Below, piece by piece: positions 1 to 64,000 of a DNA stretch of 64,000 bases. Each line of letters begins with the position of its first letter. Position 1 is the first letter of the stretch. The position numbers and the translations under genes were made by a program. The notes under the pieces were generated by a model. The model was given only the letters and a program-made list of their open reading frames with translations, had not been told where the DNA came from and made no database searches. The DNA comes from Lepus europaeus (taxonomy: Eukaryota > Chordata > Mammalia > Lagomorpha > Leporidae): positions 148,235,701 to 148,299,700 of the forward strand of contig NC_084827.1 of the NCBI RefSeq assembly GCF_033115175.1, in the 5' to 3' direction.

Positions 1-2169
1 CTGGTTAAGTCCTAGCTATAGGAATTTCTTATCCACAACTAAATTTGGGCCAAAAGGTCTACTTTCTCCCCGAAATTAAAAACCTGTTTGTTCATGTTCT
101 TTCTTTGGGCATGTTCGATCTACAGACAAATTTATTTTCTATTCTGAAGAAATGTTATTTTTAAATAGGATTCCTGTGTTGTGAATTCATATGATGTGAG
201 AAGTCAGAGATGGAAGGAAAGTTGATTTCTTGCAACAAATAAATCTTTAAAATACATGTCAAGTTTCCGAGCTACTTTTCTACCCCAGTACTGCTGTGCC
301 TGGGGGCAAGGGAAAGACATCACACAAAGTTCCTCAGATGAGGATACTTAAGTGCCAGATATTTGATTTCTTTCAGTCTGCATCATGCTTGCTCATCTTA
401 CAAGTGAGAGATAGGTTATTCTAATTGCCTGCCCAAACATGGATCATTCATCAAAGTTGGGCTATTTCCGCCTCTTGCATCAGAAATAGAAATTACATTC
501 TTTCTCCCCCTTGCATCATAAAATGTGGTCTCATGTAGCACTTTTTTCTTTAGCAATCACTAACTAATGCAATAGAGACTTTGCTGCTTTTTTTTCAAGG
601 ATACACTGATCCCATGTTTATTATAAAAGGAGGAAGACAAAGGAATTGTCCATGAGGCAATGCCATTTGGAGTACAATATCTGATTATATTGTGTGTTTT
701 ATGCTGATATTAATATATTTTGGATTAGGATACAGTGAAATCATGATAAAAACCCTCTCTCATATCACAACAAAGCATATACAGCTATTGTTCCTCAATG
801 ATAAAAAAAAATCCTTATGGAGAATCTTTTAAAAACAGAGTCTGGAATAAAGGTCAACCAAAGGTGTTTCTAAGAAACACGTAGTGCTCTCAAGTGAGCT
901 AACTGCATGCCGAGCTGTGCAAGGCCTCTGGCTGCTCATTCTTGTGGCAGTTTATGACCTGACACTCTGATCATGCATTTTCCAGCTAATTACTTGCATT
1001 CACTCAACACCCATCCCCTCTGCTCGAACAAGACCTCTGTAAACAGCACTGGGACTGCACCTGGCACCAGAAGCAAGCATGGCAGTGATGCTGCCACAAG
1101 AGATAAATGTTTCCCCGGGTACAAACTCAATAATAAGTTAAGCATTCGACAAAGAAGAATGCCTTTGGCAGCCCTGCTCAATCTCTCTAAGAAGGTGACA
1201 CTGTAGAGTACACAAGCAAACCCCAGATAATGACAGCTACAAAAAGCTTTTGTAAGCAAAGTAATCAGGTTCATGTCAGCCATATTCTCCTTTCACGGTC
1301 TCCTGCCTGGACAGTTAGTAAAATCTGATCAATGAGATATTTTTCAACATCTATGGCAAATCATCAGTCAGTGCAAGGTGATACTCAATTGCAGTGACTT
1401 CTTAAAAAAAAAAAAAAAAGGCCTCAAAGAAAGTGGCCTCTGGTTTAAGACCAGCATTGCATATGGTAGATTTAGACTTTCTAGTCCCTTTTCATCAACT
1501 GCACATCCATCACAAACCAGTCCCTATTTTATTCAAATCGCTGTGTTCTGCTAATCTCTGAACTACGTAGATGTTCTCTGTGTCTAGGCTGATTCTGGGA
1601 AGGGAAAGATTCAACAAGTCCTGTTTGGGGTACATCTCCTAGCCCCAACTGCTTCATCTATAAAATTAGAGTAAGTGGTTGCAGTTGGGAACTGTTGTTA
1701 CTCAGCCAAATGATGTGCTCAATCCCTTTACTTGTTTAGATTATTTCAGTTTCAATAACTGATAACCAGGTTCCATAGTGACCAGTGTGGGGACCATTGC
1801 TGTGTGAGGTTCCTGATGAACATGGAGAGTTGGTGTCAGAGGGGTGACAGTCACTGCCATAGACATGGAATAAAGCACAATACTTGCTGAGAAGAATTAG
1901 AGGACTTGAGGCAGAAATTAAAAGGAATTAGGAGGAAGATCTAGGGGCAGGGGGCAGCAGAAGTGCAGCTAGATCTCAAAGGATGTATTCAATTTAAAGC
2001 TACAGAGATAGAAAGCGAACAATGCAAATGGAAAATGCCAGACGGAAAGATTTCTTGTCAAGATGCTTAGGATATTTTATAGGTACTGTGGTCTGAGCCT
2101 GTACAGGAAGGGTATTAAAATGGATTTCTTGTTCTAATTTTTACAAGATGGTCATATACACTTAATCTC
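1..2169. other. Unique AT-rich DNA, no gene recognised
   Basis: No SINE, LINE tail, LTR or conserved exon is visible in this stretch. The frames of up to about 97 codons at 973-1283 overlap on opposite strands and have no recognisable domain. A 17-base A-run lies near 1405-1420 without an obvious retroposed body beside it. Confidence 0.5.
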
Positions 2170-2402
2170 AGGGAGGCAGTGTGGTGTGGAGGTGAAGAGG
2201 GGACCCAAAAGCTACACTGCCCATGTTCATTTTTCTAGCACTGGCACTCACGAGCTGTATGACCTTGGGCAAATTATTCAGATTCTTCCTACCTCAGTTT
2301 TCTCATCTGCCATGGGATTGTCACAGGGGTTAAGTGAATACATTCATGTAAAACTCTAGAAGGGTGTCTACAACATAGTAAATGCTCAGTAAGTATTATT
2401 TC
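2170..2402 (+). repeat. MIR SINE
   Basis: Near full-length ancient MIR (tRNA-derived, core-SINE). The core reads as a cell of CTGTATGACCTTGGGCAA followed by CTCAGTTTTCTCATCTGCC, then a GTGAATACATT region and a 3' end with AATGCTCAGTAAGTATT. Divergence is high, as expected for a repeat that predates placental radiation. Family assignment is by memory of the MIR consensus. Confidence 0.85.
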
Positions 2403-2599
2403 TATTCTAAGACTCGATCCTGTGAAGACAAGCACTACGTGACAAATAAGGGATTTTCAGTGTTCTGAAACCACACAACGGCTTGGCAGATTTAGCAGTC
2501 ACAGCCAGTCCTCTGTCTCTCAAACATAGGCTCCCATGTGGCCAATGTGGGAGTAAACTTAGTCATACCCTGCAGCCACACAAACTTTACACATGGTAT

Positions 2600-2832
2600 A
2601 GTAATTCTCAACTGGAAATGCCCCCTCCCCCCCAACACAGAACTTTTGACAATGTCTGGAGATGTTTTAGACTGTCATAATTGGGAGGATGCTACTAGCA
2701 TCTAGTGCAGGGAGGCTAATTGTGCTGCTAAACATCTTAAAATGCACAGGTCCGTCAGCCCCCAACCACCACAAAAAAATTAGCTAGTCCAAAACGTCAA
2801 CAGTGCTAAGGTTGACCAGCCCCAATGTAGGG
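2600..2832 (+). mobile_element. MER5A-type hAT-Charlie MITE
   Basis: Non-autonomous DNA transposon remnant. It shows the MER5A-like blocks TTTTGACAATGTCTGGAGA, TGCTACTAGCATCTAGTG, GCTGCTAAACATCTTAAAATG and a 3' end CAACAGTGCTAAGGTTGACC. The termini (AATTCTCAAC... and ...GGTTGACCAGCCC) are degenerate inverted repeats. It has no coding capacity. Confidence 0.8.
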
Positions 2833-3784
2833 CTCTCTCTTGAAGAGGCATTCATGTTTAAATAATTTCAACAAGACTCCCTTTTGCATAAAGTGCTTTG
2901 CTGAAAAACATCCAAGCAAAGGGCAAGTTGTGGTTCCAGTAACAACTTAAGTGCTGATGGACTTGTTGAGGGTTTTCCTTTGGAAAAGAATGGTTACACT
3001 CATAAAAACAAAAGCATCTTTCATGGTATGTGGAAAGAAGACAGTCATTTGAAACCGCTATCTAGTAAAATGTTTTAAAATGTAGTTTTAGTTACTGTAG
3101 ACAGTGAAAAAGATGCATGCTTGTTCCCTGAAGTGTTTATAGCATCCAGCTTCTCATACGTGTACACTCTCATGTATATACGTGTATAGCCAAGAAAAAG
3201 AAGTTACTTATTTAAACTGCAACTCAAGGCTACCTCAAGTGTCAAAAATACTAGGAAAAATGTCTGCCTCTTTTCTCTAGTTAGTCCTCACTCAATCTAT
3301 AATATTCCTTATTTCATCAACTGTGCTGAGATGATATTTTTTCTCTTTAAATGGCCATTAAATCAGGTATAAAAGACCCATTCGTTTTCTGCTATTAATA
3401 GTCACCAACATTAAATACTTCATCGTTCAAATTAGTCACTGTAGTTTACACAAATGAAATTCTCTCCGAAGCAGTGATTTTATGTCTTCTGTCAGCCCCT
3501 CTCAGCTTCCTCTGGTCCTGGGAACAATAATTCAGTTTCTAAACACTTTAAATGGGCTGTAAATAGTAGAAACCCCCACAGCGCCACCTCGATGAACTGA
3601 TCGACCTTGCTACAGTGTCATAAATTTGAAGGCACCTAGTACAAGCTGCCACATCCAGCCAGGCATTTCTGTTCTGAGATTTAGGTGGCTCAGAGAGTTC
3701 CTCACCTTGCTTGTCTTCCCCTACGATCACTCCCCTCTTTCCCTGAGGACATGCCACGATTGGCTCTACATAATAATATATTAT
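2833..3784. other. Unique DNA, nothing recognised
   Basis: AT-rich sequence with no repeat, RNA gene or credible exon that I can recognise. Two overlapping short frames (3548-3918) on opposite strands show no domain. Confidence 0.45.
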
Positions 3785-3935
3785 CAAAACAGCATAGCTA
3801 CAATACTGTCCAAGGCAGAGAACACATTATCTTGTTTGATCCTCATAACAGTACTTTGAGCTTGGAGAGGCAGTTGCTACAAAATGATGGCAATTTTGTA
3901 GATGAGAAAACCCGTTAAACAATATAAGGTCAAAA
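3785..3935 (-). repeat. MIR SINE fragment
   Basis: Antisense MIR: the block TTGTTTGATCCTCATAACAG, then TTTTGTAGATGAGAAAACCC and an AAGGTCA end is the reverse complement of the MIR core (tail of the core first). The 5' head is missing. Confidence 0.65.
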
Positions 3936-6594
3936 GAATATGGCTTCCAAGGCCTGATGTCAGCCAAGATGAGCAGAACCTATGGAAGATGTTCTCATGC
4001 AGGCGCAGTTTTAGTTTCTCTTAGTTCTGGTTCTTCTTAAAGCTGAAGCTGAGAGGCAGTGGTTTGGGAGATGATCCCGGGATGCACCAGGAGGGATGTA
4101 AAACATTGGGAGGGGCGCATTCTGAGGCAGGTTACTGCTGTGGGCCTGAGCGCCTTACTGTGCCGGGGAGCTCTAGAAGACAGTGTGGAGTGATCCTCCC
4201 TAGGGCTGCAGCACTAATGCTGCATCTCCCATCCACTGTTTTCTGCAGGCTGTTTTTTTTTTTCCCCTTGGGAGGGAATTAGCTCAGTCTGGCACTCTGT
4301 CCTCATTGAAAGAACTCCTCCAAAGTTTCAGGGACCTGCTGCAGTGCACCAAGACAAGCCAATGGAAGCAATAGTGCTCAAGGGGTTACTGACACCTGTC
4401 TTATAAGGGACCAATATCAACAGTGCTAGTACAGGGCCAAACCTACTTAATAAGAACACAGATATAGGCCTTTGCTAACTTTTCTGTGTAATTTTGTTGC
4501 CATATCCCTGTGGCTTTCATCTTTTAATTGTGATGGGCTCCTCTTACCTTAGTTCTGAGGCTTAGCAACTTCACATGCACGCCTGCCTCACCAACTGTAG
4601 GGCAACTCCTCTTCATCAGTTTCTTCACAAATTGTGGGTTTACTCCAAGACGTGTGACCAATAACATATCTCCTTTCTTAGTAAGAGGCAAAGCAGATCA
4701 AAGTCTTAATCTGGAGCAGTCCCGGAAGGTGGATCTAGGCCTGCATGTGTTTTAGATAGTGTGCATTCTCCAATTAACCACATCCCTGCCACTCTTCACA
4801 CAACCATCTTCGTTCTTTCCATTGCCTGTGTCTACAGGCTTTTGAATCCATGATGCCTGACCTATGCCACATTTCAGAAGAGAAGGAAAATTCTTAGAGG
4901 CTGTTGCTTTAGTTATCATCATCACTGTCTTTGAAACTATTCTATCTTACAAGTTAATTATTCTTGTCACTTACCTAGTCTTCCTGCTCTATTAGAAAAT
5001 AAGGTGGTGGTTCTTCTTTCATTTCTACCTTTCCTTTTTTGTTGTTGAGATATTCTAATGGAGAATGACCCAGACCATTAAATAAACCTACATTTAATTT
5101 TCATTAGAATTTTCCTAGGTGGCATTTGAACTTTAAATTCTATGAAGTAGAAGCACATCTGTGTTGGAATAGAAATTGCCAGGAGAAAGAATAAGGAAGA
5201 CATTTAGATAATTTCATCTGGGCGTTTGAAGTCATAGAGAGATCCATCTTTCCATTATCTGTAAGTTGGGAGCCACCTGTGCTTCATGACTGTCAGACAG
5301 TTGAAATGAGAAGCTCTGAGTTTAATTAAGTTACATGTGTGGGAGGAACACGCTTTGCAGCAGCAGTTAGATTATTAATGGACTCCTATATTGAAGTGTT
5401 CACATTTTTGAAAGGCTAATTACAATATAATTTTAGTTTTAAAATATTGCTTTACCAAGGGTAGGAGTTGTGTCATGTATTATTAAGTGGTGCTTTTTTT
5501 TTTTTTACAGTCTTGAGGGAAATACTGGTTTGATTATGGTAATCTTTAATATCATGTTATTTACCTTACTTTCATAGCTGATGCATCTGACTCTTGGGGA
5601 AGGAAAATATGCTGTTAAATATTAGAAAGCTACACTAGCATTTTCTAGGATTTTTCTGAATTTTTCTTATGAATAAGTCAAACTGCTTACAGATTGAGAA
5701 ACTAAATTTCATGTTTTTCTTCACTACCTGAAACTCAATGATCTTCTCTTCTGGAAAATTTTAGTAATTCAATGGGAAGATGGAACAGGAAATCAAGGGT
5801 TCTGGAAGGTACTAGTCTAATGAGCTATCTCTGGAATCCATTCTGCTGTCACCTGGTTGTAGATACACAAGTAGAGATCTTATTGATTGTAGTGGGATTC
5901 ACATAATTTTTATACTCATTGTCCTAATTTAGAGTTCTTGTGTTGGAAGCTGTTTACTGCATATTCCTAACTGAAATAAACACACATACTTTCTACCCAC
6001 ATATCCTCCCAGTGAAAATCATGGTCATTTCAATGACATTTAAGCTTTGTCAAATCAGTGAGAATGAACATATGGAACAGAAAACGAGTAGTGAGTGATT
6101 AGGGTGTTTAAATGTGCTGACAGGAGCTGAGAGAGAGGAGTTGGGGCATGTGGCATCTCTTCAGAACAGCCTTCTGCTGGACCATGGATAGTCTGGTAGC
6201 TGCAATCAGTGAGGGATGCCATCTTTGTTAAAATTTCCCAGCAGCCCATTTCATCTAAGTGTACCTCTAGACAACCTTTGCAGTAGCAGGTTGATATCTT
6301 GCATATAAGACTCAATTTCCTCCCATTAAATTGTGCTGCAATTTATGGTTTTTTTTTTTAATTGTTTTACCTGAAGGAGTTGATAGAACTAAAAAGAAAT
6401 CTTTTTATTTCTTGGAAGGTCATTAATTTCTTAAACCAATCCTAGCAACACATTTAGTTCTTTGCATAGTCAGTTATACCAAGTCTAATCATTGTATGAT
6501 GAATTGGCTATTCATACAAAACAAAACCAACATAGGTATCCTTTTATCTGGGTATTTCAAGGCCAAAGATGTTCCTACATTTTCCTGAATCTGT
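3936..6594. other. Unique DNA, nothing recognised
   Basis: No exon, young repeat or RNA gene is recognised. A more GC-rich patch (about 4030-4250) precedes a poly-T run. Long T-runs at 5492-5507 and 6349-6360 may be degenerate antisense retroposon tails, but no body can be identified next to them. Confidence 0.45.
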
Positions 6595-6611
6595 GAAAGA
6601 AGTTCCATCAT

Positions 6612-7033
6612 CTTGGAAGGCTTCCATAGCCTTGGCAACTCATGATGAGAGCTTAGGGTGGTTACTGGCGCCATAAACTAGAGTGTCAATTTGTTGGGTC
6701 AACAACAGGAGTCACTGTGCACTTGCTCCTCATGTAGGATCTCTGTCCTTAATGTGCTGTATATTGTGATTTAATGCTATAACTAGTACTCAAACAGTAT
6801 TTTTCACTTTGTGTTTCTATGTGGGTGCAAACTGTTGAAATCTTTACTTAATATATACTAAATCGATCTTCTGTATATAAAGAGAATTGAAAATGAATCT
6901 TGATGTGAATGGAAGGGGAGAGGGAGTGGGAGAGGGGAGGGTTGCGGGTGGGAGGGAAGTTATGGGAGGGGGAAGCCACTGTAATCCATAAGCTGTACAT
7001 TGGAAATTTATATTCATTAAATAAAAGCTAAAA
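6612..7033 (+). mobile_element. 5'-truncated L1, 3' tail only (composite-type tail)
   Basis: A 422-bp L1 insertion consisting only of the 3' tail. It has the block CTAGAGTGTCAATTTGTTGG, the G-rich tract at 6910-6972 and the terminal ATTCATTAAATAAAAG. A 17-bp direct repeat GAAAGAAGTTCCATCAT flanks it at 6595-6611 and 7034-7050, a perfect target-site duplication. The tail carries the same diagnostic variants (GGCGCCATAAACTAGAG, TTGCTCCTCATG) as the two composite elements at 29.6 and 40.4 kb. It may therefore be a severely truncated member of that family. Confidence 0.92.
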
Positions 7034-7569
7034 GAAAGAAGTTCCATCATGACTGTTCTCTTTTCTTCTCATCTCCAACATATTCAAACTGATAGAGGAT
7101 CTCACATCTTTCTAAATTGTCAAAAGCTAGTGCAAAATCATTGGGAGGCAAATTACCCTACAGGCTTATCCCCTATCAAAGCTTCTCTCAATAATTGTTG
7201 AAATATCTCCAGTTCTAACTTGTACTCATGAGTAAGTAGCTCATCTTGAATTTGATTGAATATTTTATCATTATAGTAAATCTACTCCTCTGATCCTTCT
7301 AGCTTCAACTGTTGAATTGCCAGTAAAGGAAGAGAAGAAAATCTTAACCATTTCTACATATTTCACTGTCAATATTAAGAAGATCAGAAAAGATATGCTG
7401 CAAGGGTAATACTATCCTGTATTGATAGGAATGTCCTGTGACCAGTGAGGATATGGTATTGGGGGAAAGAAAACAGTCCTTGTTAAACACCAACTTCGAG
7501 CTAGACTCCCTGATCTGGTTTGGGAGACCAGATCTCTGGTCTGCTCGGGCATAGAAGTTGTCTATTGTT

Positions 7570-9344
7570 TTTTTTTTTTTTTAAACTTTTATTTAATGAA
7601 TATAAATTTCCAAAGTATAGCCCATGGGTTACAATGGCTTCCCCCCTCCCATAACTTCCCTCCCGCCTGCAACCCTCCCCCTTCCCGCTCCCTTTCCCCT
7701 TCCATTCATGTAAAGATTCATTTTCAATTCTCTTTGTATACAGAAGATCAGTTTAGTATATATTAGGTAAAGATTTCAACATTTTGCCCATATAGCAACA
7801 CAAAGTGAAAAAACTACCATTGGATTACTAATTATAGCATTAAATAGCAATGTACAGCACATTAAAGACAGAGATCCTACATAATTTTTTTTCAAATTAA
7901 TTAATTTTCTATGCCATTTCCATTTTAACACCAGGTTGTTTTTTTTTTTTTTCATTTCCAATTCTCTTTATATACAGAAGATCAATTCAGTATATAATTA
8001 GTAAAGACCTCATCAGTTTGTGCCCACACAGAAACGCAAAGTATAAAAATACTGTTTCAGTACTAGTTATAGCATCACTTCGCTTTAGACGACACATTAG
8101 GGACAGATCCCACATGGGGTGTAAGTACACAGTGACTCCTGTTGCTGATTTAACAATCTGACACTCCTGTTCATGGCGTCAGTAATCTCCCTAGGCTCTA
8201 GTCATGAGTTGCCAGGGCTATGGAAGCCTTTAGAGTTCGCTGACTTTGATCTTATTCCGATAGGGTCATAGTCAAAGTGGAAGTTCTCTCCTCCCTTCGG
8301 AGAAGGGTACCTCCTTCTTTGATGGCCCCGTTCTTTCCACTGGGATCTCACTCACAGAGATCATTCATTTAGGTCTTTTTTTTTTTTTCCATGATATCTT
8401 GTCTTTCCATGCCTGCTATACTCTCATGGGCTCTTCCGCCAGATCTGAATGCCTTGAGGACTGATTCTGAGGCCAGAGTGTTGTTTAGGACATCTGCCAT
8501 CCTATGAGTCTGCTGTGTATCCCACTTCCCATGTTGGATCTTTCTCTCCCTTTTTGATTCTATCAGTTAGTATTAGCAGATACTTGTCTTGTTTGTGTGA
8601 TCTCTTTGATTCTTAGACCTATCAGAGCTATCAATTGTGAGCTGAAATTGATCACTTGGACTAGTGCGATGGCATTGGTACATGCCATCTTGATGGGATT
8701 GTGTTGGAATCCCCTGGCACATTTCTAACTCCACCATTTGCGGCCAGTCCGATTGAGCATGTTCCAAATTGTTCATCTCCTCCCTCTCTTTTTCCACTCT
8801 TAGATTTAACAGGGATCACTTTTCAGTTAAAATTTAAACACCTAAGAATAATTGTGTGTTAATTACTGAGTTCAACCAATAGTACTAGAACAACAACAAC
8901 AACAAATACTAAAAAGGATAAAGTATTACATTGTACATCTAAAGTCAGGACAGGGGCTGATCAGTTCATTGTTGCTTATAGTGTCCATTTCACTTAACAG
9001 GTTTCCCCTTTGGCACTCAGTTGTCACCAATCAGGGAAAACAAATGATATTTTTCTCTTTGGGACTGGCTTAATTCACTCAGCATGATGTTTTCCAGATT
9101 GCTCCATCTTGTTGCAAATGACTGGGTTTCGTTGTTTCTTACTGCTGTATAGTATTCTATGGAGTACATGTCCCATAATTTCTTTATCCAGTCTACTGTT
9201 GATGGGCATTTGGGTTGGTTCCAGGTCTTAGCTATTGTGAATTGAGCTGCAATAAACATTAATGTGCAGATGGCTTTTTTATTTGCCAAATTAATTTCCT
9301 TTGGGTAAATTCCAAGGAGTGGAATGGCTGGGTTGTATGGTAGG
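7570..9344 (-). mobile_element. 5'-truncated L1 with ORF2 C-terminus and long 3' UTR
   Basis: A 1775-bp L1 insertion on the minus strand. The poly-A appears as T-rich 7570-7582. The 3' UTR spans roughly 7570-9016 and the ORF2 C-terminal coding part 9017-9344. A perfect 13-bp target-site duplication GTTGTCTATTGTT lies at 7557-7569 and 9345-9357. The 3' UTR contains two tail-like modules in tandem (about 7583-7900 and 7953-8200), separated by an A-rich junction (T-rich on this strand). The same arrangement is present in the insertion at 31351-32232, so it is a subfamily trait. ORF2 here is intact over the retained part, which suggests a fairly young insertion. Confidence 0.95.
9017..9344 (-). 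pseudogene. L1 ORF2 protein, C-terminal fragment (truncated)
   Basis: Uninterrupted reading frame of about 109 codons, entering from the truncated 5' end of the host element and ending in TGA at 9017-9019. It holds the conserved L1 ORF2p C-terminal words FTIAKTWNQPKCPST, DWIKK, EYYTAVRNNE and a terminal SLIGDN. The endonuclease, reverse transcriptase and most of the cysteine-rich region are absent, so the fragment is not functional. An internal ATG at 9287-9289 gives a 90-codon frame. Translation is not expected, because this is a dead 5'-truncated copy without a promoter. Confidence 0.93.
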
Positions 9345-9357
9345 GTTGTCTATTGTT

Positions 9358-11565
9358 GACCAGAGTTAAAGGTGAGTCTTTGGTCTTGAAACAGAAGAAA
9401 ACCAGATGGACCAGAAAGGGATAGAACTCAGAAACTTGTATGCTAGAGGTTATAGCTAGTAGCTGTAACTAGAAACTCAGAAAATAAGCAAAGCCACATG
9501 TTTTACTCAGGCTGAAGAAATACACAAGCTAATAAGGTGAGTGATCTTCTGATAAACTAAGTAATGACTTGATATTAGGGTCTGCATGTGATTTTATTAG
9601 AATTGTAGAGTTTTGGGATACAGAAAGAGCAGGGAAAGTGGTAAACTTTAAAAAATCACATAGTTCTCACTCTGTCTCGGGAAAAAAACTGTTAAAATAA
9701 GTTTCCCAGTGGCAGGAATCCTTTTTCTTGAGGCTCCTAAGGCAACCTTCAGTGTCTTAGAATCCTAGGATATGCATTGCAAAGACCCAGAGCATTCTAA
9801 GAGTACACAGTTTAATGACCAGCTTAATGACTTACACGCTACAGAAATGGGTAATTAAGCTCTTTGGTCTTTAGAATTGAGGAATTGTTGTTGTGATATA
9901 ATTTCTTCTCCTTCATTATCTCCAATACCACTCACATCTCACTTGCAGTCTACACCACCAGCAGTGACTCAGCCTATAGTACATTAGATGCATTAATTAA
10001 TCTCTGTGCAAGGTCAGAGCCAGGATATGAAGGGCTGGGACAATATACCAGCTGACACGTGAGAATGATATGTTCAACTTCTGGCTACAACTTGTTGGTA
10101 GTGCATAATTCTTGCTTTAAGTGGCTAGCATTGCATCTCTTTTTCCCTGGAGCTATATTCTGTCTCTAACCAGAACACTCAGAGTTGCTAGGTAATGTTC
10201 TCCAACCCATAGAAATCAAGAGGGAGCCATGGCTGACCTCCACTTGGCACATCTCTGAATGTAATAAGCCAGGGGATCTAGGTCAAAAGATAAGAACCTT
10301 AGCTCCAGGTGGAAAGGTGTGGATATTTGGCTGGCTAAAAAAGAAATGAGGTTAAAGAAGATAAGAGATGTATATCAGTTACATATCACTGTGCCCTCTG
10401 GAATGCCTGCCTGCTTAGGAAATTTCTCTGTATTCTCCAACTCTTCTCTCAGTGCTCCTGTGATCTTTTGTCTTACCTTCCCCTGAGGACTGTTTCCTCT
10501 ACAGCCCTCATAAATTGGGGATATTTTGCTTCTTTCCCCCTCTCATAAGCCACTTATTAGGGTTTTTTTCTCTTATGACTTTCAAGTCATTTATTTTTCC
10601 TCCTTTAAGTATCTCAGTTCACATGAAACTCAGCTGTTCACCACTTCTCCCATCCCTCACCTTCTTTGAGATCTATAGCTCTCAGATCACAATCTTCCTC
10701 TCCAACTCTACTTGGGTCATTGTTTTATGTCCATGATTCTTTCAACATCCCAGTATATTTTCCTTTAAGCTCCTCATCTGCAACATCTTCTTCTATTATC
10801 CTCAGAAACCTCTTCCCTTGGATCTGTACGCAGCCATGCTGCCACTGGTTATTTCACATCGCATTCTCAGACACCACTTCCTTCCAGCTCACTTCTTTTT
10901 GAATTCCTTATTGTGCCATTTCATCCATATGATGGAAACTCCCAATCTGCTGAAACTGCTTAATTGTAATTATCCATGTCCTTCACCCTAGTCTTCATGC
11001 TACAATTTATCCAGCCAAATTTCAAGGTTCCTCATTGAATCTCTCGAAATGTCTTCAAATTCCAAGTTGAAGCCCTGTTTGGCTTCAGTCTTTCTAGAAG
11101 GATAACACTCTGCCCAAGTTCCTCACCTGGACAGACACTTAGATATCACAGTGTGACTGGAAATTAGTAAGCAACCAGCCCAACTACATTTTCTTTAAAT
11201 TTGTGATTGCCCAACTTTTCCCAGATATTATATTCTTTTTCCATAGGAAGTATAATCCATTTTTGCAATCATTAAATTCCCCCACCTCTTCCATTTCTCT
11301 TATCTCATGGCTGATTTTATTCATTAAATGAACTCCACTTGAACAAAACACCCTCACCTTCCCACCATCAAATACATAATCTATCTGCTCCCTTCTGTTA
11401 CACAGGATACCATGTTATTGCTTCTGTTCATGAGGAAGAAGCAAACAGGCTTCCTCAAACATGCTTTAGCAGAGACTATTTATTTATTGGGAAGCTAGCA
11501 CCTACTTATCATTCACGTTGTGGAAGGTACAAAAAGTTTACAAAGTAGAGTCACCTTTCCCGATG
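9358..11565. other. Unique, partly pyrimidine-rich DNA
   Basis: No young repeat or gene is recognised. From about 10400 to 11330 the plus strand is C/T-rich and resembles the composition of ancient L2-type LINE sequence, but I cannot point to diagnostic words. Short frames at 10515-10902 in this tract are composition-driven. Confidence 0.35.
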
Positions 11566-11860
11566 GAACCAAGTTATCTCATCCTCTTCCTCTAGATAGT
11601 ATTTTCACCTCCTGGTATATCCTTTTTAAAGTATTTCTTGCACAGGTATAATTGCAAGCAATTTTTTGTGTATTCATTTTCCCCTTTAAAAACAAAGGTT
11701 GCATACTGCACGTATTGTTTGGTGCCTGCCCTTAACACATGTTGGACATCATTCCATCTTAGTGCATACCTTGCTTCCTCATTGTGCTTTAAAGATATAT
11801 AGTCCCATTGTGTGGATGTGTCATAACTCCTTTAACCAGTTCTGTATTGAATATGTGCCA
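11566..11860 (-). repeat. Ancient L1M fragment
   Basis: The sequence runs through the antisense L1 ORF2 C-terminal landmark: CATCATTCCATCTTAGTGCA, then CCCATTGTGTGGATGTGTCA. This corresponds to the reverse complement of the familiar block around the YYSAIKKNE region of old L1. It is highly diverged with no intact frame. Confidence 0.55.
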
Positions 11861-12289
11861 TCTATTAAAAGAACAAAAAGTGCTTCTCCATGACCTCACA
11901 TTCCCCACCCAGCTCCTTCCCATTTCCTTGTTTCTCTTTTCACTCAGGCTCTTCAAATGAATTGCTATGCGTGCTGCATCTATATCTTTGTCTCTTATCT
12001 ATTCTTCATCTAACTTCATTCTTCACTGACTTCATTCTCCAACAAAATTGCTGCCAACAAAATTTTTAAGGCTACGAAATTCAATGACTCTTTTCTCTGA
12101 CTCCGTCTTACTGGAATTTCATATAGTTGGTCCCTTTTCTCCTCTTGTTCCTGAAACACCATACACTCTTTGTTTTCTATCTTTGAATTTACAACTTTTC
12201 CAGAGATCTCTGTGTATCTTTACTTGTTTGGAACATTAAATCTTCTTGTGCACTTACCTACTGTCCCTTGTTTAACTCATCCTGACCTT

Positions 12290-13250
12290 TGGTTTAAATC
12301 CACATGCTGATGGTCTCCAATTGATATTTTCTTATAGGCTTCTCTGAATTCCATATGCAACTGCCTATTTAACATCTTAACATGGATGTTAGATAGGAAT
12401 CTCAGCTTACATTAAAAACTGAAGTCTTCCTCCTTCCTTCATTTTCTTCCTTTTTCTTTCAAGAGCTTTCCTCTCTGAGTCTTTCTACTACAGCACATGA
12501 CACATTATTTGCAATAACTAAAGCCAAAAACCTAGGTGTCATTCTTGATTCTTATAGCTGTCCAGTCCTCATCCAAGTCCTGTTAGCTTTACCTACAAAT
12601 ATACCCAGAATTTTCTTCTTTTCTGTCTTTATATCACCCACAACATAAAGCTTCCATCCCCTCTTCCTTGGACAGCCCCAATAACCTCATGGGGCTTCTC
12701 TATTCTAGCTCTTGCCCATTCCAATCCATTTTCCTCGAATAAAAGTGAGTTCTTAAAAATGTACACAGGAGCCTATAAATCAGATTAGATAACTTTCCTG
12801 CTCCAAATATTCCTATGAGTTTCTTTGGCACTTGGAACAAAATGTAAATTTGTTATGGTGGCCCAAAAGGTCCAAGAGAAGCTGGCAAAGGAATCCCCTT
12901 ACTGTTTTATTCCACTCAGTTCAGCCCCAAGAATCTGGCTTCTTTCAACTTTTGAATTGGCTGTCCACTCTGTTGTGAGTGCTCTTCCTTTCATTTAGAT
13001 AAAATTGTTGACTCATTTCCACCCCCAATATCATCACCTTGGAGAGGTCTTCCCTGCCCACTCCCTCTCCGTCACTAGTTTTCCCAATACCCTCTTGTTG
13101 AAGTAGCTCATTCAATCATTATCAAACATACTCATTTTTATTCCTGTCCCCCAGACTCGAACATAAGCTCTAAAAGGGCAGGATCTATTTATGTTGTCTT
13201 TAACATTTAGCCTGGGGCACAGTGCCTAGAATTTCCTGGTATCTCAGTGA
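12290..13250 (+). repeat. Ancient L2 LINE 3' region
   Basis: Diverged L2 sequence: a CCTAGGTGTCATTCTTGATT block (the start of the last conserved L2 ORF part), CAGATTAGATAACTTTCCTG, a TGGCTGTCCACTCTGTTGTG block, GAGGTCTTCCCTGCCCACTC, and a 3' end with CATAAGCTCTAAAAGGGCAG and GGGCACAGTGCCTAGAATTT. No reading frame survives. Sequence upstream (11900-12290) has similar composition and may belong to it. Confidence 0.7.
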
Positions 13251-14710
13251 TTCTTTGAAGACTAAATTATTTCCAAAACTATCAAATTTCTGAAAGTTTC
13301 GTAACATACTCTGCTTTTACCAAAAATCTCATAAATATATATTTCCTTCCCACTTACAATTTTTGTCTTTTTTGAGGTACCAAATTTTTTTATGATTAGG
13401 ACAAATAATACACTGATTTGTTGTTCAATAATCCATGAATTTTTATTTATTTAGAGAATTTTTATAAAATACTCAACTTTATTTGTACCATGAAATTATA
13501 CAGAAATTATTTTAATTTTAAAAACTTTCACCTTTGTTCTAGTTTATTTTTGAATGTTTTGATGAAAGAAAGTATTAAAGAATGTTTTGTCAGAGATGTA
13601 TTATTTATCTCCCAAAACTCACAACTTTAAGACAAAAAAAAAATTGAGCAGTTTAACAGTTGACAGTTTCAAAAGCCAAATTTGTAGAAGTGAGGTACAT
13701 GAATTAGCATCTTTTTCATATTCATCTATTGTGGTCAAGTATTAGGATCTTTATCCTCATTTTAAGGAAACAATTGCTCTTGTTTCATAATCATTGACTA
13801 AATCACCACTTCCAACCACTTTTTCTCCACCCTATGTCTGTTCCCATAAAATATGGTATATTTTCCCCAAAGCTTTCCTAATGCAAATCCATGCATACAT
13901 GTTGGAATTCAGATAAATAAATCCTCAGATAAATAAATCCTTACTGTATGAACCACAAGTCTCCTGCTGACCAGATGGTACATATGTAACCTATAAAGGT
14001 TCTGTGGCTTGATTTTTATTTGGAGGTTCTTAATTCACATACAAGATGCCACTGCTGTGTACTACAGGGGCAGGGCATCTTGTCTATGAATTATGAAATC
14101 AGCTGGGAAGTCTGATTGCACGTTAGTGAATGTGAGCCCATGAACATTAATCCACACTGGGCTGCAGTCAACAAAGTCCTGGCACTGGCCCAGTGCACCA
14201 GCAATGGATCACTTTTGCTGCAAGTCAGGTTCACTGAGTTGGACAAGTGTGGAAGATGGATTGCAGAGCAGCCCACACAGCTCTGGTACGATGCAAAGGA
14301 CAGTAGTGAGTTTAGCCTAAAGAAACTTGAGACAGACTCAGCAGAATGTCTCCAAGTTGATCCTGACAACTGAGAAGCTGCAGCAAATGCCAGATCTTTC
14401 TGGTATAGAGATATCATGACAGAGTGGCAGAGACATCATGAAATGGGGGTAAGAGGCAATAGAATTTCAGATCTACAAAAGCCTAAGGGTCCAGAGATAA
14501 AAGTTAGTTGATTAAGGATGTACATGATGTACACATCAGATCTAGAGGTGTGTGTGCACATGGGTGGACACATATACCTCCCAGAAATGAAACTAACTTA
14601 CTTCCACTGTTAACCCATTTTTTCAATGGTGTCATTATTTATGAAGTCCTCCATAAATCTTTGCATTTCATTTTAAAATGTACCATAAAAGTAAGGTGTG
14701 CCTTTTCTTT
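13251..14710. other. Unique DNA with an unexplained two-strand frame
   Basis: Mostly AT-rich without recognisable repeats. At 13911-13945 the unit CAGATAAATAAATCCT occurs twice in tandem. Around 14091-14417 both strands carry open frames (85 codons plus, 108 minus) in locally less AT-rich DNA. Neither resembles a protein family I recognise, and no splice-site context is convincing. Confidence 0.4.
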
Positions 14711-14711
14711 A

Positions 14712-14733
14712 ACACACACACACACACACACAC
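14712..14733. repeat. (CA)n microsatellite
   Basis: Eleven AC units, uninterrupted, immediately left of the Tigger-type MITE. Confidence 0.95.
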
Positions 14734-14735
14734 GC

Positions 14736-15073
14736 AGCTGGCCCTGCATCCAGAGGTTTTGTATCTATGAATTCAACCAATGGTGGTTATAAAAGTACTG
14801 GAGGGGGGGAGTTACATCTGTACTGAACACATAGACTTTATTCTTGTCATTGTTTTTTAAACAATACAATATAACTGCTTACAAAGCATTTACATTTTGT
14901 TAGGTGTCATACATAATCTGGAGATTATTTCAAATATATGGGGAATATGTATAGAGTATATGTAAATACTATTACATTGTACATGAGGGCCTTGAGCATC
15001 ATAGATTTTTGGTATCCTAAGAGGATCCTGGAACCAATACCCATGTCCCACATGAACACCAAGGGATGACTGT
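14736..15073 (-). mobile_element. TcMar-Tigger MITE (MER2-like)
   Basis: The element has the antisense layout of the abundant Tigger-derived MITE. It starts with CAGCTGGCCCTGCATCCAG, then GAATTCAACCAATGG. Next come an A/T-rich centre with ACAATACAATATAACTGCTTA and GGAGATTATTTCAAATATAT, then GGCCTTGAGCATCATAGATTT, GGAACCAATACCC and the end CCAAGGGATGACTG. The two ends are imperfect inverted repeats. It is non-coding and was moved in trans by a Tigger transposase. The exact subfamily name is from memory. Confidence 0.75.
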
Positions 15074-15399
15074 GTATGTATACATATGTGGTATATGCTA
15101 TTGTATATCTGCATTCAAACGTGTGTATATATTCATATTGAAGTACATGAAGACTATAAGATCAAATGTGAAGTCCTCCAACACCAACCACTTCCAAGGT
15201 GTGTTCCTGGAAGGAGACACCATGGACTAGAAGTCCCACCAACTTTTCTCTTACCTTCTTTGAAGCACTCTTCAAACTTACACCTTTTTCCAAGAAAATA
15301 GCAAGATTTGAACTCAGGTGAGTGGAGGGACCTAACCAAAACTAGACTATTATTTCTAGAGCACCATTTACTCTTAGAAAAGCTCCAATTTTTCCTAGT

Positions 15400-15830
15400 A
15401 CCAGCCACATGGAGTCCAACCTCCAACAATTCTCAACCCTCTGATCCAGCCACATTGGCTGTCTTGTTTGACCCATCCTCCATACTCACCCTGTTTCTTC
15501 TCCCTGTAGTCTTTGGCCTGGATGTTTCTCTCCCTGGTACACCATCACTTAGCACTCTGGCCCAACTTGCTCTCACCTTCTCTTTGTTTACCTATTTCCT
15601 TCCTATGCCACATTGCTCACCTCTCATCCTGCTGCCTCTATAGAGTATCCCTACTTCTCCAGCCCAGAAGATCTCTCGTTCTCTACATGTCTGTTCAGAC
15701 ACATGATTTGACATATATTGCTTTCTAATTATTGTGACAGTGTTAATCCTATCTCCTTCGATTAAAAAGAAATCTCTTGAGGATGGGGGACATTTAGCAT
15801 TTTTGTTGGCCCCATAGAATCTGATATCAT
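15400..15830 (+). repeat. Ancient L2 LINE fragment
   Basis: Pyrimidine-rich sequence with the L2 words CAGCCACATTGGCTGTCTTG, a CTCACCTTCTCTTTG region, and a 3' end AATCTCTTGAGGATGGGGGA CATTTAGCATTTTTGTTGG. The 111-codon frame at 15308-15643 lies inside it and reflects decayed L2 composition, not a gene. Confidence 0.6.
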
Positions 15831-16069
15831 CACACAGAACACTTGGAGAAACCCTGTGCCAATGCATAGGCCAGATGCACAGGAGATGGCCAGACATGGT
15901 GAGTTCACTTTTCAACTAAATATTTACCTCCCTGTTATTTTGTATGTAGAGCTAGCTTTCATATTTGGTTTTAGTTTTGGTTTATGACCCTTAATCATTC
16001 TCTTTTATGTAGTTATTAAGATAGAGATAGAATTACCTTCAGGACAATGTACCTAAACAGGCCTGGTTA

Positions 16070-16176
16070 ACTATAGTTTTTTTCTTATGTTTATTTTTAT
16101 TTATTTATTTTCTATTTTTAAAAATATGGAACACTTCACAAATTTGCACATAATCCTTGTGCAGGGGCCATGCTAA

Positions 16177-16217
<41 letters not shown>

Positions 16218-16240
16218 GAGCACTATACCTTTTTTTTTCT
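16070..16240 (-). mobile_element. U6 retroposon unit with A-rich tail
   Basis: The U6 pseudogene is followed on its own strand by an A-rich tail (T-rich 16076-16120 here). It is bracketed by an imperfect direct repeat, ACTATAGTTTTTTTCTT at 16070-16086 and ACTATACCTTTTTTTTTCT at 16222-16240. This is the signature of L1-mediated reverse transcription and insertion of a small RNA. The repeat is imperfect and low-complexity, so its exact borders are uncertain. Confidence 0.55.
16120..16223 (-). pseudogene. U6 spliceosomal RNA pseudogene (RNU6-like)
   Basis: On the minus strand the sequence begins GTGCTCGCTTCGGCAGCACA and continues through the U6 5' stem-loop and TATACTAAAATTGGAACGAT. It covers nearly the whole 106-107 nt U6 RNA and ends GTGTTCCATATTTTT. 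Functional U6 catalyses splicing within U4/U6.U5 snRNP. Here the catalytic ACAGAGA box region has lost three bases (it reads ACAGAGATTAGC, where U6 has ACAGAGAAGATTAGC). Several transitions sit in the internal stem-loop and 3' half (GATTATGTGC, TTTGTGAAGTG). No upstream snRNA promoter (PSE/TATA) is evident, so it is a dead retrocopy. Confidence 0.95.
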
Positions 16241-16325
16241 AATGCGAGTGAGAATTTTTTTAAAGATGTGTCTAAGAAATTTGGAAACAGTCTTTAGTCT
16301 TAAAAAAAAAAAAAAAAAAGAAACG

Positions 16326-16672
16326 AGAGGCCAGTGCAGCGGGTTAAAGCCCTGGCTTGAAGCGCTGGCACCCCGTATGGGCACTTGTTCCAGTCCCGGT
16401 TGCTCCACTTCCGCTCCAGCTCTCTATTATCTGCCTGGGATAGCAGAAGATGGCCCTGGGCCCCTGCACCCACGTGGGAGATCCAGAAGAAGCTCCTGGC
16501 TCCTGGCTTCAGATCGGCACAGCCCCAACTATTGCTGCCATCTGGGGAGTGAACCAGTGGATGGAAAACATCTCTGTCTCTGTCTCTTTCTGTAACTCTG
16601 GCTTTCAAATAAATAAAATCTTAAAAAAAGAAACAAAAAATAAAAAATGTAAAATAAAAAAAGAAAAACCTA
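16326..16672 (+). repeat. CSINE (older type)
   Basis: tRNA-derived lagomorph SINE: head GAGGCCAGTGCAGCGGGTTA AAGCCCTGG, B-box-like TTCCAGTCCCGG, body CTCCTGGCTCCTGGCTTCAG, CT-rich end, then AAATAAATAAAATCTT and an A-rich tail. The short repeat AAAAAGAAAC occurs on both sides. Both strands carry 100-130 codon frames here; these are SINE-borne and not genes. Confidence 0.93.
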
Positions 16673-17849
16673 AAGGCACAGCAGGTAATTAGCTCCTACC
16701 TAAGATTTGAGATCCTGTAGATTTTAACCTTAAACATTTAGTCCTTATGCCATTTTAAGAAATCATGAAATACATTCTTTTTCTCATTTTAGTGTAGAAG
16801 AGATTTTTAAAGAAAAGGGTAAATCTATTGATGTATGGCATATGGAGGTCGAGATCTTACATAGATTTTCAGCATTAAGGCAGAACAAATGGACTGCAAG
16901 ATTACAAAGAAAACAAATTCAGAGCAGTAACCTTTTGAGAACTGCCAAATTGCTGGCAAGATGAAAATGGGGTTGCATTTGAGAAATTATGCAGTGTTGT
17001 GCTTCTTGGAGAAATGTACAGCACAGAAGAGTAAATGTGTTTTCTTTCAAAATTCTATTTTTAATACTCATAATGACACCAAGTGAGGCAAATCTGACTA
17101 TATGTAGAACATCCAGTAAATGGTAAATGGTGGTGATGGTGAGGAGGTGGGAGGAATTAAAGGGAAGTGGAGGCTCTGGTGAACCAAGTGTATTTTTGAA
17201 ATATCAAACAGACACATTCAGACTGGATGCTGAAGATCACTATGCAGAGTGAGAAGAAAAGTCGACAATTTCCCCCCCCAAAAAAAAAAATCTGAAAGAA
17301 ATCACAGCAAATGGCAGGCTGGATTCTCAGCAGCGTGGAAGAAGGGAATATATGAAAGAGAATGTCTCTCTGCATATCATCAACACAGCACAATTTCCAG
17401 CATATGCTGCTCTTTTGCTTTTTCGCTTGGCAGGCTGTCTGCAACTCGTTATGGGTGGAGTTGTTCTCACATGTATGTTTCAGCCAAGTGTGATGAATGC
17501 TCAGACTGTTTTCCCTGACCTTACATGCATGAACTTTTTTTTTTCTTCCTCCTGTGCCTCGTCCTGGTGCTTGTGTTCAGATAGGGCTCCCAGACAGCTC
17601 CATGGAGGGCCATATAAGAAATGTATAGAGTAATTCTATCCAGATAAAACTGATCCATTCCTGAAATGTGCTTTCTCATTTCTTTCATTTGTTCTGTCAT
17701 CTACAAGAGAGTAAGCTAGTGAGAACATAAATCATAAGTATTATAAGATTAATAAATAAGGAAGCAAACACACTAATAAAGGCTCAATTCTGACATGTAT
17801 CACTTGTTTGAGATTTACAACAAATTATACAAATGTATTTTCCATGGTT
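16673..17849. other. Unique DNA, nothing recognised
   Basis: No repeat or gene is identified. Overlapping frames on both strands at 17157-17633 show no domain. A C-run followed by an A-run lies at 17272-17290. Confidence 0.4.
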
Positions 17850-18480
17850 ACTGTCTATCAGTTATGGGTTATCTTTGGGTCTATTTTATTTTTAAATTCT
17901 TTTTCCCACTAACGTATTTCTGAATACCGATAAAACTCACATGCTTCTTAATTTTAATACCTATGTGATGCTTTGTGTTTGCAAGAAACCATAGTTCATT
18001 TAGCTGTTTCCTTTTTGTAGAACATCTGAGTTATCAGATCTCCTCTGTTATGTATACCAGTGTAAGCTATGACTTGATCATTTTTCTCCTTAAAGTTACC
18101 TTCTGAGGTGTTTTTCTCAAACTGGAATTTCTGCCTGAAAGGGAAGCGAGTGATCATAACATAAGCCCTCAGAACCGACTTCCAAATTGCTCTCCAAAGA
18201 GCTTCCGTCAATTTGTTATGCCAATAGCCGTTGAAAGTGCATCTGTCTTCCCAGACCTCCTATAAAATTGAGCTTTCTCACATTTATTCATTTTTGCCAA
18301 TTTGAGAATGTCTTTGAAAGACTTCATGTGTGTTTCTCTAATTGCAACAAAGGTGATTTTGTTACTATTTAATGAATTTATTTCTTTTAATCTCTGTCCA
18401 TTTCTTTTGAACACTTATTAGCTTATATATTTGAAGAAACTCTTACATATTTTTACTTTTTTGGATTACTTAGGTCTTCT
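17850..18480 (-). repeat. Ancient L1M fragment
   Basis: Antisense of very old L1 sequence. The landmarks are CTTCCAAATTGCTCTCCAAA GAGCTTCCGTCAATTTGTTA, then TTTTTGCCAATTTGAGAATG and CTCTAATTGCAACAAAGG. This order matches the reverse complement of the L1 ORF2 C-terminal region as seen in old L1M subfamilies. No open frame is retained. Confidence 0.55.
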
Positions 18481-18570
18481 TGTCCATCATCCCACTGTCC
18501 CTTGGTAAACTCATATTCACAAAGTTTGTCACAGAAACAATAGACATTATGTGTTGAAAGAGTGGTTTTG

Positions 18571-18882
18571 GCTGGCGCCGCAGCTGACTAGGCTAATCCT
18601 CCGCCTGCGGCACCAGCATCCCAGGTCTAGTCCCGGTTGGGGTGCCGGATTCTGTCCCGGTTACTCCTCTTCCAGTCCAGCTTTCTGCTGTGGTCCCGGA
18701 GTGCAGTAGAGGATGGCCCAAGTGCTTGGGCCCTGCACCTGCATGGGAGACCAGGAGGAAGCACCTGGCTCCTGGCTTCAGATCGATGGAGCGCGCCGGC
18801 CGTAGCGGCCATTTGGGGGGTAAACCAATGGAAGGAAGACCTTTCTCTCTCTCTCTCTCTCTCACTGTCTAACTCTGCTTGT

Positions 18883-18914
<32 letters not shown>
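18571..18914 (+). repeat. CSINE2 (younger type)
   Basis: Starts GCTGGCGCCGCAGCTGACTA GGCTAATCCTCC, with CGCGCCGGCCGTAGCGGCC near the 3' end, (CT)n, and a long A-run ending at 18914. The duplicated word GGTTTTGG lies on both sides (18563-18570 and 18920-18927). It sits at the very start of a MIR. CpGs remain common, consistent with recent insertion. Confidence 0.96.
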
Positions 18915-18916
<2 letters not shown>

Positions 18917-18925
18917 TTTGGTTTT

Positions 18926-19140
18926 GGAGCCAGATTCCTGAATTTAAATTCAATCTCTGCCACTTTATTAGTTAGCTAACTTGAACAAGTGAATTAATGA
19001 CATTGTACCTCAATCTTCTTATCTGTAGAATGGTGATAATGGTCCCTATCCCAGAGTAGCTGTGAGGATTCAGTGAATTAATTTATGTAAAGTGCTTGAA
19101 ACAGAAGCTAGTACATAAGGTGTCAGTGTGTTTACTTACA
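18926..19140 (+). repeat. MIR SINE
   Basis: MIR core: AGCCAGATTCCTGAATTTAA ATTCAATCTCTGCCACTT, then CAATCTTCTTATCTGTAGAATGG, GTGAGGATTCAGTGAATTAA and AAAGTGCTTGAAACAG. The upstream CSINE2 appears to have landed at or in its 5' end. Confidence 0.85.
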
Positions 19141-19457
19141 ATTGCAAATTTACTTTTGATTTTAAGTTTGCAATTTCTTTTTTCATTCTGTGACTTTTTA
19201 GTATTTATTTGACTATATAAATATATCCGAATGCCCTATTATTGCTAGGAGAAGTATTGCTTTACAGCATCTCTGATTTAGAATGTTTTGCTATCACAGT
19301 ATGACCTCAAATACAAGTGATATTCAAAACATCTACCATTGCTTTGAAATGAACCAAAATATTTAATAATTGACAATAATCAACCATAACAAGTTACTAA
19401 TAGAATAGAGCCCAATGTATCCGAACCTGATAGCAACCCATAAGAATATAATAGCTA

Positions 19458-20596
19458 GATCCAAATGCCATAAGGGCTGACTCTGAGGCCAGAGTGCTGT
19501 TTAGGGCATTTGCCATTCTATGACTCTGCTGTGTATCCTACTTCCCATGTAGGATCATTCTCTCCTTTTTAATTTTATCAATTATTATTTGCTGACACTG
19601 GTCTTATTTATGTAATCCCTTTGACACTTAATCCTATCTTTTTGATCAATTATGAACTTCAACTGATCACTTTGACTAGTGAAATGGCATTGGTACATGC
19701 CACCTTGATGGGATTGGATTAGAATCCCCTGGCACGTTTCTATCTCTACCATTAGGGGTAAGCCCGAGTGAGCATGTGCTGAACTGTACATCTCCTCCCA
19801 CTCTTATTCCCACCACTATATTTAACAGGGAGCACTTTTCAGTTAATTTTAAATGCCTAAGAATAATTGTGTGTTAATTAAAGAGTTCAACCAACGGTAT
19901 TAAGTAGAACAAAAAAATACTAAAAGGAATAAAATAGTAAGCTGTTACTCAACAGTCAGGACAAAGGCATTCAGATCTGGCTAAAAAGCCCATGGAAGTT
20001 TCGCAGGCATGAAAAGCCAAAACACACTGGCAAAAAAAAAAAAAAAAAAAAAAAGACTTAAATGAAAGATCTCTGTGAGATCCCAGCGGAAAGAACGGGC
20101 CATCAAAGAAGGAGGTACCTATCTCTAAAGGAAGAAGAGAACTTCCACTTTGACTAATAAGACTTGTCTAAATAAGATCGGAGTTGGTGAACTCAAGAGG
20201 CTTCCATAGCCTTGGCAGCTCATGACAAGAGCCTCAGGTGATCACTGATGTCATGAATAAGAGTGTCAATTGTTAGATCAACAACAGGAGTCACTGTGTA
20301 CTCTGTCCTTAATGTGTTGTACTATGCAAATTAATGGTAAAACTACTACTCAAACAGTACTGTGTACTTCATGTATCTGTGTGAGTACAGTTTGAAATCT
20401 TTACTTAGTATATACTAAGTTGATCTTCTGCATATAAAGATAATTGAAAATGAATCTTGATGAAGAACAGAATGGAAGAGGGAGTGGGAGATGGGATGGT
20501 TGTGGGTGGGAGGGAGGTTATGGGGGGAAGAGCCACTATAATCAAAAAGTTATACTTTGGAAATTTATATTTTAAATAAGTTAAAAAATAAGAAAA
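19458..20596. mobile_element. L1 insertion with 5' inversion (twin priming)
   Basis: The left part (19458 to about 19966) is L1 3' UTR in antisense: compare GAGGCCAGAGTGCTGTTTAG and TGGCATTGGTACATGCCA with the minus-strand L1 at 8.4-8.9 kb. The right part (about 19967-20590) is sense: CATTCAGATCTGG, then the G-rich tract and tail. The two halves meet at adjacent L1 coordinates. A near-perfect direct repeat AAGAATA(TA)ATAGCTA flanks the unit (19442-19457 and 20597-20610). This is the product expected of twin priming during target-primed reverse transcription. An internal A-run (about 20031-20054) is an expanded version of an A-tract in the L1 3' UTR. Confidence 0.88.
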
Positions 20597-20678
20597 AAGA
20601 ATAATAGCTAAGTAGCATTCTGGAATCCAGTTAATTCTTTTCTGTACTGTTTTCCAAGTACTGGTCTACTAACATGTT

Positions 20679-21021
20679 ATTTTTTTTTCCAAAGATTTAT
20701 TTATTTGAAATTAGAGTTACACAGAGAGGAGAGGCAGAGTGAGACAGAGAGGGAGAGAGAGAAGTCTTCCATCAGCTGGTTCACTCCCCAACTGGCCACA
20801 CGGCTGGAGCTATGCCGATTCAAAGCCAGGAGCCAAGAGCTTCCTCCAAGTCTCTCACAAGGATGCAGGGGCCCAAGGACTTGGGCCATCTTTCACTGCT
20901 TTCTTAGGCCAAAGCAGAGAGATACATTGGAAGTGGAGCAGTCAGAACTCAAACCGGTGCCCATATGGGATGTCAGCATTGCAGGTGGCGGCTTTACCTG
21001 CTACACCACAGTGCTGGTGCC
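20679..21021 (-). repeat. CSINE
   Basis: Antisense C-repeat: T-run, AAGATTTATTTATTTGAAAT, GAGAGG tract, CATCAGCTGGTTCACTCCCC, and a head ending in CTACACCACAGTGCTGGTGC. A 10-bp target-site duplication CTAACATGTT flanks it at 20669-20678 and 21022-21031. The 99-106 codon frames across it are SINE-borne. Confidence 0.95.
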
Positions 21022-21039
21022 CTAACATGTTTTTATAGG

Positions 21040-21345
21040 GTGGGAATTTGACAAAGCAGTTAAGTAGCCACTTGGGATGCCTGCATCCCATATCTGAGTA
21101 TCTGGTTCGAGTTGCCAGATCCTCTGTTTCCCATCCAGCTTCCTAATAATGTACACCCTGGGAGACAGCAGACGATGGCTGAAATATTTAAGTCCCTGTC
21201 ACCCATGTGAATTGAGTTCCTGGCTCCTAGCTTCAGTCTGGCCCAGTTGTGACTGCCATAGGTATGTGGGGAGTGAATTCTGCAAATGAAGATCTATTTC
21301 TGCCTTTCAAACAAAATGAAAATATATGAAAATTGAAAAACAAAT
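21040..21345 (+). repeat. CSINE (old, diverged)
   Basis: Diverged C-repeat in sense: CCTGCATCCCATATCTGAGT, GGTTCGAGTT (B box), CCATCCAGCTTCCTAATAATG, GACTGCCATA and GGGGAGTGAATTCTGCAAATG, ending TGCCTTTCAAACAAAATG. The tail is eroded. Confidence 0.85.
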
Positions 21346-22322
21346 AAAATCCCCATATTTTTAGCAGTAAATTCCTTCTGGAGCATGATTCTACTTATGA
21401 TTTGCAATATGATCCTTTCTTCTTTCAGTAAGGATATTTAGGTGGTTCAATGGTGTTTAAAACACTTGTTTCTTTTTTTACCTTTTACCTCTAGTTTTTC
21501 AAAATATCTATCATTAAGTACTATACTAAATGTTAAATAAATACTTCCAGGAATAAGCAAAGTTGTGGAAACCTCCAATGGAATATTTAATGTATACAAG
21601 CCATTTAAACTACACAATGTAGATTCATATATTATATTCACAACGTCAATGTTTGTAAAATGTGAGAAAGACATCCCTAAGCCCTTTTTCCTCCCACACA
21701 TTATTATCATAAACATTAAGATGTTTGTAAGCCCCTGGCTGTTTAGAATGAATTGTTTGGTTGCATTGTATAGGCATACCTACAGTCTGATCAACCAAAA
21801 GCACATTGACAAGCAAAAAACACATATTCCACCAATCACTATTAACAGAATTCAGTCATTACAAGTGCCTACACCATTGATATTAGCAATTATTTTCTCT
21901 GGTAAGTGAAGGAATAATTGCAAGTTGTTCCTTTGGCTTATGTACAGTTCATACCCTCATTACTTTTCCATCTCTTAGATCTTACATTTCTGTAACTGTT
22001 GTCATACTTGCTGTGTGTTGCTGGCATGGTGTTTGGAAAAAGTCAAATCAAAAGCAAACTGAATTTACAAATCATTTTAACAAAGTCTAGGGCCATATAT
22101 TATGAAGAATGATTTTTTCATCATATTTTCTCTATTCTATCCCTTCCTTTTTGACTTCTAATTGCTATAATTCACTTTGTCCATATTTCCCTAACACTTC
22201 TGAATCTAACTACAGGTAATACAGTGTGGGTCATATTGTTAGAGGAGTTCTGAGAAGCAATCTAATTAAGACAGCACATGATGGGTGAGATCAGATACTA
22301 CCTGGAAAAGTCACCTTAAGAT

Positions 22323-22336
22323 TATATATATATGTG

Positions 22337-22391
<55 letters not shown>
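22323..22391. repeat. Compound (TA)n(CA)n(TA)n microsatellite
   Basis: Alternating purine-pyrimidine tract of about 69 bp. TATATATATGTGTATATATA is followed by about twelve CA units and then about eleven TA units. It is capable of alternative DNA structures (cruciform at the TA arms, Z-form in CA). It has no coding content. Confidence 0.95.
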
Positions 22392-22619
22392 TCAGGCAGA
22401 GAGAAGAAAGACCAAGCCTTGGCATTGACTTACCAATGGGATTAAACTATTCTAAGAAAATATGTGCCAACCCTGAGGGATCAGCGGCTTTGAAGTCCAG
22501 AAAATGATTGCGAGAAGCAACATTTTCAGAATCCTAGAAAGTCATTTGGGAGGATGGCCCTGAGATCAGTGTGAATGTGTACTTGATGCATTCTCAAGGA
22601 ACGGAGAGAATTTGGTAAA

Positions 22620-23150
22620 AAGCAGGGGTTAAGCAGCCTGTGTTCAAATCCCAGTTACACTATTTACAAGTGATTTTATGCAAATTACTAAACCCCTTTA
22701 GACTTCTCATCTTTTTTCTGAAAAACGATTTATTTAAAGATCTGAGTTAGAGAGATCTTCCATCTGCTGCCTCACTCGCCAAATGGCTGAAATGACCAGT
22801 GCTGTGCCAGAACAAAGCCAGGAGATTCATCTGGGCCTCCCTTGTGGGGATCAAGTACTTGGGTCTTATTCTGTTGTCTTCCCAAGTGAATTAACAGGGA
22901 GCTGGATCAGAAGTGGAGCATCCAGGACTTGAATTAGCACTCATAAGGGATGCTGGTGTCCTAGGCAGCACCTTCACCCACAGCATCACGACACCTGCCC
23001 ATGTTTCTCATCTTAAAATGTGTATGATGATAATAATAGTGAGTGGCCTCATGGATAATGAAATCTGTTATTAAGTAACAACATTTAAAGCACTCTCTAT
23101 CACATAATGGCTACACAAGTTGATAGTGTGTAAAGCTTGTAAAATGTGCC
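22620..23150 (+). repeat. MIR SINE split by a CSINE
   Basis: The 5' half lies at 22620-22713 (GGGGTTAAGCAGCCTGTGTT CAAATCCCAGTTACAC, TTATGCAAATTACTAAACCCC). The 3' half lies at 23005-23150 (CTCATCTTAAAATGTGTATG ATGATAATAATAGTG, then AACATTTAAAGCACTC). The interruption is a CSINE with a duplicated TTCTCATCTT. Confidence 0.75.
22714..23004 (-). repeat. CSINE inserted in a MIR
   Basis: Antisense C-repeat: AACGATTTATTTAAAGATCT, CCATCTGCTGCCTCACTCGCC, GGAGCTGGATCAGAAGTGGAG and GGGATGCTGGTGTCCTAGGC. The 10-bp direct repeat TTCTCATCTT at 22704-22713 and 23005-23014 is the target-site duplication and belongs to the MIR core. Confidence 0.92.
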
Positions 23151-24480
23151 TAAAACACATTAAGAGCTCAATGATTGTTAACTATTACAACTTGATGCTG
23201 TTACTCATAAATATCATTCAACTATAATGACAGAATCACAAAAGTGACCCTCTGATTATCAAGTTTCTTGCCATACAGCTTCCCCTAATGGAACAGAATA
23301 TATGATCTAAGAAAATTACTCTGTAGTCCAAAGAGGTAGCTAAAACTTTCATGGAAATTAATCTTCTATTTTATACATCGACTTGGTTTATGAATTTGAT
23401 TAGTATTACTCTTTCTGGGGAAATAAGATGTGCCTTTTGGAGCTACAATAACTAAAAGACTGATTTAGTATAGAGAGGAATCCATTAAGATAGTATTCCT
23501 TTGCAAGTGTCTGCCCAGGTGACAAGAAGTCTCAGCAAGTCACAGTCACAGTCTGGAGGAAATTACTCATGAAATGAAACCTGTTGAGCATGCATGAGAA
23601 AGTTCTAGCAGAGACAAAAGGAAGTTAGTTTACTGTGAGCACATGTACCCCAGAGGCTAACACTTGCAAACCAACAAAAGTCTCGGGCTGTACAATCACA
23701 TCTTCGAACCTGAGAATCAGATAAACACACAGAATGACATGCAGCCAGAGTTTTCCATGAGCATTTGTTGCTGTCCAAAGAATTGCTTATTCCAGCAAAG
23801 ATACTATATCCACAAAAATATACAGTGATCTCATCCTATTAACACTAGTTAGATAATTTATTTTGATATAGTAACCATCATTTTCATTGAGTGGCAATAA
23901 TTTGGCAAGCATTGTGGTGTAAATATCTACAAAGCAGCCTGTGGGTTGCAGAGGGTGCTCCAAAGGATCACCAACCTGCTGGCGACATGCTGGAGGAAGA
24001 AAGGAGGTTTTGACTGAGGTTTGCTGGAAACCCCTACTGGGCAGACATGTTTCCAATGGTCTTATTCATTTAAAATTAAATAAATTTTCAGTATTTATTG
24101 TCTTGACAAGAAGCTTCTGCTAAAACACAAAAATGTAAAGGTCTTTCCTCTTGTTTCAAACAATAATACTTTCACAGAACTCTATTGTTTGAAACTAAAT
24201 GCCAGGACAACGATGCTGTAGCTGGGCCAAGGCTGGCAGCTGAACTTGAGGGACAGGGCTGAGTGGTAACTTTGCTCCTCAAACCCAGAGATGGTACTGA
24301 GGTGCTGAACATAGTGTCTTGATCCAAAGGGCCAGGATGCTTTCCTCATCACAAGTGGCGACTGTCAAATCCTTGAAGGCAGCTAGCTGAGTCTTCTTTG
24401 TCTCTATGCTATAAAATCCATTAATCAATCATTCCTTGTAAGAGATGGCTTTTTTATTCCACCCTGATTTTTGTAAGACC
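23151..24480. other. Unique DNA, nothing recognised
   Basis: No repeat, RNA or exon that I can support. The frames at 23787-24123 overlap on opposite strands and have no domain. Confidence 0.4.
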
Positions 24481-24503
24481 TTTTTTTTATGTGAAAGCAG
24501 AGT

Positions 24504-24545
<42 letters not shown>

Positions 24546-24830
24546 AAGAGAAATATCTTCCATCTGCTGGTCTTCCATCTGCTGGTTCGCTCCCCAAATA
24601 GCTGCAATGACCAGGGCTGGGCTAGGCTGAAGCCAGGAGCCTGGAACTCCATCCAGGTCTGCCACATGGGGGCAGGGGCCCATGCACTCAGACCACCTAC
24701 TACTGCTTTCTCCTGCCCATTAACAGGGAGCTGGATCAGAGGTGGAATAGCCAGGATGCAAAACGGGACTCAAATGGGATGCCAGCATGGTAGGTGGTGG
24801 CTTAACATGCTGTACCACAAATGTGGCCCA
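24481..24830 (-). repeat. CSINE with (GA)n expansion
   Basis: Antisense C-repeat: T-run, AAGCAGAGTTAGAGAG, a (GA)n tract at about 24505-24550, then CATCTGCTGG occurring twice (an 18-base internal duplication near 24557-24588). The body carries GCCAGGAGCCTGGAACTCCA, and the head ends near GCTGTACCACAAATGTGGCCC. Confidence 0.92.
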
Positions 24831-25664
24831 AATTTATTCTTCATTTTGAAAAGATTTAAATAGTAGATACTCCATAAGATCCAGCTCTATTCAGAGGTCA
24901 TTATGGTTTTGGTTTGTTTTTAATCCCAAAGTATGGCTGAATAGCTTACCTTGGTAGCTTAACTTTTAAGGTATCTGTGGTCCTAGCCAGAGCACTGGCT
25001 AGGTGCTACCAGTTCTTGGAGTAAGACTTGCCCTCAGACCCAGAATAATGTCCCCCTGATTTCAGGAGCCAATGGAAGAGGGCTGTATATTGTCTCCTCA
25101 TCCATCAAGGTTGTCTGTTTCAGAAGATACTCAGAAAGGGAACCATGTGCTTATGTGAACATGCACAAGTCAAAATTCCCTATGAACTTCTCATTTTTTG
25201 AATACAGAAAAATCTTGAGAGAATTTTTTGAAAGCTGTCAAAACACAGGAGTTAAACTTTGAGGATAATAAAAATAAGAAAGAGTAATAAAACTGCCAAC
25301 TCCTCTTTCCTTTCTGAGCTGTATTTAGGCAATCTCCTATTTGCTCCCTTATGGAAAAGAAGACTGTCAGATTTAAGGGCCCAAGAAAATAGGAAACAGG
25401 GCACGTTAATTGAAAGAATTATTGTAATCAGAATTTGAGTGCAAAATTACATCCTTCATAATTTTATACTTAAGTGAAGTGTATTTCTGTCCATGCTTAG
25501 AAAGACAGAATTTTCTCTTGTCTGACACATCAAATACTAATAACTCTGCCATAGAGTAACACACAAATAAATTGGGTAAGATTTAAGCTTTTTAATGGTA
25601 GTAAACATGAAGATGTAGAAAATGCTTTGTCACTCCACTATGTAGGCATTTAAGTGTGAAAAAA
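24831..25664. other. Unique DNA, nothing recognised
   Basis: No repeat or gene recognised. Confidence 0.35.
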
Positions 25665-25988
25665 TTTTTGATGTTTATTTGTTTATTTTCACCTACTTGA
25701 AAGGCAGAGGGAGAGGGAGACAGATATCTTCCATCTACTGGTACACTCCCCATGTGGCTGCAACAGCAAGGACTGGGTCAGACGAAGCCAGAACTCAGGA
25801 ACTCAATCCAGGTCTCCCATGTGGTGGTAGGGGTCCAAGTACTTGAGCCAAGATCTGATATCTCCTAGGATACATCAGCAGGAAGCTGAATCACAAGCAC
25901 AGTAGATGGTAGTTGAACCAGCATTCCAATATAGGACAAAGATGTCCCAAGATGCTGCTTAACCCTCTGCACAACAATGCCCATGCCC
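25665..25988 (-). repeat. CSINE (older)
   Basis: Antisense C-repeat: ACTTGAAAGGCAGAGGGAG, CATCTACTGGTACACTCCCC, CAGGTCTCCCATGTGGTGG, and a head ending AACCCTCTGCACAACAATGCC. CpG decay and mismatches suggest an older copy. Confidence 0.9.
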
Positions 25989-26760
25989 TAGGTGTGGAAT
26001 AGTTGATCAATTCCTGAAAGTGTTACTGGAAATGACAGAACACATATAAGGAAACATTTTAATACCAAAAAGGTTAAATATTTGTGTTTAAGAGTTAACA
26101 TAACCAAAAAATTATCTTGTAAAATAAACATCAGCTGAAAGAATCCAGGTGCAATTTGATAGAAGTTGCAATGTTAAATTCGCTTGTAACACAAATGAAA
26201 GACAGAGTGTTAGAGTCCAAGTTAAGACAGTGATACTTAATCATCTGAACACCTCATTTTATGAAAGTCAACAGTGTATGCAATCTAGAAGTAAAATTCA
26301 ACTATCAAGGCTCATTAATACAGTAAGGGTCAGAACTAGAAAATGAGCAATATAAGAAAGGAAGTCTTAGTATTCTTCTCTACTGATGTGTGCCCTGCAC
26401 CGATATCAAACATTGTATGGATGATGTTTCCACTGGCTCAAATTATTTCTCTTTAGCAGAAAAGAGTTTTTCCATCTCTGTACTCTCACTCAGTTTATCT
26501 TATGACAAATGGCTTCTTACAACTACAGGTGCAATGATACTAATGTTTATCAGAGTGTAACAAAGATGATTTATGTCAAGCAAATAGTCTTGAAGTCAAT
26601 GTTTTTCAAGGTGGGATTCCAGGCTACCAACATGAGAATTCCTAGGGCATATCCTAGACATTAAGAATCAGACTTTCCCTGTCTGGAGACTGTTTTGAAG
26701 CCCTCTCAATAAGCACTCCAGTTGTTTGCCCTACACACCAAACGTTAAAGGTGTTAATTC
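25989..26760. other. Unique DNA, nothing recognised
   Basis: AT-rich. No repeat or gene recognised. Confidence 0.35.
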
Positions 26761-27086
26761 TTTTTTTTTTTTAAGATTTATTCATTTGAAAGGCAGAGTT
26801 TACAGAGAGGGAGGTAAAAACAAACAGGGAGATGCTCCATCCACTGGTTCACTACCCAAATGGTCACAATGGCCAGGGCATGACCAGTCTGAAGCCAAGA
26901 GCCAGGAACTTCCTCTGGTCTCCTATGTGGGTGCAGGGTCCCAAGGACTTGGGCCATCTTCTGCTGCTTTGGCAGGCACATTAGCAGGGAGCTTGATTGG
27001 AAACGAAGCAGCAGGTACATGAATTGGTGCCCATATGGGATGCCAGCATCACAGTTTTACCTGCTACACCACAACACTGGCCCCAG
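26761..27086 (-). repeat. CSINE
   Basis: Antisense C-repeat: T-run, AAGATTTATTCATTTGAAAGG, CACTGGTTCACTACCCAAAT, GCAGGGTCCCAAGGACTTGG, and the head end TACACCACAACACTGGCCCC. Flanks share an imperfect GTTAATTCTT / GTTGACTCTT word. Confidence 0.94.
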
Positions 27087-27309
27087 GAGTTGACTCTTAA
27101 AGGACTTGTACCTGGAACTTAGACTTAATTATCCATATGTCAATAAACAGTTCCCATTTCTGGCTAAAGGTAATCACTTAGGGAGGTTTAAAGCCACAGC
27201 AACTATGTCTGACTTAATGTCCAGAGAGTCTCACCTGGTTGGCTTGAAGCAAGACTGATACAGCAGTACTTTTAAAAAAGTTACTTAAGTACTCTACTGT
27301 ATCACTAGT

Positions 27310-27790
27310 ATTGAATGTTCCGGTAACATTCTCAACAGTAGCCAAAAGATGGAAATAATTCAATGTCCCAGTAACAGATCAAAGTGCAGTTTATTCATAC
27401 CATAAAATATTATCTATCCACAAAAATGAATGATATATATGATAATATGAAACTTAACAGCATTAGTCTACGTGAAATAAGCCAGACAAAAAGAAAAAAT
27501 ATGGTATGATTTCACTTATATAATATATCTATGATAGGCAAGTTCATAGAGACAATGCAGAGTAGAGCTTACCAAGGACTAGGTGAAGGGGAGATGTGGA
27601 GTCACTGCTTAATGGTTACAGAATTTCTGTTTAGAGTGATGAAAAAGATTTGGAAATGGATAGTGACAATGGTTACTGGAGCATGGTAAATGTACTTAAT
27701 GCCACTGAACTGTAGACAGAAAAAGTTACAGTTGTAAATTTAATGCTATATATATTTTACCACTATAAAATGTTTTTAAGGACAAATATA
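27310..27790 (+). repeat. Old L1 ORF2 C-terminus and 3' UTR
   Basis: Sense old L1. CAACAGTAGCCAAAAGATGG, ACAAAAATGAATGATATATATG, TCTACGTGAAATAAGCCAGA and TATGGTATGATTTCACTTATAT correspond to the L1 ORF2 C-terminal coding region. A 3' UTR follows, with AATGGTTACAGAATTTCTGTTT, CTTAATGCCACTGAACTG and TACCACTATAAAATG. It is decayed; the type resembles old L1MA/L1MB. Confidence 0.8.
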
Positions 27791-27984
27791 TGTAATTCTC
27801 CCTCCCCACCTCATCTTTCATCACCACTCCACATCCTTTGCTCCAGCCATAACTTCTAAATGAATGATATGCAATTCCCTACAGACATCATTTGGATCCA
27901 CACATCCATGTATTTCCCACATGCTCTTCTTTTCTGTTAAGCAACCTTGTTTGCCAAAACTCCTGGCAAGTTCAGCTCATCCTC

Positions 27985-28168
27985 TAAGGCAGTCGTGTCA
28001 ATCTTGGCTGCACATTAGAATTGCTGGGGAGCCCTTGAGAATTTAGGATGCTTGGGCCCCTCCCTAGGCTAATGCATTCAGACTATTTCAGAAATGAGAC
28101 TACTGTCAGAACTGAGCATCAGTAACTTCTGAAAATGCTCCCCAGGTGATCCTAAGTGCTAGTGTGGC
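27985..28168 (+). mobile_element. hAT-Charlie-type MITE
   Basis: About 180 bp with degenerate inverted ends: CTTGGCTGCACATTAGAATT GCTGGGGAGCCC on the left and GCTCCCCAGGTGATCCTAAG TGCTAGTGTGGCC on the right. The interior has GCTTGGGCCCCTCCCTAGG. This is the pattern of mammalian MER1-group hAT MITEs. I do not commit to a family name. Confidence 0.65.
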
Positions 28169-28170
28169 CG

Positions 28171-28256
28171 ACAGAACCACTTCTTCATTTGCTACGCAAT
28201 GTGTGGTCTACCAACAGAACCACTTCCTTACTTGCTATGCAATGTGTGGTCCACTG
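28171..28256. repeat. 43-bp tandem duplication
   Basis: The unit beginning ACAGAACCACTTCTTCATTT at 28171 repeats at 28214 with a few substitutions, giving two copies of 43 bp. It covers the start of the following MER20-type element (AATGTGTGGTCTACC versus AATGTGTGGTCCACT). Confidence 0.85.
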
Positions 28257-28395
28257 ACCAGCAATCTTGACATCATTTTGGAATTTCTTAGAAACCCAGA
28301 CTCTTAGGACCCACTCTTGACTATTGACTCAAAATTTCTATTGCAACAAGATCTGTCAGTGATTTATATGCTGAGGAAAATTTGAGAAATACACG
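28190..28395 (+). mobile_element. MER20-type hAT-Charlie MITE
   Basis: MER20-like words: AATGTGTGGTCCACTGACCA GCAATCTTGACATC, TTGGAATTTCTTAGAAACCCAG, ACTCTTAGGACCCACTC, and the end GAGGAAAATTTGAGAAATAC. Non-coding. The left end is doubled by the tandem duplication. Confidence 0.65.
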
Positions 28396-28714
28396 TAAGG
28401 CTCATCTCCGGGCTTCAAGAAGCCTTCCTTGAGCCACTACAACCAAATTAACCTCTTGTGCCTGGAACTCACTTCTGTTTGTGCACTTCTCTCATTGTAA
28501 TAGGATCTTGAGGTTTTGAAGTTAAGAATAATGTTTTACCTTTATCTTTCTAGGACCTGGCAGGGCATCTACCTTCCATAAAAATTACTTGAATTATATT
28601 AAATTTGAAAACAGTTCACCACATAATTAGCCTTTCAAAGACAATGACAATACTCTAAAAGTAAGAAATAAAGCATGGCAATAATAAACAAATCCACATC
28701 CTATCCCCATAACA

Positions 28715-28850
28715 GCCCCAACACATAAGCATCCTCATCTCCATTTAATGGAAGGAGTGAATGAAGCTCAGAGACAAAATTGGTCATGCTCTGGCACATG
28801 GTGTGACTGAGATCGCAGTCTACTGATTTCTCACTTCACAGAGTTTTACT
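28715..28850 (-). repeat. MIR SINE fragment
   Basis: Antisense MIR core: AAGCATCCTCATCTCCATTT AATGGAAGGAGTGAATGAAG CTCAGAGAC. Highly diverged. Confidence 0.5.
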
Positions 28851-28882
28851 GAGAATCTATCAACTAAAAAGAACTTCTCCTT

Positions 28883-29206
28883 TGGGATGGACACTTGACA
28901 CAGTGGTTAAATTACCACCTGCAGCATCTGCATCCCATATCTGAATGCCTGGCTTTAGTCCCACCTCTGCTTCTGATCCAGGTTCCTGCTAATGTGCACT
29001 TTAGGAAGACGGCAGATAATGACACAAGTACTTAGTCCTTGCCGCCCATGTGGGAAACCGTGATTGAGTGCTGGGTTCCTTGCTTTAGCCTGGCCCAACA
29101 ATGGCAACTGTGAGCATCTGTGGGAATGAATCACTTGACAGAAGATCTATCTCAATGTCTCTCTGTCTGCCCTTCAAATAATAATTTGAAAAGTAAAGAA
29201 GAAAAT
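28883..29206 (+). repeat. CSINE (old)
   Basis: Sense C-repeat: GGGATGGACACTTGACACAG TGGTTAAATTACC, CAGCATCTGCATCCCATATC, TTCTGATCCAGGTTCCTGCT, CATGTGGGAAACCGTG, and a CT-rich end with GCCCTTCAAATAATAA. Confidence 0.9.
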
Positions 29207-29800
29207 CTTTTTTAGGAGTGGATCTTTACTCTATTTTCTTGATCTACCCATCCTCATCTTTTTCTCTTTACCAGTAAATGTAACCTCACTTGACTTCCAT
29301 CACTCTCCCTTCTTCTTTTTCTCAGCCTCCACTTTCTACCCCAAAGCTTTACCTTATCTCTGACCTGGAATGTCTGTGTTTTGGGCTCTTGTTTTATTAT
29401 CAAGTGAATTCTCTCTTTCTAAATCCAGTATCCTCTCAATAACATTTTTCAATAGATATTTAAGATTTCTAATCCTTTTTCCAATAGGAATTGAAGTGGG
29501 CTATAGATAAAATATACTTAGAAAGTAGCACTTATTGAAAATGAGAAATTTTATCAATGCTTCTATTGCAATTTGTTTTGTGCAAAAGATAGAAATTATA
29601 AATCTAGTAACCAATGATCCTAAGAGTGGCATTAACCAGCATTAAGTGGGGAAGAGGACCATCAGTACACACAGGTTGGGAGTAGAGCCATTGGAGGTAT
29701 AGTGGAGGTTATGATTACAAAGGAATGAGGCCCAAGTGCGCTAGACAGGGTCTAGAACAAAGGACAGAGTCATTATTAGAGGAGCTAAGAAAGGTGCTGT

Positions 29801-30454
29801 CTAAGCTACAAGTAATTTTTCTGATTGAGAGGCAAATAGAACCTGACAGAAGGGGCTTGATAATAATCTGTTGGGCTTTAGGTCTTGTAAGTTAAGAGGC
29901 CCAGACCTATCTATCTCTTCACATGGGGTACATCCTAAGGGAGGTGTGAACCTCCTAGGGGAAGGCACTCTGTTGACTTTCATTACTTGGCTGGCCTGGG
30001 AGGAGAGCTGGCCAGGTAAAGGCAGGGAGCATCTCTAACAAGAAATTTATAGTTCTGCCTGCAATGTTGCTGACCCTGCTTGGCCATACCCTCAGCTGCA
30101 GTGGTCACTTTGGAAGTTGGGCTGAGTGAAGGGCTTTTCAGCTTAGAGCCAATAAGATCTGTGGCTCTGACCTGGGCATCCTTCGACTCCAGGGCAGGTC
30201 CATTTCCAGTGATCCAACTCTTGGCAGAGTTGCCAGGGCTCTTCACAAGTTGACTTCTGCTGAAGCCCAGGCTTACCACATTGAAAGCCACTGCAGTGGA
30301 CTGGCCTGTTGGGTCTCCTTGAGGGCAAATCACTGTACAGATCAGCCATTAATAGGCCTGCCACCCATTGCTTCAGATGCCTAGCTTTCTTTTCCTCCTG
30401 GTTTGTGTTAAAGCAGACCAGAGGATGCAAGTCAAGGGAGTGCCCGTGTCCCAT
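29801..30454 (-). pseudogene. gag: Endogenous retrovirus gag remnant (CA end and nucleocapsid), copy A
   Basis: Retroviral Gag packages genomic RNA; its nucleocapsid binds RNA through CCHC knuckles. On the minus strand a 103-codon frame (30454 down to 30143) shows a lysine/arginine-rich capsid end followed by two knuckle-like motifs with the canonical C-x2-C-x4-H-x4-C spacing. In the first, the leading Cys is Gly and the His is Leu. In the second, the leading Cys is Trp, while C, H and the final C remain. Stop codons follow, and no protease or pol is recognisable. In this copy the capsid-to-nucleocapsid frame is continuous; copy B has a 1-bp deletion there. The fit is best to a class I (gammaretrovirus-like) ERV, which is an inference. 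It is embedded in an L1-mobilised element and lacks LTRs. Confidence 0.72.
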
Positions 30455-31350
30455 CTCTAATCTTCGGTGGCCTGAACTACAAGTCTATAGTCACAGGCAT
30501 GTTCTGTAGTAGTTTTTCTAAGGTAGACAATACCCATGAGGAAAATTATGTTCTCACTTTAAAACTTTCTTTCCCTTTGGTCTGAAAGGGAGGTTTTTTC
30601 TACTTACTGTATACTTTGCTTATGGCGAAGTAAATCTAGCTATGAGATTATTATTTAAGCTCTTATATTGGCTATGCTATTACAGAAAAATGTTAGCCAT
30701 CTCTTTTATAAGGTCTAAAGATTAAATTGTGCATTCTACAGATTCCTTCATATTAGAATTAGTTTCCTACCTTGAGGAAAATAGAGAAATGAAAGAACAA
30801 GTTGGGCTTAGAATAGAGAAATGAGGGAGCAAGTCCTAGATCACTTGCTGACAATAGCAAGCGATCCTCACCCTGTCTTTTATGACCTTGTCTAAATATC
30901 ATCAGAGTTGGCGAACTTGGTAGACTTCCATAGCCTTGGCAACTCATGACGAGAGCCTAGGGTGGTTACTGGCGCCATAAACTAGAGTGTCAATTTGTTG
31001 GGTCAACAACAGGAGTCACTGTGCACTTGCTCCTCATGTGGGATCCTTTCTTTAATGCGCTGTACATTGTGATTTAATGCTATAACTAGTACTCAAATAG
31101 TATGTTTCACTTTGTGTTTCTATGTGGGTGCAAACTGTTGAAATCTTTACTTAATATATACTAAATTGATCTTCTGTATATAAAGAGAATTGAAAATGAA
31201 TCTTGATGTGAATGGAAGGGGAGAGGGAGCGGGAGAGGGGAGGGTTGCGGGTGGGAGGGAAGTTATGGGAGGGGGAAGCCATTGTAATCCATAAGCTGTA
31301 CATTGGAAATTTATATTCATTAAATAAAAGTTAAAAAATAAAAAAGCCAT

Positions 31351-32232
31351 ACTCTCATGGGCTATACTATACCATGAGAGTATAGCAGGCATGGAAAGCC
31401 AAGATATCATGGAAAAAAGAAAAAAAAGACCTAAATGAATGATCTCTGTGAGTGAGATCCCAGTGGAAATAACGGGGCCATCAAAGAAGGAGGTACCCTT
31501 CTCCGAAGGGAGGAGAGAACTTCCACTTTGACTATGACCCTATCGGAATAAGATCGAAGTCAGCGAACTCTAAAGGCTTCCATAGCCCTGGCAACTCATG
31601 ACTAGAGCCTAGGGAGATTACTGACGCCATGAACAGGAGTGTCAAATTGTTAAATCAGCAACAGGAGTCACTGTGTACTTACACCCCATGTGGGATCTGT
31701 CCCTAATGTGTCGTCTAAAGCGAAGTGATGCTATAACTAGTACTGAAACAGTATTTTTATACTTTGCGTTTCTGTGTGGGCACAGACTGATGAGGTCTTT
31801 ACTAATTATATACTGAATTGATCTTCTGTATATAAAGAGAATTGGAAATGAAAAAAAAAACCAACCCGGTGTTAAAATGGAAATGGCATAGAAAATTAAT
31901 TAATTTGAAAAAAAAAATTATGTAGGATCTCTGTCTTTAATGTGCTGTACATTGCTATTTAATGCTATAATTAGTAATCCAATGGTAGTTTTTTCACTTT
32001 GTGTTGCTATATGGGCAAACTGTTGAAATCTTTACCTAATATATACTAAACTGATCTTCTGTATACAAAGAGAATTGAAAATGAATCTTTACATGAATGG
32101 AAGGGGAAAGGGAGCGGGAAGGGGGAGGATTGCGGGCGGGAGGGAAGTTATGGGAGGGGGGAAGCCATTGTAACCCATGGGCTATACTTTGGAAATTTAT
32201 ATTCATTAAATAAAAGTAAAAAAAAATTTAAA
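31351..32232 (+). mobile_element. 5'-truncated L1 nested in the poly-A of copy A
   Basis: L1 3' UTR in sense, with the duplicated-tail subfamily structure: first module to about 31850, an A-rich junction (31850-31920), a second module with the G-rich tract, then the poly-A end. The 18-base word AAAAAATAAAAAAGCCAT is identical at 31333-31350 and 32233-32250, giving the target-site duplication (length uncertain because it is A-rich). The first bases form a fold-back: about 13 bases of antisense L1 joined to the sense copy of the same bases. Confidence 0.88.
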
Positions 32233-32272
32233 AAAAAATAAAAAAGCCATAAAAAAAGAAATTATAAATCTA

Positions 32273-33351
32273 AATTAAGTTGCTTGTGATTGAGAAGCTG
32301 GGCTCCAAGGATAATGCTTGTCTGTCTTTTTTTTCCACCAAAAGCAATTCAACTCTGCTCTACCTCTTATCTCCCATGTATTCAAAACCAGAATGAGAGG
32401 TAACATCACTTTGAGGGGAGAAACGTTTTATTATTTATCTAGATGTCATGCATAAAAGTCCATCTTCACTGAAAACCATATCAAATTATATAATCTAGTC
32501 CACATAGCTACATTTTTCTTTTGAAAGTTTTTTGTCTTAAAGAGAGAACATTTCAAAAACTCCCTAAGAAAAAGCAGTGGCCACATTAACCTAAGCAAAA
32601 TGTCAAGACTGAAAACCTCAAGTTTAATATAGAACAATAATTCCTTTGCTGAAATAGAATTTGAACAGAAAAGAAATAGCAATGTGATATATAGCGTAGG
32701 ATACCCAAATAAAGATTACCACGATATTTTATGATAGCCTTGTAAGGCCAAATGGAATATAATTACTTCAGGGTTGAGCCTCTACAATGTCGAAGCACCA
32801 AACTAGCTATGATAATTCAACACCAAACAGCAGCGCATATGATGTGCACTGTAACCCTCTTGGATGTCTTATCATTTAAAACTTGTTGAGAATTGAGGGT
32901 TGACTTTCACAACTTGTCTTGTTTGCCCAAAACTTCCTGTTTTTAATTTTTACCTTCACCCCCCAAAATCGCTCAGTATCAGGCAAATTGTAATGGTTGG
33001 TGACCCCAGCTGACAGTCATGTATGGACCTGAACATGCTCACTTTCTCTAGATGCCTCTCCATCTAGAGATGTTGTGTCCAAATTCAGATTCAGTCAATA
33101 GTGCACTCTCTCCTGGTTATCTTTCCATGCTTCAGGCTTGAGTCAAAGAGAAGTAAACCAGGGCCAGGGCCGAGTTCAGCAGGTTGTATACTACAAGGGG
33201 CACCCTGCACATTGTAGTTGTAGTCTTGTATATTTATTTTGAAATTTCTCCAGTAAGAGTCTTAATATCTGCAAATCAATATTATGACAATTCTATGGCT
33301 GATGGAGTCAAAGTGTGTTGAGAAAGGAAATCGTTTCTTTTTTCTTTTCTT
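32273..33351. other. Unique DNA, nothing recognised
   Basis: No repeat or gene that I can support. The 78-codon frame at 32446-32682 has no domain. Confidence 0.4.
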
Positions 33352-33618
33352 ATTTTTTTCTTTAAAGATTTTAAGTGTTTACTTGAAAGGCAGAGCTACA
33401 GAGAGGCAGAGGCAGAGGCAGAGTGAGAGAGGTGTCCCATCTGCTGGTTCACTCCCCAGTTAGCCACAACGGCCAGAGCTGTGCCAATCCAAAGCCAGGA
33501 GCCAGGAGCTATTTCCAGGTCTCCCATGAGGGTGTAGGGGCCCAAGAAATTGGGCCATCTTATTCTGCTTTCCTAGACCATAGCAGAGAGCTGGATTGGA
33601 AGTGGAGCAGCCTGGACG
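33352..33618 (-). repeat. CSINE, head missing
   Basis: Antisense C-repeat: TTTACTTGAAAGGCAGAGC, GGCAGAG repeats, CATCTGCTGGTTCACTCCCC, GCAGAGAGCTGGATTGGAAG TGGAGCAGCC. It stops abruptly at the polypyrimidine tract, so the 5' head (about 60 bp) is lost or was replaced by the microsatellite. Confidence 0.93.
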
Positions 33619-33770
33619 TCCTTTCTTCCTTCCTTTCTTCCTTCCTTCTTCCTTCCTTCTTCCTTCCTTCTTCCTTCCTTCTTCCTTCTTTCTTCCTTTC
33701 TTCTTCCTTTCTCCTTCCTTCCTTCCTTCCTTCCTTCCTTCCTTCCTTCCTTCCCACCCCCCCCCCCACC
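33619..33770. repeat. (CTTC)n / polypyrimidine tract ending in a C-run
   Basis: About 150 bp of almost pure pyrimidine (units CTTC, CTT, TTCC), then CCCACC and a C-run. It abuts a truncated CSINE. Long S/F- or K/E/G-rich frames on both strands across it are artefacts of the repeat. Confidence 0.97.
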
Positions 33771-35378
33771 ATACAGGCTAGTGGTGACCCTGAAGGTAGC
33801 AGCTTGTTTGTTTTGCATCGGAAGAACCTAAGAAAGCCATTCTACAGAGAGATGGAAGGGTAAAAACATTATATAGAATAAGAACCAGCCCATGGGTTTA
33901 ATACCAGGTGAAGTCTTCCTCAGTTCCCCAATCAAGACCTCTACTCCTGAGGCCTGACCACCATCTTAGGAAGACATTCAGAGAGCTTCTAACAAAACTC
34001 TACCTTTTCTTTAAATCACATTGAATAGATTCTGCTGATTGAGTAGTTTCTATAAATTGGAATCAACAGGGCTAATTCAGGAATTTGTGTCCAAAATCAA
34101 CTCTTGAAAATAAGTCATCTGAAAAACATGTGTGTGTGGGGGCAGGGAGAGGGAGAGAGAGAGATGACCAGACATTTTGATACAACTTAATCTCCTTAGC
34201 GCATTACTGCATGTAGACATAGACTATCCAAAATAATTTATTAGAGATAATAGAGCTAAAAAGGACATTTTGAATATATATCGCCAGTTACATTCAGTGA
34301 AGGATAATAAAAATATCTGAGAGTATAGTATTAATACATAGTACTATTAATAATAAAGTACCTTTTGAATCTTTATAAATACATCCTATTAAATCTTACC
34401 AATCTAACAGATTCTGTATAATAACTTAGCCTTATGGTTAAGGCTGCTGACAAAGAGAATAAAAATGAACATAAAATTTGTTTATCTCTTCCTTTCAGTG
34501 ATGATCATATAATGCCATCCTTGAGACAGTGAATTAAAGGAAGTCTTCAATTAAACCTTTCATTTTAAAAAACCTGCAGAATACACAGGCACTTCAGATT
34601 CTTTTTATAATTATAAGACTTTTCCAAAGCATATTGTTTGTGCTCAATCACATGTAATATCCACAGTCTATCACATGAAATGTAATTCAGTTATGGGATT
34701 ACAAGGCCTCTGTTCTATTATATTTCTAGTAATGATGATATGGGTATTCTAGAGGGCTTTTCTTGAAAATCAAGTTTAGAGAATTGTCTTGTTGCTCTTA
34801 CAATTTGTGATAAAGTACACTGCCAATGTTGTACATGGAAGAAAAAAAACATTTCTAATGTATTCCAAAGAAAGTCACTCGTTCAAACCTTTACTTACCA
34901 ATATTACACACTCTGTGGTAAAACAAAATGAGCTATGCTTTTCCTGGCATAATTGAAAAGCTTATTTTTAAATGCCATATGTTACTATGTTCATGCTGTG
35001 TTTTTAATGATTATCACACATGCAAGCAAAATGCTATATTAGTTTTATATTCATGTAATTCCTGATTAGCACAAGCATATGCAATGAGAGACGGGAACAG
35101 TATTATGGTACTGGAGATGCAAAGAACCTCAAGAAGTTCTCTAATCTAGCATCTCATCATTATACACAATCGAACTTAAGTCATTCAAGACACAGGTAGA
35201 GTTTCCTTTTCAATTTTATAAATGCTTTACAAAAGTTACACCATGGGATAAAAAGGAAATTCAAGAACCTGATTCTGCCACATCCTTAAGAAGTACACAA
35301 TGTTTTTATCAAATATATTTAAAATACATTTTTAAGGTATGCTAGTTTAGTGCATACATTGAAATGGGATACAATTTT
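33771..35378. other. Unique AT-rich DNA, nothing recognised
   Basis: No repeat or gene that I can support. A short (GA)n lies at about 34147-34164. Confidence 0.4.
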
Positions 35379-35531
35379 GATTCTCAAACTTTAGCTGGCT
35401 TCTAAATCCTCTAGGGGTCTTCTTAACAGATTACCTGGCCGCACCTCATTCCTGTTTGATCCAGTTCATCTGGAGTGAGAACATGACTTTTAATATGCTC
35501 TAGGTGTGCTAAAGCACACTTTGGAAATCAC
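35379..35531 (-). mobile_element. MER20-type hAT-Charlie MITE
   Basis: Antisense MER20-like: GATTCTCAAACTTTAGCTGG CTTCTAAATCCTC, CTTAACAGATTACC, CCAGTTCATCTGGAGTGAGAAC, and the end AAAGCACACTTTGGAAATCAC. The ends are inverted repeats. Confidence 0.65.
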
Positions 35532-35569
35532 GGAAGTAAATTATATGGAATAAAAATGTAAACTGGAGT

Positions 35570-35785
35570 TCAAGCACAGAGTTTCGATTCTGTGTTTGCT
35601 CTGCTCTTGGTTGACTACATAAACTTGGAAAAGCAAATTATTCTCATCATCTCAGTCCATTCACTTGTAGAAAGGATAAAACAGTAATGCCACATCACAT
35701 GTTATTGTGGGAATTAAATGAGATGAGGCATTTGCAATAGTGTACTGCCTTGTTAGCCCAGTACAAATATTCATTATTAATGCTC
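35570..35785 (+). repeat. MIR SINE
   Basis: MIR core: GTTTCGATTCTGTGTTTGCT CTGCTCTTGG, ACTTGGAAAAGCAAATTATTC, CATTCACTTGTAGAAAGGATAA and GTGGGAATTAAATGAGATGAGG. Confidence 0.75.
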
Positions 35786-35852
35786 TTTCATTTTGGTAGT
35801 TCCAAGATGCCAATTCTCAGATGAACATTTTTTCCCCCTGGTGAATGAAGTT

Positions 35853-35924
35853 GTTTTAAAGATGTGCTTATGTATTTGAAAGGAAAGTAAAGAGAGGAAG
35901 AGATGAGAGAAAGAGGGAAGGTGG

Positions 35925-35955
<31 letters not shown>

Positions 35956-36204
35956 GAATCTTCCCTCTGCTCTTTCACTCCCCATATGGCTTCAACAGGT
36001 AGGTCTGGGCTGGGTCAATGCCAGGATCCAAGAACTCTATCTTGGTCTCCCTTCCGGATTTCAAAGATTAAAGCACTTGGGCCATCTGCTATATGTGAGA
36101 TATGTTAGAGAAAGCTGGAACAGAAGCAGAGTAGCCAATACCTGAACTGGCACTCTGATATGGGATGCCAGCATGAGTGGCACTATACTGTAACTCCAGC
36201 CTCT
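35853..36204 (-). repeat. CSINE with (GA)n
   Basis: Antisense C-repeat: TTTTAAAGATGTGCTTATGT ATTTGAAAGG, a (GA)n at 35923-35952, TCTTTCACTCCCCATATGGC, CACTTGGGCCATCTGCTA and GGGATGCCAGCATGAGTGGC. It ends where old L1 sequence begins. Confidence 0.9.
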
Positions 36205-36335
36205 AAAAGGTAAATGTTAGTGTAAAGAAGAGGAAAGTTTGTAGCAATTAGTGCCTACCTCAAGAAACTGGAAACGTATCCAATAAATGATTTAACAATG
36301 CATCTCAAGGACCTAGAAAAACAAGAACAAACTGA

Positions 36336-36699
36336 GGCTGGTGCCGCGGCTCACTAGGCTAATCCTCCGCCTGTGGCGCTGGCACCCTGGGTTCTAGTCC
36401 TGGTCGCGGTGCTGGATTCGGTCCCGGTTGCCCCTCTTCCAGTACAGCTCTCTGCTGTGGCCTGGGAGTGCAGTGGAGGATGGCCCAAGTGCTTAGGCCC
36501 TGCACCCACATGGGAGACCAGGAGGAAGCACCTGGCTCCTGGCTTCGGATCAGCACAGCACACCAGCCGCAAAGTGCTGGCCGTAGCAGCCACTTGGGGG
36601 TGAACCAATGGAAAAAGGAAGACCTTTCTCTCTGTCTCTCTCTATCACGGTCTAGCTCTGCCTATAAAAAACAAAACAAACAAACAAACAAACAAAAAC
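36336..36699 (+). repeat. CSINE2 in old L1
   Basis: GGCTGGTGCCGCGGCTCACT AGGCTAATCCTCC head, body GCCCAAGTGCTTAGGCCCTG, CCGCAAAGTGCTGGCCGTAG, a CT-rich end and an A-rich tail with an (AAAC)n-like stretch (36666-36697). It interrupts ORF2 right after AAGAACAAACT. Confidence 0.95.
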
Positions 36700-37674
36700 C
36701 CAACTAACTGAAACCAAAATTAGTAGGAGGAAAGAAATAATTAAATTAGAGAAGAAACAAACAAAACTGAATCAAAAAACAATACAAGAGATCAGTGAAA
36801 TGAGGAAATTTTTTTGAAAAAATAAACAAAGTTAATACACCATTGGCTCAACTAACACACAAAAAAAATTGAAGATGCAAATTCATGAAATCAGAGATGA
36901 AAAAATGTTACAATAGATACTACAGAAATAAAAAGAACCATCAGGAATCACTACCAACATCTATATAGCAACAAACTGGAAAATCTAGAAGAAATGAATA
37001 GATTTCTGGACACATACAATCACCAAAAAAATGACTCATGATGACATGGGAAACCTAAATAGATAAATAACCAAGACAGAGATTGAATCAGTAATAAAGG
37101 CCCTCCCAATAAAGAAAAGCCCAGCACTGGATGGCTTCACTGCTAAATTCTACCAACTTGTAAAGAAGAACTAATCCCAATTCTTCTGAAACTATTCAAA
37201 ACAATTGAAAGAGAAGGAATCCTTCAAAACTCCTTCTATACAGCCAGCATAACCTTAATTCCAAATCCAGAAAAAGATATAAGAAAGAAAGAGAACTATA
37301 GACCATTATCTCTAATGAACTTAGATGCAAAAATCCTCAACAAAATACTAGCTAAAAGAATCTAACACATCAGAAAGATCATCCACCCAGACCAAGTGGG
37401 ATTTTATCCCTGGTATGCAGGGATGGTTCAACATATGCAAATCAACAAATGTGACACATCACATTAACAAATTGAAGAACAATATGATTATCTCAAAAGA
37501 TGCAGAGAAAGTATGTGATGAAACACAATATACTTTCATGATAAAAACATAGAAGGAACATTCCTCAACATGATCAAGGCAATATGACAAACCCTCAGCC
37601 CGCATTGTATTAAATGAGGAAAATTTGAAACATTTCCACTAAAATCTGGAACCAGACAAGGATGCCCACTTTTT

Positions 37675-38026
37675 TTTTTTTTTTGACATTTTTTTTTGAC
37701 AGGCAGAGTTAGACAGTGAGAGAGAGAGAGAGAGAAAGGTCTTTCTTTTTCCATTGGTTCACCCCCCAAGTGGCCGCTACAGCCAGCACTTTGTGGCCAG
37801 TGTGCTGTGCCGATCCAAAGCCAGGAGCCAGGTGCTTCCTCCTGGTCTCCCATGTGGGTGCAGGGCTCAAGCACTTGGGCCATCCTCCACTGCCTTCCTG
37901 GGCCACAGCAGAAAACTGAACTGGAAGAGGGGCAACCGGGACCGAATCCAGCACCATGACCAGGACTAGAACCCAGGGTGCCGGCGCCGTATGTGGAGGA
38001 TTAGCCTAGTGAGCTGCAGCGCCAGC
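37675..38026 (-). repeat. CSINE2 in old L1 ORF2
   Basis: Antisense: T-runs, TTTTTGACAGGCAGAGTTAG, TGGTTCACCCCCCAAGTGG, GAGGATTAGCCTAGTGAGCT GCAGCGCCAGC. The flanking 18-bp repeat (37657-37674 and 38027-38044, CAAGGATGCCCACTTTT versus CAAGGATACACACTTTT in core) is the target-site duplication, with two later mismatches. It splits the reverse transcriptase domain just upstream of the FADD box. Confidence 0.95.
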
Positions 38027-39341
38027 CAAGGATACACACTTTTACCATTGCTATTCTATATACTTCTGGGAGTTTTAGCCAGATCCATTGTGCAAGATAA
38101 AGAAATCAAGGGGATACAAATTGGAAAGGAAAAAGTCAAATTGTCCCTGTTTGCAGATGACACGATCCTACTTATAGGAGAACCAAAAGACTCTACTGTA
38201 AGACTATTGGAACTCATACGGGAGTTTGGTAATGTGTCAGGATATAAAATAAATACAGAAAAGTAAATAGCTTTTGTATTCACAAACATTGCTATGGGTG
38301 AGAAAGAACTTGTAAGATCAATCCCATTCACAATAGCTACAAAAAAATGGAATAAATTTAATCAAAAAGTTAAAAGAACTCTACAATGAAAATTACAAAA
38401 CCTTAAAAAAGATATAAAAGACCAAACAAAGGAAGAATCTTCCATTTTCATGGATTGGAAGAATTAATATAATCAAAATGTCCATATTATTCAAAGCAAT
38501 TTACAGATTCAATGCAATCCCAATCAAAATACAAATGACATTATTCTTAGATCAAGAAAAAATAATGCTAAAAATCAAATGAAACACAAGAGACCCAGAA
38601 TAATCGGTCTTAAACAACAAGAACAAAGCTGGAGGCATCAAATACTGGGTTTCAAGACATACTATGAGCAGTTATATTCAAAACAGCCTGGTTCTAGCAC
38701 AAAAACAGACATGTAAAAAAATTAAACAAAATTAAAACCCTGGAAATTAATCCATACAGCTACAACCAACTAATCTTTGACAAATGAGCTAAAATCAATC
38801 CCTGGAGAAATGACAGTTTCTTCAACAAATGGTGTTGGATCTATCCACGCAGAAGTATGAAGCAAGACCCCTACCTTATACCTTCTACAAAAGTCAAATC
38901 ACAATAGATCAAGGACGTATATCTATTACTTGATAGCATCAAATTACTAAAGGAAAACACTGGGGAAACTGCAAGACATTGGCATAGGCAAAGACCTCTT
39001 GGAAAAGACCCAAAAGCACAGGCAATAAAAGCAAAAGTAAACAAATGGGATTATATCAAGCTAAGAAATTTCTGCACTGCAAAGGAAATACTCAACAAAG
39101 TGAAGAGGCAACTGATTGAATGGGAGAAAATATCAGCAAACTATGCAACTGATAAAGGATTAATACCCAGGATCTATAAAGAATTCATGTATCTCAACAA
39201 CCAAACAATCCAGTTAGGAAATGGGCAAAGGAAATGAACAGGCATTTTTCAAAGGATGAATAATAAGTGGACAATAGACATATGACAAAATGCTCAGGAT
39301 AAGTAGACATCAGAGAAATGCAAATGAAAACCACAGTGAAG

Positions 39342-39678
39342 GGGCCATGGTTGTGGTGCAGCAGGTAAAGCCACTTCCTGAAATGCTGGCACTCCATGTG
39401 GGCAGCAGTTCATATCCTGGGTGCACCATTTCCAATGCAACTAATGTGCCTGTGAAAGCAGTTGATAATGGACCAACTATTTGGGCCTTGCACCCATGTA
39501 GGAGACCCAGAAGAAGTTCCTGGTTATGGGCTTCGGTCTGGTCCAGCCCTAGCCATTTCGCCCATTTGGGCCATGAACCAGAGGATGGAAGGTCTCTCTC
39601 TGTGTGTGTGTATGTGTGTGTGTCTGTCTGTCTGTCTCTGTTTCAAATAAATAAAATAAATCTTTAAAAAAAAACACA
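39342..39678 (+). repeat. CSINE (older) in old L1
   Basis: GGGCCATGGTTGTGGTGCAG CAGGTAAAGCC head, TTGGGCCTTGCACCCATG, a (GT)/(GTCT) rich end, and AAATAAATAAAATAAATCTT A-tail. The L1 word AAAACCACAGTGAAG (39327-39341) recurs as AAAACACAATGAAG at 40254-40267. This marks the target duplication of the whole insertion cluster. Confidence 0.93.
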
Positions 39679-40253
39679 GCCGGCGCCGTGGCTCAATAGG
39701 CTAATCCTCCACCTTGCGGCGCCGGCACACCGGGTTCTAGTCCTGGTAGGGGCGCCGGATTCTGTCCCAGTTGCCCCTCTTCCAGGCCAGCTCTCTGCTG
39801 TGGCCCGGGAGTGCAGTGGAGGATGGCCCAAGTGCTTGGGCCCTGCACCCAATGGGAGACCAGGATAAGCACCTGGCTCCTGCCTTCGGATCAGCACGGT
39901 GCACCGGTCGCAGCTCACTGGCCGCAGCGGCCATTGGAGGGTGAACTAATGGCAAAGGAAGACCTTTCTCTCTGTCTCTCTCTCTCACTGTCCACTCTGC
40001 CTTGTGTTGCTATATGGGGGCAAACTGTTGAAATCTTTACCTAATATATACTAAACTGATCTTCTGTATATAAAGAGAATTGAAAATGAATCTTGATGTG
40101 AATGGAAGGGAAAAGGGAGTGGGAAAGGGGAGGGTTGCGGGTGGGAGGGAAGTTATGGGAGGGGGGAAGCCATTGTAACCCATAAGCTGTACTTTGGAAA
40201 TTTATATTCATTAAATAAAAGTTTAATAAATGAAAATAAATAAATAAATAAAT
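39679..40253 (+). mobile_element. CSINE2-L1 3' tail chimera
   Basis: 39679-40001 is a CSINE2 (GCCGGCGCCGTGGCTCAATA GG head) that stops at CACTCTGCCT, just before its usual A-tail. It continues without a gap into L1 3' tail (TTGTGTTGCTATATGG, G-rich tract, ATTCATTAAATAAAAG) and an (AAAT)n tail at about 40231-40257. The word AAAACACA borders it at 39671-39678 and 40254-40261. The simplest reading is a single chimeric cDNA made by template switching between L1 and SINE RNA, inserted in the A-rich end of the preceding CSINE. Confidence 0.82.
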
Positions 40254-40432
40254 AAAACACAATGAAGTTTCAGCTCACCCCAATTAGAATGGCTATCATC
40301 AAAAAATCAAAAAATAATAAATGCTGGCAAGGATGTGGGGGAAAATGTACCCTAATCCACTGTTGATGAGAATGCAAACTAGTACATCCATTGTGGAAGA
40401 CAGTATGGAGTGTCCTCAGAAATCTGAAAATA

Positions 40433-41356
40433 GGGAGAGTGGCAAGATGGCGGAATAGGCAGGGAGCACACTATTAGTCCAGGGGGAGAGAAAGTTTAAT
40501 ATAAGTGGAGATACTGCAGGGTCAAGGAAGAGTAGGGGATGAAACAGCAGAGGAAACTCTTCCGGAACTAGTGATTCACAGTGGACCTGCGTGGAGAGCG
40601 TGGGAGCCCAAGTTCGGGACACCAGCGGCAGACTCAACACACCAGCGCTGGAACGCGAGGTGAGCCGAACCTCAATAGCCCGAGATACCAGCGGGCAAGT
40701 GGAAAGAGGAGACTAGAGGGAACGAGGCTTGAAACTTCGTGGGGAAAAGTTCACCTGGCTAACTAGAAGAGAGAGAGGAAAAAAATTTAAAAAAAGTGAC
40801 CGATACTGACACAAGTTTCTCTCTCTCTGCTCACCTCTCAAAGGCGAGCAAGACAGAGCAGGCGCCATTTTGGACATACGTCATAAGCAGGGCGACCTCA
40901 GGTCTGCACCAGCCCTGAGCCTAGCAGAAACACCTGACTCTGTGGGGAGGGGTGAAATAACAGGAGATTAGCATCTAACTTGGCAACCCAGTGGGAGACT
41001 GCAGGAGAATTGGAGCCCACACTGAGGGCAGCAGAGATTCCCTGTGTGGTCCTTGGGAAAGAGCTTCTGATCTCTGGCTCCTTTGGGTATATCATTCACC
41101 TGCAAACTACCTCCAATTACGTTCAGCTGTGCAGAATTACTTCCCTTTTGAATCAAAAAAAGAAAGAGAGATTTACCACACCTAACCTGGGAGTGTCATC
41201 TTTGACACACCCTCAACCCTGAGGAACCAAACACAGCTCTCAGTCCACACTCATCTCAAGCCTCTAAGGCTCCACCGAAAGCAGACAGTCCACTTAATAT
41301 AGAGCCATAGTGTAACAAGAAAAAACACCACAGTGAAGAAACCAAATATCTCCAAC
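40433..41356 (+). promoter_or_regulatory. L1-type 5' UTR / internal promoter of the composite element
   Basis: About 920 bp, less AT-rich than its surroundings and with retained CpGs. It starts exactly at the target-site duplication with GGGAGAGTGGCAAGATGGCGG, so the 5' end appears complete. L1 5' UTRs contain an internal RNA polymerase II promoter. Function here is inferred from position and the YY1-like motif only. Confidence 0.7.
40443..40453 (+). promoter_or_regulatory. YY1-like motif at the element start
   Basis: CAAGATGGCGG, eleven bases from the 5' end, matches the YY1 core (AAGATGGCGGC-type). In human L1 an equivalent site near the 5' end directs accurate start-site choice. A second YY1-like word in reverse (GGCGCCATTTT) lies at about 40861-40871. 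Confidence 0.65.
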
Positions 41357-42393
41357 ATGCCAAACAACAAACGCAAAAACCGAGGTAACAAGAACAAGGA
41401 AGAAACTATGACGCCCCCAAATGAAAAAGACACCCCAATTCAAGATTACGAAGATGATGAGATCGAAGAAATGCAAGAAGCGGATCTCAAAACATTGATA
41501 AGAACATTAAGAAGTTCTCAAAAACAAATTCTTGAACTACAGAAATCCTTAATGGACAAGATAGAAAATCTCTCTCATGAAAGTGAAATATTAAGGAGGA
41601 ATCAAAATGAAATGAAACAACTAGTGGAACAAGAAACTCTGATAGTGACGAGAAATCATAATGAAATGAAGAACTCAATAGATCAAATGACAAACACATT
41701 AGAGAGCCTTAAAAACAGAATGGGCGAAGCAGAAGAGAGAATATCAGACTTAGAAGACAGAGAACAGGAAAGGAAACAGGCAAACCAAAGAAAAGAAGAA
41801 GAAATTAGAAATCTAAAAAATATTGTTGGGAATCTACAGGATACTATTAAAAAACCCAACATTCGGGTTCTAGGAGTTCCTGAAGGCATGGAGAGGGAGA
41901 AAGGATAAGAAGGCATTTTCAGTGAGATACTAGCAGAAAATTTCCCAGGTTTGGAGAAGGACAGAGGCATCTTAGTACAGGAAGCTTATAGAACCCCTAA
42001 TAAACATGACCAAAAGAGATCCTCACCACGACATGTTGTAATCAAACTCACCACAGTGAAACATAAAGAAAAGATCCTAAAAGGTGCAAGAGAGAAACGT
42101 CAGATTACTCTTAGAGGATCTCCAATTAGACTCACAGCAGACTTCTCATCAGAAACCCTACAAGCTAGAAGGGAATGGTGAGACATAGCCCAGGTACTAA
42201 GAGAGAAAAACTGCCAGCCCAGAATATATATCCTGCAAAACTCTCATTTGTGAATGAAGGTGAAATTAAGACTTTTCATAGCAAACAGAAACTGAAAGAA
42301 TTTGTTACCACTCATCCTGCCCTGCAAAAGATGCTTAAAGATGTCTTACACACAGAAACACAGAAACATGGTCACCAATATGAAAGAAGGTAA
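41357..42393 (+). pseudogene. L1 ORF1 protein gene, disrupted
   Basis: L1 ORF1p is an RNA-binding trimeric chaperone that coats the element RNA. The start ATG at 41357 (MPNNKRKNRG) is preferred to the upstream in-frame ATG at 41333 because it matches the family's basic N-terminus. Residues about 45-160 form a heptad-rich coiled coil. The RRM starts near NIRVLGVPEGM, and the C-terminal domain has RLTADFSSETLQARREW and YPAKLSFVNEGEI. Total length is about 345 codons, close to the usual 338. It is broken by TAA at 41906-41908, TGA at 42179-42181 and a 1-base frameshift near 42225. The final frame ends in TAA at 42391-42393. Confidence 0.95.
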
Positions 42394-42429
42394 AGGAAGG
42401 AAACCTCACAGCAAAAGATCACAGGAAGC

Positions 42430-43800
42430 TCAATTTCTCTTTGACATAGAATTAAACTCTGATGCTCTGTTAAATCAATGTGTTAAAGTAATCTATTATG
42501 TTCTCTTGATGTCTGTTAAATTCTAATTGTTCAAAAACAGCTGAATTTTTATTAAGAGCTATGGGTTATTTAAATGTGTGCTTATTTTCAAAAATTTGAA
42601 TAATCACCTTGTAACAATGATCAAATTTGGTCTATGTTATGTCATGATTTTAAGAAATCTTATTTCAACCAGATATTTTGGATTTTGAGCCTTCTTGGCA
42701 CTCTTGACAGGCATTCAAAAAATCAAAGTTTCAAACAATCTGGTCTCTAAAATTTCCAGTAAATCCTGGACTTTGGTTTTTCCAGTTTGGGCCCAACTGA
42801 AAAAATCAAAGGACCTATGTCTCTCATCTTATAGAGACACCAACTAATCAGTCTATTTGGATTATATTAGAAGGACTGTCAAGATGTGATGTGGTACCAG
42901 ACTTTAAGTTTCTATAATGGAAAATGCTATTAATACAAATGTTTGAGAATTAAAAAGTCTAATGATCTTGTGTTACTAGACATGATAGTTATCTTAATGA
43001 GAAAGCCCCAGAGGCCTAAAGGGTTAAATACTTGTAAAATCCTACAGGTGCTTTCAAAAATACTGTGAAGTAAGCAAGTGCCTCTTGTTGGTTGATGAGT
43101 TTATAATTTTAAACATGGTGACTTAAAGTCTTTTGTCATCCACAGTTATATATGATGTGCTGCTCATAAAACTAAAGCGTTGTTGGTTCTGTGTTTAGCT
43201 GTCCTCCTATAGGTTCCTATGGACTTTTTCCAGCCACTTTTATTGTATTCAGTACTTTGGGATAGCTCTGTAAACAGATGAAGCCAATAATGTATTAACA
43301 GTACCAACTGAGAGAAAGTATGGTTAACTGAGGTTACTAAAAAGAAAAAGCAATTCAAATCAATTGGCAATCTACAAAAAGAGTTAAAGATTTTAAAAGC
43401 TATTATTAAAATTGCTATATTGGTCTATTATGCTATATTATATGTGTGTACATATTGTATGTCCACATGGGGAAATTTTATTAAGAGTTTTATTTTAAAT
43501 GGCTTATAGATAAGATTGTCCATATATTTAAGCTGCTAAAATCAATCAAAGATACATTTTAATTTGAGTGACCTGAATCTGTGTATCATATGTTTTAAAC
43601 ATGTTGGTAGAAAGAAACTAAAAACATTTTAGATGGATGTGCTTAAGTTTACTGGTTAAACAAACTACACCATGTTAGATATTTAAGAGGTGTTTTCAAA
43701 TACATGATTCTTAAAATTTATAGAAGGCATTGGACCTTCTGGTAAATGTTTTCTTAAGTTGTTATCTAATGGTTGAAACGGTTTGCTAAGTATTCATGTG
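42430..43800 (+). other. Unrecognised AT-rich filler of the composite element, proximal part
   Basis: This block replaces ORF2: no endonuclease motif, FADD box, or long frame exists on either strand. The longest frame is 68 codons (43164-43370, minus). It contains no CSINE, LTR ends, or L1 tail words. Composition is AT-rich with T-rich and A-rich patches. It may be decayed retroviral sequence upstream of the gag nucleocapsid or another captured RNA. It lies inside the target-site duplication, so it is part of the mobile unit. Confidence 0.6.
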
Positions 43801-44032
43801 ATATTGCTATTGTCAGCAAGCGATCTAGGACTTGCTCCCTCATTTCTCTATTCTAAGCCCAACTTGTTCTTTCATTTCTCTATTCTCTTCAAGGTAGGAA
43901 ACTAATTCTATTATGAAGGAATCTGTAGAATGCACAATTTAATCTTTAGACCTTATAAAAGAGATGGCTAACATTTTTCTGCAATAGCATAGCCAAAATA
44001 AGAACTTAAATAATAATCTCATAGCTAGATTT

Positions 44033-44051
44033 ACTTCGCCATCAGCGAAGT
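44033..44051. other. Short perfect hairpin in the composite filler
   Basis: ACTTCGC, a 5-base loop, then GCGAAGT. In copy A the corresponding site (minus strand near 30615-30635) has mismatches (ATAAGCAAAGT), so the stem is not conserved. Probably fortuitous. Confidence 0.4.
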
Positions 44052-44209
44052 ATACAGTAAGTAGAAAAAACCTCCCTTTCAGACCAAAGGGAAAGAAAGT
44101 TTTAAAGTGAGAATATAATTTTCCTCATGGGCATTGTCTACCTTAGAAAAACTACTACAGAACATGCCTGTGACTATAGACTTGTAGTTCAGGCCACCGA
44201 AGATTAGAG

Positions 44210-44862
44210 ATGGGAAACGGGCACTCCCTTGACTTGCATCCTCTGGTCTGCTTTAACACAAACCAGGAGGAAAAGAAAGCTCGGCATCAGAAGCAATGGG
44301 TGGCAGGCCTATTAATGGCTGATCTGTACAGTGATCTGCCTCAAAGAGACCCAACAGGCCAGTCCACTGCAGTGGCTTTCAATGTGGTAAGCCTGGGCTT
44401 CAGCAGAAGTCAGCTTGTGAAGAGCCCTGGCAGCTCTGCCAAGAGTTGGATCACTGGAAATGGACCTGCCCTGGAGTCGAAGGATGCCCAGGTCAGAGCC
44501 ACAGATCTTATTGGCTCTAAGCTGAAAAGCCCTTCACTCAGCCCAACTTCCAAAGTGACCACTGCAGCTGAGGGGATGGTCAAGTAGGGTCAGCAACATT
44601 GCAGGCAGAACTGTAAATTTCTTGTTAGAGATGCCCCCTGCCTTTACCTGGCCAGCTCTCCTCCCAGGCCAGCCAAGTAATGAAAGTCAACAGAGTGCCT
44701 TCCCCTAGGAGGTTCACACCTCCCTTAGGATATACCCCATGTGAAGAGATAGATAGGTCTGGGCCTCTTAACTTACAAGGCCTAAAGCCCACCAGATTAT
44801 TATCAAGCCTCTTCTATCAGGTTCTATTTGCCTCTCAATCAGAAAAATTACTTGTAGCTTAG
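44210..44862 (+). pseudogene. gag: Endogenous retrovirus gag remnant (CA end and nucleocapsid), copy B
   Basis: Same Gag fragment as copy A. The capsid end is in the frame from 44210. The two nucleocapsid knuckles follow in another frame, 44374-44418 and 44428-44469, because of a 1-bp deletion near 44337-44343. In knuckle 1, Cys1 is Gly and His is Leu. In knuckle 2, Cys1 is Trp but Cys (44437), His (44452) and Cys (44467) remain, with D-H-W-K between. Stops follow. A 60-codon open stretch (44680-44862) beyond it is shared with copy A but has no recognised domain. No LTR, primer-binding site, pro, pol or env is identifiable, so the fragment is non-functional. It was carried by L1-type retrotransposition. 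Confidence 0.72.
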
Positions 44863-45085
44863 ACAGCACCTTTCTTAGCTCCTCTAATAATGACTCTGTC
44901 CTTTGTTCTAGGCCCTTTCTAGTGCACTTGGGCCTCATTCCTTTGTAATCACAACCTCTACTCTACCACCAATGGCTCTACTCCCAACCTGTGTGTACTG
45001 ATGGTCTTCTTCCCCACTTAATGCTGTATAATTGTTCAAACCTGGTAAATGCCACTCTTAGGATCATTAGTTACTATCCTCACTC

Positions 45086-45552
45086 TGTCTTTTATGACCT
45101 TGTCTAAATATGATCAGAGTCAGCAAACTTGGAAGGCTTCCATAGCCTTGGCAACTCATGACGACAGCCTAGGATGGTTACTGGCGCCATAAACTAGAGT
45201 GTCAATTTGTTGGGTCAACAACAGGAGCCACTGTGCACTTGCTCCTCATGTGGGATCTCTGTCCTTAATGTGCTGTACATTGTGATTTAATGCTATAACT
45301 AGTACTCAAATGGTATGTTTCACTTTGTGTTTCTATGTGGGTGCAAACTGTTGAAATCTTTATACTAAATTGATCTTCTGTATATAAAGAGAATTGAAAA
45401 TGAATCTTGATGCTAATGGAAGGGGAGAGGGAGCGGGAGAGGGGAGGGTTGCGGTGGGAGGGAAGTTATGGGAGGGGGAAGCCATTGTAATCCATAAGCT
45501 GTACACTGGAAATTTATATTCATTAAATAAAAGTTAAAAAAAATGAAAAAAA
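45086..45552 (+). mobile_element. L1 3' tail of the composite element
   Basis: Homology to ordinary L1 3' UTR begins at TTTATGACCTTGTCTAAATA and continues through CTTCCATAGCCTTGGCAACT, the G-rich polypurine tract (about 45416-45480) and ATTCATTAAATAAAAG to the A-rich end. L1 3' tails provide the polyadenylation signal, and the G-rich tract may aid ORF2p recruitment. It shares subtype variants with 6612-7033 and 30864-31332 and lacks the duplicated tail module of 7570-9344. Confidence 0.9.
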
Positions 45553-45888
45553 AAATCTGAAAATAGATCTACCACATGATCCAGCCATCCCAATCCTGGG
45601 AACTTACCCATTCCAAATGAAATCAGCATATGAAAAAGTTATCTGTACTCCCTGTGTTTATTGCAATCCACAATAGTTAAAATTTGGAACCAACCCTAAT
45701 GTCCATGAATTGATGTCTGGATAAAAAAAATGTGGTGTATATAATAGCTATCGAATACTCCACAGCCATAAAAATAATTAAATCACATCTTTTGCAACAA
45801 AATGGATGCAATTGGAAATCATTATTGTCCCAAAAAGACAAATATTATTATGTTTTCTCTGAAATGTAGTAGTTAATATAGAATACAG

Positions 45889-46209
45889 GGGCTGGTGTTG
45901 TGGTGTAGTGGGTTAAGCCGCCACCTGCAATACTGGCACCAGTTTCAAACCTGATTGCTCCACTTCTGATCCAGCTCCCTGCTAAAGCACCTGAGAAATC
46001 GGAGGAGGATGGCCTAAGTGTTTGGGCCCCTGCACCCATGTGGGAGACGTGGAAGAAACTCTTAGCTCGTAGCTTCAACCTGGCCCAACCCTGGCTGTTG
46101 TGGCCATTTGGGGAGTAAACGAGCAGATGGAAGATCTGTCTCTGTCTCTCCCTGTCTCTCTCTCTCTCTCTGTAACTCTGCTTTTCAAATGAATAAATAA
46201 ATCTCTTAA
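45889..46209 (+). repeat. CSINE in the old L1 3' UTR
   Basis: GGGGCTGGTGTTGTGGTGTA GTGGGTTAAGCCGCC head, TCCAGCTCCCTGCTAAAGC, a CT-rich end, TTCAAATGAATAAATAAATC. Flanks share AATATAGAATAC / AATATGTAGAACAC. Host L1 3' UTR resumes at 46210. Confidence 0.94.
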
Positions 46210-46525
46210 AAATATGTAGAACACAAAAATATTTATATGAATGAAAACAGACATTTGTGATTTGATTGTTGTTTTTAACCCTTGTTTATGTTCCTGTAGA
46301 ATGTGTTCTTTATAATTTTTATTTGTTGAATATTATGGCTAGTTGTGCGCTAAACCTATGATTATAGAGTGGCCTGAAATGTTGTATGTGCAAAAATTTA
46401 AGAAAAATAAAGGAGGGAAAGGGATTTAGGGATGGGAGAAATTATGTTTTTTTTAGAATTGTACCCATGAAATATATGAAATCTGTTCTCTTTAAATTAA
46501 TGAAAAAATTTTTAAAAAGGAAACA

Positions 46526-46937
46526 ATGCATCTTTTCTTAGGAATAATTTCCTTTACTATGAGATAACATTCTTCCTCATTTTTGATGTCAAAATTTATT
46601 TATTCCTACAAATATCATAGTGATAGGGTATAACATTTATTTATTTGAAATAAAACCTTGGCAATACCACAAATATTACCCATTAGAATTTGAAGTTGAA
46701 ATAGGAAAAATAAATAGCAGAAAGTTAGGAGTGAGGCCTCTCAAGAGGGATGCTGTGACTGTCATCCAGACTGTAATGCGGGAGTTGCACCGCTCTCAGA
46801 AACGGGTTGGGGAACTCCTGTTAGCATGATCCTCAACTGTTGCAAGAGTAGATGAAGTGGAAAGGTGGAAGGAGAGCAGTATGCAGAAATGGGGTGCACA
46901 ACACACAGTGCTTTGTTCAACTCAATACAGTAGTTCT
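46526..46937. other. Unique DNA, nothing recognised
   Basis: No repeat or gene that I can support between the old L1 end and the next CSINE. A 69-codon frame at 46620-46829 has no domain. Confidence 0.35.
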
Positions 46938-46950
46938 GAAAGCTGTTCAG

Positions 46951-47294
46951 GGAGCCAGTACTGTGGGGCAGCAGGTTAAAGCCCAGGCCTGCAGTGCCAG
47001 CATCCCATATGGGTACCATTTCAAGTCCTACTGCTCCACTTCTGATCCAGCTCCCTGCTAATGTGCCTGGGAAAGCAATGGAGGATGGCCAGAGTCCTTG
47101 AGTCCCTGCACCCACGTGGGAGACCCAGAAGGAGCTTCTGGCTCCTGGCTTCAGATTAGCTCCACTCCTGCCATTGCAGCCATTTCAGGAGTGTACCAGT
47201 GGATGGAAGACCTCTTTCCCTGTGGCTATCTCTACCTCTCTATGTAATTCTGTCTTTCAAATAAATAAAATAAATCTTTAAAAAAATAAAGAAA
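46951..47294 (+). repeat. CSINE
   Basis: GGAGCCAGTACTGTGGGGCA GCAGGTTAAAGCC head, CATCCCATATGGG, CTCCTGGCTTCAGATTAGC, TTTCAAATAAATAAAATAAATC tail. The target-site duplication is GAAAGCTGTTCAG / GAAAGCTGTTTAG (46938-46950, 47295-47307; one mismatch). Confidence 0.96.
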
Positions 47295-47307
47295 GAAAGC
47301 TGTTTAG

Positions 47308-47959
47308 TGCTTAGATGACCTCCACGTGGAGAATAAGATGAATTTTGTCTTTGGAATCCTATCTTCTCTTGAACCATCTATTAGAAAACTCATCAGTCAA
47401 GTGGTCAGAATAGGGAGCAGATCCCTGACTTCTCAAGTTGAGTACTGAAATAAGTTTGTATTAAAGTTGCTATGGAAACAGGTTGAGCTTGCTGCATACT
47501 TGTCTTTTATTCTGCTGAAATGGGAAAACAAGGCACCCTCCAGGATTAGGGGCTAGGCCTGGTATAGAAGTCAGATGGCTCACAGCTCCATTATCAGATA
47601 AAAGTTATTTGAGCCACATGAATCTTTCAGAGATAACTGAATATTTCTATGGATATTTTGTCATAACTATTTTTGTCCCAATCAATCACTTTCTCATGCT
47701 GTTAAATTAAAAAGAACAATTCTAAGCAAAGATTTTGAAGAAACATCTTAAGGATCATTCAGATGTGTTTGGATATGGGCCATGCATTAAAAATTGGAAA
47801 GATGGTGAGATTCAGAGTTATTGTTGAGGCCTAAGAATAGGTGATAAACAACAGTTTTGATGATGCTGTATCCCATTTTGAGCCTGACAACAGTAACTAA
47901 CATCAGCCACAACAAAAGGCTCTGCTTTCGGGTAGACAGGATCATGGAAACTAGAGGTA
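47308..47959. other. Unique DNA, nothing recognised
   Basis: No repeat or gene that I can support. Confidence 0.35.
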
Positions 47960-49290
47960 ATTGCAAGTAATTGCGTTGGTTTGAATTTCCCTACAAGCTA
48001 ATGCTGAACCAAGGATTTGAATGTAAGTAGTGTATTTGGCAGGCAATGGCAGGAAGCACAGTGAGAACGTGCTGAAGTGAGACGAAGAAAGCCAGAGAAA
48101 GTGGTCACTACGATGGACAACCTTGGGGCTTGGCCCTGGTGGTGACACTTCGAGGAACTATGTGGAACATGCCTCAGAACTTTCTCCTCATGGTACCTGG
48201 GTTTTTATCAGGTGTGGCAGCTGTGAGAATGCACATCACCACCCAACTACTACAGCGAGCAAACTGGCTGAGGTCCCAGAGCCCGTGCTTTGAAATCTGT
48301 TGCAGGGTGTGGGCTGGAGCCCCACCTTCCACAAGCTGCTCTCTGCCAGTGACTGAGTGGGGCTGGGATGCGACGGAAGACTCCTACCCGGGAGACGCAG
48401 GACTTCTTTTATGGTGCCTCCTGCTTTGCTGACAGTTTAGACTGCCTCAGGAATAGGTTAAATCCACCCAACCCTCTTTTCATCTGCTTTCTTAGACTTG
48501 CATACTGGTCTGATAGACCTTCCAGCCTTCCTGACCCTCTCCCTATTTCCTTTTGCATAGCATTGTCCCTGGGTGTTATTTGAAAATCAGAGTTACACAG
48601 AGAGAGGAGAGAGAGGAAAGGCAGAGAGAGAGGTCTTCCATCTGCTGGTTCACTTCCCAATCGGCTGCAATGGCCAGAGCTGCACCAATCTGAAGCCAAG
48701 AACCAGGAGCTCCCTCCAGGTCTCCCTTGTGGGTGCAGGGGCCCAAGCACTTGGCCCATCTTCTGCTTTCCCAGGACATAGCAGAGAGCTGGATCAGAAG
48801 TGGAGTAGCAGGGACTCAAACCAGCATCCATATGGGATGCCAGCACTGCAGGCGGAAGCCTCACCTGCTACTCAACAGCGCGGGCCCCCTGGGTGTCCTT
48901 TAATCACCTCTTACTGGCTGCTTCTCAGAATACCCAGCCTAACACATCCATCACCAATCATTCTTCCCTAGTGGAGGGTCACTCCTGGGAGCATTAACTC
49001 AGCAGCACTTCCAGTCTGCCCCATGCACTGGCTGCACATGCTCCTAGGACCACCAGATGTCCTCAGGTAGAGACACGTAGGAAGCCTCTACAAGGGAATT
49101 GTCAGCTAGCAGCTCCTGGTGAACATCTAGGCAGCGCATCCAGAGCTACCATGTCTGCTACTACCATTCTGACTTGGTTAGTTCTTGAGTGTGCACACAG
49201 AATGTGGTATTCTGTGACTATGATCGGGAGAGAAGGGGGCTTTAGGCAATGATATTCCCAGCCTCTGTTAGGAAAAATTAAAATCTTGCA
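47960..49290. other. Unexplained, locally GC-richer DNA split by a CSINE
   Basis: 47985-48110 is alignable by eye with 63830-63940 (shared words GTATTTGG and GAAGCACAGTGAG in the same order and spacing). This suggests an ancient dispersed repeat whose family I cannot name. 48130-48432 is open for 100 codons (plus strand) but has no domain, and 48890-49290 shows nothing recognisable. Confidence 0.35.
48577..48886 (-). repeat. CSINE
   Basis: Antisense C-repeat: TATTTGAAAATCAGAGTTAC, CATCTGCTGGTTCACTTCCC, GGGCCCAAGCACTTGGCCCATC, head end CAACAGCGCGGGCC. Target-site duplication CCCTGGGTGT at 48567-48576 and 48887-48896. Frames of 132 (plus) and 151 (minus) codons running through it are SINE-borne. 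Confidence 0.95.
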
Positions 49291-50954
49291 CAACTATCTG
49301 TTCTTCCTTCCCCAATGATCTTAAGTTGTATTTTGTTTCTTCCTGCTGCTTTCCTCATCCTTTTCCAGTTTGATTGGTTGTTATTGATTATGATGAGAGG
49401 TGCTGATGTTCAGAACATTTACATCTTCCAGTAACAAAAAGATAGAAAAGACTGAAGAGGAGCTTGGAGCAATGAGCCTTAGAGTAGATATTCAACAGTA
49501 TTTATTCTTGGTCTGCTTAAGTCCCCTGAGGATAAGGGACAGTATACACAATAGGTGAGCTGCTGAGGTCATATTCCTTGTGTGTTCAGAACCAGCTCAG
49601 AATGAGATAATTATATGAAAGCATGGTTGTAAACTATAAAGGGCAAAAAAAGTTACTATGAGATCTTGGCAACTCATTATTACCTGGTTCAGATGGGACA
49701 TGGGTCAAGGCAAATCCTTAGAAACAGGACACCTGCAAGGAGAAAAGCTTTCTAGATGCTGATTAGCTCATCCTATTGTACGTCCTTCCAAATGTGTATT
49801 CCACTCTATTAGCTTACTTTCAACATAACTTAAAACTGCTGCATTGTAGTCAGACAATAAAAGCAATTTTTAGCGATTGAGAAAACATTCTGGTCCATAT
49901 GTTCAATGACATGCCATTTATTGTAATTGTAGTGTCCATGAATGTTCTACATATAGTTGTAATTTAATGGAATCACTATTCTGCCTTTGGGATATAACAG
50001 TGCAGTTTTGTGTGTACCATTAAAAATACAATTGATAAGTTCTACAGTCTGACTTGGCTGCAAATGTAGAGAAATTATAGACATTGCATGATAAAAATGA
50101 AGGTACATGAAACTTCAAGAAAAAATGGAGAATCTACTTTTAAAAAAAATAGAAAAGGGAGAAAGAAAGTCAGGACAGTGACTGATCCAGCACCATGCAC
50201 TAATATATCTTTTATACTTTCTCTTCTTAAACTGAATAATAGAGGTAGGTCAGAATTTGCATTGGTGTGAATCACTCAGATGAAGAGATAGGAGGAAGAA
50301 GACACATATATTATCTGGTCAATTTTAACAGATACAGTTCAATTGCTCAATGGCTCATCTGTCTTTTCTGAGCCAGATTTGAACAAAGGTGACCCTCAGA
50401 ACTCGTTACAAGATCTTGTTATTTGAAAAACATTTTATTTTCTTGTATTTTCTTGAGACAGCCACAAAGATTAATGTCTAAAATAAACTCAGCTGTTGAA
50501 AAAATTTAAAGATACAATCAAAAAAGTAATTCAACATGTCCCCAATGCTTTTAACTCCAGTGATGAAATTCTAATCTGTAACAAACTTGGAAAAGAGTAA
50601 CAAAATACTCTTGAGTTTTTATACCTCCTTATATATGTCTTGGCTAACAATTTTAGCTTCAATTTCATCTAAGGCAAATTAAATTAAATGACACTAGAAT
50701 TCAGTAAGCATCTTCTTTCTCCCCTATCATCTGAAGGAATATAGGCAGCACAAATTAAAATATTAAAAATGACACAGCTTTATCAGAACAGTATAGTGTT
50801 ATTAAGGCAAAAGAGAAAAAATAAGGGGGAGGGAGATCTGTTCTTCATCTGAAATGTGAATTTTCTTAGCCTCACTAGTTTTAGCTGTAAAATGAGAGTT
50901 TTTAGCTACTTTGAACTCTAAAATACTATGTCTATATACAGTCACCTCTCTTGT
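49291..50954. other. Unique AT-rich DNA, nothing recognised
   Basis: No repeat or gene that I can support. Confidence 0.4.
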
Positions 50955-50969
50955 AATTAATTGCTTGTT

Positions 50970-50978
50970 TATTTTTTG

Positions 50979-51009
<31 letters not shown>

Positions 51010-51322
51010 GACAGGCAAAGTTAGACAGTGAGAGAGAGAGACAGACATAAAGGTCTTTCTTCCGTTGGTTCACCCTCCTAATGGCTGCCATGGCCAGCGC
51101 GCTGCGCCAATCTGAAGCCAGGAGCCAGGTGCTACCTCCTGGTCTCCCATGAGGGTGCAGGGCCCAAGCACTTGGGCCATCCTCCACTGCCTTCCCAGGC
51201 CACAGCAGAGAGCTGGACTGGAAGAGGAGCAACCGGGACTGATCCAGCGCCTCAGCCAGGACTAGAACCCGGTGTGCTGGTGCCGCAGGCAGAAGATTAG
51301 CCTAGTGAGCCACAGCACTGGC
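50970..51322 (-). repeat. CSINE2
   Basis: Antisense: (GTTT)n-like tail, TTTTTTTTTGACAGGCAAAG, GTTGGTTCACCCTCCTAATG, GCGCGCTGCGCC, GATTAGCCTAGTGAGCCACA head end. A perfect 15-bp target-site duplication AATTAATTGCTTGTT lies at 50955-50969 and 51323-51337. Confidence 0.97.
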
Positions 51323-51337
51323 AATTAATTGCTTGTT

Positions 51338-52194
51338 AACTTATCTGTCACATCACTAGACTTTTTTGTTCTTGCATCTATTCCATTATCTAGCGCATAA
51401 TGTGGACTCAATGTATATTCATTGACAGAATGGTCACATAAATAATCATAAATATCTCTGTAGTCATAAGGAGATGTTCACTAGGATGTAAGAACTGGCT
51501 AAAGTTGGTAACTTATCTGAACCATGGCTACAGAGGCCTAACAGGCCTATGACCTCAGGAAGAAGAATGAAAACACAAAGTAGAAGGCCTGTGTGGGTAC
51601 TAGATCCTTTCTTTGCATGTACAAAAAATTTAACTAACAGATGGCAAAATAACATAAGAATTGCAGGCTTCCATATTTTGAGAACAAAAATACTTCCTAC
51701 TGAATGAGTATAAATCCACAACAGTTTAAAATTTAGAAGACTAACTCACTCCATTGAATTCATCAAATATTTAGAAATAGTACAATGCTCCTTAGAAAAG
51801 GATACTCAGATGCTATGTCTTGAATATCTAATTAGATGTCTTGTTGTAACATGAGAATGTTGTGCTGTTTTGGAATAATAAATTGCTAATGAGCTGAGCA
51901 CCCCAGATGAGTTTCCAAATTTTTAAAATCTCTATGGAAAATGTCAAAGAATTCCCACAGGCTTATATATTGTAAACTAAGATAGGTATACCATCCATGT
52001 TCTAAATTAAAATATGTGGCCATATTTGGGAAGAACTTGTGAACTATAGAAATTTTGTCTTTGAACATCAATGTGGTAGCCTCATTATGTGATGCTAAAA
52101 AGTGACAAGAAGTACTATTGGAGTTATTCTCCCAAACCCAGTGCTGTGAAATCATTCTATTTATATTATAATGGTGGATACATTGTGCATTTTG
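51338..52194. other. Unique AT-rich DNA, nothing recognised
   Basis: No repeat or gene that I can support. Confidence 0.35.
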
Positions 52195-52435
52195 CTAAAC
52201 CTATAGAACACACACAAAGAGTGAATTCTAATATAAACTATAGACTTTAATTAATAATATATCATGATTGGCTTGCCAGTTGTCACAAACATGTCACACT
52301 AATGCAATAACATGCCAAAAAAGGGGAAACTGAGTGGGGGACAGTGGAAGTACATGAGAACTCTGTACTGCTGGCTCAATTTTCTGTCAATCTAAAACTG
52401 ATCTAAAAGTGGTCTATTAATTTAAACAAAATACA
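52195..52435 (+). repeat. Ancient L1M 3' UTR fragment
   Basis: Old L1 3' end words: ATAAACTATAGACTTTAATT AATAATATATC, GCCAGTTGTCACAAACATGT, GAGTGGGGGACAGTGG, ATGAGAACTCTGTACTG, and GCTCAATTTTCTGTCAATCT AAAACTGATCTAAAAG. This is the order of the 3' UTR of L1ME-like subfamilies. Confidence 0.7.
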
Positions 52436-53869
52436 ACTCTAGTTATTCTACCCAAAGCCAACTGAGCAGATTACAATGTCATCTGTGGGCAAAATTTTTA
52501 TCGTAAGTAGTAGATATACCCAGTGATGAAGATAATTAAGGATGGAGCATTTTGGTATAAAAAGTCCTTGACTAGTTGCAGGAGCTAGATATAGAATATA
52601 AGAAGTACCAACAAAGATTTGTACAAACCTTATGGAGAGCATTTTCATTTTGTACCTTATATTTAGTTAAACCAAATTCTACACAACTAAATGATGTACT
52701 AAGAAAAATATGCATTCAGTCCAGATCTTACTGGGTGATACTGGGAAGTCATATGACAACCAAGAATGTTAGAATAATGAAGCAAAATGTCACAGCAAAC
52801 AAGCACTAGAAGAAACCAAGGAGACGATCTGGGCCAGTCCCTCTTCTTTAGGCAGGGAAAACTAAGGCTCAAACATATATCTTCTGTGACATGAAAAGCT
52901 CCATGGAAAAAAAGAATTCAGCTCTGGTCAAATTACAGAGATACTCGAGCTATTTCCTGAGCAACAGATTAATACTTCACTTGTGAACACTGTGAAGTTT
53001 ATAGGCAATTGCTTTTCTCTCTTTCATTTGGCAGCAAGAAAGCTCTGCACCAGATCTGTGGCCCATTTCCAGCAAGCTTATGGGTTAAACCGAACTCCTG
53101 AGTAATCTTGCTTTCCTACTCATCTGTGGAAGTTTTTGACTTCTTGCTGTCTGGCTGTACTGAATATGAGGCAGATGACCTAAACAGTCCCTCCCTCAGC
53201 TCACCCTTTTACTCCCCTCACTACAATCAGGGAGAATGTGTGATTAAAATAAACATTTAGAAAAATGGGGACCAAATATTTTAGGATGATGCTGTACATC
53301 CTAAATGCCCCAGATGCAGATCTGTGTAACCATTCATCAAAATAAGGCAAGTGTTAATATCTTATAAACAGTAAGATCAGAATGCTATTGATTGAAGAAT
53401 ACTCATTTTTCTAGAAATTAAACAAGTATGCATGTTTGTCACAGTTAGTATACAAGATGATCTAGTGTGTATTGAAGTAAAATGGTGTAATTCTTATTTT
53501 TAGGTAGTGTTTATTTGGGTTCTACTAGTAAGTTAATATGAAGATGACCATAGCAACACCCTGTGATCAATATGTCAATACTCTGGTGTCATAGAGGTTT
53601 CATGAGGAATTCTGAGTAGGAGTTCCACAATCCATTTCTTACTGCTATTGACATGTGCTGGTTTATTCTCAAGCTCTCACAAAAGGGACAATTCTTATGC
53701 TATACCTATTTCCCTGAACATCGACAAAGAAAGGATCCAGTGGCAAGGGGACCAAACATCTGGGTAGGGAATTCAGAGAAGAAGAGCTCCAAATGGTAGC
53801 AGATATATAAAAGAAACTCTAAGTTACAAAACAAGTCAGGGAAATGAAAATTAAATTAACAACAAGAAA
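52436..53869. other. Unique DNA, nothing recognised
   Basis: No repeat or gene that I can support. Confidence 0.4.
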
Positions 53870-54300
53870 GGTTGCATTGGTTTGACAAAAAAATAAAAAG
53901 AGTCATTACACCTTGGGCAAAAGAGATTGTTGTGCATTGCAAGAGGAAATGAGAACCATTACTGGCAAGAAACAGGAAACTATGTATAATATGATTCCAT
54001 ATTCATAAACCAATACCAAAATCCCCCTCTGTGCATCTGGATATATACAGTGCATATGTGTTTAGATGTATATGAGCATGGAAAGACATATGGAAGGATA
54101 TGTGTATTGGATTGTTAACATGGAAAATCTTTTGGGGGTAAGGAGGTTTAATGTGGATAGGGTAGGAAGGAGGAGAAGGAAAATCCAAAAAAAATTTTTT
54201 TGAGAAAATAAAAGGCTGCACTAAAAGCAGTATGCATATCATGAACACATTTTTAATTGTGTGTACTTTTATATAAAAACAAATAAAAGTAAATTAAAAC
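53870..54300 (+). repeat. Possible ancient L1M fragment
   Basis: Weak similarity to an old L1 C-terminal and 3' UTR stretch: TATGTATAATATGATTCCAT, then TGGAAGGATATGTGTATTGG ATTGTTAACATGG. No frame is retained. An A-rich 3' region with AATAAAAG follows. The assignment is tentative. Confidence 0.4.
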
Positions 54301-54841
54301 TTTCAGACAGCTCAATGTATATTTGTTTTGTAGAACTATCAGCAAGGTGGTATCCAGGAACAGAATAGCTTATTTTTCTATCAGTTAATCCCAACCAAAA
54401 GCTTTCTTCCAGGAAACTGACATTCCCCCTCTCTCATCCAACACCCTCAAAGGCAGGCTAGACCCTCACCTGCGTTGCATATGCATTGTATAAAACATTC
54501 AGTCCTTTTGGGATCATGTTTGAGATATGAATAAAGAAGTCCATGAGTAGTTCAGGCCACAAGGATAACCAAAGAAAAACACCCAAATTGGGTTCAAATG
54601 CCATTGAATTATAGTGGTAAAGAGATTCTGAGTTTTGCAGTCTTACCTCCCATGAGGGGAAATCAAGTTTTCTAGAACTCTGTTGAGTGTTAGCAACATT
54701 TCATCCTGTGTACTTCATGTACTTCAGTGCTCGCAGTAACAGGAACCGCCTAGAACTGCTATCAGTGATTCTAGTTCTGCCCCATGGAATAAAGCAAAAT
54801 GCATCCTCTCCCACTTCTGGACTATAATGTTGCAACGTTAG
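54301..54841. other. Unique DNA, nothing recognised
   Basis: No repeat or gene that I can support. Confidence 0.35.
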
Positions 54842-54851
54842 AAGAACACTG

Positions 54852-55183
54852 GTCTGGTCGGCGCTGCGGCTCAATAGGCTAATCCTCCGCCTGAGGCGCC
54901 GGCACACCCCGTTCTGTCCCGATCACTCCTCTTCCTGTCCAGCAATCTGCTGTGGCCCGGGAGTGCAGTGGAGGATGGCCCAAGTGCTTGGGCTCTGCAC
55001 CCACATGGGAGACCAGGAGGAAGCACCTGGCTCCTGGCTTCAGATCAACGCGGTGAGCTGGCCGCAGCGTGCTTGCCCAAGCAGCGGCCACTGGGGGGTG
55101 AACCAATGGAAAAAGGAGGACCTTTTCCTCTGTCTCTCTCTCTCTCACTGTCCACTCTGCCTGTCAAAAAAAAAAAAAAAAAA
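54852..55183 (+). repeat. CSINE2
   Basis: GTCTGGTCGGCGCTGCGGCT CAATAGGCTAATCC head, GCCCAAGTGCTTGGGCTCTG, CCGCAGCGTGCTTGCCC, a CT-rich end and an A-run of about 20. Target-site duplication AAGAACACTG at 54842-54851 and 55184-55193. It contains an unusual A-box-to-B-box shortening (CCCGTTCTGTCCCGATCACT: roughly 20 bases of the usual body are missing). Confidence 0.96.
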
Positions 55184-55594
55184 AAGAACACTGAGGTTCT
55201 TCCTTGATGCTTCATTGGTATTGTTTCAAGCCTCCCACACTCCCCAGAATCATGGGTACCTCCTCTTGAAGCAAACCAGCTATCAATGTGCTCCTTCAAA
55301 TGGGATTCTCAGAATGGAACTAGGTTTCCAGATGTGGTTGGATGTGTCCAGAAAACACCAAGGGCAAGGTGAATCAGGGACAACACAAATGTCAGCTTCT
55401 TAAACAAATCACATTGTTAGCTCAACTTGAAGTTGTGATAAGTTCCAGTCATTTTGAAATTTGAAACTGCTCCCTATTATAGTAGAGCTCATGCAATTGA
55501 TTTTCAGTGTCTGCAGTGGTATCTGTTTCTTACTTTTTCTTATTGACATTGTCCTAGAATCCCGAAATTGTGATCACTTCATATAGCAGTTTTG

Positions 55595-56060
55595 CTGTGT
55601 TATATTAACTAGTACATTGCTGCATAAGAAATCACTCCAAATCTTGGCAGCTTGAGGCAACAATGAACATTTATAGCCTCACATAGTTTCTGAGGTAAGG
55701 AATTTGAAAACAGCCTACCTGGTTGGTTCTGGTTCAGGATATTTCATGAGGCTGTAGTCAAGATTTGGCCAAAGGCTTAGTCATTTGAGGATCTCACTGG
55801 GCTGGAAGATCTGCCTCCAAGGTGGCTCACTCATGTGGCAGGTAAGTTGCTGATGATTGTTGACAGGAATCCTTGGGTGTCATGGTCTTCTCATAGGGCT
55901 GGCTGAGAGTCCTCCCAGAGATGGCTGACCTTCCCCAGTTTGATGAACCAAGAAGAAGCACAAGGAGGAAGCTGCAATCCCTTCGATTTGTTGCAGAAGT
56001 CACACAGTTACTTCTGCCAAGTTCTATAGAGGGAATTTGAATGAAGATGCATCAAAGAAC
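55595..56060. repeat. Ancient interspersed repeat, class uncertain
   Basis: The stretch has the look of an old mammalian repeat that begins with ATTGCTGCATAAGAAATCAC TCCAAATCTTGGCAGC and continues through CTCACTGGGCTGGAAGATC, TCACTCATGTGGCAGG and AGTCACACAGTTACTTCTGCC. This order is familiar from medium-reiterated (MER) repeats, but I cannot assign it to LTR or DNA class. Confidence 0.4.
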
Positions 56061-56129
56061 TGGGGACATATTTCAATATCACAATCGCTGATTTATCTGC
56101 TACCTGAAAATAAGAGGAATCCAAACATC

Positions 56130-56340
56130 ACTAAGCAGGTTTGGGTTTGAAACCTGACTCTGCTGCTTACTAGCTCTGTGGACTTGGAAAATAATCCACC
56201 TTTCTGAGCTTCTTTTTTCAACCATGAAATGAAGATAAATACAATGCATACCATGTTGGTTTGCCGTAGCAGTCAAATAGAATTATATGTGCAAAATACT
56301 TGACAATATTTGGAATATAATAGGTATTTGCTGAACTTCT
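56130..56340 (+). repeat. MIR SINE
   Basis: MIR core: GTTTGAAACCTGACTCTGCT GCTTACTAGCTCTGTGGACTT, CCTTTCTGAGCTTCTTTTTTC, GCAAAATACTTGACAATATTTGG and AATAGGTATTTGCTGAAC. Confidence 0.85.
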
Positions 56341-57019
56341 GCTATCTTTTTATTCAATTAACTGATAAGAATGCTTGAAAGACAAAACACTGTGGTTTGA
56401 AAAAGATCACCTTACCACGTATCCCACAAGGTCATGGAAACAAGAATGTGGGACTCCATCTTTCTATGGCTGGAGTGTTAGACACAAGGAAACAAAACAA
56501 AGATCTGATGATGAAGACTGGAATATGAGATGAAAGGGGTCAGAGCCAGAAAAAAAAGACACACATGGAATTTACTTGCTGAGTAACTTCTGTATACACC
56601 AAGCAATTTATATTTCAATCTTCAGTGTCCATTAGCTTTATTCAGTTTAAAAAAAAAAAAAACTAATCTTGGAAAGAGGAAATGATTAAGTCACCTATGT
56701 TCTTGAAACATATGAAAAGGTAACAGAAAGTGACTTTTTTTAAAATTAGCAAGTATTTTATTATCATTAACATTTATTAAGATACCAAAGAGCTACCCTA
56801 ATCCCTAAGAGATATAAAACATTTGGCAGTTAATTTTCTTTGTTGTTTTTTTTTTTTAAGTATACAAAATGTAATCAAAGGTGTGAAATAAAATAAACTT
56901 GATTGGGGTTTTACTCTGTCAAAAAGTAAAATAAAAATTCAGATATTCTATAGCTTGTTTTCCTGACTTCCACATGGGGCTTTAGATGTTCAAAGTTTCT
57001 TTTCAACATGGACTAATTA
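56341..57019. other. Unique DNA, nothing recognised
   Basis: No repeat or gene that I can support. A-runs and T-runs at 56650-56664 and 56845-56859 lack identifiable bodies. Confidence 0.35.
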
Positions 57020-57110
57020 ATCCATATAACACCCCAGGACACATAAGCTATTGTTATTTCCATTTTACAGAAGGAGAAGCTGAGACACCAAAACCAAGCA
57101 CATCATAGTT
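57020..57110 (-). repeat. MIR SINE fragment
   Basis: Antisense core: CATATAACACCCCAGGACAC, TTGTTATTTCCATTTTACAG AAGGAGAAGCTGAGACACC. Confidence 0.6.
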
Positions 57111-57993
57111 TTTAAAGAAGCTGCAATTTTGGGATTCCATCAGAAATACAGCTTTTCCTCTTCCATGTTGATGGGGAAGCCATTCTAGCATCAAGCATAG
57201 TAAAATAATTTTGTGAATTCTTAACTGTTTGACAAATGAAAGTGAAGGTAAAAGCTCATGCATGCTTTGCAATATCCAAACTTATAGGCCATTACCTAAC
57301 ATTTTTTAAAGACTCTATCGGATTTATAAAAGCTTTCTTAAATTTCTGAAAATATGTCTCATGCTCCAACCTAGCTGGAAGGGTACTTGCTTTCTTCGAT
57401 GGAAGGCCAATTTTAAGAGTGTCACAATCACCCTTAGGGGTTTGACACAGGCCTGCCAGCCCTCTTAGTTTCCATACACTGTCTTTTATTCATTTATGGC
57501 TCAGCATTTACTGTGGTAACAGATCATCAGGTACTCATGACAATATTTGGCAGTTCACAGTTCAAGGCAGCAATACACTCTGAGTGATGGGGTTTACAAT
57601 ATCTACATGGTTATGATTATAAAATTGTACATGGGCCAAGGAAAGAAAATAACCCAGCAGATTATATTTCAATGCACCCATTAGAGGATCAGCACGAGAC
57701 ACCATCAGTAGCAGGGGAATTCATCAACTTCATAGGCACCCAAGCAGCGTTAAAAGCTTTAACTTTAGTAGAAATATAACAAGTAATAAAAACAGACAAG
57801 ACCTGGAATGGTCTAATGGACCCAGCAGAAATGTGGCAGAAGATTAACAGCACTAAATTCTCAGGCGTGGAAACTTTTCCCAACATTCAGTAAGCAATTT
57901 CTTGAAATTCAGAATCCTCAGTATGAATATTTGTGTCAGCACAAATAGGTTCCTGGAGGTACAAATCTTCATTGGTCTATAGCCACATTGAGC
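57111..57993. other. Unique DNA, nothing recognised
   Basis: No repeat or gene that I can support. Confidence 0.35.
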
Positions 57994-58003
57994 TCATATT
58001 CTT

Positions 58004-58037
58004 TTTCTTTTAAAGATTTATTTTATCTATATGGAAG

Positions 58038-58089
<52 letters not shown>

Positions 58090-58350
58090 AGAAATCTTTC
58101 ATCCACTGTTTTACTTCCCAATTGGCCACAGCGGCGAGGCCTGGGCCAAGGCTGAGGCCAGGAGCCCAGAACTCCATCTGGGTCTCTCACACGCGTGGCA
58201 GGAAACCAAACTCAAATACTTGAGCCATCTTCTGCTGCTTTACCATGTATGTTATCAAGAAGATGGATCAAAAACAGAGTAGTTGAGACTCAGACTGGTA
58301 CTCCAACATGGGATACCAGTGCTACAAGGGCTATAAGGCCAGCTCCAAGT
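58004..58350 (-). repeat. CSINE with (GA)n
   Basis: Antisense C-repeat: TTTTAAAGATTTATTTTATC, a (GA)n at 58037-58083, CCACTGTTTTACTTCCCAATTGG, and a head end GGGCTATAAGGCCAGCTCC. Target-site duplication TCATATTCTT at 57994-58003 and 58351-58360. Confidence 0.93.
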
Positions 58351-58519
58351 TCATATTCTTAAAAACTATGCTCAAGGTTTTACTTTAATGTATTTTGCCT
58401 GAATGTACTTTGTAAACTTTGTTTAAACCAAATTGTCACCTTTATTACCTATTACTGATGAAAAAAATGTTGTTTAGCCTCACTTATATTTAGGGACATA
58501 AACATGTATCTTCTAAAAT

Positions 58520-59060
58520 AATTATTTTAAAATTTCATTTTAACATATTTAAGACATATATAAAGGTATGCAAATAATATAATAAATTCCATTTCACTCT
58601 TCAACCAACTAAAGAATTAAAGTGTTGCCCATACTATAGAAGCTCTTCCTTCAATGTATTCCATCTTTGCCTTCAGCAATCCATCTGCTGAGTTTTGGAT
58701 TTATTATTCCTGATGCATAGCTGATGTATAGATGATAAATAGCTAGTGCATACACACTATTTTTATATCTCAATATGCATCTCTAAATACTATTTACTAT
58801 TATTTTGCATGTTTCAAAATGTTATATGACCAGAATCATTTACATGTGATTAAAGTATACTTTCACAATTTGCCTTTTCGTGTGACATTATTTTGTAAAA
58901 TCCATCCATGGTGATGCATATGATTCTAGTTCAGTTATTTTCATCGCTATATACCAGCATTAGTCTATGTGGTGATACTGTAATTTATTTATCCATTTCC
59001 CTAAACATGGTTTCTACAATCTGATTGTTATTACCACATGTACTACAAGTAATTTCTTGA
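58520..59060 (-). repeat. Ancient L1M fragment
   Basis: Antisense old L1: ATATGACCAGAATCATTTAC, GTGTGACATTATTTTGTAAA ATCCATCCATGGTGATGCAT, TATTTATCCATTTCCCTAAAC. This is the reverse complement of an old ORF2 C-terminal region. Strongly decayed. Confidence 0.6.
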
Positions 59061-59984
59061 ATTTCTAATGTGCATTCAAGTTACTGAAAAAAAGAGTGCA
59101 CATGAAATTCAGTGGGGTGTGCTTCCTCGGGCAGACTCTAACATGCATATACTGCCTGCTTTCCAATGTTTGTGGTTATACTGTTTATTTTGGCAAAGAT
59201 TTGCAACTATTGATTTTTAAGTATATGCAAGTATCAAAATTGAAGCAGATGCAATTAACAGATTTATTAATATTCTGTTCAGAAATAGGTAGCCTATATA
59301 ATTGTTAAAGCAAGTGGCATTGCCTTATTTTACAAATTCTTAAGTAATTTGGTGCCTCATTGTATTCATGAACACTCAAAAGTGGTCTTCAGTTGAGAAT
59401 AGATTAATGTGTTTTTGGACACATTCCTATTGGCCAAAGGTAGCTCCAGAGGCAGAAGCTTCCCTCTGCAGCATAAACCTCAACAGGCACAACAACATGA
59501 AATATAAGTGGGCCAAAGATGGGGGGGAAAGAATACAGGTGAGGCACATGTGAACTTTGAATAGAGTTTGCTTCTAATATGTCAAACATTGGGAATTACA
59601 TTATTTTTTCAATACTTTACTCTAAAATCTGACAATACTATTGTAATCTTTCCTCTTTTAGGTGTTCAAAGATAAAACATGGGCTTTAACAAGAGGCAAG
59701 GGAATAGTTATACAAAAATGTTTAGGCAGACAATAATCATAATTCTAATTCACAATAAATAACTTAAGCAATAGCAGTGTGATTGATGCATGGCTACAAA
59801 GCCATAAATGATTCTTGTCCAACAAGATATTCATTTAAAATAAAATGTATTTTCAATCAATAGATGAAGTGCAGATTATCTCACAATGCCTTAGAGAAAA
59901 GAAATCTGAAAGCAAGAATCAAAAACCCATTTATATATGCATGTTGCTTCTGAAATAATTCTTTCCTATACCTTAGAAAAATTT
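59061..59984. other. Unique AT-rich DNA, nothing recognised
   Basis: No repeat or gene that I can support. Confidence 0.35.
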
Positions 59985-60880
59985 ACATGATCTTATTTGT
60001 ATAAAACAAGTCTTATTACAAAAACAATACATGATTACTTTGGATAACTTGAAAAATCCAATATTACAGAGGAGAAAATAAAAATTCAAAACTAATTTTT
60101 TCTTTAACATATAGTCATTGTAAATACCTTAGTATATATGCAAACTCTTATCTATTCCATATACATTCATTTTTAAAGATTTATTTATTTATTGTGAAAG
60201 AGTGACAGAGAGGGAAATCTAGAGAGATCTTCCATCCACTAGTTCACTCCGCCAGATGGCTGCAACAGCCATGGCTGGGCCAGGCCAAAACCAGGAGCCA
60301 AGAACTTCATCCAGTTCTCCCAAGTGAGTGGCAGTGGGCCATCTTCTGTTGCTTTTCCCAGGCTGTTAACAGGGAGCTAGATCAGAAATGGAGCAGCTGG
60401 GACATGAACTGGCACCTATATTGGATGCCAGCATCACAAGCAGTGTCTGTACCTGTTGTGATGTGACTCCAACGCCATATAAAATCATTTCTGCCAAACA
60501 TGAATACATTGCAGAATAATTGTATGACCTTTTCAGCAAGTGATATAGCATGCATATTTTTCAATAGATAATTCTTTTTATTCTCATTTTTAACTGTTCC
60601 ATATTATTCTATCATGAAGATGGGCCATAATTAATTCACCATGACACCATTTTTGAGCATTTGTTTCCAGTTTTTCTTTCACCAGTATCAGCAACGTTAT
60701 AGTAGGCATCCTTATTAATAAATATTTAATACCTTCATGATGATTCCTCTAACATGAATTCTTAGACTTGATCACTGAGCCTACTGCTAGACATGCATGT
60801 TTTTCCTATGCGCTGCCTAACTGTTGCCCCACATTGAAAACTTTTGCTCTAATAATCAAAGTTTAAGAAGTCCCATCTCT
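59985..60880 (-). repeat. Ancient L1M fragment split by a CSINE
   Basis: Left part (59985-60170): TATTACAAAAACAATACATG and GAGAAAATAAAAATTCAAAAC, typical of antisense old L1 3' ends. Right part (60570-60880): TCCATATTATTCTATCATG, TTTCACCAGTATCAGCAACG, ATAGTAGGCATCC. The assignment rests on word order only. Confidence 0.45.
60173..60472 (-). repeat. CSINE
   Basis: Antisense C-repeat: TTTTTAAAGATTTATTTATT, CATCCACTAGTTCACTCCGCC, AGGAGCCAAGAACTTCATCC, GGGAGCTAGATCAGAAATGG, head end near GTGATGTGACTCCAACGCC. Flank similarity CCATATACATT / CCATATAAAAT. Confidence 0.92.
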
Positions 60881-60899
60881 TCAAACAACAGCTTTGGTA

Positions 60900-61310
60900 C
60901 ATCTCCTTACTGACGTCAGGGTTTCACTACTCTCTTTGCCTTGTGAGCTTGTTGCAGCATCCTTTTGTGGCTGCTCCTGACCAAGCCCATGTGAGGTTTC
61001 TCTAGTCAATGGGATATTAGCAGTCAAGATTTATGGACAACCCTCGGGAGTGCTTATCTATTTAGGCTTGTTTGGCTGTGACTCTGCTATTGCCTACCAT
61101 AGCTCACTAGCCCCAAGATAAGGATGAGAGGCAAAGACAGAAAAAACATTTTCTAGCCAGCACTAAAGTGAATGACAGTCCAGCAGAGACCAGAATAGCC
61201 ACTCAACTGAGCCTAGTAGAGATCAGTAACACCGAGTTGACACAAGGACTTGTGGAAAATAATGCAACCACTGAGTTTTGGGGTAGTTCGTTATGTAGCG
61301 ATAGCTAATA
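60900..61310 (+). repeat. Possible ancient LTR or MER repeat end
   Basis: The terminal stretch AACCACTGAGTTTTGGGGTA GTTCGTTATGTAGCGATAGC resembles the 3' end of old mammalian LTR-type repeats (AGCCACTGAGTTTTGGGGT-like). The upstream GCAGAGACCAGAATAGCC region fits loosely. I cannot name the family. Confidence 0.35.
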
Positions 61311-61321
61311 TATACAAAGGT

Positions 61322-61520
61322 GCTTTAAAAAGTCCTTGGAACATGAAATCTACAGATAAGCTTATTTTGGTGAAATTTTTTTTTTGAATTCCATGCATAG
61401 TTTTTCATAATGCAAATTTTCCATACATTTTTGATGATGAATCCTATGCATCTATGTTTAAAAACTTTGGCACCAGTATAAATTATCTTTTAATTCCATT
61501 TTCCACAAAGTTTGATGTGG
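61322..61520. mobile_element. Rearranged pair of short TIR-bounded MITE copies
   Basis: 61322-61437 is a whole copy in reverse orientation: GCTTTAAAAAGTCCTTGGA end, CTTATTTTGGTGAAATTTTT, ATGCATAGTTTTTCATAATG and TTTTCCATACATTTTTG. 61460-61518 is a half copy in forward orientation (GGCACCAGTATAAATTATCT TTTAATTCCATTTTCCAC). The element matches 62109-62234. Non-coding. Confidence 0.7.
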
Positions 61521-61589
61521 ACTCATATAGTCATCAACACTGCTCTCCCCACATATTTTATAGTTAAGAATTGGATAAACACTTACAGA

Positions 61590-61720
61590 TTACCAAGCAT
61601 TTTCTTTGTACTTCCTGATTCATTATTAACATAATTTTACTGATCTGAAAACCAGGGTTCAGAAAGATTATGACTTATCTATGCTCTCCAATGGCAGACT
61701 TAGGGTTCAAATTAATTGTG
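61590..61720 (-). repeat. MIR SINE fragment
   Basis: Antisense MIR: CCTGATTCATTATTAACATA ATTTTACTGATCTGAAAACC AGGGTTCAG, CAATGGCAGACTTAGGGTTC. Confidence 0.55.
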
Positions 61721-62071
61721 TAAGTATGTCCCTTTCCCTGTTGTAAATCTTTCCTGTAAACAGTCATATCATAAATGTTGTCTTTTTATCATATGTATTC
61801 TATTTCTGTATGGCTCTTCAGGTTGGTCCTGCAGTCTCTTGTGACTACCCAGCTGTGCCACTGTAGCACACAATGAGCTACAGATAACAAACAGGTAAAT
61901 GTGTGTGGCTATGCTCCAAAGAAAGTTTATTTACAAAAGCCATCTTGCCCACCTCACCTGGAGTGCTTGTGGCTGGCCTGTCCACTCCTCAAGTCAGTGG
62001 ATAGCAATTTCCCCTTCAGTACTAATGAATGTCCTGAGAGTTTGACCCTTTCATATTACATATTAAAGTGC

Positions 62072-62092
62072 CCATCTGTGTGTGTGTGTGTA
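62072..62092. repeat. (TG)n microsatellite
   Basis: About eight TG units next to the MITE at 62109. Confidence 0.85.
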
Positions 62093-62108
62093 CAGAATCC
62101 ATGCATAT

Positions 62109-62234
62109 GCGGGGTCTTTAAAAAGTTCATGTGTAATATATATTATGAAAAAAACTATGTATGGATTTTGAATTTTTTTCACCAAAACAAAGTTATCTTT
62201 TAAGTACACTTTTCTATGAACTTTTTGAAGTATC
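62109..62234 (+). mobile_element. Short MITE with about 20-bp terminal inverted repeats
   Basis: About 126 bp. The left end CTTTAAAAAGTTCATG pairs with the right end CTATGAACTTTTTGAAG. The interior is TATGAAAAAAACTATGTATGG and TTCACCAAAACAAAGTTATC. Size and TIRs fit a Tc1/mariner-derived MITE. I recognise the pattern as recurrent in mammals but cannot give a family name with certainty. Confidence 0.75.
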
Positions 62235-62239
62235 CTCAC

Positions 62240-62799
62240 ATATGCATGCATGTGTGCGTGTACCAAGATCTCATAGACTTGGAAGTGACAAAGATTCATC
62301 TTGTTCAATTTCATTTGAAAGCTGAAGCTACCAGAGAGCCACCATTAAAAAAAAATAAAAAAAAAAAAATCAACCAGTAATATACCTTCTTGAAAGCAAT
62401 CACAGGTCGAAAGCCCAGTGCTGCAAAGGAGCTGATGTTTGGAAAAATGTATAAATGGCTGCTGGTCAATCATGAAAATAGAAAATAACCGAGCAGAATC
62501 CATCAAAATAGGTGATGTGTGAAAATGAGAATTTCCCAACTTGGTTCACAAAGGAGCGATTTGAAATGAAAACCCATGAATGCATGAATGAGTGAATGAG
62601 TGATTGAAGAGGTGCTTAGGGAGCTAATGTCAACCCAACCTGATCTCAGTAAAGGTTAATTGAGACAAGGCAGCTGTCTCATCTGCTGGGGGGCACAGCC
62701 CATATTGAGAGGCTTGGCAGCAGTGCTACTTTGCACAATTTTAAAGTGATCAGAACCAGCTTCAGTGATCTCTGGTTTCAGAAGAGCTCAGCCACAGGG
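62240..62799. other. Unique DNA, nothing recognised
   Basis: Contains an A-rich run at 62347-62370. No repeat body or gene that I can support. Confidence 0.35.
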
Positions 62800-63045
62800 T
62801 CACACAGTGCAGAAAGCAGCAAGGGGCCACATTGGGTTTTCGGATTGAATCCCAGCTCTGCCACTTGCTGGCTGTGTGACCTTGTCATCCTCTCCTCCTC
62901 CACAACTCTAGGGAGGATCGTGTAAACTGAACACAATAATAGGTGCTGCATCATAGAATTGCTCTGCAGATAAAAGGAGGTAATTCACTTAAAATGCCTA
63001 GCACAGTCCCTGGTCACATGGAGGAAATAGATACATTATTAGCAA
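62800..63045 (+). repeat. MIR SINE
   Basis: MIR core: GGATTGAATCCCAGCTCTGC CACTTGCTGGCTGTGTGACCTTG, ATAAAAGGAGGTAATTCACTT and AAATGCCTAGCACAGTCCCTGG. Confidence 0.85.
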
Positions 63046-64000
63046 TTGGCTAAGATGGGAGCTGGGTGCTGAGTATAAAACAGGATCTCTGCCCTTGCAG
63101 GACTCAAAATCTAGTGGGAGACACAAATACCTAAATAGGCAACTACAGCGAAGTCATAGCAAGGACATTTGCAAGGAATCTTGGGGAAAAGGGGAGGGGA
63201 ATGACCAATTAATCTCTCTATTGAGAGTCAGAGGTACTGGGTGCCTGTGCCTCTGTGTGTGTGTGCATGTATGTGTGTGTGTTACTAAATTTGTTGTGAA
63301 GTTACTGCAATCATAACTTACATAAGCTATCAGACTGTACAGCATGCAGTTATATACTACAATCTTTGACATTAGGGGTTAGAGACAACCTCCACCCTAC
63401 CCAGCATATGAGCAGAGCCATGGGCTTGATGAATATCTGTTGATTTACAGATTTTAGTTATTAAAATCTTTCATAAAGAAAGAGGCTCAAATATTATAAT
63501 TTAATGTTTAGTGGGAAAAAAAAGCTTAAAATTATCATGAATGAGAGAAAGCAACTTAGGATCTGCTTTCCTTATGGTCATATCTTTCATTTTGATGTTC
63601 CATTGATTTTGAATGATACCATCATCGGGAATTTGGGAATGAGTGGATTTCAGTTTCAGCACTATTTTACTGACTTCAGAACTTAGTCAAGTTACTAATC
63701 CCTCTCTGGAAATTTATGTAGAAAGTGATGTTTTGTCTGAGTTAAGAGCAGCAATAATGAAGCCAGGATGCCAAATTATAAATCCTGGCTTGCTATCGGT
63801 TAGGAACATCATGGAAGTGAACTAAGTTTTGGGTTCCCCACAAAGCAAGACCTTAAACAAGCATTTGGGTGCAGATAGTATATTTGGGAAGTAATTCTAA
63901 GAAGCACAGTGAGTGAGTAGAAAGAGAATGACAGGAAAGGGGGAAAAGCCCAAAGGGATGTACAGATGAGCAATCTACTGCTGGGGAGATCTGGGTTGGG
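63046..64000. other. Unique DNA with a faint old repeat at the end
   Basis: No gene recognised. 63830-63940 aligns by eye with 47985-48110 (see that entry), pointing to an ancient dispersed repeat of unknown family that runs off the window edge. Confidence 0.35.
63257..63282. repeat. (GT)n microsatellite, imperfect
   Basis: GTGTGTGTGTGCATGTATGT GTGTGTG. Confidence 0.85.

Follow-up and report, generated by a model that had tools for sequence, protein, structure and literature searches.

Among composite retrotransposons that include a retroviral part, the best known are the SVA elements of apes, which, to our knowledge, code for nothing. In the passages on SVA in PMC5753468, the element is described as nonautonomous and L1 mobilized, composed of Alu, VNTR, and SINE-R modules, with a body derived in part from the endogenous retrovirus HERVK10. 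Accounts of both SVA and LAVA have them mobilized in trans by L1 proteins (PMC7353768, PMC5753468). HAL1 is presented as an L1 derivative in which ORF1 has been kept coding, ORF2 is absent, and ORF2p is presumed to act in trans (PMC5753468, PMC3627910). In chimeric L1 insertions, according to the relevant part of PMC13174262, L1 is joined to another RNA by recombination, and the sequence arrives next to L1.

Here we describe a composite unit found in a 64,000-nucleotide stretch of DNA (the window) from a lagomorph-like genome. One half of the composite is coding L1 sequence, its copies are numerous and young, and the assembly that contains it also contains relatives of its two parents, ordinary L1s and an LTR element. 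These three allow one to ask if a nonautonomous element depends on ORF1p of its own and if retrovirus-like RNA, once captured, aids its spread.

Results

The unit lay between the perfect 13-bp repeats claimed in an earlier note on this DNA: AAATCTGAAAATA was exact at both ends and occurred only twice within the window (Table 1). Of 20 fetched copies, 14 matched the unit from no later than its tenth base, in the 5' region that we take to be an L1-type 5' untranslated region (UTR). The L1 3' tail that the note had described began at about 45093 and was 75 to 88% like the L1-type tails at 20146, 31533, 31920, and 40002 of the window. The edges of the foreign stretch, 42430 and 45091, fell a few bases from the joints proposed in the note (42400-42430 and 45075-45090). 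An Rfam search gave only two miRNA matches, both under their cutoffs.

Table 1. Coordinates of the composite unit and of the second copy in the window
Feature	Position	Strand	Remarks
Composite unit	40433-45552	+	Between exact 13-bp target-site duplications
Left target-site duplication, AAATCTGAAAATA	40420-40432	+	Exact; sole other window occurrence is 45553-45565
Right target-site duplication, AAATCTGAAAATA	45553-45565	+	Exact
5' UTR, putatively L1-type	40433-41356	+	Recurs with rest of unit in other copies
L1 ORF1	41357-42393	+	345 codons when intact; broken in window copy
Start of L1 inter-ORF spacer	42394-42433	+	Ordinary L1 and composite diverge at 42430-42433
Filler: LTR-element interior, sense orientation, without LTRs	42430-45091	+	Likeness to L045-L055
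Degenerate gag/protease-like stretch, three frames	44230-44720	+	Putative, read from motifs; no family-model match
Truncated L1 3' UTR and A-rich tail	45093-45552	+	Matches other L1-type tails
Second copy, left target-site duplication, AGAAATTATAAATCTA	29591-29606	+	Sole other window occurrence is 32257-32272
Second copy, inverted part	29605-30860	-	Equals 43804-45076, 95.5%
Second copy, direct part	30864-31338	+	Equals 45076-45541, 94.1%
Second copy, right target-site duplication, AGAAATTATAAATCTA	32257-32272	+	Beyond nested L1-tail insertion

The composite is a young family with many copies and not a single-locus event. Queries with the ORF1/filler and filler/tail joints against the same assembly returned 908 and 1,045 loose candidates, respectively; only the best 40 candidates of each search were scored, so these numbers are a loose first look at copy number and not a census. 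All 40 scored matches spanned the joint in each search, with identities of 99 to 100% and the window copy included in both sets. The earlier note had proposed a check on the recurrence of both joints, and the result, many copies at different target sites, was positive; recurrence in other copies rules out a single-locus artifact. From the 40 scored ORF1/filler matches, 20 were fetched, namely rows one to eight plus 12 chosen by hand; the window copy was excluded. Having been chosen by likeness to the window joint, these copies favor the young end of the family, and they were about 97% identical to the window copy. Target-site duplications of at least 13 bp with at most one mismatch flanked nine of the 20, and all nine differed; a further three copies had shorter or offset duplications. 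A clear duplication was absent from eight of the fetched copies, in two cases because the 3' end was outside the fetched locus.

The filler/tail joint was present in 27 of the 28 loci L009-L036, among which L031 is the window copy; in the copy comparison, neighboring L1-tail blocks in L009 (82% and 88%) and L014 (68%) were set aside. Marks of L1-type mobilization found in the family were an A-rich tail, target-site duplications, 5' truncation (L032, L034, and L035), and inversion, the last in the twin-primed copies at 29605-31338 of the window and in L028. The second window copy is twin primed, its inverted and direct parts breaking at one element position, and its direct part, equal to 45076-45541, thus contains the filler/tail joint. 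A 553-base deletion was common to three copies (L011, L016, and L023). Splicing was rejected as its source, since there was no GT-AG at the ends and shared substitutions pointed to descent.

Eight loci were compared on the ORF1 side of the filler: four followed the composite to 42433 and then entered ORF2, as ordinary L1s; one also stopped at 42433 and continued into other sequence; and three were composites. The composite leaves L1 at 42430-42433 and reenters it in the 3' UTR at about 45093, which agrees with the claimed absence of ORF2. No ORF2-like match was found by Pfam in the 11 of 50 filler frames that were searched, which gave two unrelated matches below threshold. The filler (42430-45091; 2.66 kb) was 77 to 87% like loci L045-L055 in blocks over 150 bases. 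In L054 and L055, the match began at precisely 42430; its end was at 45091 in L048, L050, and L051 and at 45095 in L052. These relatives are separate LTR elements that have their own 0.3-kb LTRs and no ORF1 (L048; L053 with L049), and the TGGTGC after their 5' LTR is presumably a primer-binding-like motif. The LTR of L048 had no match in the window composite; relative to the LTR elements, both LTRs and about 150 to 160 nucleotides at 45038/45040 were missing from the filler. Outside the gag-like stretch, the filler is AT rich and likewise derives from the LTR-element interior, and a filler made of two unrelated pieces, one AT rich and one gag-like, was rejected because the LTR-element matches show one interior. 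The note had also raised ordinary L1 sequence as a possible identity of the filler; this was rejected as well, since ordinary L1s diverge at 42433 and run into ORF2. The source of the filler was an older LTR element, probably one of class I ERV-like type.

The earlier note had read the filler as retroviral gag in place of ORF2. A foreign filler was borne out, but gag occupies at most about 44.2 to 44.7 kb and is degenerate there. The two CCHC knuckles claimed at 44374-44469 did not hold up: they are degenerate, and a six-frame scan of the filler contained no strict CX2CX4HX4C and a single CX4HX4C (CQELDHWKWTC), in which the first Cys is missing. Neither the second window copy nor any of the 20 fetched loci had a strict CCHC. 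We take 44230-44720 to be gag/protease-like from its motifs. No retroviral match was found by Pfam or PDB for the filler pieces tried, a homologue search with the knuckle frame found nothing, and scans of viral contigs and one of genome contigs gave no lead. Against eight Gag_p30 loci from this genome, the sole sensible match of the filler was the second knuckle, with an E value of 0.035, amid equally scored noise. The Gag_p30 loci L037-L044 were rejected as the direct source of the filler, the longest nucleotide match being 37 bases (E = 0.78). Without a strict CCHC or a match in Pfam or PDB, the putative gag can be no more than a degenerate remnant.

The L1 ORF1 claimed for the unit was present, with matches to Pfam PF02994 (E = 3e-17) and to LINE-1 ORF1p chains in PDB (E about 9e-6), but its frame is broken in the window copy by two in-frame stops and one frameshift. 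The 345-amino-acid frame was intact in 10 of the 20 fetched copies, and the ORF1 start was not reached in five. Four ordinary L1 ORF1s from the same genome, also of 345 amino acids, were close relatives of the composite ORF1 and formed one group separate from the ten intact composite ORF1s, with a support of 0.996. The selection test covered intact copies only (n = 10) and rested on 24 shared variants. Variants common to several copies comprised 13 silent and 11 replacement changes (P = 0.006; silent changes enriched), private variants comprised 24 and 48 (P = 0.18) and looked neutral, and all variants together comprised 37 and 59 (P = 0.015). Codon-position counts were 34/48/56 for 16 complete ORF1 rows and 9/12/14 for shared variants, flatter than the silent/replacement test; copies more than 6 bases short of a piece's ends were left out of these counts. 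The shared variants trace the source lineage of the composite.

Discussion

The composite is very probably a nonautonomous LINE-1 family of the HAL1 type in which an LTR-element interior replaces ORF2 and ORF2p would act in trans. The earlier note had suggested a HAL1-like, ORF2-less family, and the recurring joints, different target sites, and non-L1 filler agree with that suggestion. The composite RNA would begin with the L1-type 5' region, ORF1, and the initial ~40 nucleotides of the inter-ORF spacer, continue into the 2.66-kb LTR-element interior, and finish with the last ~460 nucleotides of the L1 3' UTR and the poly(A). The element-encoded ORF1p may bind its own RNA, ORF2p of ordinary L1s would perform nicking and reverse transcription in trans, and the LTR-element cargo would be carried passively as noncoding sequence. 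Because a few bases are shared at the joints, the parts may, with less assurance, have been joined by reverse-transcriptase template switching within one L1 insertion, and one template-switched copy could have founded the family.

The join might instead have occurred in genomic DNA, with the LTR-element part coming to lie inside an L1 by insertion and then deletion or by nonhomologous repair, and with the transcribed locus as founder. This is a tenable alternative that we do not favor. The filler is without both LTRs and the 150 to 160 nucleotides at 45038/45040, as decayed genomic DNA could be, and a single origin suffices for the entire family; however, two clean breaks in L1 would be required, the piece would have to lie in sense, no LTR could remain, and the short joint overlaps suit template switching equally. 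That unrelated insertions lying side by side mimic one unit by chance had nothing in its favor beyond the initial single-locus view and is exceedingly improbable, given that every one of the 40 matches scored per joint spans it and that target sites differ.

A different question is whether the family was moved wholly by L1 ORF1p and ORF2p in trans, its own ORF1 being a passenger, as in an SVA-like element. The window copy and 10 of the 20 fetched copies are without an intact ORF1, and L1 proteins move SVA and LAVA in trans (PMC7353768, PMC5753468), but the enrichment of silent changes among shared ORF1 variants (13 of 24) speaks against a passenger, private variants looking neutral, and we regard such a role as unlikely. 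More doubtful still is a lasting L1 lineage that dropped ORF2, kept ORF1 under selection, and found the LTR-element RNA useful (e.g., for export, stability, or escape from silencing), which would make it a new kind of composite.

A literature search, mostly among papers outside subscription, found no such element named in rabbit or hare. The body of HAL1 typically consists of L1 sequence only, and the 2.66-kb LTR-element filler therefore makes our preferred reading, an L1 family served by ORF2p in trans, that of a HAL1-like composite and not of plain HAL1. The composite resembles HAL1, as portrayed in the excerpts cited, in having a coding L1-derived ORF1 (in 10 of 20 fetched copies, but not in the window copy) and no ORF2; unlike HAL1, it has an LTR-element interior at the place of ORF2, a cargo absent from the HAL1 accounts in those excerpts (PMC5753468, PMC3627910). 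Unlike the chimeric L1 insertions treated in the relevant part of PMC13174262, the composite has its foreign piece on the inside and, as a chimera, was amplified into a family. The nonautonomous LTR elements of the same genome (L048; L053 with L049) have an interior related to the filler (77 to 87%), but the composite has no match to their 0.3-kb LTRs, after the 5' one of which TGGTGC follows. Like SVA, the composite is nonautonomous, would be mobilized by L1, and has a body that is in part retrovirus-like. Unlike SVA, it is ordered as L1, LTR-element interior, and L1, with no Alu-like, VNTR, or SINE-R modules, and the 5' half consists of L1 sequence, coding ORF1 included.

Structure of the composite unit and its relatives in the window

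The 5.1-kb unit at 40433-45552, which the earlier note had read as an L1 front half, a filler in place of ORF2 and an L1 tail between 13-bp repeats, was upheld as one unit, with the filler placed at 42430-45091. The repeat AAATCTGAAAATA was exact at both ends (40420-40432 and 45553-45565), its sole two occurrences in the window. ORF1 (41357-42393) was identified as L1 ORF1 by a PF02994 match at 41951-42181 in the Pfam search (E=3e-17), by LINE-1 ORF1p chains in the PDB (E about 9e-6), and by its sole named protein match, rabbit L1 ORF1 (P0003; 88% over 51% of the query); the 5' region is presumably L1-type. In the window copy, ORF1 has its normal end, a stop codon at 42391-42393, but a frameshift and two in-frame stops interrupt it. 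The L1 nature of the tail was also confirmed: other L1 tails share the composite sequence from about 45090 onward and extend upstream into a 3'UTR absent from the composite. The composite appears to have inserted into what we take to be an older, similarly oriented L1 ORF2-like sequence, which the flanks (40240-40419 and 45566-45700) resemble.

The window holds a second copy, whose front part is inverted and whose back part is direct, with the break at a single position of the element, a known twin-priming outcome of L1 insertion. Its direct part contains the filler/tail joint, and its flanking repeat AGAAATTATAAATCTA occurs only twice within the window. In its A-rich end lies 31350-32241, flanked by AAAAAAGCCAT repeats; the same unit, two partial L1 3' tails in tandem, recurs inverted at 7565-8430, 97-98% alike. 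The tail-only copy could derive from the composite or from L1.

Features of the composite, its relatives in the window and an LTR-element copy
Feature	Position	Strand	Description
Second copy, inverted part	29605-30860	minus	43804-45076 at 95.5%
Second copy, direct part	30864-31338	plus	45076-45541 at 94.1%
Flanking repeat of second copy	29591-29606, 32257-32272		AGAAATTATAAATCTA; both parts in between
Later L1-tail insertion between AGAAATTATAAATCTA repeats, own repeat	31340-31350, 32240-32250		AAAAAAGCCAT
Tail-only copy, L1-type	6612-7037		93% like composite tail; 17-bp repeat at 6595-6611, 7034-7050
Left joint	~42430		composite GGAAGCTCAATTTCTC; L1 GGAATCTCAAACCATA; LTR element AATCTATTTCTC
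Right joint	~45091		composite TCTTTTATGACCTTG; LTR element TCTTTTATATTACAG; L1 GACTATGACCTCG
Direct repeats of LTR-element copy L048, 0.3 kb	971-1293, 2675-2990 (L048 coordinates)		88% alike; both begin TGGTAGCTTTGG

Copies across the genome

The search of the window's own assembly (2.93 Gb, 649 contigs) returned 908 first-look candidates for the ORF1/filler joint, 1045 for the filler/tail joint, and 412 and 430 for two filler pieces, all loose figures and no census. Recurrence of the joints elsewhere had been proposed as a check, and the best 40 scored for each joint, the window copy included, all aligned over the full 201 bases at 99-100%; the best 40 for each filler piece were likewise 99-100% alike. 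Twenty loci were fetched from the 40 scored ORF1/filler matches, and their blocks were 96.4-98.9% like the window copy (n=20; excluding adjoining L1 tails of L009 and L014). Target-site duplications 13 bp or longer, with one mismatch or none, were present in nine (L011, L013, L014, L016, L017, L020, L021, L026, and L027), and shorter or offset ones in three (L010, L019, and L024); in the other eight a duplication was sought and none was obtained, the locus lacking its 3' end in L015 and L022. The filler/tail joint was found in 27 of 28 loci (L009-L036, among which L031 is the window copy), the exception being L022. A further copy, L028, was twin primed, and L032, L034, and L035 were 5' truncated within the filler. 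A common internal deletion (42602-43155) with nearby substitutions in L011, L016, and L023 (3 of 20) implies that the family includes one or more sub-lineages. In L012, L018, and L025, the match begins late, at element positions 788, 1162, and 945, respectively; in L018 and L025, it is immediately preceded by sequence resembling the 5' end of the element, as would result from an internal 5' deletion.

Copies differed pairwise by a median of 2.2% and 2.3% over two pieces of the filler; the median was 2.6% for ORF1, 2.5% for the tail, and 3.4% for the 5' region (12 to 19 rows depending on the piece, the window copy among them). The estimate is biased young because the copies were chosen by likeness to the window. 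From mammalian rates, we would guess an age of a few million years.

Parents of the composite

A genome search with P0003 gave 62,224 candidates, of which 147 were scored, at 89-92%. When about 450 bases past the ORF1 end were inspected in the top eight loci, three (L065, L066, and L069) proved to be composites, and four (L064, L067, L068, and L070) matched the composite to 42433 and then continued into what we take to be the ORF2 start with L1 endonuclease sequence. The match in L071 likewise ended at 42433, followed by different sequence.

The homologue search with the gag-like frame of the filler returned P0010 (99%) and P0011 (63%), both without a protein name. The P0011 search gave 19,813 candidates, of which 150 were scored (62-91% amino-acid identity), and eight loci cut out formed four independent groups, since L045-L047 hardly differ from one another, nor do L048, L050, and L051. 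Filler sequence was present in all four groups, together covering 42686-45095, at 79-87% in blocks of >150 bases and up to 93% in short blocks; an L1 ORF1 match was sought in their LTR-element stretches, and none was found. Further upstream sequence was inspected in three of the four groups. The match begins at exactly 42430 in L054 and L055, preceded by different sequence, and only at 42991 in L053, with an LTR upstream. The first repeat of L048 is directly followed by TGGTGCCAAAACC, presumably primer-binding-like; no clear target-site duplication was seen around this LTR unit. A 5.3-kb copy, seen in L053 and L049, is bounded on both sides by this repeat. The composite gave no match to the LTR of L048, and about 150-160 nt present in LTR-element copies at 45038/45040 are absent from it. 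The filler therefore comes, as one piece and in sense orientation, from the interior of a single LTR element. L1-type tails, presumably separate insertions, occur no more than about 0.3-2 kb from the LTR-element copies in L047, L048, L050, L051, L054, and L055.

At each joint a few bases are common to the partners (TAT at the right joint), which fits template switching and also end joining.

The claim of a retroviral filler stood in part: its relatives carry LTRs, and strict CCHC motifs and retroviral Pfam or PDB matches were not found. The two CCHC knuckles reported at 44374-44469 could not be sustained, there being no strict CCHC and a single CX4HX4C without the first Cys. The second knuckle aligned with real knuckles at E=0.035 in a comparison with eight Gag_p30 loci from the same genome (L037-L044), where unrelated pieces scored equally, and filler pieces tried against Pfam and PDB gave nothing retroviral. 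The filler frames, spread over three reading frames, resemble what we take to be a capsid end, nucleocapsid, and protease start, in the right order. The LTRs are a stronger argument for retroviral nature than the gag motifs, and a class I ERV origin is likely. Gammaretrovirus-like gag stretches are numerous in the genome (PF02093, 1454 candidates; 150 scored, all above the cut-off), and in many of them the reading frame is open over a long stretch.

ORF1 use

All 345 codons were intact in 10 of the 20 fetched copies, and the ORF1 start was not reached in five. Private variants among the ten intact ORF1s (24 silent, 48 replacement; p=0.18) had a silent share close to the 0.278 expected under neutrality. 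Variants common to at least two, which trace the source lineage, comprised 13 silent and 11 replacement changes (p=0.006), and all variants 37 and 59 (p=0.015). By codon position, variant sites numbered 34/48/56 and shared ones 9/12/14 among all 16 ORF1 rows that were complete, whether intact or broken, a tilt weaker than the silent/replacement result. In the ORF1 tree, four ordinary L1s grouped apart from ten composites (support 0.996). The silent excess among shared variants and the tree, in this small sample, point to an ORF1p that would act on the RNA encoding it, a mode put forward for HAL1 of the guinea pig (PMC3627910).

Comparison with known systems

Among the openly accessible papers that the searches listed, none was seen to name an L1 that keeps ORF1 alone and has an LTR-element body. 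For rabbit, the table of PMC3183009 gives only LTR families by name, and the paper counts 3 families below 1% and 36 below 5% divergence; the composite family may be one of the 36. L1 chimeras with other RNAs are treated in PMC13174262. The composite family is real, young, and present in many copies, with a captured LTR-element interior. According to PMC5753468, HAL1 is an ORF1-only L1 derivative with several origins in mammals, and SVA is a composite that L1 mobilises and that is partly derived from HERVK10; the hare family would be HAL1-like in its working, but it carries a captured LTR-element interior.
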